Shown here: positions 1 to 64,000 of the stretch, in pieces
Layout: each line of letters begins with the position of its first letter
Numbering within the stretch: the stretch's first letter is position 1
NCBI RefSeq assembly: GCF_000230715.2
Contig: NC_019792.1
Span: 3,534,001 to 3,598,000, forward strand
Direction: 5' to 3'
DNA: 64,000 nucleotides
Source: Natronobacterium gregoryi SP2
GTDB lineage: Archaea; Halobacteriota; Halobacteria; Halobacteriales; Natrialbaceae
Translations under genes and position numbers: made by a program
The notes under the pieces: generated by a model
Told to the model about the DNA's origin: nothing
The model's input: the letters and a program-made list of their open reading frames with translations, nothing else
Databases searched by the model: none

Positions 1-180
1 CTCGTCGGAAGCGTCCGCTGGCGTATTCACGAACATCGCGTGACCGATGATTCCCATCGCGGCGAACGCGCCGATCGGCACTGCGGCCGTCAGCGACAGG
101 CCGACAAGCAGGAGGGCTGCAGTGATACCGATCAATGCGACTGGGATGAGGCCAAGGACGATGTCGTAATATCCAGCCAT
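1..180 (-). CDS. Small two-helix membrane protein, partial (3' end outside window)
   Basis: Reading the minus strand from an ATG at 180 gives 60 codons with no stop before the window edge, beginning MAGYYDIVLGLIPVALIG. Two hydrophobic segments (about residues 8-27 and 29-48), separated by a very short turn, end in a polar tail (NTPADASDE). This matches the small double-spanning proteins common in haloarchaea, for which I know no function. A TATA-like ACTTATATACC (minus strand, about 207-217) lies some 30 nt upstream of the ATG, so the transcript would have little or no leader. The frame is open and the composition is coding-like; the missing 3' end limits confidence. Confidence 0.7.
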   Translation of the reverse strand, partial: MAGYYDIVLGLIPVALIGITAALLLVGLSLTAAVPIGAFAAMGIIGHAMFVNTPADASDE

Positions 181-569
181 AATCTATCCGATAGTATGGG
201 ATATTGGTATATAAGTGTTCCCCATAACTGGCCAATACAGGATGAGTGTATAATTGGTATCCATTGAATTGAATTTGCATAAGTTATGAGTTTTTTATTA
301 GGCTGCTGTAGTGGGCGAAAATTTCGATGGCAGCGTCCGTTACGAGATGGTTTTCTGATACCAACTACTACCTACTTCCTGCTAACAACGGGACACAAAG
401 GGGTTGGATCGCGTTTCGAACGCAGCTAGTGGCTCACAACCATAACTATTGGCTACAAACGGTGGACTAACCCGAAAGTCAGTATACTCTTTTTCTTATC
501 ATTCTGGAACATGTGACAGAACCGACGACACCGCTGGCAGTCTTGCAGTTCGAGTGGGCAGCGATCAGG
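181..569. other. Intergenic AT-rich stretch, no gene recognised
   Basis: About 390 bases with clearly lower GC than the neighbouring genes. It holds the TATA-like motif for the upstream minus-strand gene near 207-217. The short open frames here have no haloarchaeal codon bias and I do not call them. No repeats or tRNA were seen. Confidence 0.5.
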
Positions 570-995
570 TTACGAGCGAGCGAGGAAGGCTGCGTACCCG
601 ACCCGCCAGCCAACCAACACGACGAGGCCGAACCCAGTCATAACGGCGGTGAACGTCCACGGCACGCCCCCCTCGAGCAGTGGCGAACCGCGGAGGAGAA
701 AACCGACGTTTGCTGCCCCGAGCCAGGTGACTGTCGCGAGACGGGCGACACGCGTCGGTGAGGACGCGACGCCGCGCGTGTACAACCCCGCGAGCAGTGA
801 GACGACGAGCCAGCCGACCACGAACGGAACGACAGTCCCCGCCGAAGCGAGCGGCGCAGTGATCGGATCAATACCATGTGACAGTTGCCCGAAGACGATC
901 AGCCCGACCAGGACAACGAGGTCGATCACACCGATCCGGAGCGACTCCCGATCGAGAACGGCTTGACTGACGCCCTCTCGAGTTGCCGTGTCCAT
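570..995 (-). CDS. DUF3054 family membrane protein
   Basis: A 141-residue protein with four predicted transmembrane helices (about residues 22-40, 55-76, 85-103 and 115-136) joined by short loops containing GVASSPTRVARLATVTWLGAA. Length and pattern fit the DUF3054 family of small integral membrane proteins found in archaea and actinobacteria; their function is unknown. I place the start at the ATG at 995 (MDTATREG) because the open frame upstream (to 1196) is non-hydrophobic, basic and runs through the intergenic repeat. It is divergently oriented from the J-domain gene at 1303. Confidence 0.8.
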   Translation of the reverse strand: MDTATREGVSQAVLDRESLRIGVIDLVVLVGLIVFGQLSHGIDPITAPLASAGTVVPFVVGWLVVSLLAGLYTRGVASSPTRVARLATVTWLGAANVGFLLRGSPLLEGGVPWTFTAVMTGFGLVVLVGWRVGYAAFLARS

Positions 996-1302
996 ACCTT
1001 GCATCGGGACTCGGAGCCTATGTGTCTTGACATCTCGAGTGAGAGCGGGTAGTTGGAACCCGACGGAAGATCCGTCGGGTGGTGTCTTCCAATGGACGAT
1101 GCGTGTGACGCGAGGGGACCTCGCGGACGGGTGTTCGCACGACGCGGGCTTTGCTCTTGGACTGCCGGAGGGAGTGATACGGTTTGCTGTATTCAATTAC
1201 CGCCGATCGCCAGAACGGGGTCGGCGATCGGCGGTAACTAGTTACAGCAATCCGTATGAATCGGAAGCGACGGGTACACGCCATACCGAATCAGGGGAAC
1301 TA
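996..1302. other. Divergent intergenic region carrying a hairpin repeat
   Basis: A 307-base spacer between two divergent genes. It contains hairpin repeat copy 1 (1177-1257). A second short inverted motif, ACGGAAGATCCGTCGGGT with ACCCGACGGA-type complementarity, lies near 1062-1082 within GGAACCCGACGGAAGATC. No small gene is supported. Confidence 0.5.
1177..1257. repeat. Dispersed hairpin repeat, copy 1 (81 bp, subfamily I)
   Basis: A near-perfect inverted repeat. The left arm begins ATACGGTTTGCTGTA and contains TTACCGCCGATCGCC; the right arm, read in reverse complement, begins ATACGGATTGCTGTA and contains the same TTACCGCCGATCGCC. The two arms of about 35 bases flank an 11-base loop. Related copies lie at 3467, 4314, 48365 and 59414. 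It is 46 bases upstream of the J-domain gene start. Confidence 0.85.
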
Positions 1303-2052
1303 ATGACGGACCCCCACCAACGCCACGTTGTGGTTCGAGTGACGTGTGACGGCTGCGATCGCACGGTCCCGCGCGCGAAACTGACGACGGTGACGATGCC
1401 CGACGGGAGCCAAGTCGCCTGTTGTGCTCAGTGCGAGGAGTACGCTAGGGCCGCTGCCGAACGACTCGACGACGGATACGGTTCGATGGCCGACCAGCGG
1501 ACCGTGTGTGACGGCTGTAGGCAACCCGTCCCCGACCAAGACTTCGAAGAGATCGTCGTCGCCGACGGCACCGTTCTCTCTTGTTGTCCATCCTGCGTGA
1601 CAGAAGCCACGCGGCGAGACGACGTGAAACGCCGGTCACGAGCGCAACTCGAGTCCGACACGGAATCGACGGACGCCAGTAGCGAGCCAAACGGCGACGG
1701 CTTGGACGAGGCCGATCGACCGGCGACAGACCACGACGGTCACTGCACTCAGTGTCGGGACCAGGTCTCTGTCGAGCGGTTCCGCGTCACGACCGTCGAC
1801 GGGAGAACCGAGTGGCTTTGTCCCGCCTGCAGAGACGAGGCCGAACGAAACGGAATCGTCGAGTCGGTCGCCATGCGCGAGACGAAAGCTCGCGAGGTAC
1901 TCGGAGTCTCGGCGAATGCCTCACTCGAGGAGCTCCACCGTGCGTACCGAAAACAAGTCAAACGCGCCCACCCGGACCGGAAGAGTGGAAGCCGATCTGC
2001 ATTCCAGCTCGTCACCGAGGCTTACGAACGCCTCCGAGACGCCAAACGCTAG
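1303..2052 (+). CDS. J-domain protein with three tandem zinc-binding modules
   Basis: A 249-residue protein. Three similar four-cysteine modules come first: C15/C18 with C41/C44, C69/C72 with C95/C98, and C148/C151 with C173/C176; each looks like a small treble-clef or zinc-ribbon knuckle. An acidic linker (about 115-146) separates modules two and three. A C-terminal J domain (about 193-249) carries the HPD motif at 223-225 (RAHPDRKSG), which is required to stimulate DnaK/Hsp70 ATPase in known J proteins. I infer an Hsp70 co-chaperone or adaptor with zinc-mediated client or nucleic-acid binding. The start at MTDPHQRH excludes basic upstream residues encoded by the intergenic repeat. The TAG stop lies inside the terminal CTAG of the adjoining MITE-like repeat, so the original C-terminus may have been altered. 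Confidence 0.85.
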   Translation: MTDPHQRHVVVRVTCDGCDRTVPRAKLTTVTMPDGSQVACCAQCEEYARAAAERLDDGYGSMADQRTVCDGCRQPVPDQDFEEIVVADGTVLSCCPSCVTEATRRDDVKRRSRAQLESDTESTDASSEPNGDGLDEADRPATDHDGHCTQCRDQVSVERFRVTTVDGRTEWLCPACRDEAERNGIVESVAMRETKAREVLGVSANASLEELHRAYRKQVKRAHPDRKSGSRSAFQLVTEAYERLRDAKR

Positions 2053-2131
2053 TACCGTCCCAACACTGACGGGTCGAATCGAGCCACACCGCCAGATTCG
2101 ACCCATCAGTGCAGGCTTGGCCCGCCACTAG
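2049..2131. mobile_element. MITE-like module, type A
   Basis: An 83-base unit bounded by CTAG on both sides. The ends are imperfect inverted repeats: TACCGTCCCAAC after the left CTAG, and TGGCGGGCCAAGCC in reverse complement at the right. The centre holds a stem GGGTCGAATC / GATTCGACCC. A second copy in opposite orientation lies at 53939-54026. The shared CTAG suggests insertion at a CTAG-type target, as used by IS5-group elements (YTAR); no transposase is present. Confidence 0.8.
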
Positions 2132-2237
2132 TAGCGTCCCAAGTCTACTCTGACTAGTGCACTCGACTTCTGATCGAGAATCGTGATCGGTTTGGGCCAA
2201 CTCTCAACTAGTCGGTCCACGCTTGGGACGGTACTAG
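2128..2237. mobile_element. MITE-like module, type B (intact 110-bp copy)
   Basis: A 110-base unit sharing its left CTAG with the type A module. The termini are TAGCGTCCCAAG and, in reverse complement, TACCGTCCCAAGC. Internal CTAG sites occur about 26 bases in from each end. Outside the insertion, the copy at 54107-56380 is also exactly 110 bases and differs at about five positions by eye; this copy is therefore the empty-site equivalent of the IS1595 insertion there. Confidence 0.85.
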
Positions 2238-2611
2238 TCTCTCGTCGTCGACACCGTCTCGAGTACCCGCTGTGAAAACTCGCCCTCCGAGAGATCGTCC
2301 GGGAGCCGATCGAACCACGACGCTTCGACGTGCCAGCTCCCGCGAACCTCGCCATCGATCGAGAGCGATGTCGCCTCGAGTCGTCCCGGCGTCCAGTCGC
2401 GTTCGTCGGCGACGGCAAGCAGCGTCCGGACGACGGCACCGACCTCGTCGCTGGTTACGACGGGCGCGTCGGCGACGGTCTCGTACTCGAGTTCGAGGTC
2501 AGTGCCGTCTGTGACCGGTCCGCCCGAATTGTGCCTACACTCGATCACGTAGATCCCGTGGCTCATGAGTCGGTTCTCGACCGCGACGCTGACCGGACTC
2601 TCGTCTGTCAT
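2234..2611 (-). CDS. Haloarchaeal hypothetical protein
   Basis: A 125-residue acidic protein (MTDESPVSVAVENRL...) with no family I recognise. It is soluble, with alternating beta-like segments (GIYVIECRH, LELEYETV, ATSLSIDG, SWHVEASWF) suggesting a small alpha/beta domain. The start at 2611 is chosen because it lies 40 bases after the tpiA stop on the same strand; a second ATG (MSHGIYVI, residue 16) is possible. The TAG stop is supplied by the CTAG terminus of the adjacent MITE-like repeat, so the C-terminus may be repeat-derived. It is probably cotranscribed with tpiA. Confidence 0.7.
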   Translation of the reverse strand: MTDESPVSVAVENRLMSHGIYVIECRHNSGGPVTDGTDLELEYETVADAPVVTSDEVGAVVRTLLAVADERDWTPGRLEATSLSIDGEVRGSWHVEASWFDRLPDDLSEGEFSQRVLETVSTTRD

Positions 2612-2651
2612 ACCTGCCCGTTGGGCGACCGGCGAGAAAAGTGGTTGGCCG

Positions 2652-3296
2652 TTACAGCGGTTCGACGAGATCATCGAGTGCGGCCCGCGGATTGTCGGCC
2701 TTCGCGACGCCGCTTGCGAGCAACACGCCCTCGGTGCCGAGGTCGTCGGCGGCAGTGACGTCCTCGCCAGTACTGATGCCGGCACCGCACAGCACCGACA
2801 CGTCGTCGTCGACGTTCTCGGCGGCCACGACGGCGTTCTCGACGACGCCGGGGTCGGCCTGGCTGACAGGCGTTCCCGTCCCGATGAGTTCCGGCGGCTC
2901 GACGGCGACAGCGTCCGGTCCCAGTGCCGCCCCAGCACCGATCTGCTCGGGATTGTTGGCACAGACGACCGTCTCGAGGTCGGCCCGCTCGGCTGCCCGC
3001 ACTGCGCCGTCGATATCGGCCAGTTTCAGTCGCCGCTCGGAGTGGTTGACCAGTGTCCCGACGGCACCGGCGTCGGCGACCGACTCGGCAAGCGTGTGGC
3101 CGGTGTTGCTTCCGTGTTCGATCGGATCGACGTGCTGTGCCCAAGTCTCGACGCCCGTCTCCGCGACCCGCTCTATGTGGATTGCCTGTGGAGCGACGGC
3201 GAGTCGAGCGTCGGTCGTCTCGTCGACGTCGCGAACGGCGGTCGCAATCTCGAGTGGATCACACGGGTACGTCTTCAGGTTGACGAGGACGAACAT
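2652..3296 (-). CDS. tpiA: Triosephosphate isomerase
   Basis: A 214-residue protein, the compact archaeal length for this TIM-barrel enzyme, which interconverts dihydroxyacetone phosphate and glyceraldehyde-3-phosphate in the cytoplasm. Visible active-site elements are N6/K8 in VNLKTY, H85 in NHSERR, E133 in VEPPELIG, and the C-terminal phosphate-binding GISTGED and LLASGVAKA segments. The start [10 protein letters not shown] is standard for archaeal TpiA. The next gene on the strand (2234-2611) follows after 40 bases. No unusual features. Confidence 0.95.
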
Positions 3297-3466
3297 GGGC
3301 GTGAGACGGCCCGCCCGAAAGAAATAGCTTGCGAGTTACCGACGCAGACGGCGAGAACAGAGAGCAGTTAGACGCGTCGTCGGGCTGTCGTACCGATATC
3401 GAGATCGACACCGATTGTCCCGACGCAACCGCGAAACCGACTGCACCGCCGCTGGCGGGCCGTCTC

Positions 3467-3545
3467 ATACGGTTTGCTGTCAGTCAGTTCCAGCGCGACC
3501 GCGCACTCCTGCGGTTGCGCCGGTAAATCGGTACAGCAGTCCGTC
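3467..3545. repeat. Dispersed hairpin repeat, copy 2 (subfamily II)
   Basis: The left end ATACGGTTTGCTGT pairs with the right end ACAGCAGTCCGT. The inner stem is GCGACCGC / GCGGTTGC around a short loop (ACTCCT). It abuts the TGA stop of the MBF1 gene (3546-3548). Its inner core matches copy 5 rather than copies 1, 3 and 4. Confidence 0.8.
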
Positions 3546-4094
3546 TCAGTCCTTTCGCTTGACGACGTCGCCCAGCGTGTAACTGCCCGAGGAGGAACCG
3601 CCCGACCACTCTTCGTCCTCGCTCGAGCCGCTCTGTGCACTGAGGTTGATCTCGAGAAACCGCTCGAGTTTCGACTGGACCTCGTCGCTCGGCAGGGTGT
3701 CGCCGCGTTCGATCTTTCGGATGAGACTCGACTTCTCGTTTAGCTCGTTGGCGAGCTCGGACTGGCTGAGCCCTTTCTCTTCACGGGCCTGTCGGACGCG
3801 GTCGTCGTAATCGGTCGCGAGTTCGTCCATGTCGTCGAACATGTCCGATCTGGGCTGGCTCGAGCCGCTCGATTGGCTGCTGGCACTGCTCGACGAGCCA
3901 CCAGAACTGGCCGAACTCGAACTCGAGGACGAACCGGATTCGGTCGAGTACTTCGTCGAAGAACTGGAGCTCGTGGGCTGTTTGACTTCGGTGCCGAAGT
4001 CGGTGCAGTTAGAACAGACGTCTAACTTCGCGCCCTCGACTTTGATGGTCTTCGGGGACGACGTCTCGGCGCCACACATCTCGCACTGAACCAT
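3546..4094 (-). CDS. mbf1: Multiprotein bridging factor 1-type zinc ribbon/HTH regulator
   Basis: A 182-residue protein. The N-terminal zinc ribbon (CEMC at 4-7, CSNC about 27-30) is followed by a long low-complexity serine linker (about 38-85) and a C-terminal Cro/C1-type helix-turn-helix (about 98-150, with REEKGLSQSELANELNEK). This is the architecture of archaeal aMBF1, which binds the translation or transcription machinery; the archaeal protein has been linked to ribosomes. The start MVQCEMCG at 4094 is set by the zinc ribbon; a TATA-like CTTTATCAC lies about 30 bases upstream. The TGA lies directly at the edge of hairpin repeat copy 2. The serine run is longer than in many homologues but typical of haloarchaea. 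Confidence 0.93.
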   Translation of the reverse strand: MVQCEMCGAETSSPKTIKVEGAKLDVCSNCTDFGTEVKQPTSSSSSTKYSTESGSSSSSSSASSGGSSSSASSQSSGSSQPRSDMFDDMDELATDYDDRVRQAREEKGLSQSELANELNEKSSLIRKIERGDTLPSDEVQSKLERFLEINLSAQSGSSEDEEWSGGSSSGSYTLGDVVKRKD

Positions 4095-4313
4095 ACACAA
4101 AATTATACTGCGACGAGTGATAAAGCATGCGGCGCGCTCCAGTTCGCTGGAAGTATCGCTCCATACGCGCGAACACGCGAGATTCGATGCCAGAAGATCG
4201 TTCCCGAAGAGCCTCGCACGGACTGCTGTAGCGATGCCGGGGAAACTGCTTTCGGGTCGCGGGTGCACTGGAACCGACGTCCGCCACTCCCTCTTGGACG
4301 GTCTCCGGTCGTC

Positions 4314-4375
4314 ACTTACCGCCGATCGCCGACTCCCGTCTGGCGATCTGCGGTAGCTAGTTCCAGTAATCCGTC
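4314..4375. repeat. Dispersed hairpin repeat, copy 3 (left end degraded)
   Basis: The core stem TACCGCCGATCGCC pairs with GGCGATCTGCGGTA; the right end is TTCCAGTAATCCGT. The left ATACGGTTTGCTGT end seen in copies 1 and 2 is missing or diverged. It abuts the TGA of the phosphatidyltransferase gene, with the same TGAGACGG junction as copy 2. Confidence 0.75.
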
Positions 4376-4987
4376 TCAGTTCAGTGCCGACCAGGAGTAG
4401 AAGAACCGCTGGAGGGCGGTCAGGTGACCGACGGTTGCGAGGAACAACAGTAGCCAGCCGATCAGTCCCAATCCGCCGTAGGTCCCGGTGATCGGATAGG
4501 CCAGCGCACCGACGATCCCGATGATCGCGAGCCGATCCGCCCGACCGACGGCACCACCGTACACTCGATCCAGACCGACCGCCTGAGCCTGCGTTCCGAG
4601 ATACGAGGTCATGACGACGCCAGTGACGGCGAGAAACCCGAGGTAGTAGTTGCCGATACCGGCCGCGAGTCCGCCGATGACGACGATGTCGGCGTACCTG
4701 TCGAGGACGTGATCCAGCAGGTCACCACCGGGCGAAGCGACGCCTTGCTCTCGAGCGAGCGCGCCGTCGACGACGTCGAGCCAGCCGTTGAGGAAAACGA
4801 GGACTGCACCGACGAGGTACCAGACGGGATGGGCACGACCGCCAAGCAGGAAAGCAACGCCGGCGAGCATCGCCATCCCGAACGCGATGACGCTGACTCC
4901 GTTCGGCGTCAGGCCGATCCGGTCGAAGCCAGCGACGAACGGGTCCAGGAACCGCGAGACGTAGGGCCGGAGCTGATCGAGTGTCAT
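4376..4987 (-). CDS. CDP-alcohol phosphatidyltransferase, probable archaetidylinositol-phosphate synthase
   Basis: A 203-residue integral membrane enzyme that transfers a phospho-alcohol head group onto CDP-archaeol, releasing CMP. The full CDP-OH-P motif is present: D71, D74-G75, A78-R79, then G88, D92 and D96 (DxxDGxxARx8GxxxDxxxD). About six transmembrane helices flank it. The head group cannot be read from sequence; the AIP-synthase-like subgroup is my best guess from length and its archaeal partners. The ATG overlaps the stop of the upstream kinase gene by four bases (ATGA), so the two are translationally coupled. It is the third gene of a hisC-kinase-this operon. Confidence 0.88.
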   Translation of the reverse strand: MTLDQLRPYVSRFLDPFVAGFDRIGLTPNGVSVIAFGMAMLAGVAFLLGGRAHPVWYLVGAVLVFLNGWLDVVDGALAREQGVASPGGDLLDHVLDRYADIVVIGGLAAGIGNYYLGFLAVTGVVMTSYLGTQAQAVGLDRVYGGAVGRADRLAIIGIVGALAYPITGTYGGLGLIGWLLLFLATVGHLTALQRFFYSWSALN

Positions 4988-5520
4988 GTGAGATACCCCA
5001 CGAAGTCGACCTCGCCGGCGCTCGGTTCGCGATCGCCGGTGACGACGTCTTCGAGTGCGTCGACTACCGCCGCCGGCTCGCAGTCGGTCGTGTCGATCTC
5101 GTAGACGGACTCGAGGCCGTGTTCCTCGACTGCCTCCGAGAGGACGACATCGAGTGCCTCGCTCTCGGCGTTCTCGCGGGCCTTCGACGCGGTCTCGCCG
5201 CGCTCGAGTAGCCGCTCCTCGAGTTGCTCGGGCCCACAGCGCAGGACGACCACGCGGTCGGCGTCGAAGTGGTGGGCGAGGTGGGAGTCGACGACTGCGT
5301 CGTCGCGGCCCTCGAGCCACGTCGAGAGCGCGTCGAGGTCGGCGACTTTGCTCTCGCGATCGGCGTCGACCTCGGTGTAGAACCCTTCGCGGTCGAGCAC
5401 GCGGTTGAGGTGGATCACCTCGAGTTCCGGCAGGGAGTCCTCGGCGGCGAGTCGCTCTTCGAGGAGCCCGGTCGCGGTCGTCTTCCCGGTGCCGGGCGTG
5501 CCGGTGACGGCGACTTTCAC
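4984..5520 (-). CDS. AK6/Fap7-type adenylate kinase (NTPase)
   Basis: A 178-residue P-loop protein. Walker A is GTPGTGKTT at residues 7-15, and an early aspartate/asparagine region (HLNRVLDREGFY) and DSHLAHHF segment are typical of the AK6/hCINAP/Fap7 family. Family members convert ATP+AMP to 2 ADP and, in eukaryotes and archaea, assist late small-subunit rRNA maturation with uS11. Both ends overlap neighbours by four bases (hisC upstream, phosphatidyltransferase downstream), indicating one operon. No anomalies. Confidence 0.9.
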   Translation of the reverse strand: MKVAVTGTPGTGKTTATGLLEERLAAEDSLPELEVIHLNRVLDREGFYTEVDADRESKVADLDALSTWLEGRDDAVVDSHLAHHFDADRVVVLRCGPEQLEERLLERGETASKARENAESEALDVVLSEAVEEHGLESVYEIDTTDCEPAAVVDALEDVVTGDREPSAGEVDFVGYLT

Positions 5521-6653
5521 GCGTCGGTCACCCCCGTGTCGTTGCCGTCGGCCTCGAGTTCGAGTTCCGCGAGCACCTCGTTTATCGTCTCGACCGCTCG
5601 CTCGGTCTCTGTCTCGGTTCCGCAGGTGATGCGAAGACAGTCCGGCAGCCCGAAGCTCGTACAGTCACGGACGATGACACCTCGTTCCTGCGTTTCCTCG
5701 GCGACGCGTTCGGCGTCGCCGACGTCGACGAGGACGAAGTTGCCCTCGCTCTCCCAGACGTGGGTCTCAAGGTTGTCGCGCATGTACGCACGTGAATCGG
5801 AAGCGGTCTCGACCGTCCGCTGGACGTGTTCGTCGTCGTCGATCGCGGCCAGTCCCGCCCGGCAGGCCAGTTCGCTCGCGGCGAACGGCGTGTTCACGCG
5901 GGCGTAAGCGTCGGCCCACTCGTCCGGGACGACGGCGTAGCCGAGTCGAACGCCGGCAAGGCCGTAGGCCTTCGAGAACGTCCGCAAGACGGCGATGTCG
6001 TCTCGGGCCTCGAACCCGTCTCGACCCTCGATCGGTGCGACCGCACTCTTCCGATCCGCGAACTCGCCGTAGGCTTCGTCGACGACGACCAGCGTCTTCT
6101 CGTCCGTTCGTTCGGCGATCTCTACGACCTCCTTGAGCGGGATCGTCGACCCCGACGGGTTGTGCGGGCTCGTGAGGTAGACGATTCGGTCGCCGTCGTA
6201 GGACTCGAGGACGGTCTCGGCGTCCTGGGAGAAATCGTCGTCCTTCGAGAGTTCGTACTCGCGGACCTCGCCGTGGTGAAAGCGCGCACTCATCCCGTAG
6301 TAGGCAAAGCCGGGCGAGGGGACGAGCGTACTGTCGCCGGGTTCGAGGACGGCCCGCGAAAGGTAGTCGATTGCACCGTCGCCGCCGTTTGCCAGCCACA
6401 CCTGTTCGTCGGCGACAGCCCACCGGTCGGCGATCTCGGTAGTGAGGTCGGCGTGGGCGGCCTTCGGGTAGGAGCTGGCGTTCGAGGCTGTCTCGCGGAT
6501 CGCGACGGCAGCCGCGGGGGAGGGGCCGTGGGGGTTCTCGTTCGAGGCGAGTTTGACGAACTCCTCGGGATCTCGGTCGAGTTCCCTGGCTACCTCCTCG
6601 ATCCCCCGACCAGCCTCGTAGGCGACGTGATCGGAGAGGTCTCTCGGTTGCAT
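5517..6653 (-). CDS. hisC: Histidinol-phosphate aminotransferase
   Basis: A 378-residue fold-type I PLP enzyme of histidine biosynthesis (imidazole-acetol phosphate + glutamate to histidinol phosphate). Key elements are KLASNENPHGPSP near the N-terminus, SPHNPSG about 162-168, the VDEAY motif, and the PLP-binding lysine K228 in TFSKAYGLAG. R-rich FGLPDCLRITCG lies at the C-terminus. Subfamily specificity (HisC rather than a related aromatic aminotransferase) rests on overall similarity. The stop overlaps the kinase start by four bases. It is the first gene of a three-gene operon. Confidence 0.92.
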   Translation of the reverse strand: MQPRDLSDHVAYEAGRGIEEVARELDRDPEEFVKLASNENPHGPSPAAAVAIRETASNASSYPKAAHADLTTEIADRWAVADEQVWLANGGDGAIDYLSRAVLEPGDSTLVPSPGFAYYGMSARFHHGEVREYELSKDDDFSQDAETVLESYDGDRIVYLTSPHNPSGSTIPLKEVVEIAERTDEKTLVVVDEAYGEFADRKSAVAPIEGRDGFEARDDIAVLRTFSKAYGLAGVRLGYAVVPDEWADAYARVNTPFAASELACRAGLAAIDDDEHVQRTVETASDSRAYMRDNLETHVWESEGNFVLVDVGDAERVAEETQERGVIVRDCTSFGLPDCLRITCGTETETERAVETINEVLAELELEADGNDTGVTDA

Positions 6654-6869
6654 ACGCCAACCCTGTTTCCGATGGCTCTTAAGGGTGCTTACCTGTCTCG
6701 AGGGCAGCCAGGCACGGCCAGTGGCGAACCTTCTCTGTCATACGACGTTCTTGGCGTCGGGCCGAAGTCGGTGGAGCACGGCCCGGCCGCCCGCCGACGC
6801 TCGAGGAGTGGCTGCTGGGCACACACTGCGTGCCTGCTCCCGTCACCCAAACCAGGATCGATTCGCAAC

Positions 6870-6876
6870 CCTTATA
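6870..6876 (+). promoter_or_regulatory. TATA box for tRNA-Gly
   Basis: CTTATAC lies about 35 bases upstream of the tRNA 5' end. In haloarchaea this would place the transcription start about a dozen bases before the mature tRNA. Confidence 0.55.
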
Positions 6877-6909
6877 CACTCACGCAGAAGTAGATGAAAG
6901 TGCAGCAGG

Positions 6910-6980
6910 GCGCTGGTAGTGTAGTGGTATCACGTGACCTTGCCATGGTCACAACCTGGGTTCAAATCCCAGCCAGCGCA
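6910..6980 (+). tRNA. tRNA-Gly, anticodon GCC
   Basis: A complete 71-base cloverleaf. The acceptor stem GCGCTGG pairs with CCAGCGC plus discriminator A; the anticodon arm is TGACC-TTGCCAT-GGTCA (anticodon GCC); the T arm is CTGGG-TTCAAAT-CCCAG. No intron and no encoded CCA, as is usual for haloarchaeal tRNAs. No integrase or duplicated 3' end was seen nearby, so it is not evidently an attachment site. Confidence 0.96.
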
Positions 6981-7150
6981 CTTCTTCGAATTCAACTTCG
7001 CGAGCGACCGCGATAGCGTGTCACGAAGGTGCGGGGTCGGAAACGAGTTCTTGGATCTGGACTGGACCAGACACACCGCACCGAGTGCGTCTGGGCGTCG
7101 TTCGACACCGTAACCAGAGCTATGTTCGTCGAGTAACAACCGACGAAACG

Positions 7151-9016
7151 ATGCCACTCGACCCAATGCAGATCGTGTTGTCGGTCTCGGTTCTCGTCGC
7201 GCTGGGGCTCGTCTGGTACTTCGGTGGCGGAGGCCGCTGGCGGGAACTGGTCGCGGGCCGATTCCTCTATGGCGTTCCCTGGGGGACGCTGGTCACCGTC
7301 GCGGTCGTCGTCGCGTTCTACGTGCTGGTCCAGGGGGGAGTCTCTCGCTGGCACGATCCGCTCACGCTACCGTTTATCACGTGGTCGTACTTTTACCCGA
7401 CCGGACTGCTCACAGCGGGAATCGCTCACGGCTCGCCGCAGCATCTGGCGTCGAATATGGCGGGCACGCTCGCGTTCGCACCGATCGCGGAGTACGCCTG
7501 GAGCCACTACCCACCCTCGAGTGGCCGCTCCCGGTCGCGGTTCGGTGATGGACTGCTCTCGAGACCCTGGATTCGTGCGATCGTTGTCTTCCCGGCCGCG
7601 TTGCTCGTCGTCGCAGTCCTGACGGCGGTCCTCGCACTGGGGCCGGGGCTGGGCTTTTCCGGAGCCGTCTTCGCCATCGCTGGTTTCGCGGTCGTGAACT
7701 ATCCGATCACGACCGTCGTCGCCGTTGTCGCCGCGAGCACGGTCCAGACGCTGTTCGACGCGTTCAGCCAGCCAGTGGTCCAGGCGACTATCGAGGCGGG
7801 CGCACCGTCACCGCCCGCGTGGGCTGGCGTCGGCTTCCAGGCGCACCTGCTCGGGTTCCTGCTGGGGGCGGTGCTTGGACTCTTGCTGTTGCGGCGTCGC
7901 GGGCGACGGCCGTCCGCCGGGCGGCTCTTCGTCGGCGTCGTGTTGTTCGGGATGGCACAGTCGCTATGGCTGCTCGTCGGGACCGGTGACGACATCTTCT
8001 ATCTCTATCAGGGTGCTGGTGTCGTCCTCGTACTCGCGGTCGCGGGAGTGACGGCGCTTGCCGTTGCAGGCAGCGATCGACCGCTCCCCCGACCGCTTGC
8101 CACACTGGGTCTCCCGAGGGTTCTCTCGCGTCGCCAGTTCGCGATCGGTTGGTTGTTCGTTCTTACACTCGGATTCCTCGTTGCCGTCGCGGGGACGATC
8201 CTCGCCGGCCAACCGATCGTCTCGACGGTGATCGGACTGGCACTGGTCGCCGGCCTGCTCGCGTTGCCAGCGGTACCGCCAGTCGTCCCCGATCGCTTGC
8301 TCTCGAGTCCGATCTCCCGTCGCCAAACCGCAGTCGCGTGTCTGCTGGTTCTGACGGTCCTCGTCGCGCTGCCGAGCATCCCGTTCAACCTGCTCGTGAT
8401 CAGTGACGACGCTGTCCCGGGCAGCGGCGAGGTCGACATCGGCGGCTACGCCGTCACCTACGAACAAAACGCCACTACCGGACAGATGCCGGTCGTCGGT
8501 CCCGGGGCCAGCGCGAACGAGACGCTCGAGACACGCCACAGCGGCGTGATCGTCGTCAACGAGGACCGCGAAATCTGGACGGTGGGCACCCAGAACTACA
8601 CACTCGAACACGACGGCGACGCCTCGGTCGTCGTCGGCGGAGTCGGTTGGCACGAGACGGTCGACGTCACCCGAACCGGCTGGGACGTGCTGGGCAATGG
8701 GACGGCCTACGGCGTCGATCTCGAGGTCGGTGGCGAGACGACGCGATCGTTCGCGTCCGACCCGATCCGGGCTACCGTTCAGATCGACGGCAACGAGGTG
8801 GCTCTCGTCCCTGCCGACGACGCCGACGAGCCGTTCGAGGTCCGAGTCGAGGGCGACGGCGGCGGGACCGACGCGACAGCGATCCCGTCGGTCGACGAGA
8901 CGACTACCGCGGGCGACCTCGAGTTCACGGTCGAGGATGCCGGCCACGCGGTCGAGTTGATCGCGGCAGCTGACGATACTGCCGTCCCCATCGCCGAGCG
9001 GGAGACCGAGGAGTAG
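7151..9016 (+). CDS. Rhomboid family intramembrane serine protease with C-terminal extracytoplasmic domain
   Basis: A 621-residue protein. The N-terminal rhomboid core has N102 (HLASNMAG), the nucleophile S170 in GFSGAVFA and H232 in AHLLGFLLG, so the Ser-His dyad is intact. Additional helices continue to about residue 430, and the last 190 or so residues form a soluble, beta-rich, acidic domain outside the membrane. Rhomboids cleave transmembrane substrates; the substrate here is unknown. I chose ATG 7151 (MPLDPMQIVL); the frame is open upstream to 7085 but those residues are basic and atypical. It stands alone between the tRNA and carB. The large C-terminal domain is seen in haloarchaeal homologues. 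Confidence 0.88.
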   Translation: MPLDPMQIVLSVSVLVALGLVWYFGGGGRWRELVAGRFLYGVPWGTLVTVAVVVAFYVLVQGGVSRWHDPLTLPFITWSYFYPTGLLTAGIAHGSPQHLASNMAGTLAFAPIAEYAWSHYPPSSGRSRSRFGDGLLSRPWIRAIVVFPAALLVVAVLTAVLALGPGLGFSGAVFAIAGFAVVNYPITTVVAVVAASTVQTLFDAFSQPVVQATIEAGAPSPPAWAGVGFQAHLLGFLLGAVLGLLLLRRRGRRPSAGRLFVGVVLFGMAQSLWLLVGTGDDIFYLYQGAGVVLVLAVAGVTALAVAGSDRPLPRPLATLGLPRVLSRRQFAIGWLFVLTLGFLVAVAGTILAGQPIVSTVIGLALVAGLLALPAVPPVVPDRLLSSPISRRQTAVACLLVLTVLVALPSIPFNLLVISDDAVPGSGEVDIGGYAVTYEQNATTGQMPVVGPGASANETLETRHSGVIVVNEDREIWTVGTQNYTLEHDGDASVVVGGVGWHETVDVTRTGWDVLGNGTAYGVDLEVGGETTRSFASDPIRATVQIDGNEVALVPADDADEPFEVRVEGDGGGTDATAIPSVDETTTAGDLEFTVEDAGHAVELIAAADDTAVPIAERETEE

Positions 9017-9043
9017 TCGCGACTGTCGCATTCTTGTCGCCCC

Positions 9044-9093
9044 TTCTCGACGCTCGTAAGTGGTTGGTCTTTCTTTCTCGACGCTCGTAAGTG
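9044..9093 (+). repeat. Two perfect 19-base direct repeats upstream of carB
   Basis: TTCTCGACGCTCGTAAGTG occurs at 9044-9062 and again at 9075-9093, a 31-base period (three helical turns), with partial identity continuing for about ten bases. They lie between the rhomboid stop and carB. The spacing would suit a dimeric regulator, but this is inference. Confidence 0.7.
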
Positions 9094-9184
9094 ATCAGTC
9101 TCGAAGAGTTGCTGGCTGCCCCGTCGCGACGGCGAATGTTCGAACTTCGAAATTGGATTTCGAGGTTCGTACTGTATCGGGGAG

Positions 9185-9191
9185 CTTATTA
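9185..9191 (+). promoter_or_regulatory. TATA-like element for carB
   Basis: CTTATTA lies about 31-37 bases before the carB ATG, following GGAG; this is consistent with a short-leader haloarchaeal transcript. Confidence 0.5.
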
Positions 9192-9221
9192 CGATGTGCG
9201 AACTTCGGGTGAACGAGATCA

Positions 9222-12200
9222 ATGAGCACGGAGACCGACGACGCTGCGGGGGACGGACGCAAGATCCTGCTTATCGGCAGCGGACCGATCCAGATCGGGC
9301 AAGCTGCCGAGTTCGACTACTCGGGTGCACAGGCGTGTCGCGCGCTCCAGGAGGAGGGTGCAGAGGTCGTGCTGGTCAACTCCAATCCGGCGACGATCAT
9401 GACGGACCCGGAGATGGCCGACGAAGTCTACATCGAGCCGATCACGACCGAGGCCATCGCCGAGATCATCCGAGAGGAGAACCCCGACGGCGTCATCGCT
9501 GGTCTGGGCGGCCAGACGGGACTGAACGTCACGGCAGAACTCGCCGAGGAGAGCGTCCTCGAGGAGTACGACGTCGAGATCATGGGGACGCCGCTCGATA
9601 CGATCTACGCGACGGAAGACCGCGACCTCTTCCGCCAGCGCATGGAGAAGATCGGTCAGCCGGTTCCGGGTTCGACGACCATCTCGCTCGAGGAGGGCGA
9701 GTCGGTCTCGGAACTGACCGAGGAAGACCTCGAGGAGCGCGTCGAGGCGGCCGTCGAAGAGGTCGGCGGACTCCCCGTCATCGCTCGCACGACGTACACG
9801 CTCGGCGGATCGGGGTCGGGCGTCGTCCACGAGTTCGACGAACTGCTCCGTCGCGTCCGCAAAGGACTGCGTCTCTCGCGCAACGACGAGGTGCTCATCA
9901 CCGAGTCCATCGCGGGCTGGGTCGAGTACGAGTACGAGGTCATGCGCGACGCCGACGACTCCTGTATCATCATCTGCAACATGGAGAACATCGACCCGAT
10001 GGGCATCCACACCGGGGAGTCGACGGTCGTCACGCCCTCCCAGATCGTCCCCGACGAGGGCCACCAGGAGATGCGCACGGCAGCGCTCGAGGTCATCCGC
10101 GAACTCGGCATCCAGGGTGGCTGTAACATCCAGTTCGCCTGGCGCGACGACGGCACCCCCGGCGGCGAGTACAGGGTCGTCGAGGTCAACCCCCGCGTCT
10201 CCCGTTCCTCCGCGCTCGCCTCGAAGGCGACCGGCTACCCGATCGCCCGCGTCACCGCGAAGGTCGCACTCGGCAAGCGCCTCCACGAGATCGAAAACGA
10301 GATCACGGGCGAGACGACCGCCGCCTTCGAACCAGCGATCGACTACGTCGTCACGAAGGTGCCACGCTGGCCCAAGGACAAGTTCGACGACGTCGACTTC
10401 GAACTCACCACGGCGATGAAGTCGACCGGCGAGGCGATGGCTATCGGCCGTACCTTCGAGGAATCCCTGCTCAAAGCCCTGCGCTCGTCCGAGTACGAGC
10501 CAAGCGTCGACTGGGACGACGTGAGTGACGAGGAACTCGAGGACCACTACCTCGAGCGTCCCTCGCCCGACCGGCCGTACGCGATGTTCGAAGCGTTCGA
10601 ACGCGGCTACACGGTCGAGGACGTCGTCGAGTTGACGGGCATCTTCGAGTGGTACACCGAACGCTACAGGAACGTCGCGGAGTCGACCCGTGCAGCTCAG
10701 GAGGGTGACTTCACCGAAGCGGCCGTCGTCGGCCGCACGAACGCTTCGATCGCCGCGACCGCCGGTGCAGAGGTCGACACCGTCGAGCAGTCGGTCCCCG
10801 GTCGTACGTACAAACAGGTCGACACCTGTGCCGGCGAGTTCGAGGCCGAGACGCCGTACTACTACTCGGCTCGCGAACCCGAGTACGGCTCCAGTTCGCT
10901 CGGCGACGACTCCGTCGCGGGCGAACTCGAGGTCGACCCCGACCTGGAGAGCGTCATCGTCGTCGGTGGCGGCCCGATCCGCATCGGCCAGGGCGTCGAG
11001 TTCGACTACTGTTCGGTCCATGCGGTCCGTGCCCTGCGTGACCTGGGAATCGACGCCCACGTCGTCAACAACAACCCGGAGACGGTCTCGACGGACTACG
11101 ACACCTCCGACGGCCTGTTCTTCGAACCGATCACCGCAGAAGAGGTCGCCGACGTCGCCGAGGCGACCGGTGCCGACGGCGTGATGGTCCAGTTCGGCGG
11201 TCAGACGTCGGTCAACATCGGCGAACCCCTGGAGGACGAACTCGCCCGACGCGGCCTCGACTGCGAGGTCATGGGCACGAGCGTCGAGGCGATGGACCTC
11301 GCGGAGGACCGCGACCGGTTCAACGTCATGATGGACGAACTCGAAATCGCCCAGCCCGAGGGCGGCACCGCCTTCTCGAAGGGGGAGGCGGTCGAACTGG
11401 CCCACGACATCGGCTACCCCGTGCTCGTACGACCCTCGTACGTGCTCGGCGGCCGTGCGATGGACGTCGTCTACGACGACGAGGACCTCGAGACCTACAT
11501 CGAGGAAGCCGTTCGTGTCTCCCCGGACAAGCCGATCCTCGTGGACGACTTCCTCGAGGATGCGATCGAACTCGACGTCGACGCGGTCTCGGACGGCCGC
11601 GACATCCTGATCGGCGGCATCATGGAACACGTCGAAACGGCGGGCGTCCACTCCGGCGACTCGGCGTGTATGATCCCGCCGCGCTCGCTGGACGAAGACA
11701 CGCTCGAGCGCGTCCGTGGGGTCACAGAGGACATCGCCGAGGCGCTGAAGACGAAGGGGCTGCTGAACGTTCAGCTTGCAGTTCGTGACGGCGAGGTCTA
11801 CGTTCTCGAGGCCAACCCACGTTCCTCGCGTACCGTCCCGTTCGTCTCGAAGGCGACCGGCGTTCCGATCGCGAAACTCGCGGCGAAGGTCATGGCCGGC
11901 GAGACCCTGCGCAGTCTCGAGGCCGAAGAGCAGATTCCCGAACACACCTCGATCAAGGAGGTCGTGCTCCCGTTCGACCGCCTGCCGGGTTCGGACCCGC
12001 GTCTCGGCCCCGAGATGAAATCGACTGGCGAAGTGATGGGAACGGCAAGCGACTTCGGCACGGCCTACTGGAAGGCACAGCAGGCCGCTCACAACGCAGT
12101 GGGTGAGGGCACCGCTGTCGTGGACCTGGACGTCGACGGCTTCGAGGAGCACTTCGACGTCGCCGAGTTCAACGACGTGCCGCAAGCGATCCGCGAGGGC

Positions 12201-12392
12201 GAGGTCGACTTCGTCGTCAGCCGCGACCGCGACTCCCTCGAGATGGCCGTCGAAGAGGAGATTCCGTACCTCTCGACGGAAGCGAGCGCGGAAGCATACG
12301 TCGAGGCGCTCGAGAGTTTCGATGGAAATCTCGAGGTCGACACCGTCAGCGACCGACCGAAGCGCGTCGCGAAGTGGGGACTCGAGAAGTAA
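9222..12392 (+). CDS. carB: Carbamoyl-phosphate synthase large subunit
   Basis: A 1056-residue protein with the duplicated ATP-grasp architecture: carboxyphosphate half (about 1-400), oligomerisation region (about 400-545), carbamate half (about 550-920) and an MGS-like allosteric domain (about 930-1056). The glycine-rich starts IGSGPIQIGQAAEFDYSG and GGGPIRIGQGVEFDY head the two halves, and VEVNPRVSRSSALASKATGY and LEANPRSSRTVPFVSKATG are the paired ATP-grasp motifs. It makes carbamoyl phosphate for pyrimidine and arginine synthesis with CarA, which is not in the window. The start MSTETDD follows the TATA by about 31 bases. No anomalies. Confidence 0.97.
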   Translation: MSTETDDAAGDGRKILLIGSGPIQIGQAAEFDYSGAQACRALQEEGAEVVLVNSNPATIMTDPEMADEVYIEPITTEAIAEIIREENPDGVIAGLGGQTGLNVTAELAEESVLEEYDVEIMGTPLDTIYATEDRDLFRQRMEKIGQPVPGSTTISLEEGESVSELTEEDLEERVEAAVEEVGGLPVIARTTYTLGGSGSGVVHEFDELLRRVRKGLRLSRNDEVLITESIAGWVEYEYEVMRDADDSCIIICNMENIDPMGIHTGESTVVTPSQIVPDEGHQEMRTAALEVIRELGIQGGCNIQFAWRDDGTPGGEYRVVEVNPRVSRSSALASKATGYPIARVTAKVALGKRLHEIENEITGETTAAFEPAIDYVVTKVPRWPKDKFDDVDFELTTAMKSTGEAMAIGRTFEESLLKALRSSEYEPSVDWDDVSDEELEDHYLERPSPDRPYAMFEAFERGYTVEDVVELTGIFEWYTERYRNVAESTRAAQEGDFTEAAVVGRTNASIAATAGAEVDTVEQSVPGRTYKQVDTCAGEFEAETPYYYSAREPEYGSSSLGDDSVAGELEVDPDLESVIVVGGGPIRIGQGVEFDYCSVHAVRALRDLGIDAHVVNNNPETVSTDYDTSDGLFFEPITAEEVADVAEATGADGVMVQFGGQTSVNIGEPLEDELARRGLDCEVMGTSVEAMDLAEDRDRFNVMMDELEIAQPEGGTAFSKGEAVELAHDIGYPVLVRPSYVLGGRAMDVVYDDEDLETYIEEAVRVSPDKPILVDDFLEDAIELDVDAVSDGRDILIGGIMEHVETAGVHSGDSACMIPPRSLDEDTLERVRGVTEDIAEALKTKGLLNVQLAVRDGEVYVLEANPRSSRTVPFVSKATGVPIAKLAAKVMAGETLRSLEAEEQIPEHTSIKEVVLPFDRLPGSDPRLGPEMKSTGEVMGTASDFGTAYWKAQQAAHNAVGEGTAVVDLDVDGFEEHFDVAEFNDVPQAIREGEVDFVVSRDRDSLEMAVEEEIPYLSTEASAEAYVEALESFDGNLEVDTVSDRPKRVAKWGLEK

Positions 12393-12502
12393 CGGAGTCG
12401 AGGACGGTCGGTCTCGTCTGAGACGCCGGATTTCTCTCGCAGTTTTGGTCGTATCGACGGCTACCCGGTATCATTTTTGAAGCTGCCGGTACGATTCCGA
12501 CC

Positions 12503-12949
12503 ATGGCTACGGTCAGACACGAACTCGTGTGGGGACGCCCCGGCGCACCGCGACTCGAGCTAGTCGGTGGGTTCGCAGTGATCGTCGTGGCTACCCTGCT
12601 CGCGACGGTTGCGACGAACACGCTCGGGACCGACAACCCGATCAGACGAGTGGTCTACGACGCGGGGCTTCCCGCCGTGCTCTTCTACGCGCCCGGCGTC
12701 GTCGGCGCCGTCGGTGCGTACCTGCGCTGTGGCGCAGCGACGTGTCTGGCCGTCGGGTTCGTCCCCGCGACGTTCTTCGCGCTGGTCGCGATCGTCGGCT
12801 CCGTCTTCGGTCTCCCTGGCGTCGGCGGTGGAGATGCACCGCTGTGGAGTATCACGGTCGCGTTCGCGACGATCGCTCTCGTCGCCGCAGTGGTCGGCTT
12901 CCTCGCCGGAACTGCAATCCGTGCGGGGGTGACGGCCGTCAGTCCGTAG
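12503..12949 (+). CDS. Small haloarchaeal membrane protein
   Basis: A 148-residue protein with about four hydrophobic helices (about 22-40, 55-75, 80-102 and 115-142) after a short polar N-terminus (MATVRHELVWGRPGAPRLEL). Glycine/alanine/valine-rich helices and short loops fit an integral membrane protein of unknown function. It ends six bases before the convergent ABC permease gene. No family recognised. Confidence 0.7.
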   Translation: MATVRHELVWGRPGAPRLELVGGFAVIVVATLLATVATNTLGTDNPIRRVVYDAGLPAVLFYAPGVVGAVGAYLRCGAATCLAVGFVPATFFALVAIVGSVFGLPGVGGGDAPLWSITVAFATIALVAAVVGFLAGTAIRAGVTAVSP

Positions 12950-12954
12950 GCAAT

Positions 12955-14628
12955 TCACTCGAGAGCGTACCGGTCGAACCGCTCGACTGCGTACAGGTAG
13001 GCGGCTGGCGGCGCGAGCAGGCCGACGATCAGGACAGTCCAGGCGACGGTCGAGACGGTTCCCGGCGTTACACCCGCCATTTCAGCAGAGATCGGCGTGA
13101 ACTCGAGCAGTCCCGAACTGAGCTCGGCGATGGGTTCCGCCGCGTCGGTGTAGATGATGCCTGCACCGGCGGCCGGGAAGACGATCCCGGCCGTGTAGAG
13201 CATGAACGCCGACTTGCTCGGCATCACCGCCTCGCGGTTGGTGGTGATCTTGACGCTGCCGAACCGCGGGAAGGCCGATCCGACACCGACCGCGAGTGCT
13301 GGCGACGCGACCGCTCCCACGACCGTGCCGACGGCCAGAGCTGTCGTCGCCTCGAGCGAGAGCGGACTCACGAGGCCGGCGACGAGTGCGACGGCGACGG
13401 CGATCGGAGTTCCGACGAGCGAACTGGCGATCATCTGCCCCCGGATTGCGTCTCGGCCGGAGAGCGTCGAGGTTAGTACGGCTGGCAGTGCCCGCCCGAG
13501 ATCGCCGAGTGGGTTCAACGTGAACAGGACGCCGGTGCCCCAGACGACGTACAGACACAGCAGGACTGCCACGTAGGATGGCAACGTCCCGGTCTGGATC
13601 ACGTCCTGGACGAAAAACAGCGCACCGAACAGGGGGTAAGCGACGTAGGCCAGCCGGATCGGAGCCCGCCGGGTACGGCGAACCGCCGCTACCGTCACCG
13701 ACCGGACCGGCCGCGAGAGCCCCTGTGAGAGGGCGGCAGCGAGGCGACTCGAGGAGTCAGTCCCCGAGTTGGAGACGGTTCCGTCGTCGGTCCGTGCGGG
13801 ATCGGCGAACCAGTGGATTCGAGCGGACGGGACGGCAGCAGCGACGGCCAGCGCCGCGACGACGGGAACGACGAGTAGCGTGGCGACGACGGCCGTGCCC
13901 GAGCTCGGGACGTTGGGAACGCCAGCGAGTAGCAGGTAACCCGGCCAGCCAAGCGGGCTGTCACCGAACACCGAGAACAGGCCTGCGGTGACGGTGTCGA
14001 ACCAGCCGACGGCAATCGAGCCGAAGTAGGCCACGGCGAGCGAGACGAGCAGCGGCGTCCGGTAGCGTGCGATCGGCTCGTAGACGGTGATCAGGTGGCG
14101 AAACCAGAGGCCGAGGACGAACCCGACGGGGACGGCGGTGACCAGAAATACGGCGACGACGAGCGGCGCGACGAGTACTGGCAGGACTGTCCCGGCCCCC
14201 GAGGCGAACGCGGCGGCGAGGATCGTCGCAGGGAGGACGAGCCAGAGCGAGAACAGCAGGATCTCTGCCCCGATCACGCCGACCACGACGTTCCGGAGTC
14301 GCGTCGAGAGCAACAGACAGGCCGGCTCGTCGACGGCGGCGGCCGCCGTCACGGTCCGGATGGCGGCCATCAAAACCAGGAATAGCCACGCGATTGCGGC
14401 ACCGCCAGTCGCGATGTCGGTCGCGAGTGCGACCGTCTCGGGGTCGAACTCGCCTGCGGCGACTGCCTCGCCGGCTCTTGGCAACAGGAAGAGCCCGATT
14501 GCAGTCATCGGACCGAGCGCGAGCACGGCGATTGCCGCCATCACGAGCAGTTTCGTTCGGTCACCGCCGATCGCCCGTAGCGTTCGGCGACACTCCGTGC
14601 CGGCGACGGTGGCGGCGACCTCTCTCAT
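12955..14628 (-). CDS. ABC-2-like transporter permease
   Basis: A 557-residue polytopic membrane protein with roughly 12 hydrophobic segments and a polar, glycine/serine-rich loop near the middle (about 280-300). The N-terminus (VAATVAGTECRRTLR) precedes the first helix as in ABC-2 export permeases of haloarchaea. The only ABC-type ATPase nearby without its own permease is at 15842, on the other side of htpX and on the opposite strand; I infer that the two form one transporter. Substrate unknown. A 124-base gap separates it from htpX upstream on the same strand. Confidence 0.75.
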   Translation of the reverse strand: MREVAATVAGTECRRTLRAIGGDRTKLLVMAAIAVLALGPMTAIGLFLLPRAGEAVAAGEFDPETVALATDIATGGAAIAWLFLVLMAAIRTVTAAAAVDEPACLLLSTRLRNVVVGVIGAEILLFSLWLVLPATILAAAFASGAGTVLPVLVAPLVVAVFLVTAVPVGFVLGLWFRHLITVYEPIARYRTPLLVSLAVAYFGSIAVGWFDTVTAGLFSVFGDSPLGWPGYLLLAGVPNVPSSGTAVVATLLVVPVVAALAVAAAVPSARIHWFADPARTDDGTVSNSGTDSSSRLAAALSQGLSRPVRSVTVAAVRRTRRAPIRLAYVAYPLFGALFFVQDVIQTGTLPSYVAVLLCLYVVWGTGVLFTLNPLGDLGRALPAVLTSTLSGRDAIRGQMIASSLVGTPIAVAVALVAGLVSPLSLEATTALAVGTVVGAVASPALAVGVGSAFPRFGSVKITTNREAVMPSKSAFMLYTAGIVFPAAGAGIIYTDAAEPIAELSSGLLEFTPISAEMAGVTPGTVSTVAWTVLIVGLLAPPAAYLYAVERFDRYALE

Positions 14629-14752
14629 CGGCGTTCACCGCCCGTGTTCCCACGTGCTAGCCGACAGCGAGAAACTTCGTTCATGATAGCTACCGTGTGA
14701 CGACGCCAGTAAACGGTTTGGATCGCTGTCACTCTCTCGAACTCGATCCACG

Positions 14753-15727
14753 CTAGTCTTCGCGTTCGAGGCCCCGCAACGAGTCGATTCGATCCTCCGT
14801 CGGCGGATGCGTCGTGAACAGCCAGCGGCCGAGCCGGTGGAGTCGCGTCCGAAGCCACCAGTAGGACGGCTCTCTGTCGCCGTCCGGCCCGAGCATGACC
14901 TTCTCGAGTTCCTTCGGCTCGAGCGGGAGGATCGACAGCGACGAGACTCCCGACGCCTCGCGGAGGTCGCGGTTCGGCGTGTCGTCGATCTCCCGGTCGA
15001 GTCGTTGGAGCGCGCTGGCGAGGACGGCCGGCGAGCCGATGACTGCTGCGGCGGCACGATCCGCGGCGCGTTCCCTGGCTCTCGAGAGACGGGCCGTGAT
15101 CGATCGGCCGACGATCCAGACGACGGTCGAGAGAAACACCAGCGGAACGATGACGACACCGGCCCAGCCGGGGTTCTCGACCTCGCCGAGCCGCGAGCCA
15201 AGTCCCTCTGCGAGCACGACGGGGAGCGAGACGACCGTGACGACCATCGCGTCCCGGTTCTTGACGTGGGCGAGTTCGTGTGCGATCACCGCCTCGAGTT
15301 CGTCGTCGTCGAGAGCGCGGATCGTCCCCGTCGAGAGGACGAGGTGGACGTTCGCCGGGCGGAATCCGACTGCCAGCGCCTCGGGTGTGTCCCGATCCGA
15401 GACGGCGATCGTCGGCACTGGAACGTCGAGTTGGGCGGCGACGCGCGTCGTCTGCCGGTAGAGCTCTGGTGCCGTCTCCTCGTCGACCGGGTGAGCGCCT
15501 GCGAGCCGTTCGATCGTCTCGAGGTGGGTGTACTCGAGGTAGCCGATCGAAAGCAGCGTCGCGGTGGTGACCACGAACGCGAAGTAGGTCGCCGACTGGA
15601 TCTCGAGAAAGAGAAAGACGCCGTAGAAAACGGCCCACACTCCGGCCAGGAAGCAGACCGTCACTACCACGAGGGCGAGGAGAGCGGCGACCATTCGTCC
15701 CTGGAGTTCGAGCGAACTGGAGGGCAT
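14753..15727 (-). CDS. htpX: HtpX-like M48 family zinc metalloprotease
   Basis: A 324-residue membrane protease. Two N-terminal helices (about 13-55) are followed by the cytoplasmic zincin domain with the HELAH motif (HExxH; about residues 150-154, AVIAHELAHVKNRD), then two more helices and the glutamate-bearing region RARERAADRAAA. Family role: degradation of damaged membrane proteins. The start MPSSSLELQG at 15727 is followed on the opposite strand by the ABC ATPase start after 114 bases, a shared divergent promoter region. Position between an ABC permease and an ABC ATPase suggests a functional link. Confidence 0.9.
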   Translation of the reverse strand: MPSSSLELQGRMVAALLALVVVTVCFLAGVWAVFYGVFLFLEIQSATYFAFVVTTATLLSIGYLEYTHLETIERLAGAHPVDEETAPELYRQTTRVAAQLDVPVPTIAVSDRDTPEALAVGFRPANVHLVLSTGTIRALDDDELEAVIAHELAHVKNRDAMVVTVVSLPVVLAEGLGSRLGEVENPGWAGVVIVPLVFLSTVVWIVGRSITARLSRARERAADRAAAAVIGSPAVLASALQRLDREIDDTPNRDLREASGVSSLSILPLEPKELEKVMLGPDGDREPSYWWLRTRLHRLGRWLFTTHPPTEDRIDSLRGLERED

Positions 15728-15841
15728 ACGTACGCGGTCGAGTCACCCAGTCAAAAGTTTGACTGGTTCGGCTCGATAACGGACTATCACCGGCTGCCGA
15801 CGTGGGACGGATTTTAACTGGAAGCAAACGGAAGCGAACGT

Positions 15842-16627
15842 ATGACCGCCCGCGACGGCCCCGCGATAGCGACGGACGGACTCACGAAACGGTACGGCGA
15901 GACGACCGCCGTCGCCGACCTCGACCTCCAGGTCGCCCAGGGAACCGTCTACGGGTTTCTCGGCCCCAACGGCGCGGGGAAGACGACGACGATGCGGATG
16001 CTGACGACGCTGACGCGGCCGAGTTCCGGAACTGCACGCGTGGCCGACCACCCGATCACCGACCGCGAGGCCGTCGCGCCACACATCGGCTACCTGCCCG
16101 AGGAGCCGCCGATCTACGACGAACTCAGCGGCCGCGAACAACTCGAGTACGTCGCCGGCCTCCGAAGCCTCCCCGAAGACGACGCGAACGAACGTATCGA
16201 GTCGCTGCTCGAGCGGTTCGGCCTGCTCGACGACGCCGACAAGCGCATCGAGGAGTACTCGAAAGGGATGCGCCAGAAGGTCGGCGTCATCCAGGCCGTC
16301 CTCCACGAACCCGCAGTCGCCTTCCTCGACGAACCGACGAGCGGACTCGATCCCCGTGCCGCCCGGACGATGCGGGACACCATCGCCGAACTCGCCGACC
16401 GGGAGATGACCATTTTTCTCTCGACGCACATCCTCCCCGTCGTCGACGAACTTGCGGACGTCATCGGCGTCCTCCACGACGGTCGGCTCGTCGCAGAGGG
16501 GGACCCCGAAACGCTGAAATCTCGCGCCGAGACCGGGGAAGCCCGAAGCCTCGAAGACGCCTTCCTCGCGGTGACTCGCGAGTCGCCGGGGACGGGTGAC
16601 GTCGCGGCCGGAGCGTCCACGGAGTGA
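15842..16627 (+). CDS. ABC transporter ATP-binding protein (exporter type)
   Basis: A 261-residue nucleotide-binding domain. Walker A is GPNGAGKTT (about 41-49), the signature is YSKGMRQKVG (the SKGMRQK form typical of DrrA/NatA/CcmA-like export ATPases), Walker B is VAFLDEPTSGLDP, and the H-loop is LSTHIL. Such subunits pair with ABC-2 permeases; the candidate is the 557-residue protein at 12955-14628. It is divergent from htpX. The C-terminal ~45 residues are an acidic tail with no motif. Confidence 0.92.
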   Translation: MTARDGPAIATDGLTKRYGETTAVADLDLQVAQGTVYGFLGPNGAGKTTTMRMLTTLTRPSSGTARVADHPITDREAVAPHIGYLPEEPPIYDELSGREQLEYVAGLRSLPEDDANERIESLLERFGLLDDADKRIEEYSKGMRQKVGVIQAVLHEPAVAFLDEPTSGLDPRAARTMRDTIAELADREMTIFLSTHILPVVDELADVIGVLHDGRLVAEGDPETLKSRAETGEARSLEDAFLAVTRESPGTGDVAAGASTE

Positions 16628-16679
16628 GAGCGGTTCGTGGTGGTTAAATTACATATAGGTGGCCGATAAAAAGGCGCGT

Positions 16680-17513
16680 ATGGTCTCCCGGTTCGATTTC
16701 TCCCCACCCTCGCTCGGCACGATCGCTGCCGGATTCGCCGGTGGTGTCGGAAACGCCGCTGTCGTTCTCGGACTGTACGCCCGCGCCGACTATCCTGCCC
16801 TCGAGTCGGTGACTGGGACCGCCGTGCTGGCGCTCGGTGCGTTCGTCGTCGGGTTCGTGCCGCTGTTTCTCGCGGCCTACACTCGGCTGTTCGCTCCGGC
16901 AGTCGGCCTGCTCGCGGCCGTCGCCGGAACCGTCGCCCTCGAGCTAACATCGGCGATGCCCGAGTGGGGGACGCGGGGAGGCGAGGTCATCGTCGACGGG
17001 CCGACCCATATCGGCAGCTACGCCAACACCTGGTACGTCTGGCTCGCGCTCGCTGCGGTAGTTGCCGTCGCGGAGTTCGGCATTCGCCGCCAGTACGGCA
17101 TCGCTGATGGGCGACTGCGAAACGTCCCGGAGCGACCGCTCCAGCGAGCCGACCGGTACGCAGTCGTCCTCGGAACCGCAGCCCTCGTCGGTCTCGCCAC
17201 GTCGCTTTTGGTCGTCCGCCCCGGCGTACAGCCGTCGTTGGTCGTCCCGGTCGTCTTCGCGTTCGCCGTCGCCGCCACCGCAGTACCGCTCGCGGCGCTG
17301 TTCGAAGACGGCGCACTCGTCCCGCTCGTGCTCTTTGCGTTCGTTCCGTACCTCCTGGTGCTCGAGGTGTTCGTCACGACCGACAGCCCCGTTCACATCC
17401 TTTTGTTTGGCCCCTACGCCGTCGTCCTCGCGGTCGTCTGGCTGCTCGAGCGAACTGCCAGGCGGCGTCTCGGCGGCACCGACGGCGGATCGACCGGCGA
17501 ACGGCCCGCGTAA
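16680..17513 (+). CDS. Multi-pass membrane protein of unknown function
   Basis: A 277-residue hydrophobic protein with about seven or eight helices. I set the start at ATG 16680 (MVSRFDFSPPS), since codons upstream are basic and overlap the likely promoter (TTAAATTACATATAGG about 16645-16660). The loop between helices three and four is polar (PEWGTRGGEVIVDGPTHIG). No family recognised. It follows the ABC ATPase by 52 bases and may be cotranscribed with it, although it has its own TATA-like sequence. Confidence 0.75.
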   Translation: MVSRFDFSPPSLGTIAAGFAGGVGNAAVVLGLYARADYPALESVTGTAVLALGAFVVGFVPLFLAAYTRLFAPAVGLLAAVAGTVALELTSAMPEWGTRGGEVIVDGPTHIGSYANTWYVWLALAAVVAVAEFGIRRQYGIADGRLRNVPERPLQRADRYAVVLGTAALVGLATSLLVVRPGVQPSLVVPVVFAFAVAATAVPLAALFEDGALVPLVLFAFVPYLLVLEVFVTTDSPVHILLFGPYAVVLAVVWLLERTARRRLGGTDGGSTGERPA

Positions 17514-17589
17514 GCCGCCGTTCCCGTTGTCTCCGCTCGAGGGGCACCCACTCCGATACCCTAAAGCGGCCGGACGGGGAGATTCGAGT

Positions 17590-20052
17590 ATGGAGTATCA
17601 CGAGGCGGCGGACTTTTGTTTCGGTCTGCGGCGGTTCCGCCCGAAACCGGGGACGGAGTCGACTGCACGGTTGCTCGCCCACCTCGAGAACCCCCACAAT
17701 GGCGTCGATTTCGTTCAGGTTGCCGGCTCGAACGGGAAGGGAAGCACGGCCCGAATGCTAGAGCGCACGCTCCGAGAGGCTGGCCTCTCGGTCGGCCTCT
17801 ACACCTCGCCACATCTCGAGGACCTGCGCGAACGGGTCCGCATCGACGGGCGCAAGATTCCGCGGTCGGCTGTTACGGAGTACGTCGAGGCCGTGCGCGG
17901 GTACGTGACGGAACGTGCTGCCGACGGCGAGTCACCGACGTTCTTCGAGACGATGACGGGAATGGCACTGTGGCACTTCGGCCGCGAAGATGTCGACGTC
18001 GCCATCTTGGAGGTCGGCATCGGCGGCCGACTCGACGCCACGAGCGTCGTCGACCCGATCGCCAGCGCAGTGACGAGTGTCACACTAGAGCATACGGGCA
18101 TCATCGGCGAAACCGAGACCGAGATCGCGGCGGACAAGGCTCACGTCGCGCCAGCGGACACACCACTGGTCACCGGCGTCTCGGGCGAGCCACTCGAGGC
18201 GGTCCGGTCGGTCGCGGACGAGGTGGTCACGGTCGGCCACGAAGACGGGAACTCACATCCCGACGTGGCCGTCTCCTACGACGGCCGGCAGAACCACACC
18301 GAGGCCGCGATTTCGATCGACGCCGACGACTGGGACCTCGAAACCCGGATTCCGCTGCTCGGCACTCATCAGGCCGAAAACGCCGGGATCGCTGCCGTAC
18401 TGTCCCGCCAGATCACCGACGTCTCGGAAGCGGACCTCGCTCGCGGGCTGCGAAGCGCCCACTGGCCCGGCCGGTTCGAAGTGATGGAGACCGAGCCGCT
18501 GGTCGTCCTCGACGGCGCACACAACCCTGGTGCCTGTGAGACCGTCGCCGAGACGCTCGCGAGCTACGAGTACGACGATCTGCATCTCGTCGTCGGTGCG
18601 ATGCACGACAAGGACCACCGCGAGATGGCTGCGGCGATGCCGACGGCGACGACGGTCGTCACGGCCGAACCCTCCCTGGACCGGGCGGAAGACCGAAACG
18701 TTCTCGCTCGCGTCTTCGAGGAAGCCGGCACGAACGAAGTCCGGACGGCTCCGTCGGTCCAGGATGCGTTGACGGTCGCGATCGAACGGGCCGAGACCGA
18801 CGACTGCGTCCTCGTCGCCGGGTCGCTGTTTGCCGTCGCCGAGGCACGGTCGCGATGGACGGCAGCGGGCATTCCGAAACGAATCCGGAACCTCGAGGAC
18901 GCCCGTGAAACGCTCGAGGGGGCCGATGTCCGCGATCCCGAACTCGAGCGCGCGGAAGAGAACGCGGTTCATCGCGTCCTGAAGACGAACCTGGCGTATC
19001 GCCAGGCCCGGGAACTGAAAGACGACGTACTCCGACTCGGTGGCGACTGTGTCCTCTCGGGCCACGGCACCGACGGCGAACGAGTCGACGCCGTCCTGAT
19101 GGGGACACTCGAGACGTTCGAAGAGCTGATCGACGTGCTCGAGACCGAGGGCGGCGGATCGAACGACGTCGCCCGTGAACTTCGAACGGCGCTCGAACTC
19201 GAGGGGACAGAGACCTCGACTGGGGGCGACGACACTCGTTGGCCCTGGGAAGACAGCACTGCAGTGATGGGCATTCTGAACGTGACGCCGGACAGTTTCC
19301 ACGACGGCGGCGAGTACGACGCTCTCGAGGACGCCGTTTCTCGCGCCGAGGCGATGGTCGCGGCCGGCGTCGACGTGCTAGACGTTGGTGGCGAGTCGAC
19401 CCGGCCGGGAGCCGAACCAGTCTCGGTCGAGAAAGAGATCGACCGCGTCGTTCCAGTGATCGAGCACATCGCCGACCTCGACGCCTCCGTCTCCATCGAT
19501 ACGCGCAAAGCAGCCGTCGCGGACGCTGCTCTCGAGGCTGGCGCGGACATCGTCAACGACGTCTCGGGGCTCGAGGACCCGGATATGCGGTTCGTTGTGG
19601 CCGAGCACGACGCCGGTCTGGTCGTGATGCACAGCATCGACGCGCCCGTCGTCCCCGACCGAGCGGTCACCTACGACGACGTCGTCGAGGACGTCATCGA
19701 CCAGCTCTCGGAGCGAATTCTGCTCGCCGAGAAGGCTGGACTCGACCGGGAACAGATCGTCGTCGATCCTGGACTCGGCTTCGGGAAGTCCTCGAGTGAG
19801 AGCTTCGAGCTACTCGGGCGGGCCGACGAGTTCCGCGCACTCGGCTGTCCGGTCTTGATCGGTCACTCTCACAAGTCGATGTTTGGCCACGTCGACCGGG
19901 CGTCCGGCGAGCGACTCGCGGCGACGGTCGCTGCGACGGCGATCGCGACGGATCGTGGGGCCGACGTGATCCGGGTCCACGACGCGCCCGAGAACGTCGC
20001 TGCGGTCCGGACGGCTCTGGCCGCCCGCGATCCAGCGCAGTTCGAGTGGTAG
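17590..20052 (+). CDS. folCP: Bifunctional dihydrofolate/folylpolyglutamate synthase - dihydropteroate synthase fusion
   Basis: An 820-residue fusion. The N-terminal FolC part (about 1-420) is a Mur-ligase-type enzyme with P-loop GSNGKGS at 46-52 and LDGAHNP. A middle region (about 420-545) is rich in acidic residues. The C-terminal FolP TIM barrel begins near residue 558 (MGILNVTPDSF), with DVGGESTRPGAEPV, SIDTRKA, NDVSG, DPGLGFGKS and LIGHSHKS. It joins two consecutive folate steps: dihydropteroate formation, then glutamate addition. The same fusion is known from Haloferax volcanii. ATG 17590 (MEYHEAADFCFGL) is the FolC-like start; upstream frame is shadow. Confidence 0.95.
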   Translation: MEYHEAADFCFGLRRFRPKPGTESTARLLAHLENPHNGVDFVQVAGSNGKGSTARMLERTLREAGLSVGLYTSPHLEDLRERVRIDGRKIPRSAVTEYVEAVRGYVTERAADGESPTFFETMTGMALWHFGREDVDVAILEVGIGGRLDATSVVDPIASAVTSVTLEHTGIIGETETEIAADKAHVAPADTPLVTGVSGEPLEAVRSVADEVVTVGHEDGNSHPDVAVSYDGRQNHTEAAISIDADDWDLETRIPLLGTHQAENAGIAAVLSRQITDVSEADLARGLRSAHWPGRFEVMETEPLVVLDGAHNPGACETVAETLASYEYDDLHLVVGAMHDKDHREMAAAMPTATTVVTAEPSLDRAEDRNVLARVFEEAGTNEVRTAPSVQDALTVAIERAETDDCVLVAGSLFAVAEARSRWTAAGIPKRIRNLEDARETLEGADVRDPELERAEENAVHRVLKTNLAYRQARELKDDVLRLGGDCVLSGHGTDGERVDAVLMGTLETFEELIDVLETEGGGSNDVARELRTALELEGTETSTGGDDTRWPWEDSTAVMGILNVTPDSFHDGGEYDALEDAVSRAEAMVAAGVDVLDVGGESTRPGAEPVSVEKEIDRVVPVIEHIADLDASVSIDTRKAAVADAALEAGADIVNDVSGLEDPDMRFVVAEHDAGLVVMHSIDAPVVPDRAVTYDDVVEDVIDQLSERILLAEKAGLDREQIVVDPGLGFGKSSSESFELLGRADEFRALGCPVLIGHSHKSMFGHVDRASGERLAATVAATAIATDRGADVIRVHDAPENVAAVRTALAARDPAQFEW

Positions 20053-20112
20053 CCGGGAAGCGTCCGTGCGTGATCGATGTTCTCATAGGTCTTGACTTAT
20101 TACTCGACGGAT

Positions 20113-21294
20113 ATGTCCCCGACTGCCGACCGGAGAGTCGCCCTCCTGACAATTCTGATCGGCGTCACAATACTCGCCGCTGGCTGTGTCGCCGTCCCGA
20201 CGGCAGACGATTCCGCTGCTGTCCTCGAGGACCGAATCGCCGACGCGGAACCACCGAACGAGATCGACGCGACGCTCGAGGTGCGCGAGGAAGTCGACGG
20301 TGAGACGACGACGACTACCGACGACATCCAGTTCCGTGCGGACGGAGTCAGTCGGATCGAAACTGCTGACGGTCTCCTGATCGTCACCGATGGCGATCAG
20401 CGCTGGCACCACGACCGCGAGACCGAGCGCGTCCAGCGGTTCGACGTCGACCCCGGCACGAAGCCGTTTCTCGAGGGTCTGTACGACCAGCAGGCCGCGT
20501 ACGTAGAACGGTACGACATCGACGAAATCGAGGAGACGACGTTCGAGGGTCACGAAGTTTATCGCGTCGTCTTCGATCCGCCACCCGCGGAGACGATCAA
20601 CCGGTCTGTCAGCGTGCTCGTCGGCGAAACCGAGTACGTCGTTCCGCTCGAGCGAACCGACGGGGTCGACGATCAGGCCGTCGAGACAGTCGAGGTCTGG
20701 TACGACGACGAGCAGTTCTTCCCGATCAAACACCGAGTCGAGGGAGCGGGAGTCGAACTCGAGACCACGTACCGAGACGTCACGTTCGAACCAGGATTCG
20801 TAGCCGACCGGTTCGATGTCGACGCACCGATGGAAGACGGGTCAGACGAGAACGCCGAGGACGTCGTCGAGGTTGTCTTCCCGGAACTCTCACAGCACGA
20901 GACGGTCGCCGGTGTGGACGAGGCCGTCCCGTTTTCCGTCGCCGAACCACCAGTGGAGACACTTCCGGACGCACTCGCACTCGACGCGGCCACGAGCTAC
21001 GAGTTCCCGGACGAGGAACGAACGCAGGCGTCGCTGTCCTACCGTGCCAACGGTGAGACGGTCATCGTAAAGACGAGCGACGGACCACGAACTGTCGCCG
21101 TCGGCGGAGACGACGTACAGATCGGAGACGGAGCGGGAACGATCGCCGACACTCCTCAGGGGGCGGAACTCGAGTGGGCGTGTGACGACGATCTGTACTA
21201 CTCGGTTTTCGTCAGCGACGGCGTCGGCGACGATCGGGCGCTCGCTCTCGAGATTGCCGAGGCGATCGGGTGTGATCCGACAGCCAACCGGTGA
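20113..21294 (+). CDS. LolA-like secreted lipoprotein
   Basis: A 393-residue protein with a signal peptide and lipobox (ILAAGC, Cys25), so it is likely lipid-anchored outside the cytoplasmic membrane. The mature N-terminal part (about 45-240) resembles the LolA/LppX-type half-barrel found in haloarchaeal 'outer membrane lipoprotein-sorting' homologues (RWHHDRETERVQRF, YERYDI-like, VWYDDEQFFPIKHRV). The C-terminal ~130 residues resemble a DUF4367-like domain (SLSYRANGETVIVKTSDG). Role unknown; archaea have no outer membrane, so the Lol name describes the fold only. Confidence 0.8.
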   Translation: MSPTADRRVALLTILIGVTILAAGCVAVPTADDSAAVLEDRIADAEPPNEIDATLEVREEVDGETTTTTDDIQFRADGVSRIETADGLLIVTDGDQRWHHDRETERVQRFDVDPGTKPFLEGLYDQQAAYVERYDIDEIEETTFEGHEVYRVVFDPPPAETINRSVSVLVGETEYVVPLERTDGVDDQAVETVEVWYDDEQFFPIKHRVEGAGVELETTYRDVTFEPGFVADRFDVDAPMEDGSDENAEDVVEVVFPELSQHETVAGVDEAVPFSVAEPPVETLPDALALDAATSYEFPDEERTQASLSYRANGETVIVKTSDGPRTVAVGGDDVQIGDGAGTIADTPQGAELEWACDDDLYYSVFVSDGVGDDRALALEIAEAIGCDPTANR

Positions 21295-21451
21295 GGAAAC
21301 ACTCGGAGCCCCCTTCTCTCCGCCCATCGTCCGTTGGTAACGACCATGCGAGGCCGGTCTGTGCTCGCACACGTCGGGTTCAGGGCTCGCGAGACTCGAA
21401 CGCCCTCTCACAATCGAGGTACTTTTGATCGAGGTACACGACACTCGAGGT

Positions 21452-22138
21452 GTGCTGTCGGTCGAACTTCACGCGCACTCGTCGCTGTCGTACGACGGTC
21501 GGGACCCGGTCGAACTCATCCTGGAACAAGCCGAAGCCGTCGGTCTCGACGCGATCGCGATAACAGATCACGACGAGATCGACGCCAGTCTCGAGGCCGC
21601 AGAACGCGCCCCGGAGTACGGCCTCGTCGGCATCCCGGGGATCGAGATCTCGAGCAAGGCGGGCCACGTGCTCGGGTTGGGCGTCGAAGAGGCGATCCCG
21701 CCGGGTCTCTCCTTCGAGACGACGATCGAGGAGATCCACGCCCAGGGCGGACTCGCGGTGGTTCCTCACCCGTTCCAGGAGTCACGCCACGGTGTGATGG
21801 CTCGCATCTCCCGGGAGCAACTCGCGAACGGTGACGCGATCGAGGTCTACAACTCGCGGCTGCTGACCGGGCGGGCGAACCGACAGGCAGAACGGTTCGC
21901 CCAGTCGCGAAACCTGCCGATGACTGCCGGTAGCGACGCCCACATCAGCGAGATGGTCGGCCAGGCTGTCACCCGCGTCGACGCCGAGGAACGGTCCGCG
22001 GCGGCGATCCTCGAAGCGATCGAGCAAGGGCGAACGTCGGTCGAAGGGAAGCGCACGCCGTGGCACATCAGCTTCCGGCAGTTCGCCGGCGGCGTCACAC
22101 GGCGGATCAGAAGCAGCGTTCTGGGAGTGATACGATGA
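21452..22138 (+). CDS. PHP domain phosphoesterase
   Basis: A 228-residue protein. The PHP metal-binding motifs are present: ELHAHSSLSYD at the N-terminus, ITDHDEID, GIEIS, VPHPF and GSDAH near the C-terminus, as in the PHP family of metal-dependent phosphoesterases (histidinol phosphatase-like). I prefer the GTG at 21452 (LSVELHAHS next), since the family motif is normally within the first 10 residues; TTG at 21425 is an alternative. The TGA overlaps the ATG of the asparagine-synthase-like gene by four bases, so the two are coupled. Confidence 0.87.
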   Translation: MLSVELHAHSSLSYDGRDPVELILEQAEAVGLDAIAITDHDEIDASLEAAERAPEYGLVGIPGIEISSKAGHVLGLGVEEAIPPGLSFETTIEEIHAQGGLAVVPHPFQESRHGVMARISREQLANGDAIEVYNSRLLTGRANRQAERFAQSRNLPMTAGSDAHISEMVGQAVTRVDAEERSAAAILEAIEQGRTSVEGKRTPWHISFRQFAGGVTRRIRSSVLGVIR

Positions 22139-23250
22139 CGACGCTTCGCGGTGCCGCCCCAAAGACGGTTCGTGACGCCCTCGAGCGGACGGACCCGCTC
22201 CCGGGAACGGCCGGCTTCGCGGGCGAAATCGACGGGCGACTCGTTCGTGACGTGCTCGGCCGCGAGCCGCTCTTTTATGAGAGCGCGGACGCGCCCGATC
22301 GCTGGGCGTTCGAACCCGCCGTGCTCGAGGAGCCAGTGGCGTTACCGGCAGGGTCGACGCTCGAGCTGGCGGCCCTCGAGGACGAGACGAGTGACCCGCG
22401 AATCCAGCAACACTGGACGCTGCCCGACCCCGAGCCCGATCCGGACCACGACGCCGCACTCGAGGCGCTCGAGATGGCGATCCGGACGGCCGTCGACGAG
22501 GTCCAGGCGGATCTCGAGGTCGCCGTTGCTTTCTCCGGCGGCGTCGACTCTGCGCTGGTTGCCGAGTTACTCGACGCGCCGCTGTACGTCGTCGGGTTTC
22601 CGGACAGCCACGACGTCGAGGCCGCCCGCACCGCCGCGGAGGCGATGGGTCGAGAGCTGACGGTCGTCGAACTCGAGCCCGCAGACCTCGAGCGTGCTGT
22701 TCCCGAGATTGCACGGGCGACGGGCCGGACGAACGCGATGGATGTCCAGATCGCCCTGCCGCTGTACCTGGTGGGCGAACGCGTCGCTGCCGACGGGTTC
22801 GACGCGCTCGCGGTCGGACAGGGAGCGGACGAACTGTTCGGCGGCTACGAGAAGGTCGTCCGGCTGGACCACCGTGTCGAGGCCGAGACGATCCGCGGTG
22901 CCGTCCGCGAGAGTATCCTGAGTCTGCCAGAGCAACTCCCGCGAGACGTACTGACGAGCAGGGCGACGGGGCTCGAGCCGGTCGCGCCGCTTCTCCACGA
23001 CGCCGTCGTCGACGCGGCGCTGCGACTGCCGGACGAGTTGCTCGCAGACGAGCAGCTCCGGAAGCGTGGCTTTCGGCGCGTTGCCGCCCGGCAGTTGCCC
23101 GAGGCAGTCGCGGACCGCGACAAGAAGGCCGTCCAGTACGGCAGCCTCGTCGCCCGCGAACTCGATCGACTCGCCCGCCAGGCAGGCTACAAGCGTCGGA
23201 TGGACGACCACGTCTCGAAATATATCTCGTCGCTGCTCGAGACCGGGTGA
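22135..23250 (+). CDS. Asparagine synthase-like PP-loop ATPase lacking the glutaminase cysteine
   Basis: A 371-residue protein. The C-terminal two thirds is an asparagine-synthetase-type synthase domain: PP-loop SGGVDS at 134-139, GQGADELFGGYEK, and DKKAVQYGS near the C-terminus. The N-terminal ~100 residues look like a shortened Ntn/GATase-2 remnant (TAGFAGEIDGRLVRDVLG, LFYESA), but there is no N-terminal Cys2, so glutamine hydrolysis is not expected. It may use ammonia or act on another carboxylate. It overlaps the PHP gene by ATGA. The true substrate is unknown. Confidence 0.83.
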   Translation: MTTLRGAAPKTVRDALERTDPLPGTAGFAGEIDGRLVRDVLGREPLFYESADAPDRWAFEPAVLEEPVALPAGSTLELAALEDETSDPRIQQHWTLPDPEPDPDHDAALEALEMAIRTAVDEVQADLEVAVAFSGGVDSALVAELLDAPLYVVGFPDSHDVEAARTAAEAMGRELTVVELEPADLERAVPEIARATGRTNAMDVQIALPLYLVGERVAADGFDALAVGQGADELFGGYEKVVRLDHRVEAETIRGAVRESILSLPEQLPRDVLTSRATGLEPVAPLLHDAVVDAALRLPDELLADEQLRKRGFRRVAARQLPEAVADRDKKAVQYGSLVARELDRLARQAGYKRRMDDHVSKYISSLLETG

Positions 23251-23281
23251 CCCGACGAGTTCTAAAAACCGTCCAGGACCG

Positions 23282-23473
23282 TCAGTTGCTCGCGCGATAC
23301 TCCCCGTGTTTGACGCCGATCAGCAGCATGAGCAGGCCGAAGGCGGCCATCGACGGCGTCACCATCATCAGGATCGTCTCGGTGACCATCATGTCAGAGA
23401 CGATCATGCCAGCGGTACCGATCGCGATCAGTGCGACGAACGCGGCTGCGGTCGTTGGAACGTCGAACTCCAT
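23282..23473 (-). CDS. 63-residue two-helix membrane protein
   Basis: A short protein with two hydrophobic helices (about 8-26 and 33-52, the second rich in methionine and leucine) and a short basic/polar C-terminus (GVKHGEYRASN). This is a recurrent small haloarchaeal membrane protein type with no known function. The coding frame has clear haloarchaeal bias. It is convergent with the asparagine-synthase-like gene (31 bases apart). Confidence 0.75.
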   Translation of the reverse strand: MEFDVPTTAAAFVALIAIGTAGMIVSDMMVTETILMMVTPSMAAFGLLMLLIGVKHGEYRASN

Positions 23474-23558
23474 GGGCGACAGTTAGGAGACCGTCATATT
23501 AGTGGATCGGAAATCGGAAGGACGTGAACGACCGTTGTCGAACGTCGAAAGAGAGTGA

Positions 23559-24329
23559 CTACTCGGACGGACGAACGAGATTCGCCAGTGCGACGACGAT
23601 TCCGAGGAACCAGCCAAGCGGGAAGGAGATGCCGGCCCACATCGCAGCGTAGGCTGCACCCTCGAGTTCGAAGGTCGCGCGGAGCCACTCGTTGATTCCG
23701 CCGACGAACAGGATGTTGTCGAGCACCCAGACCGCGAGGTCGTAGCTGGGCTCGAGGACGTACGCCTCGAGTTCCGGCGTCACGAGTGCTGCGACGACCG
23801 GCGGAAGGAAGAGTGCGGTCATCGCGAAGGGATAGGCGAACACGACCGTCATCAGGCGGCCGCCGAACTTCTTGGCCGACGCGGCAAGCGCTGTCGAAAG
23901 CGTCGCGACACCGCTTGCGGCGGCGACGGCCAGGAACGCGTCGAACGGGATGTCGAGTTGTTCCATCGTCGACAGCGCCCACCAGGCGACGGTCAGTGCA
24001 CCCCAGACGACGAGCGCGAGTGCGGTGACGCCGACGACGCCGAGACGCGTCCGCGTCGAGTCGAGTTTCGACGCGTAGTAGCGGGTTGCAAAGCCGAGAA
24101 CTGTCAGCGGATAGAGGACGAGCAGGCCGAGCATTCCGAGGGTGCTCCAGCCGCGGTAGCCGATCTTTTGTGGAAGCGATTCCGGTTTCCACTTCCCCAT
24201 GACGGAGTGGCCCCGGCCACGCTGTCTGGGGAACACGAGTTCCATCCAGGCACCGTGTAGCCGGCGTAAGTCAGCTTTAACCGCGCTGACTATCCCACCA
24301 CCGCCACGTCTTCGAGAGTGGGTGGACAT
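23559..24329 (-). CDS. Haloarchaeal membrane protein, unknown function
   Basis: A 256-residue protein. A basic N-terminal stretch (KADLRRLHGAWMELVFPRQRG) is followed by about five or six helices (about 62-85, 97-118, 125-145, 160-185 and 228-250). The N-terminal motif MELVFPRQRG-x-HSVMGKWKP recurs in haloarchaeal membrane proteins I have seen, but no function is established. Start choice: ATG 24329 (MSTHSRRRGGG); internal Met codons (about 24245, 24200) are possible. Nothing odd in composition. Confidence 0.75.
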   Translation of the reverse strand: MSTHSRRRGGGGIVSAVKADLRRLHGAWMELVFPRQRGRGHSVMGKWKPESLPQKIGYRGWSTLGMLGLLVLYPLTVLGFATRYYASKLDSTRTRLGVVGVTALALVVWGALTVAWWALSTMEQLDIPFDAFLAVAAASGVATLSTALAASAKKFGGRLMTVVFAYPFAMTALFLPPVVAALVTPELEAYVLEPSYDLAVWVLDNILFVGGINEWLRATFELEGAAYAAMWAGISFPLGWFLGIVVALANLVRPSE

Positions 24330-24428
24330 ACCCAACCTACAAGTCCGGCATACCGTAAACTTTCCTTCTCTTTCATCACCGACAACAAGTTGCTAAAATG
24401 AGCGTACAGATGCGGTAAACGACGCCCG

Positions 24429-25268
24429 TCAGTTCCAGGGACCGAACTCTGGATCGACCTGGCGGCTCCGTTCGTCGATCGAATCGATCCGCTCTCTGTC
24501 GTCGGCCTCGAGGTCGAGCGCGAGCGACGCCCAGTTGTCCTGGAGGTGGTCGTCGCCGGTCGCTTTTGGGATCGCGACGACGCCGTTCTCGCGCAGCCAG
24601 GCGAGGCTGACCTGGGCCTCGCTGACGCCGTGTTTCTCCGCGACCGCTTGGATCTCGGGCTGGTCGAACACCGCGCCGCGAGCCAGCGGCGAGTAGGCGA
24701 CGACCGCGACGTCGTTTCGCTTGCAGGTTTCGCGGATCTCTGCCTGGGGCAAAAGCGGGTGGAGTTCGACCTGATTCGCCACGATCGGCGCGTCACAGAT
24801 CTCCACTGCCTCCTCGAGTTGTGCCGGCAGGAAGTTGCTCACGCCGACGCCTTCGATCAACCCTGCCTCGTACAGGTCGTCGAACGCGAGCAGCGTCTCC
24901 TCGGGATCGTACGTGCGTGCGGGCCAGTGGACGTACAGCAAGTCGACGGCGTCGACACCGAGTCGCTCGAGACTCTCGCGGGCCGTCTCCCGGACAGCGT
25001 CGCGCTCGAGGTTCGAAATCCAGATCTTGGTCGCGAGATAGACGTCTTCGCGATCGACATCGGCGCGTTCGATCCCTTCGCCGACGGCCGCTTCGTTGTC
25101 GTAGGCCTGGGCGGTGTCGACGTGTCTGTACCCCATTTCGAGGGCCGTTCGAACGCTTTCGACACACTGTTCGGCGTCGTCGTTCTTCCAGGTGCCGAGT
25201 CCGAGCATTGGTACGTCGCCGACGGTCGGACAGGCCGCCGGTGAGATGTCGTCAACATCGGTTTCCAT
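24429..25268 (-). CDS. Aldo/keto reductase
   Basis: A 279-residue TIM-barrel NAD(P)H-dependent reductase. The catalytic tetrad is visible: D51 and Y56 (YRHVDTAQAYDNE), K81 (LATKIW) and H114 (YVHWP). The NADP-binding C-terminal segment includes AIPKATGDDHLQDN. Typical substrates are small aldehydes and ketones (2,5-diketogluconate reductase-like clade), but specificity is not readable. Start METDVDDIS at 25268. It lies on the same strand as the amidase gene upstream, separated by 88 bases. Confidence 0.92.
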   Translation of the reverse strand: METDVDDISPAACPTVGDVPMLGLGTWKNDDAEQCVESVRTALEMGYRHVDTAQAYDNEAAVGEGIERADVDREDVYLATKIWISNLERDAVRETARESLERLGVDAVDLLYVHWPARTYDPEETLLAFDDLYEAGLIEGVGVSNFLPAQLEEAVEICDAPIVANQVELHPLLPQAEIRETCKRNDVAVVAYSPLARGAVFDQPEIQAVAEKHGVSEAQVSLAWLRENGVVAIPKATGDDHLQDNWASLALDLEADDRERIDSIDERSRQVDPEFGPWN

Positions 25269-25356
25269 ACTCGACGGTGGAAACGACGCGAAAAAGAGGT
25301 TTGGTTTGCAGGAATTCACGCGGGGGGAACGGCAAGTGTTCTCCGTCGAGTGAGGG

Positions 25357-26787
25357 TTAGCCCTCGGTATACAGCCGGTGCCACGGTCGTTGGCGTTCGA
25401 AGGCCGCGCTCGCGGCGAGTACCGTCTCGTCGTCGAACCGGCTGCCGACGAGTTGCAGACCGACGGGGTGGCCACGGTCCGTCAGTCCTGCCGGGGCGGA
25501 AGCGACCGGATGGCCCGTCCAGTTGAACGGCCAGGTCAGTGCCCGGTCCCAGGCCTCGACGCCGGGGTCCTCGTGCAGGCCGACGCCGACCGAGGAGAGC
25601 GTCGGTGCCACGAGCACGTCGTAGCTCTCGAGTACGTCTTGGACGGCGTCGAAGACGTCGGTTCGGACGATCGCGGTCTTTGCGAGGTCCGTCGAGTCGT
25701 ACGCCTCGCCCGCCTCGAGCATCGCCAGCAGGCTGTCGGACACGTCGTCGGGGTGCTCGCGCAGGTCGACCCCCTGGCTCTCTTTCAGAACCGTCGCGGT
25801 CTCTACCATCGCCGTCGTGAACGTCGGCATGACGGCTTCCCGTAGCTCGGCCATCTCGTAGCCGTGATCGACCGTCACCTCATCGACGGTCGCGCCAGCG
25901 GCCTCGAACGCGTCGACAGCGTCGTCCACGACTGCCCGCACCTCGTCGTCGACCGAGAACGCCCCGAGATCGAGGCTGTACGCGATTTCGAGGTCCGAGG
26001 CCGGCCGGTCGACGGCCTCGAGCGGTTCGAGGTCGATGGGGACGCTTCGTGGATCTGCAGCGTCGGGGCCAGCCATGACCGACAGCAACAACGCGGCGTC
26101 CTCGACGGTCCGGGCCATCGGCCCCTTCGTGACGGTGTGTGTCGAGCGACCGAAGGCGTTCGGACGGCCATCGTCCGGCACCAGGCCGAACGTCGGCTTG
26201 AAGCCGTAGACGCCACACGCCGCGGCAGGAATGCGAAGCGAGCCGCCGGCGTCGCTGCCAGTCGCGAGCGATGCCATTCCGGCGGCGAGGGCTGCAGCGG
26301 AGCCGCCCGAGGAGCCGCCAGCGTTCAGGTCGGTGTCGATCGGTGACGCCGTCGGACCGGCGACCTCGTTGTCGGTCGTCCCCTTGTGGCCGAACGCGGG
26401 CGTGTTCGTCTTCCCGATCACGATCGCACCCGCCGCCTCGAGTCGTTCGACCGTCACCGCCGTCCGCTCGGCGACGTGGTCGGCAAACAGCGCGGAGCCG
26501 AACGTGTGGCGAACGCCCGCTTTCAGGTCTCCCAGATCTTTCAGCGCCACCGGCACGCCGTGAAGCGGACCGACGTCCGTGCCGTTCTTGAGTGCCCGAT
26601 CGGCTTCGGCGGCGGCCTCCCGTGCTTCCTCGGCACAGACGGTGACGAAGGCGTTTACCTCGTCGTCGCGGTCCTCGATCCGCTCGAGGTGGGCTTCGAC
26701 GGCCTCGGTCGCAGTCACGTCCTCGTTCCGGATGCGAGCGGCGAGTTCGGTCGCGGAGAGTCGGGTGAGAGTCGTCTCGGATGACAT
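25357..26787 (-). CDS. Amidase signature family hydrolase (GatA-like)
   Basis: A 476-residue amidase-signature enzyme. The Ser-cisSer-Lys triad is recognisable: K83 in PVALKDL, a cis-serine in AGGSSGGSAAA (159/160), and the nucleophile S183 in GSDAGGSLRIPAA. It resembles GatA and standalone amidases; with no GatB or GatC neighbour it is more likely a catabolic amidase than the tRNA amidotransferase subunit. Start MSSETTLTRL at 26787. The region upstream carries the NSUN gene on the opposite strand. Confidence 0.87.
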   Translation of the reverse strand: MSSETTLTRLSATELAARIRNEDVTATEAVEAHLERIEDRDDEVNAFVTVCAEEAREAAAEADRALKNGTDVGPLHGVPVALKDLGDLKAGVRHTFGSALFADHVAERTAVTVERLEAAGAIVIGKTNTPAFGHKGTTDNEVAGPTASPIDTDLNAGGSSGGSAAALAAGMASLATGSDAGGSLRIPAAACGVYGFKPTFGLVPDDGRPNAFGRSTHTVTKGPMARTVEDAALLLSVMAGPDAADPRSVPIDLEPLEAVDRPASDLEIAYSLDLGAFSVDDEVRAVVDDAVDAFEAAGATVDEVTVDHGYEMAELREAVMPTFTTAMVETATVLKESQGVDLREHPDDVSDSLLAMLEAGEAYDSTDLAKTAIVRTDVFDAVQDVLESYDVLVAPTLSSVGVGLHEDPGVEAWDRALTWPFNWTGHPVASAPAGLTDRGHPVGLQLVGSRFDDETVLAASAAFERQRPWHRLYTEG

Positions 26788-27035
26788 ATTCGTACAATCC
26801 GCGACCGGGAGGATATAGGTTCTCCTGTGCTCGGCTGGCTGTCTCTTCTCCGGGTCCTGCTGTCCGGTTGTACACTCGAGCAAGCCGGCGTGGAGTCTCG
26901 CTGTCGGGGGTCGCCACGCCGAAACAGCCGGCCGTGTCGCCGCCTGGGCGCTCGACGTCGTTCCGTCGGTTCGCGGCCGACCGGGCGAGTCGGCCTTCGA
27001 AACCCACAAGCGCCGGCCCCACAAACCGGCTACCG

Positions 27036-27944
27036 ATGGAGCCACTCGAGCGGTATCGACCGATCGTCGACGACTTCGAGGCGTTTCTGGCGGCCTGTCG
27101 GCGGCCACTGGGCAACGCCGTCCGCGTGAACACGATCAAGGCCTCGGTCGAGCGGGCGACCGCCGCACTCGAGGCGGACGGCGTCGCCTACGACCAGGCC
27201 GACTGGAATCCGCAAGTGTTGCGCCTCGAGACGGACTCCCCGGGTTCGACCTGGGCGTCGTTCCACGGCTTTACCCACGGCCAGGAGGAGGTCTCGGCCG
27301 TCCCGCCGGTCGTCCTCGACCCCGAGCCCGGCGAGCGGGTCTGGGACGCCTGTGCCGCGCCGGGCGGGAAGGCGACCCAGCTTTCGGCGCTAATGGACGA
27401 CGAGGGGACGGTCGTCGCAAACGACAGCAACCTCGGGCGCATCTCGGCGCTGCGGTTCAACGCCGAACGCCTCGGAGCGACGAACCTCGCCGTGACGAAC
27501 GCCGACGCGCGCAACTACTCGCTGAACGCGTTCGAGTTCGACGCGTTCGACCGCGCGCTGGTCGACGCCCCCTGCTCGTGTGAGGGGACGATCCGGAAGA
27601 ACCCCGACGCGCTCGAGGACTGGTCGGAAGACCACATTGCCTCGGTGTCGGGCATCCAGAAGGGCATCCTGCGGCGGGCCGTCCAGGCCACCCGCGAGGG
27701 CGGGACCGTCGTCTACTCGACCTGTACGTTTGCCCCCGAGGAGAACGAGGCGGTCGTCCAGCACGTCCTCGAGAGCGAGGACTGTCGCGTCGTCGAGTTC
27801 GACCTCGGTCTGGAGCACGCGCCGGGACTCACCAAGTGGGACGGTGAGGAGTTCGACGAGACGCTCGAGCGGGCCGCCAGGATCTACCCGCACCACAACG
27901 ACACGGGCGGCTTTTTCGTGGCGAAACTGGAGGTGACGGCATGA
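27036..27944 (+). CDS. NOL1/NOP2/Sun (NSUN) RNA cytosine-5 methyltransferase
   Basis: A 302-residue SAM-dependent methyltransferase. The cofactor motif is DACAAPGGKATQL (about 104-116), and the two catalytic cysteines of m5C enzymes are visible: C180 in DAPCSCEGT and C230 in STCTFAPEENE. The C-terminal HHNDTGGFFVAKL is characteristic. The target (rRNA or tRNA) cannot be read. It overlaps the following gene by four bases (ATGA), which suggests that gene provides an RNA-binding function. ATG 27036 gives MEPLERYRPIV. Confidence 0.92.
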   Translation: MEPLERYRPIVDDFEAFLAACRRPLGNAVRVNTIKASVERATAALEADGVAYDQADWNPQVLRLETDSPGSTWASFHGFTHGQEEVSAVPPVVLDPEPGERVWDACAAPGGKATQLSALMDDEGTVVANDSNLGRISALRFNAERLGATNLAVTNADARNYSLNAFEFDAFDRALVDAPCSCEGTIRKNPDALEDWSEDHIASVSGIQKGILRRAVQATREGGTVVYSTCTFAPEENEAVVQHVLESEDCRVVEFDLGLEHAPGLTKWDGEEFDETLERAARIYPHHNDTGGFFVAKLEVTA

Positions 27945-28453
27945 GCGACCTCGCGCAAAACGACGGCCAGCGATTCGATCGACTCCCCGAGACGTCGGCC
28001 GAGCGAACCGTCGAGGGACGAGTCAGTCGCGAGGAGGTCGTCGAGTACTTCGAGGATCGCTTTGCCATCCCGCCGGAGACGTTCGACGACCACACCTTCT
28101 GGGAGAAAGGCGCAGGCAAGATCTGGATCTACCACGGCGACGCACCGACACCGCTCGAGATCGAGGCGATGGGAATGACCTGCCTGCGGACCCGCCAGGA
28201 ACACTGGAAGCCGACGACGGACGTCGTCCAGCGGTTTGGCCGCCACGCCGAGGCGTGCGTGATCGAACTCGACCGCGAGGAGGCCCAGGCTTTCGCCGCG
28301 GGCGAGGACCAGGAACGCGAGTGGGACGGCGACTGGGGGTACCTGATCGCGGCCCACCGGATCGCCGGCGACCTCGAACCGCTCGGTATCGGCCTCTACG
28401 TCCACGGCGAGTTGCGATCGATGGTGCCGAAAGGCCGACAGCGAGACCTGTAG
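27941..28453 (+). CDS. Conserved partner protein of the NSUN methyltransferase
   Basis: A 170-residue soluble protein translationally coupled to the RNA methyltransferase. It contains KIWIYHGDAP, GMTCLRTRQEHWKPTTD and a C-terminal GIGLYVHGELRSMVPKGR segment. In bacterial RsmF-type enzymes a PUA-like C-terminal domain sits on the same chain, and the GELRSMVPKGR tail is reminiscent of that; a split RNA-binding domain is my inference. The C-terminus borders a glyoxalase gene remnant on the opposite strand. Confidence 0.78.
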   Translation: MSDLAQNDGQRFDRLPETSAERTVEGRVSREEVVEYFEDRFAIPPETFDDHTFWEKGAGKIWIYHGDAPTPLEIEAMGMTCLRTRQEHWKPTTDVVQRFGRHAEACVIELDREEAQAFAAGEDQEREWDGDWGYLIAAHRIAGDLEPLGIGLYVHGELRSMVPKGRQRDL

Positions 28454-28747
28454 CTCCGCCGTCGGATCGACGCTGGTCAGCGAGAGCGTCACACCGAAGA
28501 CGCCACGGATCGCGTAGGCCTGCGGGACCCGGCTCTCCGGCAGGTTCGCGAGAGAGGCGTCGGGACGTGCGACCAGTTCGAGCGAGAGCCCGTCCGGGTC
28601 CCGAAACGGGAGGACGGGATCGCCAAACCGCTCGGTGGTCTCGCCCGGTTCTGCACCGGCGTCGGAGAGTCGGTCGCGCCAGTACTCGAGTGACTCCGCG
28701 GGGACGAGAAACGAGACCGTGTTCACCTGGCCGACGCCGACCCATCC
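28451..28747 (-). pseudogene. Internal fragment of a glyoxalase/ring-cleaving dioxygenase-type VOC gene
   Basis: The minus strand encodes GWVGVGQVNTVSFLVP, then SLEYWRDRLSDAGAE, then FRDPDGLSLELV, and finally GVFGVTLSLTSVDPTAEL. This is the end of the first and beginning of the second VOC module of a PcpA-like dioxygenase. The N-terminal module and the remainder of the second module are absent, and no start codon suits it. It lies between the stop of the gene at 27941-28453 and the stop of the Bax1-like gene at 28841. It looks like a decayed remnant. Confidence 0.65.
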
Positions 28748-28840
28748 CGAGCCGGCCTCCGTGCTGTGCCGACAGCTCTCCGCCTGTAGTGTTCGAGCAT
28801 CGACACCGTAAGCGTTCGACAGGCACTCGAAGACACGACG

Positions 28841-30364
28841 CTACTGCTCGCGAACCGTCCCGCCGCCGAGTCCTTCCCACTCGACGCGGTAACCGAGCCG
28901 CGAGAGGACGGCACTCGAGTCCGAGAGTCCGTACTCTTCGAGGGTGGACTCGACCGCCGAGAGATCGATTCCGGGCTCGATCCGGTTCTCGAGCGACTCG
29001 AGTACGTCCGGTCGAACGAGCGTCTGTCCGACGCGGTCGTGCTCGGGGAAGGCCACGTCGGCGAGGGCGTCGACGCCGACGCCGTGGCGGGCGGCCAGCG
29101 CCTCGAGTTCGACTGCGTCCTCCTCCGGAATTAGTTCGCCGGGGAGGTCGGCCGCACTCGCGGCGACGAGGTCGTCCTCGTACTCCCGGAGGACATCGAC
29201 GACGTCCTTGACTCGGACCGTGCCGGTGTAGGGGATCGCCCGGTGGTCCCGTGCTGCGATTTCCTCGCCGACGCCCAGCGACTCGTCGACGGCGACGACG
29301 AGTTCGACGTCCTCTACCTCCTCGAGTTGCGAGAGTTTCTTCTCGACGTACTCGGGCGTCCAGAACCCCATGATCTCGAAGTAGACGCGGAACGCCGCGT
29401 GTGCGTACTCGAACGAAAAGTCGGGGATCATCACCCGCGTCCCCGTCTCGAGCGGTTCGGGCTCGCGGACGAGGTCCCAGTCTAAGTCCAGCCTTTCGAA
29501 CCGGGCGGCGAAGTCGGCCTCGACGCCGCTGTCGAAGCTAACGTCGGTGACGGGGTCGGCGTTGGGAACCGTGACCGGATCGTCACTCGAGAGCGCGAGC
29601 GTCCGTTCGGTCCCTCGGTCGTCGATCGTCGCCTCGAGGTGCCACGTCTCGGCGTCGGCGATCGTTCGCAGGAGTCGGGCGAATCGGGTCCCGTACCGCC
29701 GCGTCGACCGGAAGAGGTGGGTGGGGCCGGTGACGACGACCTCGCGCTCGCTCGCGGCGTCTCCCGGGGCGACCGGAGGCTTGCGGATCTCGTACATGAG
29801 CCGCAGGCGCTTGATCGCCGAGACCAGTGTCTTGGGATCGCTCGAGCGCACTCGAACTTCGGTCGCGTCGAACAGTGCGGTCTGGGCCAGCGAGAGGTTG
29901 TACTGGGTGAGCAGTCCGTCGGGGTTCCACGGCGGATCGACTGCCGTCAGGAGTTGCCGTTCCTCGAGGTCGGCGTACAGCGCCTCCGCGACCGCGCTGG
30001 GCGAACTACCGAGTCGCTCGCCCGCCTGTGCGAGCGCCGCTTCTCGCTCGCTCTCGGTGGCGACGCCGACGTCCTCGGCGGCCTCGAAGGCGGCCCGACG
30101 CGCGCGCTCGGGATCGACCGCGGCGTCGGTCTCGAACGTCGTCTCCCGGTCTAGGAGGGCGGCGAGCCCGCGGACGAGTTTGAAGTCGTCGCTCTCGCGC
30201 TCGAGATCAGCCAGCGCGTCCTCGAGGTCGCCCTGGGATTCCCCGACGTGACCCTGGAACGTCCCGATGACGCGCGCGGCGAGCGGGCGGTGTTCCCGCC
30301 TGGCGAACTGCGGGTGGTAGCCGCCGCCCGCCCGCGAGACGCGGAGCAACTTCTTGCGAAGCAT
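28841..30364 (-). CDS. DUF790 / Bax1-type nuclease
   Basis: A 507-residue protein of the DUF790 family. The N-terminal MLRKKLLRVSRAGGGYHPQFA and the central segment EYAHAAFRVYFEIMGFWTPEYVEKKL with VIPDFSFE-like acidic/aromatic residues are typical. Archaeal Bax1 is a structure-specific endonuclease that binds the XPB helicase in nucleotide-excision-type repair. Here no helicase gene flanks it in the window. The stop borders the VOC remnant. ATG 30364 is 54 bases from the UPF0212 stop. Confidence 0.85.
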   Translation of the reverse strand: MLRKKLLRVSRAGGGYHPQFARREHRPLAARVIGTFQGHVGESQGDLEDALADLERESDDFKLVRGLAALLDRETTFETDAAVDPERARRAAFEAAEDVGVATESEREAALAQAGERLGSSPSAVAEALYADLEERQLLTAVDPPWNPDGLLTQYNLSLAQTALFDATEVRVRSSDPKTLVSAIKRLRLMYEIRKPPVAPGDAASEREVVVTGPTHLFRSTRRYGTRFARLLRTIADAETWHLEATIDDRGTERTLALSSDDPVTVPNADPVTDVSFDSGVEADFAARFERLDLDWDLVREPEPLETGTRVMIPDFSFEYAHAAFRVYFEIMGFWTPEYVEKKLSQLEEVEDVELVVAVDESLGVGEEIAARDHRAIPYTGTVRVKDVVDVLREYEDDLVAASAADLPGELIPEEDAVELEALAARHGVGVDALADVAFPEHDRVGQTLVRPDVLESLENRIEPGIDLSAVESTLEEYGLSDSSAVLSRLGYRVEWEGLGGGTVREQ

Positions 30365-30418
30365 CGCTCGAGACTCGCGGTGGCAGCGTCAAAAGTAGTC
30401 CGCTCGTGTGGTCGAGGG

Positions 30419-30772
30419 TTACTCGTCTTCGGCCGTCTCCACGACTTCGACCACACTGAGGGGAACGTCCCGCAACGCGCCGCCGACCTCGCTCTTTGCG
30501 ATCCGGGAGGCGTGTTCCTCGCCGTCGGCGTTGTAGACCTCCATCTCGAGTGCGAGGCCGACCAGCGCCGTGTCGGCTGCGATGAACGCGGAGTCGAACG
30601 GCTCGCCACAGGCCGGACAGCCCGTCGCGCCGACCTCAACCTCGACGTAGTCCAGGCCTTCGTTGTTGAGTCGTTTGCCGGCTTCACTGACGGCGACACC
30701 GATCGCGTCGTCGATCTCTTCGACGTCACGCACGAGCCACGCAGCTTCCATCGCGACGAGGTAGTTGCTCAT
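30419..30772 (-). CDS. UPF0212 (DUF555) family protein
   Basis: A 117-residue protein, highly conserved across Euryarchaeota. It carries a CPACGEPFD zinc-knuckle-like segment (about 50-58) and the C-terminal GGALRDVPLSVVEVVE. The start MSNYLVAMEAAWLV is the canonical family start. Function is not established. It is followed on the same strand by the DUF790 gene after 54 bases. Confidence 0.9.
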   Translation of the reverse strand: MSNYLVAMEAAWLVRDVEEIDDAIGVAVSEAGKRLNNEGLDYVEVEVGATGCPACGEPFDSAFIAADTALVGLALEMEVYNADGEEHASRIAKSEVGGALRDVPLSVVEVVETAEDE

Positions 30773-31070
30773 ATGCTGTGGTCGTTCCGGGGGGTTTCCT
30801 GCTTTGCGGTTCGCGTTCGTCGCGTCGTCGTCCGTGCGACCTCGATCCCCGTCGGTCCCAGGCACTGTCCTGCGCCATCAGCCGGTGCGCACGTGAATCA
30901 GATTATCTCTATAAGTTACGGGAATGCCGCCAGTCGATTGTCACCTGCATAGCCAGATGTCGGCTCCAGTCCGTCTCGAGTTGCTCGATCTGCGAGCATC
31001 GTGGAACCGCAAGACAGCGCCGACCCGTTCGAAGAGTAACGATGAGTATGGCAGTAGTGTTTCAAGAAAG

Positions 31071-31079
31071 CTTATATAC
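31071..31079 (+). promoter_or_regulatory. TATA box for the 58-residue protein gene
   Basis: CTTATATAC, preceded by the purine-rich CAAGAAAG (BRE-like), lies about 30-38 bases before ATG 31109. This is a strong match to the haloarchaeal promoter. Confidence 0.7.
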
Positions 31080-31108
31080 TACCCTCTTCTGGACACGGCT
31101 GAACGCTG

Positions 31109-31285
31109 ATGATATCCCGCGCGTATCACGCGACCCTGTTTGCACTGTACCAGCTGTGTATCGTGACCGGCATCCTCGTGATGCCAGTCGCGATCGCCGC
31201 CCGTCAGGCGGGGGTCACACTGCCGGTCCACCGTCTGATCACCAACGTCGAAAACGCCTACGAATCCGCCCAGACCACGGAGTAA
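31109..31285 (+). CDS. 58-residue haloarchaeal small protein, one helix
   Basis: A complete short frame starting MISRAYHATLFALYQLC and ending ESAQTTE. One hydrophobic segment (about 9-32) is followed by a polar tail. It has a well-placed TATA box and lies 133 bases upstream of psmB on the same strand. I recognise it only as a conserved type of small haloarchaeal protein. Confidence 0.7.
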   Translation: MISRAYHATLFALYQLCIVTGILVMPVAIAARQAGVTLPVHRLITNVENAYESAQTTE

Positions 31286-31386
31286 ACCGACGCTACGAGA
31301 TCGCATCGTTTTCAGACAGTCGACCGCCGACCCACCGCTCTCCTCGCCTGCGACGAAAGCGGAAACGCCGGTGGTGACCGCCGGGG

Positions 31387-31396
31387 TTTTATATCC
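31387..31396 (+). promoter_or_regulatory. TATA box for psmB
   Basis: TTTTATATCC lies 23-32 bases before the psmB ATG, so transcription would start at or very near the start codon (leaderless mRNA). Confidence 0.6.
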
Positions 31397-31418
31397 TCCC
31401 GGCCGTATCCATCAGGCA

Positions 31419-32147
31419 ATGCGTACGCCACACGACTCGAGCTTCTCCGGGATGGTCGACCAGCTGGCTGACGACCCCAACCCGTACGAACCCGAGGTCG
31501 GCTCGATGCCCAACAACGACCTGACGCAGGCCGATCTGGACAACGTCAACAAGACGGGAACGACGACGATCGGAATCACGACCGAGGACGGCGTCGTCAT
31601 CGCGACGGACATGCGCGCCAGTCTTGGCGGTCGGTTCGTCTCGAACAAAAACGTCCAGAAAGTCGAGCAGATCCACCCCACCGGCGCGCTGACGCTCGTC
31701 GGCAGCGTCGGTGGCGCACAGTCGTTCATCTCGACGCTGCGAGCCGAAGTCAACCTCTACGAATCCCGGCGCGGCGAAGACATGAGCATCGAGGCGCTGG
31801 CGAACCTCGCCGGCAACTTCGCCCGCGGCGGCCCGTTCTTCGCCATCCACCCGATCCTGGGCGGCGTCGACGAAGAAGGCAGTCACGTCTTCAGCATCGA
31901 CCCCGCCGGCGGCGTCATGGAAGACGACTACACCGTCACCGGCTCCGGCATGCAACTCGCCTACGGCCACCTCGAGCAGGCTTACGAAGACGACCTCTCG
32001 AACGACGAAGCGACGACCATCGCCGCCCGCTCGATCAAGTCCGCCGCCGAGCGCGACACGGGCTCGGGCAACGGCGTCTTCCTCTGTGAGATCACCGGCG
32101 AGGGCGTCGACATTCACGGCCACCACGACTTCGACGAAGTCGTCTAA
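31419..32147 (+). CDS. psmB: Proteasome subunit beta
   Basis: A 242-residue precursor of the catalytic 20S proteasome subunit. A 47-residue acidic propeptide ends at TG, exposing the N-terminal threonine T48 (TTTIGITTEDG), the nucleophile. Conserved residues include DMRASLG, the lysine in the NKNVQK region, and GSVGGAQ. It assembles with PsmA (53120 in this window) for ATP-dependent protein degradation. Start MRTPHDSSFSG at 31419 is fixed by the TATA and family. Gene stands alone after the 58-residue protein. Confidence 0.97.
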   Translation: MRTPHDSSFSGMVDQLADDPNPYEPEVGSMPNNDLTQADLDNVNKTGTTTIGITTEDGVVIATDMRASLGGRFVSNKNVQKVEQIHPTGALTLVGSVGGAQSFISTLRAEVNLYESRRGEDMSIEALANLAGNFARGGPFFAIHPILGGVDEEGSHVFSIDPAGGVMEDDYTVTGSGMQLAYGHLEQAYEDDLSNDEATTIAARSIKSAAERDTGSGNGVFLCEITGEGVDIHGHHDFDEVV

Positions 32148-32265
32148 CCGACACACTCGTCTTTCCTCCCGACCGTCCACACCCCGCTTCGACTGCGCCG
32201 ACTCGAGGAGTCGACGACGAGCCGGGAGTGTAATCGTTATACGGCCGACTTCCCAGTACTCGACA

Positions 32266-33003
32266 ATGGCACTGCTCGTCGAAGACGGGGTTCGGTATCC
32301 GTTTCGGGGTGACCGGTGGACGGATCTACTCGCTGTGGGCGGTCTTCTCGGTCTCGTCACGTCGATCGCGCTTCAGTTAGCAACCGCGATCTCTCCGTCG
32401 ACAGTCTCACTCGCGTTCGTCGGAACCGCAGCGGTACCGACTGTCGCCTTGCTCGGCTATCTCTACAGGGTGTTCGAGACGACCGTCGACGGCGACGACA
32501 CACCGCCACAGTTTCGACCGATCACGGCGCTCCTTCGAGGCGGGTGTCGGTTGCTTGCAGTCTCGATCGGCTACGCCATCGGTCCGCTCGTCGTCGTCGC
32601 CGTGACGGTCGGCGGCCTCGTGCAAGTCCCGTTTGCACCCGAGGCAACCGGGTTCGTCGGCTCGATGCTGTTCTTCGGCGCGTCTACGACCGTCCTCGTG
32701 CTAATCGTCGGCTTCGGGTATGCCTTCCCCGCCACCATCGGACGACTCGTGGACGAGCGACGCGGTCTGGAACCGGCGGGCGGCCGACTGCAGTGGCCGA
32801 TTCTCCGCCACGGCGGCTACTTTACGGCCTGGGCGTTCGCGGCGCTGTTCGTCGTGCCAGGCTGGGCGTTCCTGCTCACTGCAATCTCGAGTCCGACGTC
32901 GTTCGGCGTCGTCGCTGCGTTCGTGGCATTTTACGCACACGTCGTCGGGGCTCGGCTGGTTGCGAGAGGATATCGAAGAGCACGGCGAGATGCTACCCCG
33001 TGA
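32266..33003 (+). CDS. DUF4013-type membrane protein
   Basis: A 245-residue protein with about six helices. It opens with a polar MALLVEDGVRYPFRGDRWTD, and the region RVFETTVDGDDTPPQF followed by a helical hairpin is typical of DUF4013 proteins. The family occurs widely in haloarchaea with no assigned function. TATA-like GTTATACGG lies about 30 bases upstream of ATG 32266. It converges on the ABC ATPase gene (10 bases apart). Confidence 0.82.
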   Translation: MALLVEDGVRYPFRGDRWTDLLAVGGLLGLVTSIALQLATAISPSTVSLAFVGTAAVPTVALLGYLYRVFETTVDGDDTPPQFRPITALLRGGCRLLAVSIGYAIGPLVVVAVTVGGLVQVPFAPEATGFVGSMLFFGASTTVLVLIVGFGYAFPATIGRLVDERRGLEPAGGRLQWPILRHGGYFTAWAFAALFVVPGWAFLLTAISSPTSFGVVAAFVAFYAHVVGARLVARGYRRARRDATP

Positions 33004-33013
33004 CGAATCGAGG

Positions 33014-34156
33014 CTACATCGGTGGCTCTGCCATCGTCTGGGTGTCTAGCGTCCGATTGCGGAGCGCACGACCAGACTCCCGGTCGAATACGTGAATCGC
33101 TTCCTCCGGCAGTCGAGCGACGATCGATTGCTCGCGTTCGACGTGCTGGAACCCGTCGATCGTCGCGACGAACGTCTCCTCGCGCTCGGAATCGAACGCG
33201 AGATAGACGTTGTTCTCGTCACCCATTGGTTCGACGACGTCGACGACCGTCTCGTAACTGTGTGCAGCCTCGCAGTCGGAGCGCACCTCGATATCTTCCG
33301 GTCGAACGCCGAGCACGACCTCGTCGTGGTCGCCGATCTCGGCGGCCGTCTCGTCCGATAGTTCGTACTCGAACTGCTCGTGAACGAGTCGGTCGCCGTC
33401 TCGACTCGCGTCGAAGAAATTCATCGACGGCTCTCCGATGAAACCAGCGACGAACAGGTTCGCGGGCTCGTGGTAACACTCGAGTGGGGTGCCGACTTGC
33501 TGGAGTTGGCCGTCGTTCAGGATGGCGATCTTGTCGGCCATCGTCATCGCCTCCGTCTGGTCGTGCGTGACGTAGATCGTCGCCACGTCGAGTTTTTCCT
33601 GGAGCCGCTGGAGTTCCGTCCGCATCTGTGCCCGGAGCTTCGCGTCGAGGTTCGAGAGCGGCTCGTCCAACAGGAAGACTTCGGGATCACGGACGATCGC
33701 ACGTCCGAGTGCGACGCGTTGTTGCTGGCCACCCGATAGTTCGTCGGGCTTTCGATCGAGAAGAGCGTCGATGTCGAGCATTTCGGACGCTGATTCGACC
33801 GTCTCGGAGATCTCGTCGTCGGGCATCTCAGTCGACTCCTCGAGACCGAACGACATGTTCTCTCGGACGGTCATGTGCGGGTAGAGCGCGTAGGACTGGA
33901 ACACCATCGCGATGTCTCGATCTTTCGGTTTCCGCTCGTTGACGACCGTCTCGTCGAGGCGGATCTCGCCGTCGGTGACGGTTTCCAGCCCCGCGACCAT
34001 CCGAAGCGTTGTCGACTTGCCACAGCCGGACGGCCCGACGAGGACGAGAAACTCGCCGTCCTCGATCTCGAGTGAGACGTCTTCGACGGCAGTGATCTCG
34101 TTGCCGTCGTTCTCTACGAACACTTTCGTTACGCTGTCGAGTTGTAGGTCTGCCAT
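33014..34156 (-). CDS. Carbohydrate ABC importer ATPase (MalK/UgpC type)
   Basis: A 380-residue ATPase. Walker A is GPSGCGKST (41-49), the signature LSGGQQQRV starts at 140, Walker B is VFLLDEP, and the H-loop is YVTHDQ. A C-terminal OB/TOBE-like regulatory region (about 240-380, GVRPEDIEV) is characteristic of sugar importers, where one ATPase can energise several systems. It is the last gene of the transporter cluster, preceded by the second permease with a 10-base gap. Confidence 0.93.
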   Translation of the reverse strand: MADLQLDSVTKVFVENDGNEITAVEDVSLEIEDGEFLVLVGPSGCGKSTTLRMVAGLETVTDGEIRLDETVVNERKPKDRDIAMVFQSYALYPHMTVRENMSFGLEESTEMPDDEISETVESASEMLDIDALLDRKPDELSGGQQQRVALGRAIVRDPEVFLLDEPLSNLDAKLRAQMRTELQRLQEKLDVATIYVTHDQTEAMTMADKIAILNDGQLQQVGTPLECYHEPANLFVAGFIGEPSMNFFDASRDGDRLVHEQFEYELSDETAAEIGDHDEVVLGVRPEDIEVRSDCEAAHSYETVVDVVEPMGDENNVYLAFDSEREETFVATIDGFQHVEREQSIVARLPEEAIHVFDRESGRALRNRTLDTQTMAEPPM

Positions 34157-34166
34157 TGGTAGTGTG

Positions 34167-35021
34167 TTAGAGTGTCTGCCCCTTGGCGAACTGTTCTCCG
34201 AACAGGACGTAGACGACGATCGTCGGCAAGGCCGCGATGAACGCACCCGCCATCTGGACGCCGTAGTCCGTCGCCATCGCACCCGCAAGCGCGTTCAACT
34301 CGAGGGTGACGACGTAATTCGCCCGGTCGCTGAGCAAGACCAGTGCGAACAGGAAGTCGTTCCAGACCTGTGTGAACTGGTAGATCAGGGTCACAGCGAA
34401 CATCGGGAGCGACAGTGGGAGGACGATCTTTCGATAAATGCGAGCGAGGCTGGCTCCATCGAGACGGGCTGCCTCCATGAGTTCGTCGTCGAGCGTCCGG
34501 TAGTACGATCGGAACAGGATCGTACAGATCGGAATGCCGTAGGCGATGTGTGTGATCGTCAACTCCACGAGTTCGCCGCGAGCGTGGAGACTGGATATGT
34601 CGACGATCGACCAGAACTGTCGTAGCGGGACGAGCACCGCCTGGTAGGGGATAAACACCGCTGCGAGAAACAACGCGAGCAAGAGCGCTTGACCGCGCCA
34701 GTCGACTTTCGTCAGCCCGTAGGCCGCGAGGCTACCGAACACGGCAGAGAGGATGGTGGCTGGCACGACCATCGCGAAACTGTTGACCATCGCAAACGCC
34801 AATTCGCTCGCGGCGGTGAGCCACGGATCGATCGTCAAGCCCTCGAGCGGCGGCTGGAGCGGCGACGTCTCCCGGTAGGCTTGCTGGGTCTTGAGTGATG
34901 TCGTCAGACCGCTGTACAGCGGCGAGAGGTAGACGCCGACGAGCGCGATCAAGACGCCGTAGAGAGCGATGCGTCGGGGGTCGGTTCCACCCGTCGACGT
35001 TTCGTCGTCGTTTGTCGCCAT
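34167..35021 (-). CDS. Carbohydrate ABC transporter permease (MalG type)
   Basis: A 284-residue inner-membrane permease with six helices. The EAA loop that contacts the ATPase is visible as LMEAARLDGASLARIYRKIVLP. The N-terminus (MATNDDETSTGG) is cytoplasmic. It pairs with the MalF-type permease directly upstream: its ATG overlaps that gene's TGA by one base. Sugar specificity is not determined by this subunit. Confidence 0.93.
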   Translation of the reverse strand: MATNDDETSTGGTDPRRIALYGVLIALVGVYLSPLYSGLTTSLKTQQAYRETSPLQPPLEGLTIDPWLTAASELAFAMVNSFAMVVPATILSAVFGSLAAYGLTKVDWRGQALLLALFLAAVFIPYQAVLVPLRQFWSIVDISSLHARGELVELTITHIAYGIPICTILFRSYYRTLDDELMEAARLDGASLARIYRKIVLPLSLPMFAVTLIYQFTQVWNDFLFALVLLSDRANYVVTLELNALAGAMATDYGVQMAGAFIAALPTIVVYVLFGEQFAKGQTL

Positions 35022-35992
35022 CACAGTGCACCCCGTTTGTACTGCGTGTACGCGTACGGACCGATGATCGTCAGTGCGAGGGCAAAGAGAACGACGGCGA
35101 TCGCCGCGCCGTAGGCCCACTGGCTGGCGGAGAAGGCTTCCCGGTACATCGTCACCGCGAGGATGTCGGCCGAACGGCCTGGATTGGTTCCGAACATGAC
35201 GTAGATGAAGTCGAACGCTTTGAGCGCAAACACCATCAGGACGACCGTCGCGCCGACCGTCGACGATCGGAGTTGTGGAATGATGACTCGCCAGTAGAGT
35301 TTCAGCGTCGACGCGCCGTCTATCCGTGCAGCCTCGTAGTGTTCGTTCGGGATTCCTCGCAGGCCGGCGAGATAGACGATCATACAGTAGCCACTGAACT
35401 GCCAGATCAACGCGACGATGACTGCCGCGAGCTTGAAGCGTGGATCACCGAGCCAGTCCTGGGCGAACCAGCCGAGACCGAGGCCACTCAACATGGTGTT
35501 GATCAACCCGTCGGAGGCGTACATCCACGACCAGAAGATCGCAGTCACGACGAACGACAGCGCCATCGGGAGCAAGTAAATCGTTCGGAACGTGTTCTCG
35601 AAACGGATCTTCCGGTCGACCAGCAACGCGAGCGCGAGACCCACGACCAGCGAGACGCTCGTAAACGCGATCAGTAACGCGATCGTGTTCCGAAGCGACG
35701 CCACGAAGTCCGGGTCGGCCGGCATCTGGCGGTACATCTCGAGCGTGAAGTTCGTGTAATCCGGTTGGCCGAGCCCAGACCAGCCCGTAAACGAAATCGC
35801 GACGTTCCAGCCGATCGCTCCGTAGACGAACAACAAAACCAGCAGCGTCGGCAACAGCCAGAACGGCATCGACTCGGCGAACGAACTGTGGCGGAGTCGC
35901 TCGAACGTCCCGTCTTCGCTCTCACGCTCTCGATCACCCGTCGATAAAGAAAGTGGGTTGAGTCGCCGTAGCGAGTTTCGTAGCGAGTCCAT
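35021..35992 (-). CDS. Carbohydrate ABC transporter permease (MalF type)
   Basis: A 323-residue permease with six helices and an acidic/basic N-terminal tail of about 40 residues. The EAA motif reads HYEAARIDGASTLKLYWRVI. It forms the translocation pore with the following permease. It follows the substrate-binding protein gene (26-base gap). Typical of CUT1 importers for di- and oligosaccharides. Confidence 0.93.
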   Translation of the reverse strand: MDSLRNSLRRLNPLSLSTGDRERESEDGTFERLRHSSFAESMPFWLLPTLLVLLFVYGAIGWNVAISFTGWSGLGQPDYTNFTLEMYRQMPADPDFVASLRNTIALLIAFTSVSLVVGLALALLVDRKIRFENTFRTIYLLPMALSFVVTAIFWSWMYASDGLINTMLSGLGLGWFAQDWLGDPRFKLAAVIVALIWQFSGYCMIVYLAGLRGIPNEHYEAARIDGASTLKLYWRVIIPQLRSSTVGATVVLMVFALKAFDFIYVMFGTNPGRSADILAVTMYREAFSASQWAYGAAIAVVLFALALTIIGPYAYTQYKRGAL

Positions 35993-36018
35993 AGATTACT
36001 ATAGAGCAGTCGACGATC

Positions 36019-37323
36019 CTACTCGAAGCTGTTGACGAGCTCGTCGTAGGTTTCGTCGACGTCCCAGTTGTCGATGAAGTTCGCGAACGCCCCTTCGACG
36101 TCGGTCTGTGCGGCTGGCGGGACGGCCAACCCGTGGGCGATCGACGGTGGCTGTTCACTCGAGGCCTGGAAGTCCGCCATCTGGTCCTGCAGGAACGGCG
36201 TGAACGCCTCGTCGGAGACGTCGGTTCGTGGCGGAATCGAGCCTTTCGCCGGGTTGAACCGTTCCTGGGCGTCGGCCGATCCTGCATAGCGCAGGAACTG
36301 CACCGTCGCGTTCGGCGATGGGTTGTGCTTCGGGAAGACGAACGAGTCCATGTTCAGGGCGTACATCTCTTCGGTCCCGGGGAACGCGACGTGGTCCCAG
36401 TCCTCGCCGTACTCGAGGTCGTCGTCAGCCTCGTACTCGCCAGCGGCCCAGTCGCCCTGATGGAAGAATGCGGCCTCGCCGCGGTTGACGTAGGCGCTGG
36501 CGTCGTCCCAGTCGTTGAGCGAACTCGCGTCTTCGTTGAAGTAGTCGCTGTAGTCGACGACGATCTCGAGCGTGTCACGAACCTCTGCTTCGACGTCCTC
36601 GACGTCGCCGGCGATAAACGTCTCGTAGGTGTCGACGCCGTACTCGCCAAGCAGTACCTGTGCCCACAACTGGAGCGTCGACCAGGCGGTCTGGGTCTGC
36701 TGGGCCATGCCGACGTAGCCGGCCTCGTCGACCGCTTCCATGGCATCTAGCAGCGCGCTCGGACTGTCGACGTCCTCGAGGTCGACGCCTGCATCCTCGA
36801 CGACGTCGACGTTGTAGAAGAGGTTGTTCAGCCGGTGGATGTTGATCGGAACGGCGACGAAGTCACCGTGAGGACGGGAGGCCTCGATCGGTCCGTCGAG
36901 GTACGCCTCGCGCATGTCGTCGTCCCAGACGTGTCCCTCGATGTCGTACAGGAGGTCTTCGTCGGTGTAGTCGGTCAGCGCCTGTCCGGGCCACACCTGG
37001 AACGTACTCGGCGGGCTCTGGTCGACGACGCGGTTCCGGATGTCCGCCTCGAGGGCACTGCCTGCACCGCCCGGTGACGGCGAGGAGTCGACTTCGATGT
37101 CGGGATGTTCCTGTTCGAAGCCTTCGACGAGTGCTTCGAACGCGTCCTCTTCACCGCCAGCGGTCCACCAGTGACCGATCTCGACGGGTTCGAACTCGTC
37201 GGTATCCTCGTCGAGAAGTTCGCCGAGATCCTCGACATCGTCGTCGCCACCGAGACAGCCTGCGAGGCCGACGATGCCTGCGGCCCCAATCCCTTGCAGC
37301 ACTGAACGACGCGACTTCCCCAT
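36019..37323 (-). CDS. Tat-exported sugar-binding lipoprotein (CUT1 family)
   Basis: A 434-residue extracytoplasmic solute-binding protein. A twin-arginine signal (KSRRSVLQ) and lipobox (LAGC) are at the N-terminus, so it is exported folded and lipid-anchored, as is usual in haloarchaea. The acidic linker (GGDDDVEDLGELL) leads into the type-I extracellular solute-binding fold (EIGHWWTAGGEEDAFEALV, GKGSIPPRTD-like C-terminal region). ATG 37323 (MGKSRRSVLQ) is preferred; ATG 37347 is possible. The A/T-rich TTAAAT about 30 bases upstream fits a leaderless start at 37323. Confidence 0.9.
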   Translation of the reverse strand: MGKSRRSVLQGIGAAGIVGLAGCLGGDDDVEDLGELLDEDTDEFEPVEIGHWWTAGGEEDAFEALVEGFEQEHPDIEVDSSPSPGGAGSALEADIRNRVVDQSPPSTFQVWPGQALTDYTDEDLLYDIEGHVWDDDMREAYLDGPIEASRPHGDFVAVPINIHRLNNLFYNVDVVEDAGVDLEDVDSPSALLDAMEAVDEAGYVGMAQQTQTAWSTLQLWAQVLLGEYGVDTYETFIAGDVEDVEAEVRDTLEIVVDYSDYFNEDASSLNDWDDASAYVNRGEAAFFHQGDWAAGEYEADDDLEYGEDWDHVAFPGTEEMYALNMDSFVFPKHNPSPNATVQFLRYAGSADAQERFNPAKGSIPPRTDVSDEAFTPFLQDQMADFQASSEQPPSIAHGLAVPPAAQTDVEGAFANFIDNWDVDETYDELVNSFE

Positions 37324-37347
37324 TTCTGTATGTTTGTTTACATTCAT

Positions 37348-38024
37348 ACTGGATTTAACAACCAATAATGATTATGGAAGCGGCTTAAGCCCTTTGATGG
37401 TAACCCGTCTCGTCTCTACTACTCGAATTGAAACAGCCAGTAATAACGATAGCGATCCTTCTGTCGGGCCGACGACAGCGGATATGTCACTATAACGCTC
37501 ATTTGGTAGGGCTATAACTGCCGGCTAGTAGCTACAATTGCATCGGCGTAGACAGCGGAGTTGCTCTCGACACCGGGCCAAACGCCGCCCCTGGATTCGC
37601 TCCAGATCGAGACGACTTCGGTGAACGTCTACAATCGACATCCTCCGCGTGAATGCGGAGGAATCCCGAGCGGATGGAAATCCAAAATCTCCGAGCATCG
37701 CGGAATCTTCGATTCCGCTCAGCGAGTGGAGTTTCAGGTTTGCAGTCCAATCGGCGGACTACCAGCCCGTTCGGGTACGGGTAGTCCCACAGTCTGCTCT
37801 TCCGGATACTACCTCGTTACGTGGGTTGACAGGCCGTGGTTCGAACGACTTCGCCTTTCGAACCACTTCGGATGCGCAGAGAGAAACAGGTGTACGTGAT
37901 CGGGCAAGAGATGGAGAGACAGTACTCTCGTCGTCGTACGGGCGCTGTCTCCCCGCCCTACTCGCTCACTCCGCGTTGCTCCGTTCGCTCGTTGCGGACG
38001 GGGCTTAGGCCCCCTCTTTTCCAG
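37348..38024. other. Long intergenic region, structured in its second half
   Basis: About 680 bases with no supported gene. The first 250 bases are AT-rich and include the transporter promoter. From about 37640 the sequence is stem-loop-rich (see the separate entry). No coding frame has haloarchaeal bias. Confidence 0.6.
37638..38015 (-). mobile_element. Probable decayed IS200/IS605 (IS1341-type) element end or structured RNA remnant
   Basis: The segment contains several perfect stem-loops: TCCTCCGC-GTGAAT-GCGGAGGA near 37639, ACTACC...GGTAGT near 37760-37790, and GGTTCGAA...TTCGAACC near 37840-37868. It ends in a GGCTTAGGCCCCCTCTTTT run. On the minus strand the peptide CKPETPLAERNRRFR is followed by a sequence like the tails I associate with haloarchaeal TnpB genes, and the terminal hairpin fits a transposon end. 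No TnpB catalytic region remains. Confidence 0.4.
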
Positions 38025-39140
38025 CTAATTGAACTGCGTTCGCGGTTCGAGTGTCTGATCGACGTCCGCGAAACTCACGGACGACTCCGTCTCACTCGAA
38101 CGGTAGATCCCGTCGATGACGCGCTGGACGGTCAGTGCCTCCTCTAGCGTGTTCGACGCCGGCGATTCGCCGCGATCGACTGCCTCGAGGAACTGCTGGT
38201 CTTGCTCCGTATAGCCCGTTACGGACGGATCACCGCTGAGATTGATGTCCGCGTAGTGGTCGGTCCCAGCGGTTCCGGCGTCGAGCATCGTCATATCCGT
38301 ATCGCCGATCTCGAACTGGGCACCGGCCTCCGTTCCACGAACTCGAAAGTCCATACTCTCTTCGCGGTTCGTCGCCCACGCAGCCTCGAGTGAGATGGTC
38401 TGTCTGTCGGCACAGCGGACGAACGCACTCACAGAGTCGTCGACCTCGTAGGCCTCGATCTCGGCGTTCCAGTTCTCCCCGAACCCTTCGGGGTCCGCGT
38501 AGTCTTCCTGGTTACCGAACGTGGTTCTGGTGATTCCCGATACTTCGACGATCTCCGGAAAGTCAAGGACGTAAAGCGCGAGATCGAGCGCGTGGACGCC
38601 GATATCGATCAGGGCACCACCGCCCGCAAGGTCGGGATCGGTAAACCACGAGCCAGGGCCGGGAACGCCGCGACGACGGACGTAATTGGCCTCCACGTGA
38701 GTCAGGTCGCCGAACTGGCCACGCATCCGGTGTTCGTCGAACATGGCCGTCGACGCTACGTGGCGGTTGTGGAACCCGACCATACAGACGGCGTCGCTCC
38801 GTCTCGCGGCCTCGACGATCCGTTCGGCACTCTCGAGCGTGTGTGCGAGTGGCTTCTCGACGAGCACGTGTCGGCCGGCCTCGAGAGCAGCGACTGTGAT
38901 CGGTTCGTGGAACCGGTTCGGGGTCGCGACGACGATCGCGTCGACCGCGTCGTCGACGACGAGTTCCTCGTGTGTCTCGTAGGGCTCGGCACCGAATCGT
39001 TCGGCGAACTGACGGCGGTGCTCCGGAACGAGATCCGCTCCGGCGACGATGTCCGCGCCGAGTTCCGCCAGATGCTTGGCGTGGAGGTTGCCCATTCCTC
39101 CGAGGCCGACGACTCCTATCCCGACACCCGTGCCGATCAC
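38025..39140 (-). CDS. Gfo/Idh/MocA family NAD(P)-dependent oxidoreductase
   Basis: A 371-residue oxidoreductase. An N-terminal Rossmann fold (GLGGMG at 12-17) is followed by the family EKP motif at 95-97 (HVLVEKPLAHT) and the C-terminal GFO-like domain with GGGALIDIGVHALDLAL. Family members oxidise or reduce sugars, inositols or their derivatives. The start is a GTG at 39140. It lies beside the sugar importer and ThuA genes; this context suggests a role in processing the imported sugar (inference). Confidence 0.9.
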   Translation of the reverse strand: MIGTGVGIGVVGLGGMGNLHAKHLAELGADIVAGADLVPEHRRQFAERFGAEPYETHEELVVDDAVDAIVVATPNRFHEPITVAALEAGRHVLVEKPLAHTLESAERIVEAARRSDAVCMVGFHNRHVASTAMFDEHRMRGQFGDLTHVEANYVRRRGVPGPGSWFTDPDLAGGGALIDIGVHALDLALYVLDFPEIVEVSGITRTTFGNQEDYADPEGFGENWNAEIEAYEVDDSVSAFVRCADRQTISLEAAWATNREESMDFRVRGTEAGAQFEIGDTDMTMLDAGTAGTDHYADINLSGDPSVTGYTEQDQQFLEAVDRGESPASNTLEEALTVQRVIDGIYRSSETESSVSFADVDQTLEPRTQFN

Positions 39141-39419
39141 GGCGAAACACCCGATTTCTTTCTATCCTCAATCAGTTGCCAGCGAGAAAGACGACGTTTC
39201 GATGCTGTTGTCGTGCGATGCCGGTTCATATAGGCATGCAGGCAGCGATCGAAATAAGGGTTGTGACGATCGGTTCTGCTGCTCAAATTTTCACTCATTT
39301 GGGTTGATATTATATTAAATATGGCTGTAAATGGTTGGCAGAAATCCAATATTACACGGTCGTGGTTCGACGACCGACCACCTCGATCTAAGAACGTCCG
39401 GAGCGACGGCCACACGACG

Positions 39420-40163
39420 ATGACACAGGTTACGATCTGGAACGAGTTTCGCCACGAACGGGACGACGACGACGACGCCGCTGCCGTCTATCCCGACGGC
39501 ATCCACGAAACCATCGCCGACGCGCTCGGCGAGGGCGACCGCGAGTACGACGTTCACACCGCGACGCTCGACGAACCGGAACACGGTCTCCCAGCGGCGG
39601 TTCTCGAGGAGACCGACGTCCTGCTGTGGTGGGGCCACGAAGCTCACGACGAGGTCAGCGACGCTGTCGTCGACCGAGTCCAACAGCGGGTACTCGAGGG
39701 GATGGGCCTGCTCGTGCTTCACTCGGGGCACTTCTCGAAGCCGTTCAAACGCCTCATGGGGACGACCTGTAACCTCCAGTGGCGCGAAGACGGTGCCACG
39801 GAACGGCTCTGGGTCGTCGATCCCGGTCATCCGATCGCGGACGGCCTCGACGAGTACGTCGAACTTCCCAAAACCGAGATGTACGGGGAACCGTTCGACG
39901 TTCCCGAACCAGACCGGCTGGTCTTTACGAGCTGGTTCGAGGGCGGCGAGGTGTTTCGAAGCGGCTGTTGCTACCGGCGAGGGAACGGCCGCATCTTCTA
40001 CTTCCGGCCGGGCCACGAGACGTATCCGATCTACGAGCACGAAGCCGTTCGACAGGTGTTACGAAACGCCGTCGAGTGGGCGATGCCACGGAGCGAAGCG
40101 GTCGCTGGAACGGGGCGGACGTTCGGCAACCGACCTCGAGATAGCCGCCCCGACCGAGCGTAA
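39420..40163 (+). CDS. ThuA domain protein (trehalose-utilisation-like)
   Basis: A 247-residue protein of the ThuA family, with a class-I glutamine-amidotransferase-like fold. Signature segments are [38 protein letters not shown] and [14 protein letters not shown]. ThuA/ThuB in rhizobia take part in trehalose catabolism via 3-keto intermediates; a Gfo/Idh/MocA partner (ThuB-like) sits divergently at 38025-39140. ATG 39420 is supported by the family start; an upstream ATG at 39321 would add basic residues. TATA-like sequences occur near 39385 and 39309. Confidence 0.88.
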
Positions 40164-40202
40164 CCGGCGCTGTGACTCCTCCGCGAACCGGCCAGTTCGT
40201 CT

Positions 40203-41510
40203 TCAGCTACTTCGCTGCGTGTCGACGAGTTCGACGGCGACCTCGAGTTCGGTCCCGGTCGCCGCTGCCAGTCGTTCCCGGACGCGGTCGGCGAAGTCGG
40301 GCGGCTCTTCCGCTCCAGGCGGTCGTTCGACGAGCACCGTCACCGACGGCCGATCGCCGGAGTAGACATCGAGCAACTCGTAGTCGACGTCGATTTCGCG
40401 GAACTGTAGCTCGTCGAACGCGGGCTCGTCGCTCATCGCCTGCAGTTCGGTCTGGATGTCGTGCTCGACCGCGGCAGTCTGGTAGGTGCCGTACGTGACG
40501 ACGCCGAGGACGAGCGAGAGAACGACGATAGCGGCCAGCAAGACGACGACTCGAGTCCGGAGTCGGCCGTAGGCTCGGTCGATTCGTTCCGTTTCCCGCG
40601 GTCGATACCCGGCGACCCACAACAGAATCAGCGCGGCGAGATTGATAGAGAGCAAGTTGACGAGGACGAGCGTGCCGGCAGTAACGACGACCGTCGGATG
40701 CTCCCAGGCGATTCCGAGACCGGCGGTCGCGGCAGGCGGAACGAGAGCGACTGCGATGGCGACGCCGACGAGGACCGAGCCGACGTTCCTGACGAGGCTC
40801 ACGACGCCCGCGACGCCAGAGCCGAGCGCGAGAAACAACGCGAGCACGTTCGGCGTGATCCGCTCTCGGACCTGGGAGACCCCGGTGATGTCGAACCCTG
40901 GTGGGAGCAACACGGTCCCCCGGAGGAGCCAGCCGATCGCGGCAGCCGTCGCGACGGTCGCCGCGAGTCCGGCCACCTGGAGCACTACTCCACGAGCCGC
41001 GAGTTCGTCGTCGTCGACCACGACGCCGACGCTCGCGGCCAGTGCCGGCCCCATCATCGGCGCAACGACCATCGCGCCGATGATCGTCGCCGCAGAGTCG
41101 AGGACCAGTCCGGCCGTCGCGATGATCGTACTCACGACGAGCAAGACGAAGTACGTCGACGCCGCGGGTGCGAGGTCTCTCGCCCGGGCCTCGAGTTCGT
41201 CCCGCGAGATGCGGGTCCCCTTCCCGGCCTGGGTGCCGTCGTCACTCCCGACCTCGAGTTCGTCCATCCGGTCCGAGACTATCGTTTCGGCTGCCGTAAC
41301 GACCGTATAGGAGGGACTCGACAAGCCGACAGCCCGGAACTCGTCGAGTAACGGTTCGACGGCGTCGGGCGCGACTGGAATCGAAACCAGCGCCTCGAAC
41401 TCTCCGTCGCTCGTTTCTGCCGATACCGCGTAATCGACTCCCAGCGCCTCGGCGGTCTCGAGGACGGTCTCGAGTTCGCCCGACGGAACGAATACCTGTA
41501 CGAGCCTCAT
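40203..41510 (-). CDS. DUF389/TIGR00341 family membrane protein
   Basis: A 435-residue protein. The N-terminal ~80 residues are a soluble ferredoxin-like domain (MRLVQVFVPSGELETVLETAEAL), followed by a polytopic core of about eight helices with IIGAMVVAPMMGPALAAS and VALVPPAATAGLG, and a C-terminal soluble domain (about 370-435). The motif pair MVVAPMMGP / VPPAATAGL is characteristic of this family, whose function is unknown. Start ATG 41510. Confidence 0.88.
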   Translation of the reverse strand: MRLVQVFVPSGELETVLETAEALGVDYAVSAETSDGEFEALVSIPVAPDAVEPLLDEFRAVGLSSPSYTVVTAAETIVSDRMDELEVGSDDGTQAGKGTRISRDELEARARDLAPAASTYFVLLVVSTIIATAGLVLDSAATIIGAMVVAPMMGPALAASVGVVVDDDELAARGVVLQVAGLAATVATAAAIGWLLRGTVLLPPGFDITGVSQVRERITPNVLALFLALGSGVAGVVSLVRNVGSVLVGVAIAVALVPPAATAGLGIAWEHPTVVVTAGTLVLVNLLSINLAALILLWVAGYRPRETERIDRAYGRLRTRVVVLLAAIVVLSLVLGVVTYGTYQTAAVEHDIQTELQAMSDEPAFDELQFREIDVDYELLDVYSGDRPSVTVLVERPPGAEEPPDFADRVRERLAAATGTELEVAVELVDTQRSS

Positions 41511-41694
41511 GACGCTCCGTACCACAGCCAGCGGCGGAAAGCTATTCTACGGCGGCATGACCGTCCGACGACAGGGACTGTCGTGGTGCCAGCACACTCG
41601 ACACGTCGAACAAAAAACAGGAGTATGGCAACGGTCCGTCAGTTCCGTCGGGAAACCGTGCCGGCCATCCCACCCGACGAGCGAGTCACTCGAA

Positions 41695-42546
41695 TCAGAG
41701 CTCTTGGCGACCGTCGTCGGTCACGACGCTCTCGAGAAGCGTGACTGGCGTCGCGTCGTAGGCCGGATTCTCGACGTCGAACCCTTCGGCGGGCTCGGGC
41801 ATCACCTCGCTGCCCGACCGGAACTCGTTCTCGAAGACGAACCCCTCGCTGACGAGTTTGGCCGCGGAGCCGAGAACGGTGACGGGAACGTCCAGCCGGT
41901 TTGCCGTCGCTGCGATCGGGAACGTGCCGACGCGGTTGTACAGCGTCCCGTCGACGATACAGTCCATCCCGACGACGACGCGATCGCACTCCTCCAGGTA
42001 GTGGCCGTGTGCACCGTCGGTGATCAGCGTCGGCTCGACGCCCTCGAGGTCCGCGAGCACCCGGACAGTCTTGCGGCCGATGTACCGCGGTCGGGCCTCG
42101 GTGACGTAGACGTCGAACGTCTTGCCGTCCTCGACCGCGATTTCGAGCGCCTCGATGACCGTCGAGGAGTAGTCGTGGGTCAAAATCGTCGCGCCGTCGG
42201 CGAGCAGTTCGGCCGCGTTTTCGGCCGCCAGTCGCTTGCCGGATTCGACCCGCGAGACGACCTCGTCGATCTGCTCTCTGGTCAGCTCTTTCACCGCCTC
42301 GACGTCGTCGAGATCCGCGTCGCTCACGTCCTCGACGACGGTCCGAACGGCGTTCTGTAACGATGCGTGGGAGGGATTGGCCTGCCGGAGCACCGAACCG
42401 TTGCGCTCGAGGGCACGAACGTACTCCTCGACGGTAGCGAACTCCCGTTCGGTCAGTTCCGCGAGCGCCTGAGTCGCCTTGACGGCGACCACCGAGGAGC
42501 TGTGGGTCTGCATCTCCTGGATCTCCTCGACCGTCTCGTCGATCAT
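41695..42546 (-). CDS. eIF2B/MtnA/R15P-isomerase family protein with substituted catalytic cysteine
   Basis: A 283-residue protein of the eIF2B-alpha/beta/delta superfamily. The expected R15P isomerase/MtnA catalytic segment THC reads THD (H124-D125) in ILTHDYSS, so the nucleophilic cysteine is replaced by aspartate, whereas the later acidic residue (D195 in GMDCIVDG) and the DGTLYNRVGTFPIA motif are kept. Haloarchaeal proteins of this type are often named ribose-1,5-bisphosphate isomerase or translation factor eIF2B; the Cys loss argues against simple isomerase assignment. Start MIDETVEEIQEMQ at 42546. Confidence 0.82.
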   Translation of the reverse strand: MIDETVEEIQEMQTHSSSVVAVKATQALAELTEREFATVEEYVRALERNGSVLRQANPSHASLQNAVRTVVEDVSDADLDDVEAVKELTREQIDEVVSRVESGKRLAAENAAELLADGATILTHDYSSTVIEALEIAVEDGKTFDVYVTEARPRYIGRKTVRVLADLEGVEPTLITDGAHGHYLEECDRVVVGMDCIVDGTLYNRVGTFPIAATANRLDVPVTVLGSAAKLVSEGFVFENEFRSGSEVMPEPAEGFDVENPAYDATPVTLLESVVTDDGRQEL

Positions 42547-42595
42547 ACTCGAGTGGATTCTCGTCAAGGAGAAAGGTGTTGCGGGAGTTGTCAGG

Positions 42596-42910
42596 CTACT
42601 CGAATCCGAACGTTCGCCGGAGTTCGCGTTCGATCTCCTCGGTCAGTCGCTCGAGGACGGTCTCGAACTGGTCGTGGTCGGAAACGGCACCGACCCGATC
42701 CTCGACGTCCTCGGGCAGTTCGACGGCGAACTCGCCGTCGCCTTCGTAGACGGGTTCGCTCTCGCTCAGCACCTGCCGGTCGATCGCCTTCAGCACCTGC
42801 GAATCGTACTGGCCGTGGAGTTGCTGGTAGGCACTCGAGTAGGCCGCCTCGAGTTCCTCGAAGTAGTAGACGTACTTCTCCCCGAACTTCTCGGGATCGA
42901 ACTCGGTCAT
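42596..42910 (-). CDS. Haloarchaeal DUF5783-like protein
   Basis: A 104-residue acidic protein opening MTEFDPEKFGEKYVYYFEELEAAY, with helix-forming repeats (YSSAYQQLHGQYDSQVLKAIDRQVL, DQFETVLERLTEEIERELRRTFGFE). It looks like an all-alpha cytoplasmic protein; the family is restricted to haloarchaea and has no known function. The ATG at 42910 is chosen over an in-frame upstream extension. It is 49 bases upstream of the eIF2B-like gene on the same strand. Confidence 0.78.
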   Translation of the reverse strand: MTEFDPEKFGEKYVYYFEELEAAYSSAYQQLHGQYDSQVLKAIDRQVLSESEPVYEGDGEFAVELPEDVEDRVGAVSDHDQFETVLERLTEEIERELRRTFGFE

Positions 42911-43071
42911 AGTGTGAAGTCGTCGAGGAGGCGGGTAATACTGTCGGACAGAAGTCAATGAAGAGAATTCGCCAGACGGGAGCGGCGAATTCTCACAATC
43001 GTTCTGTCTGACAGTGTATTCGAACGCCACGCGTCCGCAGGTTTACGTCGCTTGCCACCCTAGGACCGCCG

Positions 43072-43410
43072 ATGACCGACGACACGATCACCGTCCGGTA
43101 CACCTGCCCCCACTGTGAAGCCGTCACGAGCCTCGAGCGGCCGCCCAACCTCGCGGATCGGTCGGTGACGAAGCTCACGCAACCAGGTTGGGAGTACGCG
43201 ACGGCGAACGACTCCGCCGAACAGCGGGAGGCCGCCGACGGCATCGAGTTCGTCTGTGGCGAGGACGGCCCCGTCACCGACCTCGAGGGCGGTTCCGTCG
43301 ACGGCTGTGGCCGGCCGTTCTACCTCAACTTCGTGCGCTACGAGCAGGGTATCGAACTCGAGCCGGAACCGCCGACGTACGGCGGGCCGCGATTCGATTT
43401 CAACGAGTAG
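43072..43410 (+). CDS. Small zinc-ribbon-like haloarchaeal protein
   Basis: A 112-residue protein with a CPHC motif (residues 12-15) and later cysteines (C62, C78) that could complete a zinc site. The C-terminal LNFVRYEQGIELEPEPPTYGGPRFDFNE is acidic. No named family. It converges on folD, eight bases apart. Confidence 0.72.
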   Translation: MTDDTITVRYTCPHCEAVTSLERPPNLADRSVTKLTQPGWEYATANDSAEQREAADGIEFVCGEDGPVTDLEGGSVDGCGRPFYLNFVRYEQGIELEPEPPTYGGPRFDFNE

Positions 43411-43418
43411 GCGGGCGA

Positions 43419-44312
43419 CTACGGCAACTCGACGTCGACCCCTTGCTGCAGGCTCGCTGCTTTGACGGTGTTGTAGAGCAGCATCGCGCGGGTCATCGGG
43501 CCGACGCCGCCGGGGACAGGAGTAATCGCGCTTGCCTTTTCTTTCGCGGTCTCGAACTCGACGTCGCCGACGAGTTCGTACCCTTTCTCCGTGTCCGCAT
43601 CCACGCGGTTCACCCCGACATCGACGACGACCGCGCCCTCACCGATCATCGAGCCGTCGACGAGTTCGGGTGCCCCCGCAGCGGCGACGACGACGTCGGC
43701 TCGCTGGGTCTTCGCGGCGAGGTCTTCGGTTCGTGAGTGACAGACCGTCACCGTCGCGTTGCCGTCGTCGGCCTTCTGGATCAACAGGTTCGCCAGCGGT
43801 TTGCCGACGATCTCCGAGCGGCCGACGATCGTTACGTCTGCGCCTTCGGTCTCGACGTCGTAGGCCTCGAGCAGTTTCTGGACGCCGTGGGGCGTACAGG
43901 GTCGGAACCTGGAGTCGCCGGCGACGAGGCGGCCGACGTTCTCGGGATGGAACCCATCGACGTCTTTTGCGGGGTCGACCCGACGGATGACCTCACGGTA
44001 GTCGACGTGGTCCGGGACGGGTGCCTGGACGATGTAGCCGTGGACGTCGGGATCGTCGTTTAGCGCAGCGATCTCGTCGTACAGTTCCGCCGGCGGGGCG
44101 TCGCCGTCCACGTCGACGTGGTAGCTCTCGATACCGACCTCCTCGCAGTCGCGCTGTTTCATGTTCACGTACGTCTCGCTGGCGGGATCGTCGCCCATCA
44201 ACACCGTCGCCAGCCCCGGCCGCGTGCCGTCGGCGGCGAGCGTCTCGATCGCGTCCGTCAACCCCTCGCGGATCTCGCTTGCAACGGCGTCGCCGTCGAT
44301 GATCTCGGTCAT
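43419..44312 (-). CDS. folD: Methylenetetrahydrofolate dehydrogenase/cyclohydrolase
   Basis: A 297-residue bifunctional FolD that interconverts 5,10-methylene-THF and 10-formyl-THF. The catalytic lysine region YVNMKQRDCEE (about 48-58), the VQAPVPDHVD loop, DVDGFHPENVGRL, the Rossmann motif VGRSEIVGKP and the C-terminal TPVPGGVGPMTRAM are present. It lies 344 bases from glyA on the same strand; both supply one-carbon units. AT-rich AATTAATT about 25-32 bases upstream implies a leaderless transcript. Confidence 0.95.
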   Translation of the reverse strand: MTEIIDGDAVASEIREGLTDAIETLAADGTRPGLATVLMGDDPASETYVNMKQRDCEEVGIESYHVDVDGDAPPAELYDEIAALNDDPDVHGYIVQAPVPDHVDYREVIRRVDPAKDVDGFHPENVGRLVAGDSRFRPCTPHGVQKLLEAYDVETEGADVTIVGRSEIVGKPLANLLIQKADDGNATVTVCHSRTEDLAAKTQRADVVVAAAGAPELVDGSMIGEGAVVVDVGVNRVDADTEKGYELVGDVEFETAKEKASAITPVPGGVGPMTRAMLLYNTVKAASLQQGVDVELP

Positions 44313-44656
44313 ACTCGAGACGGCAACCGCGAGGCTAATTAATTCTCGGGTTCGTGCCTATATCCTGGCATCGAGCGACGCTATATAATCATGTTCGTGA
44401 ATAAAAACGGCTTGTGACCGGTTCCAAAACATTCTGCTCAGCGATCTCTCGTGTGGCAGTGACAACGTCGTCCTCTCCCGCGAGACCGTCGTCCGTTCCG
44501 TCTCGCCCTCGAGTGGCCCTCCAACCGATACGGACGAGACGAACCGCCACCTCGGCTTGCTCGAATCCCACGCCGGCGAACCCGGGCCAGTACCTGAGAG
44601 CGAAACCACTGTGTAGGTATTTCGGCGGCTACACCGGAGAAGACGACGGTAGGTCG
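44313..44656. other. Intergenic region between folD and glyA
   Basis: A 344-base spacer. It holds the folD promoter (about 44337-44346) and, on the plus strand, a TATATAATCATG-like sequence near 44385-44396 with no supported gene downstream. The GC-rich remainder shows no coding bias on either strand and no repeat. Confidence 0.5.
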
Positions 44657-45904
44657 TTACTCGTAGAGGGGGTTCTCGTCACACAGTTGCTCGACGTCCT
44701 CACGGACCTCGGCGACGACCGACTCGTCGTCGGGTGCGTCGACGACGCGAGTGATGAGGTCGGCGACCGTGCGACAGTCCGCCTCGTCGAAGCCACGCGT
44801 CGTCAACGCGGCCGTGCCGGCACGGATACCCGACGGATCGAACGCCGACCGAGTTTCACCGGGCACTGTGTTCCCGTTCAGGACGATGCCAGCCTCCTCG
44901 AGTGCGTCCTCGGCGTCGCCACCGGAGGTGTCGGGATGGCTCTCGCGCAGGTCGACCAGCACGAGGTGGTTGTCGGTCCCGTCCGAGACCAGCGAGAAAC
45001 CGTTGTCGGCGAGTTGCTCGCCGAGTGCCTTCGCGTTCGCAACCGTTTGGCGTGCGTACGCCTCGAAATCGGGCTCGAGAGCTTCCTTGAAGCCGACGGC
45101 CTTGCCGGCGACGTTGTGCATAAGTGGGCCGCCCTGGCCGCCGGGGAAGACTGCGGAGTCGATGTCGTCTGCGTACTCCTCGTCACACATGACGATGCCG
45201 CCACGACCGGCACGGATCGTCTTGTGGGTCGAGCCGGTGACGAAGTCGGCGGTGCCGACCGGTGTCTCGTGGACACCCGCGGCGACGAGGCCCGTGATGT
45301 GGGCGATGTCAGCGAGGTGGTAGGCGTCGACGCTGTCGGCGGCTTCCTGAATGCGGTCCCACTCGACCTCGCGCGGGTACGCGGAGTAGCCCGAAACGAT
45401 GATATCCGGATCGAACTCCTCGGCGTGTTCGGCCAGACCCTCGTAGTCGAGGTAGCCAGTTTCGGGGTCGACCTCGTACTGTTCGACCTCGTAGAGCTGG
45501 CCGACGAAGTTCGCCGGGTGGCCGTGACTGAGGTGGCCGCCGTGAGTCAGGTCCAGCGAGAGAATCTTGTCGCCGGGCTCTAGCATCGCGAAGTAGACGG
45601 CCTGGTTCGCCTGCGTACCCGAATGAGGCTGGACGTTGACGTGGTCGGCCCCGAACAGCTCCGTCGCGCGTTCGATCGCGAGTTCCTCGACCTCGTCGGC
45701 GTACTCGCAGCCGCCGTAGTAGCGCGAGCCGGGATACCCCTCGGCGTACTTGTTCGTCATGACGCTTCCCTGAGCGTCGACGACCGCACGACTGGCGTGG
45801 TTCTCGCTCGCGATCATCTGCAGCGTCGACCGCTGGCGATCTATCTCGCTCTCGAGTGCGTCAGCAACGGCGGGATCGACGTCCCGAACGTGGTCGTGAT
45901 CCAT
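44657..45904 (-). CDS. glyA: Serine hydroxymethyltransferase
   Basis: A 415-residue PLP enzyme that converts serine to glycine and charges tetrahydrofolate with a methylene group. Visible are IASENHASRAV, the YAEGYPGSRYYGG loop, HSGTQANQAVY, and the PLP-lysine segment TGSTHKTIRAGRGG. ATG 45904 (MDHDHVRDVDPA) is 24 bases downstream of a TATA-like CACTTATACGAC (minus strand, about 45926-45937), suggesting a leaderless message. Confidence 0.96.
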   Translation of the reverse strand: MDHDHVRDVDPAVADALESEIDRQRSTLQMIASENHASRAVVDAQGSVMTNKYAEGYPGSRYYGGCEYADEVEELAIERATELFGADHVNVQPHSGTQANQAVYFAMLEPGDKILSLDLTHGGHLSHGHPANFVGQLYEVEQYEVDPETGYLDYEGLAEHAEEFDPDIIVSGYSAYPREVEWDRIQEAADSVDAYHLADIAHITGLVAAGVHETPVGTADFVTGSTHKTIRAGRGGIVMCDEEYADDIDSAVFPGGQGGPLMHNVAGKAVGFKEALEPDFEAYARQTVANAKALGEQLADNGFSLVSDGTDNHLVLVDLRESHPDTSGGDAEDALEEAGIVLNGNTVPGETRSAFDPSGIRAGTAALTTRGFDEADCRTVADLITRVVDAPDDESVVAEVREDVEQLCDENPLYE

Positions 45905-46070
45905 GTCCGATAACGCGACTGGGGGTCGTATAAGTGTACCTTTCCCGGGCAATCTCCGACACCCGCACCCGGAACGCGAACTGACACCATACAATATTTC
46001 CAATACACATGGATGTCGATGGTGGGCGATCCAATACAACTAACTTCTCCCCGTAACATTCGAACTTCGA

Positions 46071-48254
46071 ATGATAGAGTGGGCGCTGGAAGAACGGATG
46101 CTCCGGGTCACCGACGTGGACAACGCGGAGCTATCCGTCCGTGGTGGCGATCTCACCGTCAGCGGCGACGGCCCCGACCTCTCGCGGGCGGTCGACGAAA
46201 CCGTCCTCGCGGAGACCACCCACCTCGAGTTCCCACACTCGGTCGTCTACGCGTTCTCGACGGAGTCGAACGACCGATACGAACTCGACCCCACAGGCGA
46301 GCCGCTCACGCTTGAGCCTGGCGAGTACGTCGTCGACGTCGACACGGAGATCAAGACCTATCTCCGGTTTTCTGGTCGGGCCACGATCGAGAAGACGCCG
46401 GACTTCGAGTCGGTCGTCGTCTCGTTTCCCGAGCGGACGGCGGTCGTCCTCGGCTTCCGGAGTCGACACGAACTCCCGGCAGGAACGATCACGGTCCCGG
46501 ACGACCCCGCGAAAGTCGCCGACGGGATCTCTCATCTCGCCGCCTCCCACAAGACCGCCGGCCCCGACCGGACCTACCCGACGCTACGGGGCCACCCCTC
46601 CCTGCTCGAGGCCGGCGACGAACTCGATATTCCCGATGCGCTCTCGATGGACGCTCCCGAGACGGGAATCGAACTCGTCGTTCCGCCCTGCTACGAGTCG
46701 CTGTACGTCACCGCACCGCTTTCGTACTACCTGCAGGCGACCGTTCGAACGACCGACCAGATCCCCGACGCATACGACGGCGACGACCCGAGAGCGCCCG
46801 TTCTCCGTCTCCCCGACGAGGGGGTCGAACGGCCACTCTCACCGCTGCCGACTCTCGAGCGTGACATCGAACGACTGCTCCGGAAGACGTTCTTCCTCGA
46901 CTGCCTCGTCCGCAACGCGGGACCGTACGGGACGAAACTCGCCGAAGAGACCCTCCTCGAGGAACTCGGCTGTGACGCCACCACCCTCTACGAGGCGTCA
47001 CCACAGACCCGGCTCGCAACCTACCTCGACGTGCCGTTTACCGCGATCGAACACCGGGTTCCGGAGTGGCATCTCTCGACGTACGTCGCACCCGAGTTCG
47101 ACCGTCTCGAGGCGCTTCCGTTCCTGCTCGATCGGATGAGCTTGATCTACCGACCGCGAACCTCCACGCTCGACGGGCAAGAACTGATCGAACGCTCGCT
47201 CGAGGACTTCTATCGGGGAACGAACACGACCGACGACTACGTCGCCGCCGACGCCGACCGGGCAAACGCCGGCGAGGTCGCCTCGGTCGATGTCGTCAAA
47301 CCCGAACTCCGGCACGGTCGCGTCCACGGCTGGCTCGCCGACGGCGTCCCGATCGACGTCTTCAAGTCCGCACCAGACGCCTACTACAATCGTCTCGACT
47401 ACCTCGGCCGCTCGAGCGACGCCACCTCGATCCGTGTCGTCCTCAACGACCCCGAGATGGGAAGCGAGTACGACGAGGTCGCACCGATCTACCGGCAACG
47501 CTCCGAAGAACTCCCCATCGATGTCGCCGTCGAAGAGTCACTCGAGATGGCCGACCTCGCCAGGATCTTCGAGAACGATCACGACTTCGTCCACTACATC
47601 GGTCACTGTGAGACCGACGGCTTCCGCTGTCCAGACGGCTACCTCTCGGTCTCGAGTCTCGATCGCTGCAACACCCAGACGTTCTTTCTCAACGCCTGTG
47701 GCTCCTTTTACGAAGGAAAACGGTTGATAGAGAAGGGAAGCGTCGCAGGCGCGGTGACTTTCTCGCAGGTTCTCAACGATCACGCCGTCACTGTCGGGTC
47801 GACGTTCGCGAAACTGTTGGTCCACGGGTTCAGCATCGAGCGCGCGATGGGGTTGGCTCGTCGTCGGATCATGATGGGAAAAGACTACGCGGTCGTCGGG
47901 GATGGCACCCACTCGCTGACACAGGCCGACCATCGGTTTCCGACGACGGTGACGGTCGACCCGCTCGACGGAGGGTCTGCCGACCTCTCCGGTCCAGTAT
48001 CGACGGGCTCCGGCGACTCGGCCGACCGGTATCACGTGACCGTCGACTGTTATATGACACGCGCGACTGGAGCGTACTACTACCCTCACACCGAGGACAA
48101 CGAGTACGCTTATCTCTGTGGGAACGAAACGAATATGACTCTCTCGAGCTCGGAACTGGTGACTTTACTGAAAGAAACGGAGGCGTCAGTTATCTACGAC
48201 GGGGACCTCTACTGGTCCGAGGAGTTGTGGCCTCGGTTCGAACGGACACGCTGA
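46071..48254 (+). CDS. CHAT-domain caspase-like peptidase with long unknown N-terminal region
   Basis: A 727-residue acidic protein. The C-terminal part (about 500-660) has the CHAT/separase-like clan CD peptidase signature: H512 in FVHYIGHCETDG and C543 in FFLNACGSFYEG, followed by LIEKGSVAGAVTFSQ, DHAVTVGSTFAKLL and the helix IERAMGLARRR, as in CHAT proteins. The N-terminal ~490 residues match nothing I recognise, and no TPR, WD or membrane segment is seen. It is presumably a cytoplasmic cysteine protease whose trigger and substrate are unknown. It stands alone, 117 bases before hairpin repeat copy 4 and 605 bases before tbsP. TATA-like CAATACAAC about 30 bases upstream of ATG 46071. Confidence 0.83.
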   Translation: MIEWALEERMLRVTDVDNAELSVRGGDLTVSGDGPDLSRAVDETVLAETTHLEFPHSVVYAFSTESNDRYELDPTGEPLTLEPGEYVVDVDTEIKTYLRFSGRATIEKTPDFESVVVSFPERTAVVLGFRSRHELPAGTITVPDDPAKVADGISHLAASHKTAGPDRTYPTLRGHPSLLEAGDELDIPDALSMDAPETGIELVVPPCYESLYVTAPLSYYLQATVRTTDQIPDAYDGDDPRAPVLRLPDEGVERPLSPLPTLERDIERLLRKTFFLDCLVRNAGPYGTKLAEETLLEELGCDATTLYEASPQTRLATYLDVPFTAIEHRVPEWHLSTYVAPEFDRLEALPFLLDRMSLIYRPRTSTLDGQELIERSLEDFYRGTNTTDDYVAADADRANAGEVASVDVVKPELRHGRVHGWLADGVPIDVFKSAPDAYYNRLDYLGRSSDATSIRVVLNDPEMGSEYDEVAPIYRQRSEELPIDVAVEESLEMADLARIFENDHDFVHYIGHCETDGFRCPDGYLSVSSLDRCNTQTFFLNACGSFYEGKRLIEKGSVAGAVTFSQVLNDHAVTVGSTFAKLLVHGFSIERAMGLARRRIMMGKDYAVVGDGTHSLTQADHRFPTTVTVDPLDGGSADLSGPVSTGSGDSADRYHVTVDCYMTRATGAYYYPHTEDNEYAYLCGNETNMTLSSSELVTLLKETEASVIYDGDLYWSEELWPRFERTR

Positions 48255-48364
48255 AACGGACTACTGCGAGTCAGTACCGACACGACCACGAACCCGTCCG
48301 TGGCCGGCCGGAACACCGTACAGCACTCCGTCACGTATCGCCGCCGTTGGCATCGCGTCACACT

Positions 48365-48417
48365 CCGTCGTAGTCAATTATTGCCGATCGCCAGTACGTA
48401 GTTACAGCAAACCGTAT
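48365..48417. repeat. Dispersed hairpin repeat, copy 4 (deleted derivative)
   Basis: Its right end TTACAGCAAACCGTAT matches the repeat terminus; the core TTGCCGATCGCCAG matches subfamily I. Compared with copy 1, about 20 bases of loop plus one inner arm are missing, so the full hairpin is lost. It lies about 110 bases downstream of the CHAT gene. Confidence 0.7.
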
Positions 48418-48820
48418 CAGGGCCCGCCGTACGTACTGATTCCTTTCGCACGAACTGATCGTTCGGTTGGCCGTCCTGACTGTCCATCGACTTGTCGATT
48501 ACCGATCCACCACGATCGGTCTTCTCGATCACCCATGCGTTCCTATAATTGCAAATGGCCGTTATATATTTATTGCTGCACAGTTGGCTTTTAGTACCGG
48601 TCTAATTTTGACTTCGCTTTCGGGGTCAGAATTGGCCGCCCTTCAGTGGCGACCACATCCCACGGTCACTGCTACCGACTTGATTCCGACGATCTATTAC
48701 TGCAGCAACACGTTCTGCTGTCCCAACATGCCGTCTCAGAGCTATCCCTCCGACGATCGGGGCAGAAAAGTGCTCGTACTGACAGGCGGCCAGTGGACTT
48801 ATAGTACCGTAACGGCCGGC

Positions 48821-48828
48821 ATAATTAA
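48821..48828 (+). promoter_or_regulatory. TATA box for tbsP
   Basis: ATAATTAA lies 32-39 bases before ATG 48860. This fits a short-leader transcript. Confidence 0.5.
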
Positions 48829-48859
48829 GTGAATTTCTCGCGTTTACTTCTTCACACGC

Positions 48860-49678
48860 ATGACCTCGAATTTACTCAACCACCAGATTGACGATATCCT
48901 CGGGACTGTACTCGAGGATGCAACCGGGGATATCTACATGGTAAATCCCTCCTGGGACGCCATCGAAGAGTTCGTCTCGGTCGCTACGGCGTTCGACGAC
49001 TCCCTTCCGACCGTCCACATGCTCGCGGACGAACGGACGCTCAAAGACGTCATGGACGACTTCATCGTCGCCTCGAACGCTGCCGACCTCATCAGTGAGG
49101 ACGCCCTCTCACTCCGGACGCTCGAGGAAGCTCCCGAGAACTCGCTTCTGGTTACCGACGAGCGCACCATCGCGATCGTCCACGCAGGCGACCGCGTCGG
49201 CGGACTCATCACCGAAGACGAGAGTTTCGTCGAGGACACGTACGACACCTACGCGGCACGCTGGGGGGAGGCAACCGAGTTCAACCTCCGGACGCCCCCG
49301 ATCACCGACGTCCGCGAGACGCTCTCCGAGGAGATCGGCACGGCGGCCGAAGAAGACTTCTCCTCGATCCTGAACTCGCTCGAGACCGCTCGCGGCGACG
49401 GCGAGGGCCTCGACGAAGTGACCATCTCGCTGCTCGTGGCCGCCCGCAACGAGGCCCTGCTGTACGACATCAGCAAGTGGGGCGAAGACGTCGGCATCGC
49501 CTCGAAGGCGACGTTCAGTCGAACGAAGACCAAACTCGAGGACATGGGACTGATCGACACCGAGAAAGTCCCGATCGACGTCGGTCGTCCACGCCTGCGC
49601 CTGAAGATCGGCGACGACCGACTCCACGAGGCTGACAACGGCCAGCTCGCGACGGTTGCACAGTCGATTCTGAACTGA
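48860..49678 (+). CDS. tbsP: Transcriptional regulator TbsP-like (DUF5821)
   Basis: A 272-residue protein opening MTSNLLNHQIDDILGTVLED. The N-terminal ~150 residues are an alpha/beta domain (DIYMVNPSW, SLLVTDERTIAIVH), and the C-terminal part is a winged-helix DNA-binding region (KWGEDVGIASKATFSRTKTK, with LEDMGLIDTEKV). This is the pattern of haloarchaeal TbsP, a regulator linked to sugar metabolism together with TrmB in Haloferax. Assignment rests on sequence memory, not a search. It is preceded by an intergenic region with its own TATA. Confidence 0.82.
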   Translation: MTSNLLNHQIDDILGTVLEDATGDIYMVNPSWDAIEEFVSVATAFDDSLPTVHMLADERTLKDVMDDFIVASNAADLISEDALSLRTLEEAPENSLLVTDERTIAIVHAGDRVGGLITEDESFVEDTYDTYAARWGEATEFNLRTPPITDVRETLSEEIGTAAEEDFSSILNSLETARGDGEGLDEVTISLLVAARNEALLYDISKWGEDVGIASKATFSRTKTKLEDMGLIDTEKVPIDVGRPRLRLKIGDDRLHEADNGQLATVAQSILN

Positions 49679-49841
49679 CGACCTCTTACTCTACGGATTT
49701 ACCCACGGACGGCGCTACAGCCGACCTGAACTGAGGGTCGTGGCCGCAGACGGAAGACGGCTGCCCTCGCTGGCTGGAATTGACGCCGTGACGATCGGCT
49801 GACACCACAACGTACTTGCAACCGGCATCGGAAGCGGTGGT

Positions 49842-51257
49842 ATGCCCGGACCAGTCTCCCGGCGCACAGCCCTCCGTTCGATCGGTAGCACGGCTGCCGT
49901 GCTTACTGTCGGTTCGCCCCCGGAGTCGAGTCGATCGGCTCTCCCGGCTCAGTCACCATCGGTAACGTGGTCGCGAACGTACGATCCCGGTGGAGAGATC
50001 GCAGCTGCTTCGAGTCTGGGCAGTCGTGGCGCCATCTCCGATCTCCAACCAACCGAGGACGGTTTGCTGATGGTCGGCCACGTCTTCTCAGACGGAACGG
50101 GCCGGGGCTGGATCGCCAGCGTCGACGACTCCGGCCGTCAACAGTGGGAACGCGTTTTCGATGGGAGTACCGAGTTCCAAGCCCTCGAGCCGGTAGCGCC
50201 GGCCGACGGCGACGGTCGAACCGAACAGCGGGACACACTCGTCTGTGGGACGACCAACGCCGCGGTTCGACCCGAGTCCGGCGCTCGAAACTTCGATCCG
50301 TACTGTGGTCGTCTCGACGACGACGGCTCTCTCACATGGGGGCTGACGTATCAAACCGAGCGATCGTACGGCGGATCGTACGGCAGCGGCGAGGGCGACC
50401 TCGGCGGGAGCGGTCGGCTGTTCGACCTGACGGCTGCCGGGGACCGGTACGTCGCTGCCGGACGCATAAGCGAAAGACGACGGACCCCGTCCGCAATCTG
50501 CATCGACGGCCGTGGTGACCTCGAGTGGCGCTGGGAACACCCCGGTGACGTCCGGGGAACCGCCTGGGGAATCACCGCCGTCGACGACGAGGTCGTCCTC
50601 GTCGGCGCTCACGGCGAGGGCGGCCGAGACGCGGAGACAGCGTGGCTGGCGAGGATCGACGGACGGGGAGAGACAGTCTGGGAGACGGCCCTCTGGGACG
50701 CGGAAGACGGGAGTAGACTCACAACCGTCGCTCGCGGACCCAGGGACACCGTTCTGGTCGCCGGAACTCGCGCGTCGGACGAGGCCGGGGTTCTCGCTGT
50801 CGACGGCACTGACGGCGCGGTTCGATGGCGCGACACGGCCGCCGACGGCGTCGACGAACTCGAGGACGCGTTCGCGCTCGAGGACGGCTACCTTCTCGTG
50901 GGTTCTCGAGCAACGGACGACGGAACGGCGGCCTGGGTGGCGCTGCTCGAGTCCGGCGGTGACGTGGTCTGGGCGACGACGGTCAGTGAGCGACGCCACA
51001 CCACTGGACACGCAGTCCGTCCAACCCCCGACGGCGGAGTGCTCGTCGGCGGAGAGACGAGAGACGACGATGCACACGCTTGGCTCGCCAAACTCGGGGG
51101 AGACGACGGGGGGTCGGGCTGGGAACTCCCTACCCCGTCGCTCCCGGCGTGGACGGGCCCGTTCGCCGTCGGAGCTGGAGTCGGCGGGGGAATCGCAGGA
51201 CTCCTGGCGTATCGTCGGACCGGCGCAACGATGTCGGACGCGACGGATCGAGAGTAA
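49842..51257 (+). CDS. Tat-exported PQQ-like beta-propeller protein with C-terminal membrane anchor
   Basis: A 471-residue protein. The Tat signal SRRTALRS at residues 5-12 precedes a hydrophobic stretch; a series of about seven blade-like repeats follows (GWIASVDDSGRQQWERVF, AWLARIDGRGETVWETAL, AWVALLESGGDVVWATTV). A glycine-rich C-terminal helix (about 435-458, PFAVGAGVGGGIAGLLAY) probably anchors it in the membrane. No catalytic residue is recognisable. It lies 56 bases before rnp3. Confidence 0.82.
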   Translation: MPGPVSRRTALRSIGSTAAVLTVGSPPESSRSALPAQSPSVTWSRTYDPGGEIAAASSLGSRGAISDLQPTEDGLLMVGHVFSDGTGRGWIASVDDSGRQQWERVFDGSTEFQALEPVAPADGDGRTEQRDTLVCGTTNAAVRPESGARNFDPYCGRLDDDGSLTWGLTYQTERSYGGSYGSGEGDLGGSGRLFDLTAAGDRYVAAGRISERRRTPSAICIDGRGDLEWRWEHPGDVRGTAWGITAVDDEVVLVGAHGEGGRDAETAWLARIDGRGETVWETALWDAEDGSRLTTVARGPRDTVLVAGTRASDEAGVLAVDGTDGAVRWRDTAADGVDELEDAFALEDGYLLVGSRATDDGTAAWVALLESGGDVVWATTVSERRHTTGHAVRPTPDGGVLVGGETRDDDAHAWLAKLGGDDGGSGWELPTPSLPAWTGPFAVGAGVGGGIAGLLAYRRTGATMSDATDRE

Positions 51258-51312
51258 CGACGCGCAGTCGGATGACGCAACTCCCAAGTCACCGCCCCGA
51301 GAGTTCTCGAGT

Positions 51313-52017
51313 ATGTACGAAGCCGTCCACGCCCACCCCGACGGAGCGAGTACGGTCGCCAGACTCGCGAAGACGGCGACCGACTACGGTTTCGAGGGCG
51401 TGGTCGTGCGTAATCGCTCGGACGCTCGAGCCGACTACGACGCCGCGGAGATCCGCGAAGCTTACGGGGTCGACGTCGTCGAGGGAATCGAGATTCGGGC
51501 CGACGATCCCCAACAGGCAAGCGGTGCCGTCGGAAACCACCGGACAGACGAGACGATCGTTACCGTCTCGGGCGGGACGCCGGCACTGAATCGCTTCGCC
51601 GTCGAGAACGAGAAAGTCGACGTGCTCGCCCACCCGATGACTGGCGAGGGTGACGTCAACCACGTCGTCGCGAAAGCAGCCGACAAGAACGGTGTCCGCC
51701 TCGAGTTCGACCTCTCGGGTGTCCTCCGTACTCACGGGGGACGCCGGGTCAGGACGGTCCAGTCGCTCCAGAAATTGTACGAGATCGTCGACTACTACGA
51801 CACACCCTACGTCGTGAGCGCGACGCCGACCTCCCACCTCGAGTGTCGTTCCCCGCGAGAACTCGCGGCTGTCGGGGCCGAGATTGGACTTTCCGAACAG
51901 TTCGTCGAGGACGGACTCGCGGAGTGGGGTCGCCTCGCCGAGCGCAATCGCCGCATCCAGTCCGAGGAGTTCATTGAACCCGGGGTCGAACGTGGCAGGT
52001 ATGAAGAGAAGTCTTGA
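51313..52017 (+). CDS. rnp3: RNase P protein component 3 (Rpp30)
   Basis: A 234-residue archaeal RNase P subunit (TIM-barrel/PHP-like fold), which supports tRNA 5' maturation with rnp2 (Pop5) and the RNase P RNA. Conserved features are MYEAVHAHPDGAS, GVVVRNRSD, VDVLAHPM, and the LEFDLSGVL and PYVVSATPTSHLE segments. ATG 51313 is the standard start; upstream frame is shadow. It overlaps the next gene by 17 bases, indicating an operon. Confidence 0.94.
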   Translation: MYEAVHAHPDGASTVARLAKTATDYGFEGVVVRNRSDARADYDAAEIREAYGVDVVEGIEIRADDPQQASGAVGNHRTDETIVTVSGGTPALNRFAVENEKVDVLAHPMTGEGDVNHVVAKAADKNGVRLEFDLSGVLRTHGGRRVRTVQSLQKLYEIVDYYDTPYVVSATPTSHLECRSPRELAAVGAEIGLSEQFVEDGLAEWGRLAERNRRIQSEEFIEPGVERGRYEEKS

Positions 52018-52624
52018 GGACCACGCCGCCCGGTTCGACGAGGTAGCCGGCGAGTACGACGAAGACCAGTCCGAGGAGTATCGCGCCTGTGCGAACCTCG
52101 TAATCGAACGTGCCGAACCCGACGATTCGGACACCGTGCTCGATCTCGGAACCGGCACCGGTGCAATCGCGCTCGCGCTGGCCCCCGATGCCGACCGCGT
52201 CGTCGGCCGAGACATCAGCGACGGAATGATGGAAGAGGCCGAAGAGAAAGCCGAGGAACGAGGACTCGACGACCTCGAGTTCGACTACGGCCGGTTCCGC
52301 GAGCCGGAGTACGACGGCGAGGTCGATATCGTCACCTCGAACTTCGCGATGCATCACCTCTCGGACGAGGAAAAGCGCGAAGCGATCGGCGTCATTGCCG
52401 ACCTCGGGCCGCAGCGGTTCGTGCTCGGCGACGTGATGTTCTTCGGCGAGCCAGACCCCGACGAGCCGTTCTATTCGCCGGAGGTTGACGACCCTGCGAC
52501 CGTCGGCACCCTCGCGGACGCCTTTACCGACGCTGGCTTCTCGCTGACGGCGGTCGAGCGCGTCCACGACCAGGTCGGCGTGCTCGTCGCCGAACGCGGA
52601 CGGGTCGAAGTCGACGGCGAATGA
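52001..52624 (+). CDS. Class I SAM-dependent methyltransferase
   Basis: A 207-residue methyltransferase: the glycine-rich motif I is VLDLGTGTGAIALAL (about residues 45-59), motif II is RVVGRDISDGMM and motif III-like TSNFAMHHLSDEEK. It lies between the two RNase P protein genes with overlaps on both sides (17 and 4 bases), a position conserved in haloarchaea, suggesting an RNA or ribosome-related target (inference). Confidence 0.9.
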   Translation: MKRSLEDHAARFDEVAGEYDEDQSEEYRACANLVIERAEPDDSDTVLDLGTGTGAIALALAPDADRVVGRDISDGMMEEAEEKAEERGLDDLEFDYGRFREPEYDGEVDIVTSNFAMHHLSDEEKREAIGVIADLGPQRFVLGDVMFFGEPDPDEPFYSPEVDDPATVGTLADAFTDAGFSLTAVERVHDQVGVLVAERGRVEVDGE

Positions 52625-53115
52625 AACACCTCCCGAAACATCTCCGGCCGCGCTGGCGGTATCTCGCCGTTGCCCTCGAGTCTTGGCCGGACGCCGTCGT
52701 CGAGCGGCGATCGTTCCAGCGGGAACTCTGGTATGCAGGGCAGAACCTGCTGGGCGATCCAGGCAGTGCCAGGGCGGATCTGACCGTCGTCCGGTTCGAG
52801 TTCGAGGACGGACGTGGAGAGGCACTGATCAAGGTCCGCCGCGGCGAGACCGACCCGGCTCGCGCGTCGCTTGCGTGTATCGACGAAATAAACGGCGCTC
52901 CGGTCGGAATTCGGGTGGTCGGTATCAGTGGTACGATCCGTGCCGCTGAAGAAAACTATTTAGGACGCGGCCGGCAAGAATCCGAGGAGAGAAACGTCGT
53001 GTTCGGGAACGAGCAGCGAGTCGCCGTCGTTCGTAACCGCGATGGATCTGCGGACGTTCGACTCGCAGACGAGTCGTTCGCGGGCGCGACAGACCTCGAT
53101 TGCGATTTAGCGTGA
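52621..53115 (+). CDS. rnp2: RNase P protein component 2 (Pop5)
   Basis: A 164-residue Pop5/Rpp14-family RNase P subunit. Markers are MKHLPKHLRPRWRYLAV, the conserved LTVVRFEFEDGRGEALIKVRRGE strand region, and GISGTIRAAEENYLGR. It overlaps the methyltransferase by four bases and is five bases before psmA. The C-terminal ~35 residues are an extension beyond the core domain, common in haloarchaea. Confidence 0.94.
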   Translation: MKHLPKHLRPRWRYLAVALESWPDAVVERRSFQRELWYAGQNLLGDPGSARADLTVVRFEFEDGRGEALIKVRRGETDPARASLACIDEINGAPVGIRVVGISGTIRAAEENYLGRGRQESEERNVVFGNEQRVAVVRNRDGSADVRLADESFAGATDLDCDLA

Positions 53116-53119
53116 TACT

Positions 53120-53881
53120 ATGCAGGGACAAGCCCAACAGCAGGCGTACGACCGAGGCATCACGATCTTCTCGCCGGACGGCCGACTCTACCAGGTCGAG
53201 TACGCCCGCGAGGCGGTCAAGCGAGGTACGGCAAGTATCGGCGTTCGAACGCAGGACGGCGTCGTCCTGGCAGTCGACAAACGAGTCCCCTCTCCGCTGC
53301 TAGAGGACTCGAGCGTCGAAAAGCTTCACAAGGCCGACGACCACGTCGGCATCGCCAGTGCCGGTCACGTCGCCGACGCGCGCCAGTTGATCGACTTCGC
53401 GCGCCGCCAGGCCCAGGTCAACCAACTGCGCTACGGCCAGCCGATCGGCGTCGAAACGCTGACCAAGGAAGTCACCGACCACATCCAGCAGTACACGCAG
53501 GTCGGCGGTGCGCGACCGTTCGGCGTCGCCCTGATCGTCGGCGGCATCGACAACGGCGAACCGCGCCTGTTCGAGACCGATCCCTCGGGAACCCCCTACG
53601 AGTGGAAGGCTCTGGCAGTCGGCGCGGATCGGGGCGACCTCCAAGATTACCTCGAGGAGAACTACGACGAAGAGGCAGACCTCGACGGCGGCATCTCGCT
53701 TGCCCTCGACGCGCTCGCGTCGGCCAACGAAGGCTCGCTGCTCCCCAACGAAGTCGGAATCGCGACGATCGACGTCGAGACCGAACGATACGAACAGTTC
53801 GATCGCGACCGTATCGAGAGTCATCTCGAGGAGAACGACCTGCTCGGGACCGAAGACGACACCGACGAGAGCGACGAGTAA
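53120..53881 (+). CDS. psmA: Proteasome subunit alpha
   Basis: A 253-residue structural 20S proteasome subunit. The N-terminal gate segment AYDRGITIFSPDGRLYQVEYAREAV and the KRGTASIGVRTQDGVV strand are diagnostic. The long acidic C-terminal tail (LLGTEDDTDESDE) lacks a terminal docking tyrosine. It is the last gene of the rnp3-methyltransferase-rnp2-psmA operon. SBDS, which normally follows closely in haloarchaea, is displaced by the mobile-element array beginning 58 bases downstream. Confidence 0.97.
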   Translation: MQGQAQQQAYDRGITIFSPDGRLYQVEYAREAVKRGTASIGVRTQDGVVLAVDKRVPSPLLEDSSVEKLHKADDHVGIASAGHVADARQLIDFARRQAQVNQLRYGQPIGVETLTKEVTDHIQQYTQVGGARPFGVALIVGGIDNGEPRLFETDPSGTPYEWKALAVGADRGDLQDYLEENYDEEADLDGGISLALDALASANEGSLLPNEVGIATIDVETERYEQFDRDRIESHLEENDLLGTEDDTDESDE

Positions 53882-53938
53882 CGAGCGTAATCGAGAACAC
53901 GGCCCGCCGGCCGGCCCACGGCTGACGACTGGGCGGGA

Positions 53939-54026
53939 CTAGTGGCGGGCCAAGCCTGGACTGCGGGGTCGAATCTGGCGGTGTGGCTCGATTCGACCCG
54001 GCAGTCGACGGTTGGGACGGTACTAG
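53939..54026. mobile_element. MITE-like module, type A in reverse orientation
   Basis: An 88-base CTAG-bounded unit. Its reverse complement matches the module at 2049-2131 apart from a five-base difference near one end. The termini are TGGCGGGCCAAGCC and (reverse complement) TACCGTCCCAACC, with an inner stem GTCGAATC / GATTCGAC. Confidence 0.8.
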
Positions 54027-54110
54027 TGCTTTGGCAAGCCTGAACGGGTGAGTGAAACCGAATGCGGTCGTCTGGGTTCACTCAGCAGTCGACGGTTGGC
54101 GGAGTACTAG
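54023..54110. mobile_element. MITE-like module, third variant
   Basis: An 88-base CTAG-bounded unit sharing CTAG with both neighbours. The ends are TGCTTTGGCAAGCCTG and (reverse complement) TACTCCGCCAACC, with an inner inverted pair GGTGAGTGAA / TTCACTC. Related to, but distinct from, types A and B. Confidence 0.7.
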
Positions 54111-54256
54111 TACCGTCCCAAGTCTACTCTGGCTAGTGCACTCTACTCCTGATCGAGAATCGTGATCGGTTTGGGCCAACTCTCAACTAGCGCTCTTCGG
54201 AAGCAGATTGTTGGTCGAACAGAGCTGGCGCTGTGAAAGCGTAGCGGGCAAGGGTG

Positions 54257-54707
54257 ATGCGTCAGCATCACCCGACTATGTTCCCAGTTGAAGTGTTTCG
54301 CTCAGAGGCGAGCGCCGCGAACCTGCTGGAGCAGGTTCGCTGGCGCGAGGGCCTCCAGTGCCCGCGCTGCCAGTCTGAATCGGTGATCAAGTACGGCAGC
54401 TATCGAGAGTATCAGCGGTATCGCTGTAAAAATTGTGGACGCACGTTCAACGACAAGACCGGCACGATCTTCGCGCACGCGAAGATCGGCCTTGACAAGC
54501 TGTTGTTCGCGTTCTACTCGTTGCTCCGATTCAACACGAGTATCCGCCAGTTAGACGCTGAAATTGACGTCTCCTACCGATCGCTTCACCGGCGCGTCGA
54601 GCGTTTCGCCAGAACGCTCGACGCGCCTCAGCTCGATCTCGTTGGCCCCGTCGAGATCGATGAGTTCTACGTTTCTGCCGGAAAGAAAGGCCGCGAGCGC
54701 GACCATA
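54257..54707 (+). pseudogene. IS1595-family transposase, N-terminal half
   Basis: The 5' half of the transposase: an N-terminal zinc ribbon (CPRC and CKNC, in GLQCPRCQ and YRCKNCGRTF) and the start of the DDE domain (VEIDEFYVSAGKKGRERD). The reading frame is broken at 54706-54707 by the IS630 insertion, and a stop arises eight bases into the inserted DNA. The matching 3' half is at 55862-56317. The start may be at 54257 or 54278. Confidence 0.85.
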
Positions 54708-55859
54708 ATGAGTGACAGAAGTTTTGGGCGTGGGCTAAGACGAACGGGGTAATGGGAGGAGACCGGCGGGGCGAGCTCGTTCGTCATCTGAGCGAGGAGG
54801 AGTTGGATCGTCTGCTGGACGAAGCAGACGATCCAAAGGTCGTCAAGCGGCTCACCTTTGTCAAACGTCTCTACAAGGGTGCAACGTACGAAGAAGCAGC
54901 CGACGACGTTGGGAAATCTGCGTCGACTGGAAGTCGCTGGGCACGTCGATGGAACGATGGCGGGCTGGGTCAGTTGACACCGAACTTCGGGGGCGGAAGG
55001 CCCCCGAAGCTCGGTGACGAGGAACAAGAGTGTCTTCTAGAACTTCTCCGGGAGGGACAGCCCTGGAAAGCACAGGAAGTTCACCAGCTCTTGGACGAAG
55101 AGTTCGATGTTGAGTACCATCCGGATTATCTCGGTCGATTCCTCCGGAATCTCGGACTGTCTTACGCTAAACCACGTCCAAAACGTCCCTCACGGCCAGA
55201 AAATGCAGATGAAATCCTCGAAGAACGCGTCGCAGACGCGTTCGACGAGGAAACAGAGACAGCACATAACAAGCGTCCCGAGGATGAGGACGAAGGCTGG
55301 GTTCTCGACGACGATATCTGTACAGATGGAGGAACTATCGTCGGTTTTTGTGACGCTTCTCATCCGCAACCATACGACAATTCGCATCGACTGTGGTACG
55401 TCGATGATCCGACACTCGAACGACCGCTGGTGAAGCTTGACGAACCAGCGGTCGGGTGCTATACGCTCAACGGCGAAAGTGTCCTGACCTTTCCTGAAGA
55501 TCAATCGAAAGAGAACATCTGTGCCCTATTGGAGGAGGTCCGCGAGCAGAATCCGGGAACGCGGATTCTGCTCGTCTTGGACAACTTCTCGTCTCACATC
55601 TGTGAGCACACGCGCAAGCGCGCACATCAACTCGGTATCGATCTCGTCTTTCTTCCGGTCGGTTCACCGCATCTCAATCCAATCGAGCAGGTCTGGAAAG
55701 TGCTCAAACGGAATGCTTCACCAATCGTCGTGGCGAGCGAGAGCGCGTTCCGCACTCTCGCTCGCCGCCTCTTCAACACCCTCACCGATCGACTTGGATT
55801 CGCCAAGTCTTGGATCGACCAGTTCCTCAGTCCATATTTGCAAAAGTTATCTTGATCAT
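54708..55859. mobile_element. IS630-family insertion sequence inside the IS1595 transposase gene
   Basis: A 1152-base element flanked by TA (54706-54707 and 55860-55861), the target duplicated by IS630/Tc1-mariner elements. The terminal inverted repeats are ATGA...AAGTTTT on the left and AAAAGTTATCTTGATCAT on the right. It carries a single intact transposase gene, so it may be the active, youngest insertion. Confidence 0.85.
54752..55855 (+). CDS. IS630-family transposase
   Basis: A 367-residue transposase that is full length. The N-terminal ~110 residues contain two helix-turn-helix modules (TYEEAADDVGKSASTGSRW, KAQEVHQLLDEEF); the C-terminal DDE_3 domain has aspartate D in ILLVLDNFSSH and glutamate E in NPIEQVWKVLKR, with the first aspartate in the DDDICTDGG/FCDASH region. 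It catalyses cut-and-paste transposition into TA. No frameshift. The lower GC of its 3' part compared with neighbours fits recent acquisition. Confidence 0.92.
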   Translation: MGGDRRGELVRHLSEEELDRLLDEADDPKVVKRLTFVKRLYKGATYEEAADDVGKSASTGSRWARRWNDGGLGQLTPNFGGGRPPKLGDEEQECLLELLREGQPWKAQEVHQLLDEEFDVEYHPDYLGRFLRNLGLSYAKPRPKRPSRPENADEILEERVADAFDEETETAHNKRPEDEDEGWVLDDDICTDGGTIVGFCDASHPQPYDNSHRLWYVDDPTLERPLVKLDEPAVGCYTLNGESVLTFPEDQSKENICALLEEVREQNPGTRILLVLDNFSSHICEHTRKRAHQLGIDLVFLPVGSPHLNPIEQVWKVLKRNASPIVVASESAFRTLARRLFNTLTDRLGFAKSWIDQFLSPYLQKLS

Positions 55860-55861
55860 TA

Positions 55862-56317
55862 GAGTCGCGCTCGCGTGGTCTCTCGAAACGTGGCAGAGGA
55901 AACTACGACGAAGACAAGCCACCTGTGTTTGTCCTCGTTGATCGCGGTAGCGATCAGCGATACGTCATCCCGTCGAAATCCGCCGACGAATCGGCTGTGC
56001 GACTCCTCCTCGATTCCCACGAGGAGGAGTCGCTGACAGTCTATACCGACGGCTTTCGTGCCTACGACCCGTTAGAGACGGACGAAACGTACCAGCGAGA
56101 AGCGGTTATTCACGGCGAGGGAGAGTACGTTGATGGAGATGTACACGTGAATACGTGCGAGAGCCACGCGTCGCTGGCGCGACGGTGGCTCTCGCCGCAT
56201 CGAGGTATCTCGAAGGACAAACTCACCACGTATCTCAGACTCTTCGAATTTCGTCGGAAAATCCTACGCAAACCCGGTCGAAAAGCCCTGAAAGACATCG
56301 TTCGAACTGTTCTCTGA
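55862..56317 (+). pseudogene. IS1595-family transposase, C-terminal half
   Basis: The 3' half of the split transposase: ESRSRGLSKRGRGNYDEDK, then PVFVLVDRGSDQRYVIPSK, YTDGFRAYDPLE (second catalytic aspartate) and HVNTCESHASLARRWL. The first codons in frame begin right after the TA duplication. Joining the halves with a single TA leaves four bases between GAC and GAG, i.e. one base out of frame, so either the transposase was already frameshifted or a base has changed since. Confidence 0.82.
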
Positions 56318-56503
56318 CTCACCAACAATGTCCTTCACAAGAGCGCTCAACTAGTCGGTCCACGTTTGGGACGGTACTAGCCACCGTTTCACTCCGCTTT
56401 TTCCGACTGTCCCTCGCCGACAGCCGTCCGTCAGTCCCGGGCGGTACCGTCGCTTCGAGTCGGCAGGAAAAGGTCTTTTACCCGGCCGGAGGTATTTCAC
56501 GGC

Positions 56504-57229
56504 ATGATATCACTCGACGAGGCAGTGACGGCGCGACTTGAGTCACACGGGGCGCGCTTCGAAGTGTTGGTCGACCCGGACGCGGCACTCGAGATCAAAC
56601 GCGACGAGTTCGACGGCGATCTCGAGGACGTGATTGCGGCGGAAGACGTCTTCGAGGACGCCTCGCGTGGCGACCGGCCGGCGGAGGACGACCTCGAGAC
56701 GGTGTTCGACACGACCGAACCGCTCGAGATCATTCCAGAGGTCATCACGGAGGGAGAGATTCAGATCACGGCCGAGCAGCGCCGCGAGATGCAAGAACAA
56801 AAGCGCAAGCAGTTGATCGATACGATCGCACGCAACGCGATCAACCCGCAGATGGACGACGCTCCCCACCCGCCCGAACGCATCGAGAACGCGCTCGAGG
56901 AGGCGGGCTTTACGGTCGATCCGATGGAGCCCGTCGAGAACCAGGTCGACGACGCGCTGGATGCGCTCCGGCCAGTCATCCCGATCCGGTTCGAAGAGGT
57001 GACAGTCGCCGTCCAGATTCCCGCGGAGTACGCGGGCAGTGCCCAGGCACAGGTGCGACAGTTCGGCGACCTAGAACGCGAGGAGTGGCAGCCCGACGGG
57101 TCCTGGATCGGCGTCGTCACGTTCCCGGCAGGGATGCAAAACGACTTCTACAACGTCGTCAACGAACACTCGAGCGGCAAAGCCGAGACGGAAATCGTCA
57201 AGGACAAAGACGACCTGAAAACTCGGTAG
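56504..57229 (+). CDS. Ribosome maturation factor SBDS
   Basis: A 241-residue SBDS/Sdo1 protein, which helps release eIF6 from the large ribosomal subunit. The N-terminal FYSH domain ([26 protein letters not shown]), the central helical domain ([27 protein letters not shown]) and the C-terminal ferredoxin-like domain ([23 protein letters not shown]) are all present. In many haloarchaea it follows psmA directly; here 2.6 kb of mobile DNA intervenes. The region just upstream has TATA-like TTTTACCC about 25-30 bases before the ATG. Confidence 0.95.
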
Positions 57230-57297
57230 CCGGCGATCGTTGCTGTCGTCTATCTTTGAACAGCGAGAGAATCCCACCGGTTACGGCGAGGAGGATG

Positions 57298-57624
57298 TCA
57301 CCCGCGGTGGAACCCGATCAGGAACCCGCTGGTGAATCCGGCACCGACGGCTGCCACCGAGAGCATCGACTCGAGTTGGTGGATTTCTGTGCCGGCAGCC
57401 TGGACCTGTGCCTGTTCCTGTGCGTCGACGAGGCCGGCCGTGAGTCGATTGTAGTCGACGATCAGGATACCCTGTGACTCCAGATAGCGAAAGACCATTA
57501 GCTGCACGCCAATGATGATCGCGAGCAGTTTCGCGATGCGTTTCGTCCCGAAACCCACGAGCCCACCGATGAGTGCGCCGCCACAGAACTCGAGAGCGAG
57601 CGTCGTCGGATCGACGTCTATCAT
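57298..57624 (-). CDS. FUN14 family membrane protein
   Basis: A 108-residue protein with the FUN14 pattern: GGALIGGLVGFGTKRIAKLLAIIIGVQ near the N-terminus and a second glycine-rich helix SVAAVGAGFTSGFLIGFHRG at the C-terminus, with a polar middle segment. Function in archaea is unknown. Start MIDVDPTTLALEF at 57624. Convergent with SBDS (68 bases apart). Confidence 0.85.
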   Translation of the reverse strand: MIDVDPTTLALEFCGGALIGGLVGFGTKRIAKLLAIIIGVQLMVFRYLESQGILIVDYNRLTAGLVDAQEQAQVQAAGTEIHQLESMLSVAAVGAGFTSGFLIGFHRG

Positions 57625-57898
57625 CGGCCCGGACTTTCGACCCGGGAACAATGACTGTTGTGTTGTGGGCGCCACGAACACGGGATTCAAGACGGTCGGA
57701 GACGTACGGCGATGTATGACTCACGCTCGTCCAGCGGAGGTGTTCGACCGCCATCACTGACGATTCGACGGGTCGACAGCCTCGCGTTCGACCCGCCAGG
57801 CCGACGACTGTGGCGAGGGCGGGAGTGAGCCAGTGCGTATCGACGGCAACGAGACGAGAACCGCGAGCGCGAGCAGCGTCAACCCGACTTATCCAGGC

Positions 57899-59200
57899 AT
57901 GAGAGCGATCATCGCAAAACGCGTCGACTCCGGCACGCCAGACACCAGTGAGATCCGCGACCTCGCAGCGGCGGCGGGCTACACCGTCGTCGGTGAGGTT
58001 ACCCAGTCGAGAACGGCCGATTCGGCCCTGCAAATCGGCGAAGGGAAGGCGAACGAACTTGCGACGAAAGTCGCTGGCACCGACGCTACGACCGTCATTT
58101 TCGACAACCGGCTTGGGCCCTACCAGACGTACAACCTCGGCCAACTGTTGCCCGAGGGCGTCGAGGTGATCGACCGCTTTACGTTGATTCTCGAGATCTT
58201 CGGTCAGCGTGCCCAGACTCGGAAAGCGCAACTGCAGGTCGAACTGGCGGAACTCCGGTACGAACTCCCTCGGGCCGAAGCTAAGACCAGCCTCGCGAAA
58301 CGCGAGGAACATCCCGGGTTCATGGGTCTCGGCGAGTACGACGAGAGCCGCGAACAGGACATCAAAAACCAGATCAGTCGGATCAGGGACGAACTCGAGC
58401 GGATCGAGCAAACCGAACAGCAGCGCCGAGAGCGACGCCGCGATTCGGGGTTCGATCTGGTCGCGCTCGCAGGCTACACGAACGCGGGCAAGTCGACGCT
58501 GTTGCGGCGGCTCGCGGCGGATCTGGACGTCGATGAGAACGAAGACCTCCACCGGGATCTCGAGTCGACGGCGGAGTCACAGGACAAACTGTTCACGACG
58601 CTTGGCACGACGACCCGGCGTGCGGACATCGAACCACGCGATGTCTTGGTTACTGACACTGTCGGATTCATCAGCGACCTGCCCCACTGGCTGGTCGAGT
58701 CGTTCAAGTCGACGCTGGATTCGGTTTACCGGGCGGACTTGGTCTTGCTCGTGGTCGACGTCAGCGAATCCGTCGACGCGATCCACGAGAAACTGGTGAC
58801 CTGCCACGACACCCTCTACGAGCGCAACGAGGCACCGATCGTGACAGTACTGAACAAGATCGACGCGGTCGACGACGAGGCACTCGCGGAGAAACGCGAG
58901 GCGATCTCGTCGCTTGCACCCAGTCCCGTCACGGTCAGCGCGAAAGAGGGAGCGAACGTCGACGCCCTGCTCGAGCGGATCGACCGCGAGTTACCGGACT
59001 GGGAGGAGGAACGACTCGTCTTGCCGATGACCGACGACACGATGAGTCTCGTCTCGTGGATCCACGACAACGCAAACGTCGAGGACGTCTCCTACGGCGA
59101 CGACGACGTGCTCGTCTCCTTCGAGGCCCGTCCCGCGGTCATCTCGCAGGCACGCTCGCGGGCAGGCGAGTTGCAGACGGCGCAACTGGAATCAGCGTGA
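57899..59200 (+). CDS. hflX: HflX-type GTPase
   Basis: A 433-residue ribosome-associated GTPase. The N-terminal HflX domain and coiled helical linker (RKAQLQVELAELRYELPRAE) precede the G domain: G1 GYTNAGKST, G2 TTLGTTTRR, G3 DTVGFISDLP, G4 NKID and G5-like SAKEG. Members split stalled ribosomes; the archaeal protein binds the large subunit. Start MRAIIAKRVDSG at 57899. Downstream lies hairpin repeat copy 5, then the convergent glycosyltransferase. Confidence 0.94.
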   Translation: MRAIIAKRVDSGTPDTSEIRDLAAAAGYTVVGEVTQSRTADSALQIGEGKANELATKVAGTDATTVIFDNRLGPYQTYNLGQLLPEGVEVIDRFTLILEIFGQRAQTRKAQLQVELAELRYELPRAEAKTSLAKREEHPGFMGLGEYDESREQDIKNQISRIRDELERIEQTEQQRRERRRDSGFDLVALAGYTNAGKSTLLRRLAADLDVDENEDLHRDLESTAESQDKLFTTLGTTTRRADIEPRDVLVTDTVGFISDLPHWLVESFKSTLDSVYRADLVLLVVDVSESVDAIHEKLVTCHDTLYERNEAPIVTVLNKIDAVDDEALAEKREAISSLAPSPVTVSAKEGANVDALLERIDRELPDWEEERLVLPMTDDTMSLVSWIHDNANVEDVSYGDDDVLVSFEARPAVISQARSRAGELQTAQLESA

Positions 59201-59512
59201 GCGCTCTTTCGGTATCGAGACTGTCGGCACGGTTCTCAAACAGTACGTCGAGCCATCACAGCCGCCTGTGAACCGCCTTGGCCTGTTTCGCCTGTAGAAT
59301 CGGTCGCTGACTGCTCTGACAAGTATGTCCGTAGACGCGGCTCTGCCAACGAGCTCGTTACCGGGATATCGAGGCGGACAGCCACGGCTTTACAGTCGGT
59401 GACGAAACCACTCATACGGTTTGCTGTCCGTCAGTTCCGGTGCGACCGCGAGTGCTCCTGCGGTCGCGCCGGGACATCGGGACAGCGTTCCGTGTCACAC
59501 GTGGATAGTCGT
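59201..59512. other. Convergent intergenic region with hairpin repeat
   Basis: A 312-base spacer between two convergent genes, containing repeat copy 5. The remainder shows no coding bias; both flanking genes terminate here. Confidence 0.5.
59414..59495. repeat. Dispersed hairpin repeat, copy 5 (subfamily II)
   Basis: The left end ATACGGTTTGCTGTCC pairs with the right end GGACAGCGTTCCGT; the inner stem is GCGACCGC / GCGGTCGC, as in copy 2. It sits between the convergent stops of hflX and the glycosyltransferase, a location suited to a bidirectional terminator. Confidence 0.78.
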
Positions 59513-60574
59513 TCAGAGAACGCCCGACGACTCCTGCAGGCGCTCGTACGTCGTCAGGTACTGCTCGAGAACGGCGTCTTTGTCGTACTCGTCGAACGCC
59601 TCGTCGAACTCGCGTCTCTCGAGGTCGCCCGCCTCGACGATGGCGTCTGCGAGTTCCTCCTCGCTGGTGGTTCGAAACCCTCGATCCCAGCCTTCGACGA
59701 GTTCGTGGGCACTCGAGTTGACGTGATACTCGACGATGCCGACACAGCCCGAGGCGATCGCCCACAGCATTTCGGAGGGGAAGACGCAGTATTCGGCGGT
59801 CTGGGCGAAGACGTGTGCGCCCCGATAGGCCGCGATCCGTTCCTCGAGCGAGCAGTTGCCAGCGAACGTGACGCGGTTCTCGATCCGAAGGTCACTCGCC
59901 AGACGTTCGTAGGTGTCTCGCTCTGGGCCGTCGCCGAGGACCGTTGCGGTCCAGTCGCGGTCACGGTACTCCGCGAGTGCAAGGAAGAGGCTCTCGAGGT
60001 TTGCCCCCTCGTCGAGTCGTCGCGAGTAGATCACGTCCACGTCTTCGCCGACCGGTGTCTCTCGGATTCGGTCGACGTCGATCGGGTTCGGAACGACGTC
60101 GACGCCGTGCTCGTCGACGCCGCGTTCCATGACCCAGGTGGTGACGAGCTCCGACGGCGTAATGATGCAATCAGGTTTGGGCAGCGCCCAGCGCATCACC
60201 CGGTTGGCCGGCAGTTCCTCTGTGCCACACCACTCGAGAACGAGTGGTGCGCGGGCGAGCGTTGCACCCCAGTTTGCCGCGAGTACCTGTCCCGGGGGCT
60301 CGGGAATCGTGTGGACGACGTCAGGTCGTAACGATGCGAGAGCGACGGGGAGTCGGGCGACGAACGCGTATCGCGCCTCGAGATCAGAGCCGAGTCCGTG
60401 GTAGGTGATGCCGTTGCGTTCGAACGTCGAGCAGTCTCCTTCCCAGAATCGGGCACAGTAGACGTGAACGTCGTGACCGGCGTTCTGGAGCAACGTGAGA
60501 ATAGTCTGGAGTCGCCGCTTCGTCTCGGTATCCCGGTGGTGGATCGTTTCGAACGAGACGAATGCGACGCGCAT
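59513..60574 (-). CDS. Glycosyltransferase family 4-like
   Basis: A 353-residue GT-B fold glycosyltransferase. The N-terminal half begins MRVAFVSFETIHHRDTETKRR with a Rossmann fold and PEPPGQVLAANWG; the C-terminal half carries the nucleotide-sugar site (YSRRLDEGANLESLFLAL, GDGPERDTYERLA, FPSEMLWAIASGCVG). Donor and acceptor sugars are unknown; the role could be in surface glycan or lipid glycosylation. TTTTATCC about 25-31 bases upstream of ATG 60574 is a likely TATA box. Confidence 0.9.
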   Translation of the reverse strand: MRVAFVSFETIHHRDTETKRRLQTILTLLQNAGHDVHVYCARFWEGDCSTFERNGITYHGLGSDLEARYAFVARLPVALASLRPDVVHTIPEPPGQVLAANWGATLARAPLVLEWCGTEELPANRVMRWALPKPDCIITPSELVTTWVMERGVDEHGVDVVPNPIDVDRIRETPVGEDVDVIYSRRLDEGANLESLFLALAEYRDRDWTATVLGDGPERDTYERLASDLRIENRVTFAGNCSLEERIAAYRGAHVFAQTAEYCVFPSEMLWAIASGCVGIVEYHVNSSAHELVEGWDRGFRTTSEEELADAIVEAGDLERREFDEAFDEYDKDAVLEQYLTTYERLQESSGVL

Positions 60575-60597
60575 ATGCTGTCGTCACGTAGCGATAG

Positions 60598-60605
60598 GAT
60601 AAAAA
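60598..60605 (-). promoter_or_regulatory. TATA box for the glycosyltransferase gene
   Basis: On the minus strand TTTTATCC lies 24-31 bases upstream of ATG 60574, suggesting a leaderless transcript. Confidence 0.5.
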
Positions 60606-60618
60606 GTCACTTTTTTCG

Positions 60619-60913
60619 CTACAGTCTGCTGGCCGGTTGCTCATCGTCGAGGGCAGCGAGAACGCCCGCGTTTCCGGTGTCACTGGCTGCTCCGTCAGCG
60701 CTTGCCATCTCGTCGGAGTCGCTCTCGCCGTCCGGTTTGGGCTCGTCGCCACCAGCGGGGTCGAGCCTCTCGATGTGTTCGCCGTCTTTCTCCGTCAGCG
60801 GTTCGTCCTCGTCGGTTGCGAACTCCGGCGCGACGACCGAAACCATCAGCCCGAACGCACCCAGAACGGCGAGAATCGTTCCAGACCGAGCCGTCGTCGG
60901 CTCCAGAACTCAT
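60619..60913 (-). pseudogene. Small membrane-anchored acidic protein, probably frameshifted near its start
   Basis: From 60846 the minus strand reads MVSVVAPEFATDEDEPLT with an acidic tail to the stop at 60619. Extending upstream in frame gives a transmembrane-like ILAVLGAFGLMVSVVAPEF, but a TGA at 60910-60912 blocks it and no start codon occurs between. An ATG at 60913 (MSSGADDGSVWN) is in another frame and would join it by a one-base shift. This suggests a frameshift or sequencing error in a short single-pass protein. Confidence 0.5.
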
Positions 60914-61004
60914 CCCTGTCATCGTGGCCAGAAAAGCAGCCGACGAACTTTGTTAACCACGGTGATGGGGTAGCGGGTATTCGAACCGCAGTCGTCCGGG
61001 CGGG

Positions 61005-61044
61005 GCTGGGCTATCCCAGCGCTGGCCAGCGTCCCGGTAACCGG
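61005..61044. repeat. Cluster of three short palindromes
   Basis: Perfect inverted motifs follow one another: GCTGGG-CTAT-CCCAGC (61005-61020), CGCTGGCCAGCG (61020-61031) and CCGGT-A-ACCGG (61034-61044). They lie about 150 bases upstream of the S9 peptidase. They may form a structured RNA leader or protein-binding sites; no known RNA family is recognised. Confidence 0.55.
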
Positions 61045-61191
61045 ACGGGCCGTCGGTGTCCGTCGTGGTTCCCGATGGGAGCAACACAGCCCGAAGCAAG
61101 CGGCTGCCCGTCGACCGCTATGGCAACGGTCGAAGCGGTCGCGACAACCGGAACCCAAACGCCTACCATCTCGAGTCGCTACGCTGGGGAT

Positions 61192-63003
61192 ATGAGCTAC
61201 GAACTCGAACGCTATCTCAATATTCGAAGCGCCTACGGCGCGTCGTTCGGGCCAGACGGCGAGCGACTCTCCTTTCTGCTGGATACGACCGGCACCTCAC
61301 AGGTCTGGACGATCGCGGACCCACAGGAGTGGCCCCAACAACGCACCTTCTACGACGAGCGGGTGACCTTCGCCTCCTGGTCGCCCGAACGGCCCGAACT
61401 GATCTTCGGGATGGACGACGGTGGCAACGAACGCGCTCAACTCTACCGACTCGACGCCGAGACTGGCGAGATAGAGAACGTGACGGCGATGCCGGACGCC
61501 AAACACCGCTGGGGCGGCTGGAGCCACGACGGTGAGCAGTTCGCGTTCGCTTCGAACCGCCGTGACGAGGCCGTCTTCGACATCTACGTCCAGGATCGTG
61601 ATGCGACTGGAGACGCGGCAAAACTCGTCTACGAGGGCGACGGCTGGCTCTCACTCGCCGGCTGGAGCCCCGACGACTCCCGCCTGCTGGTCTCGCAGGC
61701 CTACTCGAACTTCGACCAGGACCTCTACGTCCTCGACCTCGAGACGGAGGAAATCGAGCATCTCACGCCCCACGAGGGCGACGTCCGCTACAGCAGCGCG
61801 AGCTGGGCACCCGACGGCGACGGACTCTACCTCGTTACCGACGAGGGTGACGCAGATACGCTGTATCTCGCCTACATGGATCTCGAGGGCGGAGAACTCG
61901 AGACGGTCACTCGGGGCGAGGGGTGGAACGTCGACGGGATCGCTTTGGACGACGAGACCGGGCGCTTCGTCTACTCGCGAAACGTCGAGGGGTACACCGA
62001 GCTGACCGTCGGCGAATTCGATGCCGACGAGCCGACCGAGTTCGAGAGGTTCCCCGAACCCGACCTACCAGGCGGCGTCTCCGGCGGCATTAGCTTTGAC
62101 CCCGCCGCTGACCGGTTCGCGCTGTCGACGACCGGCGACACCGTGAACACGAACGTCTTCGTGGTCGACGTCGAGTCCGGGGAAGCAAAGCGCTGGACGC
62201 GAGCCCCGACTGCGGGGATTCCACCGGAGACGTTCGACGAGTCCGATCTCGTCCACGTCGAGAGCTTCGACGAACTGGAGGTGCCCGGTTTCCTCACCCT
62301 GCCGGACGGCTACGAAGCGGGGAACACACCCGTCGTCGTCGACATCCACGGCGGCCCCGAGAGCCAGCGCCGGCCGTCGTTCTCGAGCGTCAAGCAGTAC
62401 TTCCTCGATCGAGGATACGCGTACTTCGAACCCAACGTCCGGGGATCGGCCGGGTACGGTGCCGACTACGCTGCACTAGACGACGTCGAGAAGCGCATGG
62501 ACTCGGTCGCAGACATCGAGGCCTGCGTCGAGTGGCTGCAAGACCACCCTGCGATCGACCCGGACCGTATCGCCGCCAAAGGGGGGTCCTACGGCGGCTT
62601 CATGGTGCTTGCCGCGCTGACGGAGTACCCCCATCTCTGGGCGGCTGGGATCGACGTCGTCGGCATCGCCAACTTCGTCACGTTCCTCGAGAACACGGGC
62701 GACTGGCGACGCGAACTCCGCGAAGCCGAGTACGGGAGTCTCGAGGCCGACCGCGAGTTCCTGGAAGACATTTCGCCGATCAACAACGTCGAGCGGATCG
62801 AGGCACCGCTTTTCGTCCTCCACGGCGAGAACGATCCCCGCGTGCCCGTCGGTGAGGCCGAACAGATCGCCGACCAGGCCGCCAAACAGGGCGTCCCGGT
62901 CCGAAAGTTGATATTCGAAGACGAGGGCCACGGCTTCTCGAAACTCGAGAACCGCATCGAGGCCTACACCGAAATCGCGGACTTCCTCGACGAACACGTC
63001 TGA
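61192..63003 (+). CDS. S9 (prolyl oligopeptidase) family serine peptidase
   Basis: A 603-residue peptidase. The N-terminal ~340 residues form a beta-propeller with WD40/PD40-like repeats (FASWSPERPELIFGMDDGG, LAGWSPDDSRLLVSQAY, SASWAPDGDGLYLVTDEG); the C-terminal alpha/beta-hydrolase has nucleophile in KGGSYGGFMV, Asp in GENDPRVPV and His in EDEGHGFS. It probably cleaves short peptides in the cytoplasm, since no signal peptide is present. Start MSYELERYLNIRSA at 61192. Single gene. Confidence 0.93.
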   Translation: MSYELERYLNIRSAYGASFGPDGERLSFLLDTTGTSQVWTIADPQEWPQQRTFYDERVTFASWSPERPELIFGMDDGGNERAQLYRLDAETGEIENVTAMPDAKHRWGGWSHDGEQFAFASNRRDEAVFDIYVQDRDATGDAAKLVYEGDGWLSLAGWSPDDSRLLVSQAYSNFDQDLYVLDLETEEIEHLTPHEGDVRYSSASWAPDGDGLYLVTDEGDADTLYLAYMDLEGGELETVTRGEGWNVDGIALDDETGRFVYSRNVEGYTELTVGEFDADEPTEFERFPEPDLPGGVSGGISFDPAADRFALSTTGDTVNTNVFVVDVESGEAKRWTRAPTAGIPPETFDESDLVHVESFDELEVPGFLTLPDGYEAGNTPVVVDIHGGPESQRRPSFSSVKQYFLDRGYAYFEPNVRGSAGYGADYAALDDVEKRMDSVADIEACVEWLQDHPAIDPDRIAAKGGSYGGFMVLAALTEYPHLWAAGIDVVGIANFVTFLENTGDWRRELREAEYGSLEADREFLEDISPINNVERIEAPLFVLHGENDPRVPVGEAEQIADQAAKQGVPVRKLIFEDEGHGFSKLENRIEAYTEIADFLDEHV

Positions 63004-63122
63004 GACGGATTGTTGTCCCGAGTATCGGTACGACCGCGACCCGAAACGCTTGCAGCGAAACTGACAGGCAGTAAACCGTGACCAGTGACAGCAACCGGCC
63101 ACACTCGAGGTGATCGGTCAGT

Positions 63123-63635
63123 TCACCACTCGATTTCGTACTCGCACATCTCGTCGGAGTCGACACGACCGGTCGTCGTGCTCTCGACGAGGTTGGGGAA
63201 CTGTCCGCCGAACCGTTCGACCGTTCCCATAACGATCCCTTTCGAAAACTCACGGGGGTACGGACTCTCGAACGCGATTGTTCCGCCGTCGTCCGTCCCC
63301 TCGAATTCGAACTCGCCGACTCTGCCGCGGTGACAGCTTTGCAGTCCGTTCGGAAGATTCCGGAGGGCTTCGGCCGGTGTTTCGGACTCGTCACGCCACT
63401 CGAGTTGTTTCGCAACTGCGGCCCCGAGTTGCCTGACGGTCGGCTCGCCGGCCCTGTCCTCGATCAGTTCCAGGGTGCGTGCGAATTCTGTGACCGGGTA
63501 CCAGTCGTTCTCGTCGAATTCGTCGATCCCCTTTTCCGCCAGTTCCTCTCGAACGCGGTCTCGAAAGACGGTCATCAGATTGTCGACCGTCGCGTCGACC
63601 GTCTGCCCACTTACTCTCGCGTGTTGTCCTTTCAT
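63123..63635 (-). CDS. Hypothetical protein coupled to a rhodanese
   Basis: A 170-residue soluble protein: [20 protein letters not shown], a helical region, and a C-terminal beta-rich segment with [21 protein letters not shown] and a [10 protein letters not shown] tail. The latter is loosely reminiscent of heme-NO-binding/V4R-fold haloarchaeal proteins, but I cannot assign a family. Its ATG overlaps the rhodanese TGA by four bases, so they are translationally coupled. The single C-terminal cysteine could be functionally relevant. Confidence 0.7.
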
Positions 63636-64000
63636 CGCCCGTCACCCCCAACCGATCCAACGGGCGACGACGCGCCCGGTTCCCCCGTTTCGATCGGTGC
63701 GTCCTCCAGTTGACTCCACTCGGTCCAGGAGCCGTCGTAGTTGGTCGCATCGACACCGAGTAACTCGTGCAAAACGAACCAGGTAACCGACGCTCGTTCA
63801 CCGATCCGACAGTAAGCGACCGCACTGTCGTCCTCGTCGACGTCGTACACCTCGCGGAGTTGCTCTTTGGACTTGAACGAGCCGTCGGGACGAACCGCTT
63901 TGGCCCACGGAACGTTTTCGGCACCGGGGATGTGTCCCTCGGAATCCGTCGTTTTCGGAATCTCGGGTGGTGGACTTCCGCCACGGTACTCCTGTGGGTT
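63632..64000 (-). CDS. Rhodanese-like thiosulfate sulfurtransferase, partial (5' end outside window)
   Basis: The window contains the last 122 residues, beginning [15 protein letters not shown]. The active-site loop CRIGERAS carries the catalytic cysteine of two-domain thiosulfate/3-mercaptopyruvate sulfurtransferases, and the region [12 protein letters not shown] and the [18 protein letters not shown] ending are typical of the C-terminal domain. It lies upstream of, and overlaps by four bases, the hypothetical gene at 63123. Confidence 0.88.

Follow-up and report, generated by a model that had tools for sequence, protein, structure and literature searches.

A CHAT-type peptidase family predicted at the housekeeping glyA–tbsP locus of haloarchaea

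The window, a 64,000-nucleotide stretch of the Natronobacterium gregoryi SP2 genome (a single contig of 3,788,356 bases), encodes a 727-residue protein that is predicted to be a CHAT/separase-type (clan CD) cysteine peptidase. With moderate confidence, this protein is assigned as the glyA–tbsP-locus orthologue of a family of regulated endopeptidases that occurs in haloarchaea and one methanogen family, and it probably has a role in stress or metabolic signalling. CHAT-type peptidases themselves are known; this family was previously unclassified and uncharacterised, in agreement with a sequence-only reading of the same DNA, which had described an uncharacterised protease whose N-terminal module resembles no known family. 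The open reading frame begins with ATG and occupies exactly 46071–48254 of the forward strand, stop codon included, with H512 and C543 at the positions given in that reading. The first residues of the protein, MIEW, match the family consensus start in an alignment of 52 relatives, and the nearest named relatives among those found belong to Halobiforma.

An AlphaFold2 model of this protein was built from the alignment of 52 relatives (mean pLDDT of 86.6, pTM of 0.85). The model divides into an all-beta, beta-sandwich-like domain (residues 1–142, 46071–46496), which has a weak Foldseek likeness to non-catalytic beta-sandwiches of glycoside hydrolases, an alpha/beta module (residues 146–383, 46506–47219), the CHAT domain (residues 408–615, 47292–47915) and an alpha/beta C-terminal extension that contains the conserved residue G667 (residues 625–727, 47943–48251). 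In a Foldseek search of the PDB, the best match is a CRISPR-linked SAVED-CHAT filament (PDB ID: 8tl0, E-value of 2.3e-8), followed by gingipain R (5.1e-6) and the Chaetomium separase ctSPD (6.0e-6, rmsd of 4.0 across 188 columns); caspase-4 (7.4e-4) and other inflammatory caspases are found lower in the list. Because the rmsd is high in most of the longer alignments, the good match is confined to the peptidase core. Within this core, H512 follows the strand formed by residues 504–510 and C543 follows the strand formed by residues 535–541, both in regions with pLDDT values above 90. This placement of each residue after a strand is the arrangement expected for clan CD. The model thus has the caspase-like alpha/beta fold of CHAT and other clan CD peptidases, as well as a conserved His and a conserved Cys that end two core strands, and the CHAT-type assignment made in the sequence-only reading is borne out by the confident model, the structural matches and the conserved dyad.

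In sequence searches, the window protein alone has no useful match in Pfam, NCBIfam, PADLOC or the PDB sequences, a profile search of the PDB returned chance matches only, and a first scan of the genome contigs with the single protein found no match. The Pfam CHAT family (PF12770) is reached by 20 of the 52 relatives, one of them shown above the cut-off (25.4 bits against 24) and the others below it; no PF12770 match is present in the window protein or elsewhere in its genome. Neither Peptidase_C14 (caspase/metacaspase) nor Peptidase_C50 (separase) is matched in Pfam by the window protein or its relatives, and a search of a viral structure library gave two weak matches near 1e-3 and nothing more. 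A Pfam match of residues 5–44 to a heavy-metal domain (16.5 bits, cut-off of 24.8) was taken as chance.

The predicted catalytic residues, H512 (47604–47606, motif HYIGHCE) and C543 (47697–47699, motif FFLNACGS), are invariant in 64/64 aligned homologues, including the one distant paralogue in the window's own genome (35% identical). In a wider set of 75 members, composed of 14 orthologues and 61 other copies, 59 have both residues, 16 have neither and none has a single one, an all-or-none pattern that is expected of a catalytic pair. In the tree, the dyad-less copies fall into three or more distinct groups and therefore represent at least three joint losses rather than sixteen. N459, E466, C520, N541 and S545 are conserved alongside the dyad and are often gone from the dyad-less copies. 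Two residues after the predicted catalytic His, E514 (47610–47612) is Glu or Asp in every orthologue; in Csx29, E617 positions H615 with the same spacing (PMC10028731). Two further Cys residues lie near the active-site His: C520 (47628–47630) is invariant in all dyad-bearing members, and C513 (47607–47609), directly beside the His, is invariant in the orthologues only. Metal or redox control through C513 and C520 is possible.

The joint loss of the dyad bears on whether catalysis is the main activity of the protein. The most conserved residues of the N-terminal region, R173, D277, R281 and Y318, all lie in the alpha/beta module, and in the 75-member set R173, D277 and Y318 are kept in the dyad-less copies, as is R281 in most of them. 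Retention of these residues in pseudo-proteases indicates that the N-terminal part works without catalysis. By extension, the orthologue might mainly bind or scaffold through this module, with catalysis secondary or vestigial, as several paralogue lineages without the dyad keep the N-terminal residues. This alternative is considered unlikely, however, as neither dyad residue has been lost in any of 63 orthologues and the CHAT part is the best conserved stretch of the protein. The repeated joint loss of both dyad residues with the N-terminal module kept provides a natural set of pseudo-proteases in the wider family.

The N-terminal region was also modelled alone (residues 1–405, pLDDT of 87.6) and again shows a beta-rich part (residues 1–142) followed by an alpha/beta module (residues 146–383). 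Foldseek returned a sole nominal PDB match below 0.001, which has a probability of 0.23 and was discounted as not credible. GH31 glucosidases follow (E-value of ~0.008, TM-score of 0.2), and their likeness presumably reflects their non-catalytic N-terminal beta-sandwich. No match to SAVED is found among the best 50 results. A pseudo-caspase domain ahead of the active one, comparable to those in Csx29 and separase, was considered and rejected, as no clan CD structure is among the same 50. As judged from this model, the N-terminal region is without an assignable solved homologue. The sequence-only reading was thus correct in calling this region an orphan; its length is ~400 rather than 490 residues, since the CHAT core, including its leading strands, begins near residue 408.

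In dyad-bearing members, residue 460, which is located after strand 1 (D460 in the window protein, 47448–47450), is acidic (Asp or Glu) in 59/59 sequences and may belong to the S1 pocket. The S1 arginine of caspases is placed at the equivalent spot after strand 1, and gingipain and separase cut after a basic residue. An acidic residue at this position predicts a basic P1 residue rather than aspartate, and this comparison of clan CD structures with a sequence position suggests that cleavage after a basic residue is likelier than cleavage after aspartate. The prediction is relevant to an orphan activity in the same organisms. In Haloferax volcanii and other haloarchaea, strong caspase-like LEVDase/VEIDase activity has been reported with no gene assigned (PMC3615174), although archaea were considered to lack clear caspase homologues. 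The present family is a widespread caspase-fold candidate in haloarchaea, as counted across the sampled Halobacteriales genomes, and the protein or a paralogue could be the source of the activity, including that of H. volcanii. This possibility is judged very improbable, as the Asp or Glu at residue 460 points to a basic P1 residue and the same activity has also been reported in archaea outside the group in which the family is found (PMC3615174).

The family is distributed widely and in a vertical-looking manner. A homologue is present in 268 of the 293 sampled Halobacteriales genomes; by an estimate from E-values, roughly 180 of the 293 have an orthologue and the remaining positive genomes have paralogues only. 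Paralogues are frequent overall. As the orthologue is missing from a sizeable minority of genomes, it is not essential. A search at the level of the phylum identified matches in one other family, in four genomes that we take to be Methanocella, and thus methanogens.

At the orthologue loci, the gene has a housekeeping setting. In the window, it is flanked upstream by the divergent glyA gene (serine hydroxymethyltransferase, 44657–45904, reverse strand, start inferred at 45904) and the second neighbour folD (43419–44312, reverse strand), and downstream by the gene for the transcriptional regulator TbsP (48860–49678, forward strand); pop5, psmA, a methyltransferase gene and an SBDS gene are also found in these surroundings. 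Among 116 orthologue loci, which include the same genomes from two collections and thus represent fewer independent genomes, glyA adjoins the gene in 112, nearly always upstream and divergent, and in 110 the following gene downstream, on the same strand, is tbsP. A check of conserved neighbours, proposed in the sequence-only reading, thus finds glyA, folD and tbsP recurring around the orthologues. In 16 of 20 tbsP loci from genomes in which no orthologue was found, glyA lies directly beside tbsP and the gene is missing. This comparison of occupied and empty sites indicates that the gene comes and goes at one fixed position. The fixed synteny may reflect inheritance alone rather than function with tbsP or glyA. 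Between the peptidase gene and tbsP, a stretch of 605 bases (48255–48859) is richer in AT, which suggests that tbsP has its own promoter. Further downstream, an IS630-family transposase gene (54752–55855, forward strand) is located between psmA (53120–53881) and the SBDS gene (56504–57229).

The same locus weighs on the hint, given in the sequence-only reading, of a part in cell death or antiviral defence. In such a scenario, the protein would be a sensor-CHAT effector that responds to infection by killing the cell or cleaving a death substrate. CHAT proteases elsewhere act in antiviral defence and cell death, the top structural match is the CRISPR-linked SAVED-CHAT protein, and a few paralogues are plasmid-borne. 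The orthologue, in contrast, occupies one fixed housekeeping locus across the order, with clean presence or absence between glyA and tbsP, and its neighbours are folD, glyA, tbsP, pop5, psmA and SBDS rather than defence genes. PADLOC finds no matches in the neighbourhood, no gasdermin-type partner or CRISPR locus was recognised, and the loci examined show no defence island, mobile distribution or match to a defence model that would mark an anti-phage system. Weak PADLOC matches (DrmA at 6e-5 in one member, ZorA and DpdE) were read as noise. No relatives were found in viruses among IMG/VR contigs and phage records. Plasmid copies are present in 25 haloarchaeal records, mostly annotated as hypothetical, with one labelled “caspase family” and one “CHAT domain-containing”; WP_253484706.1 and WP_254546615.1, which carry one or the other of these labels in RefSeq and have not been described further, are paralogues from this family. 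On present evidence, the protein is not a defence system, and a role as an antiviral or cell-death effector is regarded as improbable. Because many haloarchaea carry the gene at a single shared chromosomal site, it probably encodes a regulated protease of everyday use rather than a virus-defence protein.

The orthologue stands alone, as described in the sequence-only reading, but this description does not extend to a group of paralogues that are found behind DUF7504 or histidine kinase genes in an operon-like order. In 10 of 60 paralogue loci (L206, L208, L215, L217, L221, L222, L225, L230, L234 and L239), a DUF7504 gene lies 22–122 bases upstream on the same strand, and the linked paralogues are spread over several subclades of the tree. 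The window's genome contains just three DUF7504 genes, so the pairing with the paralogues is far above chance, and the two genes appear to form an undescribed operon-like pair. In the literature searched, nothing was found on CHAT proteins in haloarchaea or on DUF7504. PAS or GAF histidine kinase genes are upstream in a further three paralogue loci. One genome contains three tandem family copies (L242:101–7040, reverse strand), none of which has the catalytic His or Cys. A general link between paralogues and TbsP-like regulators was considered and rejected, as it was confined to a single clade of one genus, in which a diverged TbsP-like regulator is found close to a dyad-less paralogue (L244, L246, L248, L249 and L252), and to one other locus (L253), where the regulator is ~0.4 kb upstream of an intact paralogue.

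Comparison with known systems places the protein near several clan CD peptidases. SAVED-CHAT likewise combines a CHAT peptidase with an N-terminal sensor part, whereas the window protein lacks a SAVED domain, has no recognised PCaspase gene or CRISPR or CBASS neighbours, and is encoded at a fixed chromosomal locus. Csx29, the TPR-CHAT protein of type III-E CRISPR, has in common the His/Cys CHAT active site and the acidic residue two positions after the His; in contrast, the window protein has no TPR repeats and no Cas7-11 partner, and its N-terminal fold differs. Separase (family C50) has the same clan CD fold and a large N-terminal part ahead of the peptidase, but the window protein is prokaryotic, lacks an alpha-solenoid and has no securin-like gene in view. 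Gingipain R (Peptidase_C25) also has the clan CD fold and, unlike the window protein, in which no signal peptide is apparent, is secreted and has a prodomain.

For the regulated endopeptidase proposed here, the C-terminal CHAT domain would make limited cuts in specific protein substrates through H512 and C543, and the N-terminal beta-sandwich and alpha/beta module would bind a signal, a partner or a substrate. This module may keep the peptidase latent until a trigger arrives, much as separase is held by its N-terminal part and Csx29 by its TPR part; it has been established that Csx29 makes limited cuts under allosteric control (PMC10028731). The placement of some paralogues directly behind signal-transduction genes is consistent with such control. 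The outcome would be a physiological switch, used in normal stress responses or metabolism, rather than obligatory suicide. As a caspase-fold family that is present at a fixed locus and in most of the sampled genomes, with genetically tractable hosts, it opens the protease question, and the orphan caspase-like activity as well, to direct testing. More tentatively, haloarchaea may possess a native network in which CHAT proteases under signal control and pseudo-proteases without the dyad share a new N-terminal sensing fold and are wired to histidine kinases and DUF7504 proteins. If true, this network would serve ordinary physiology as a prokaryotic counterpart to regulation by caspases and pseudo-caspases.
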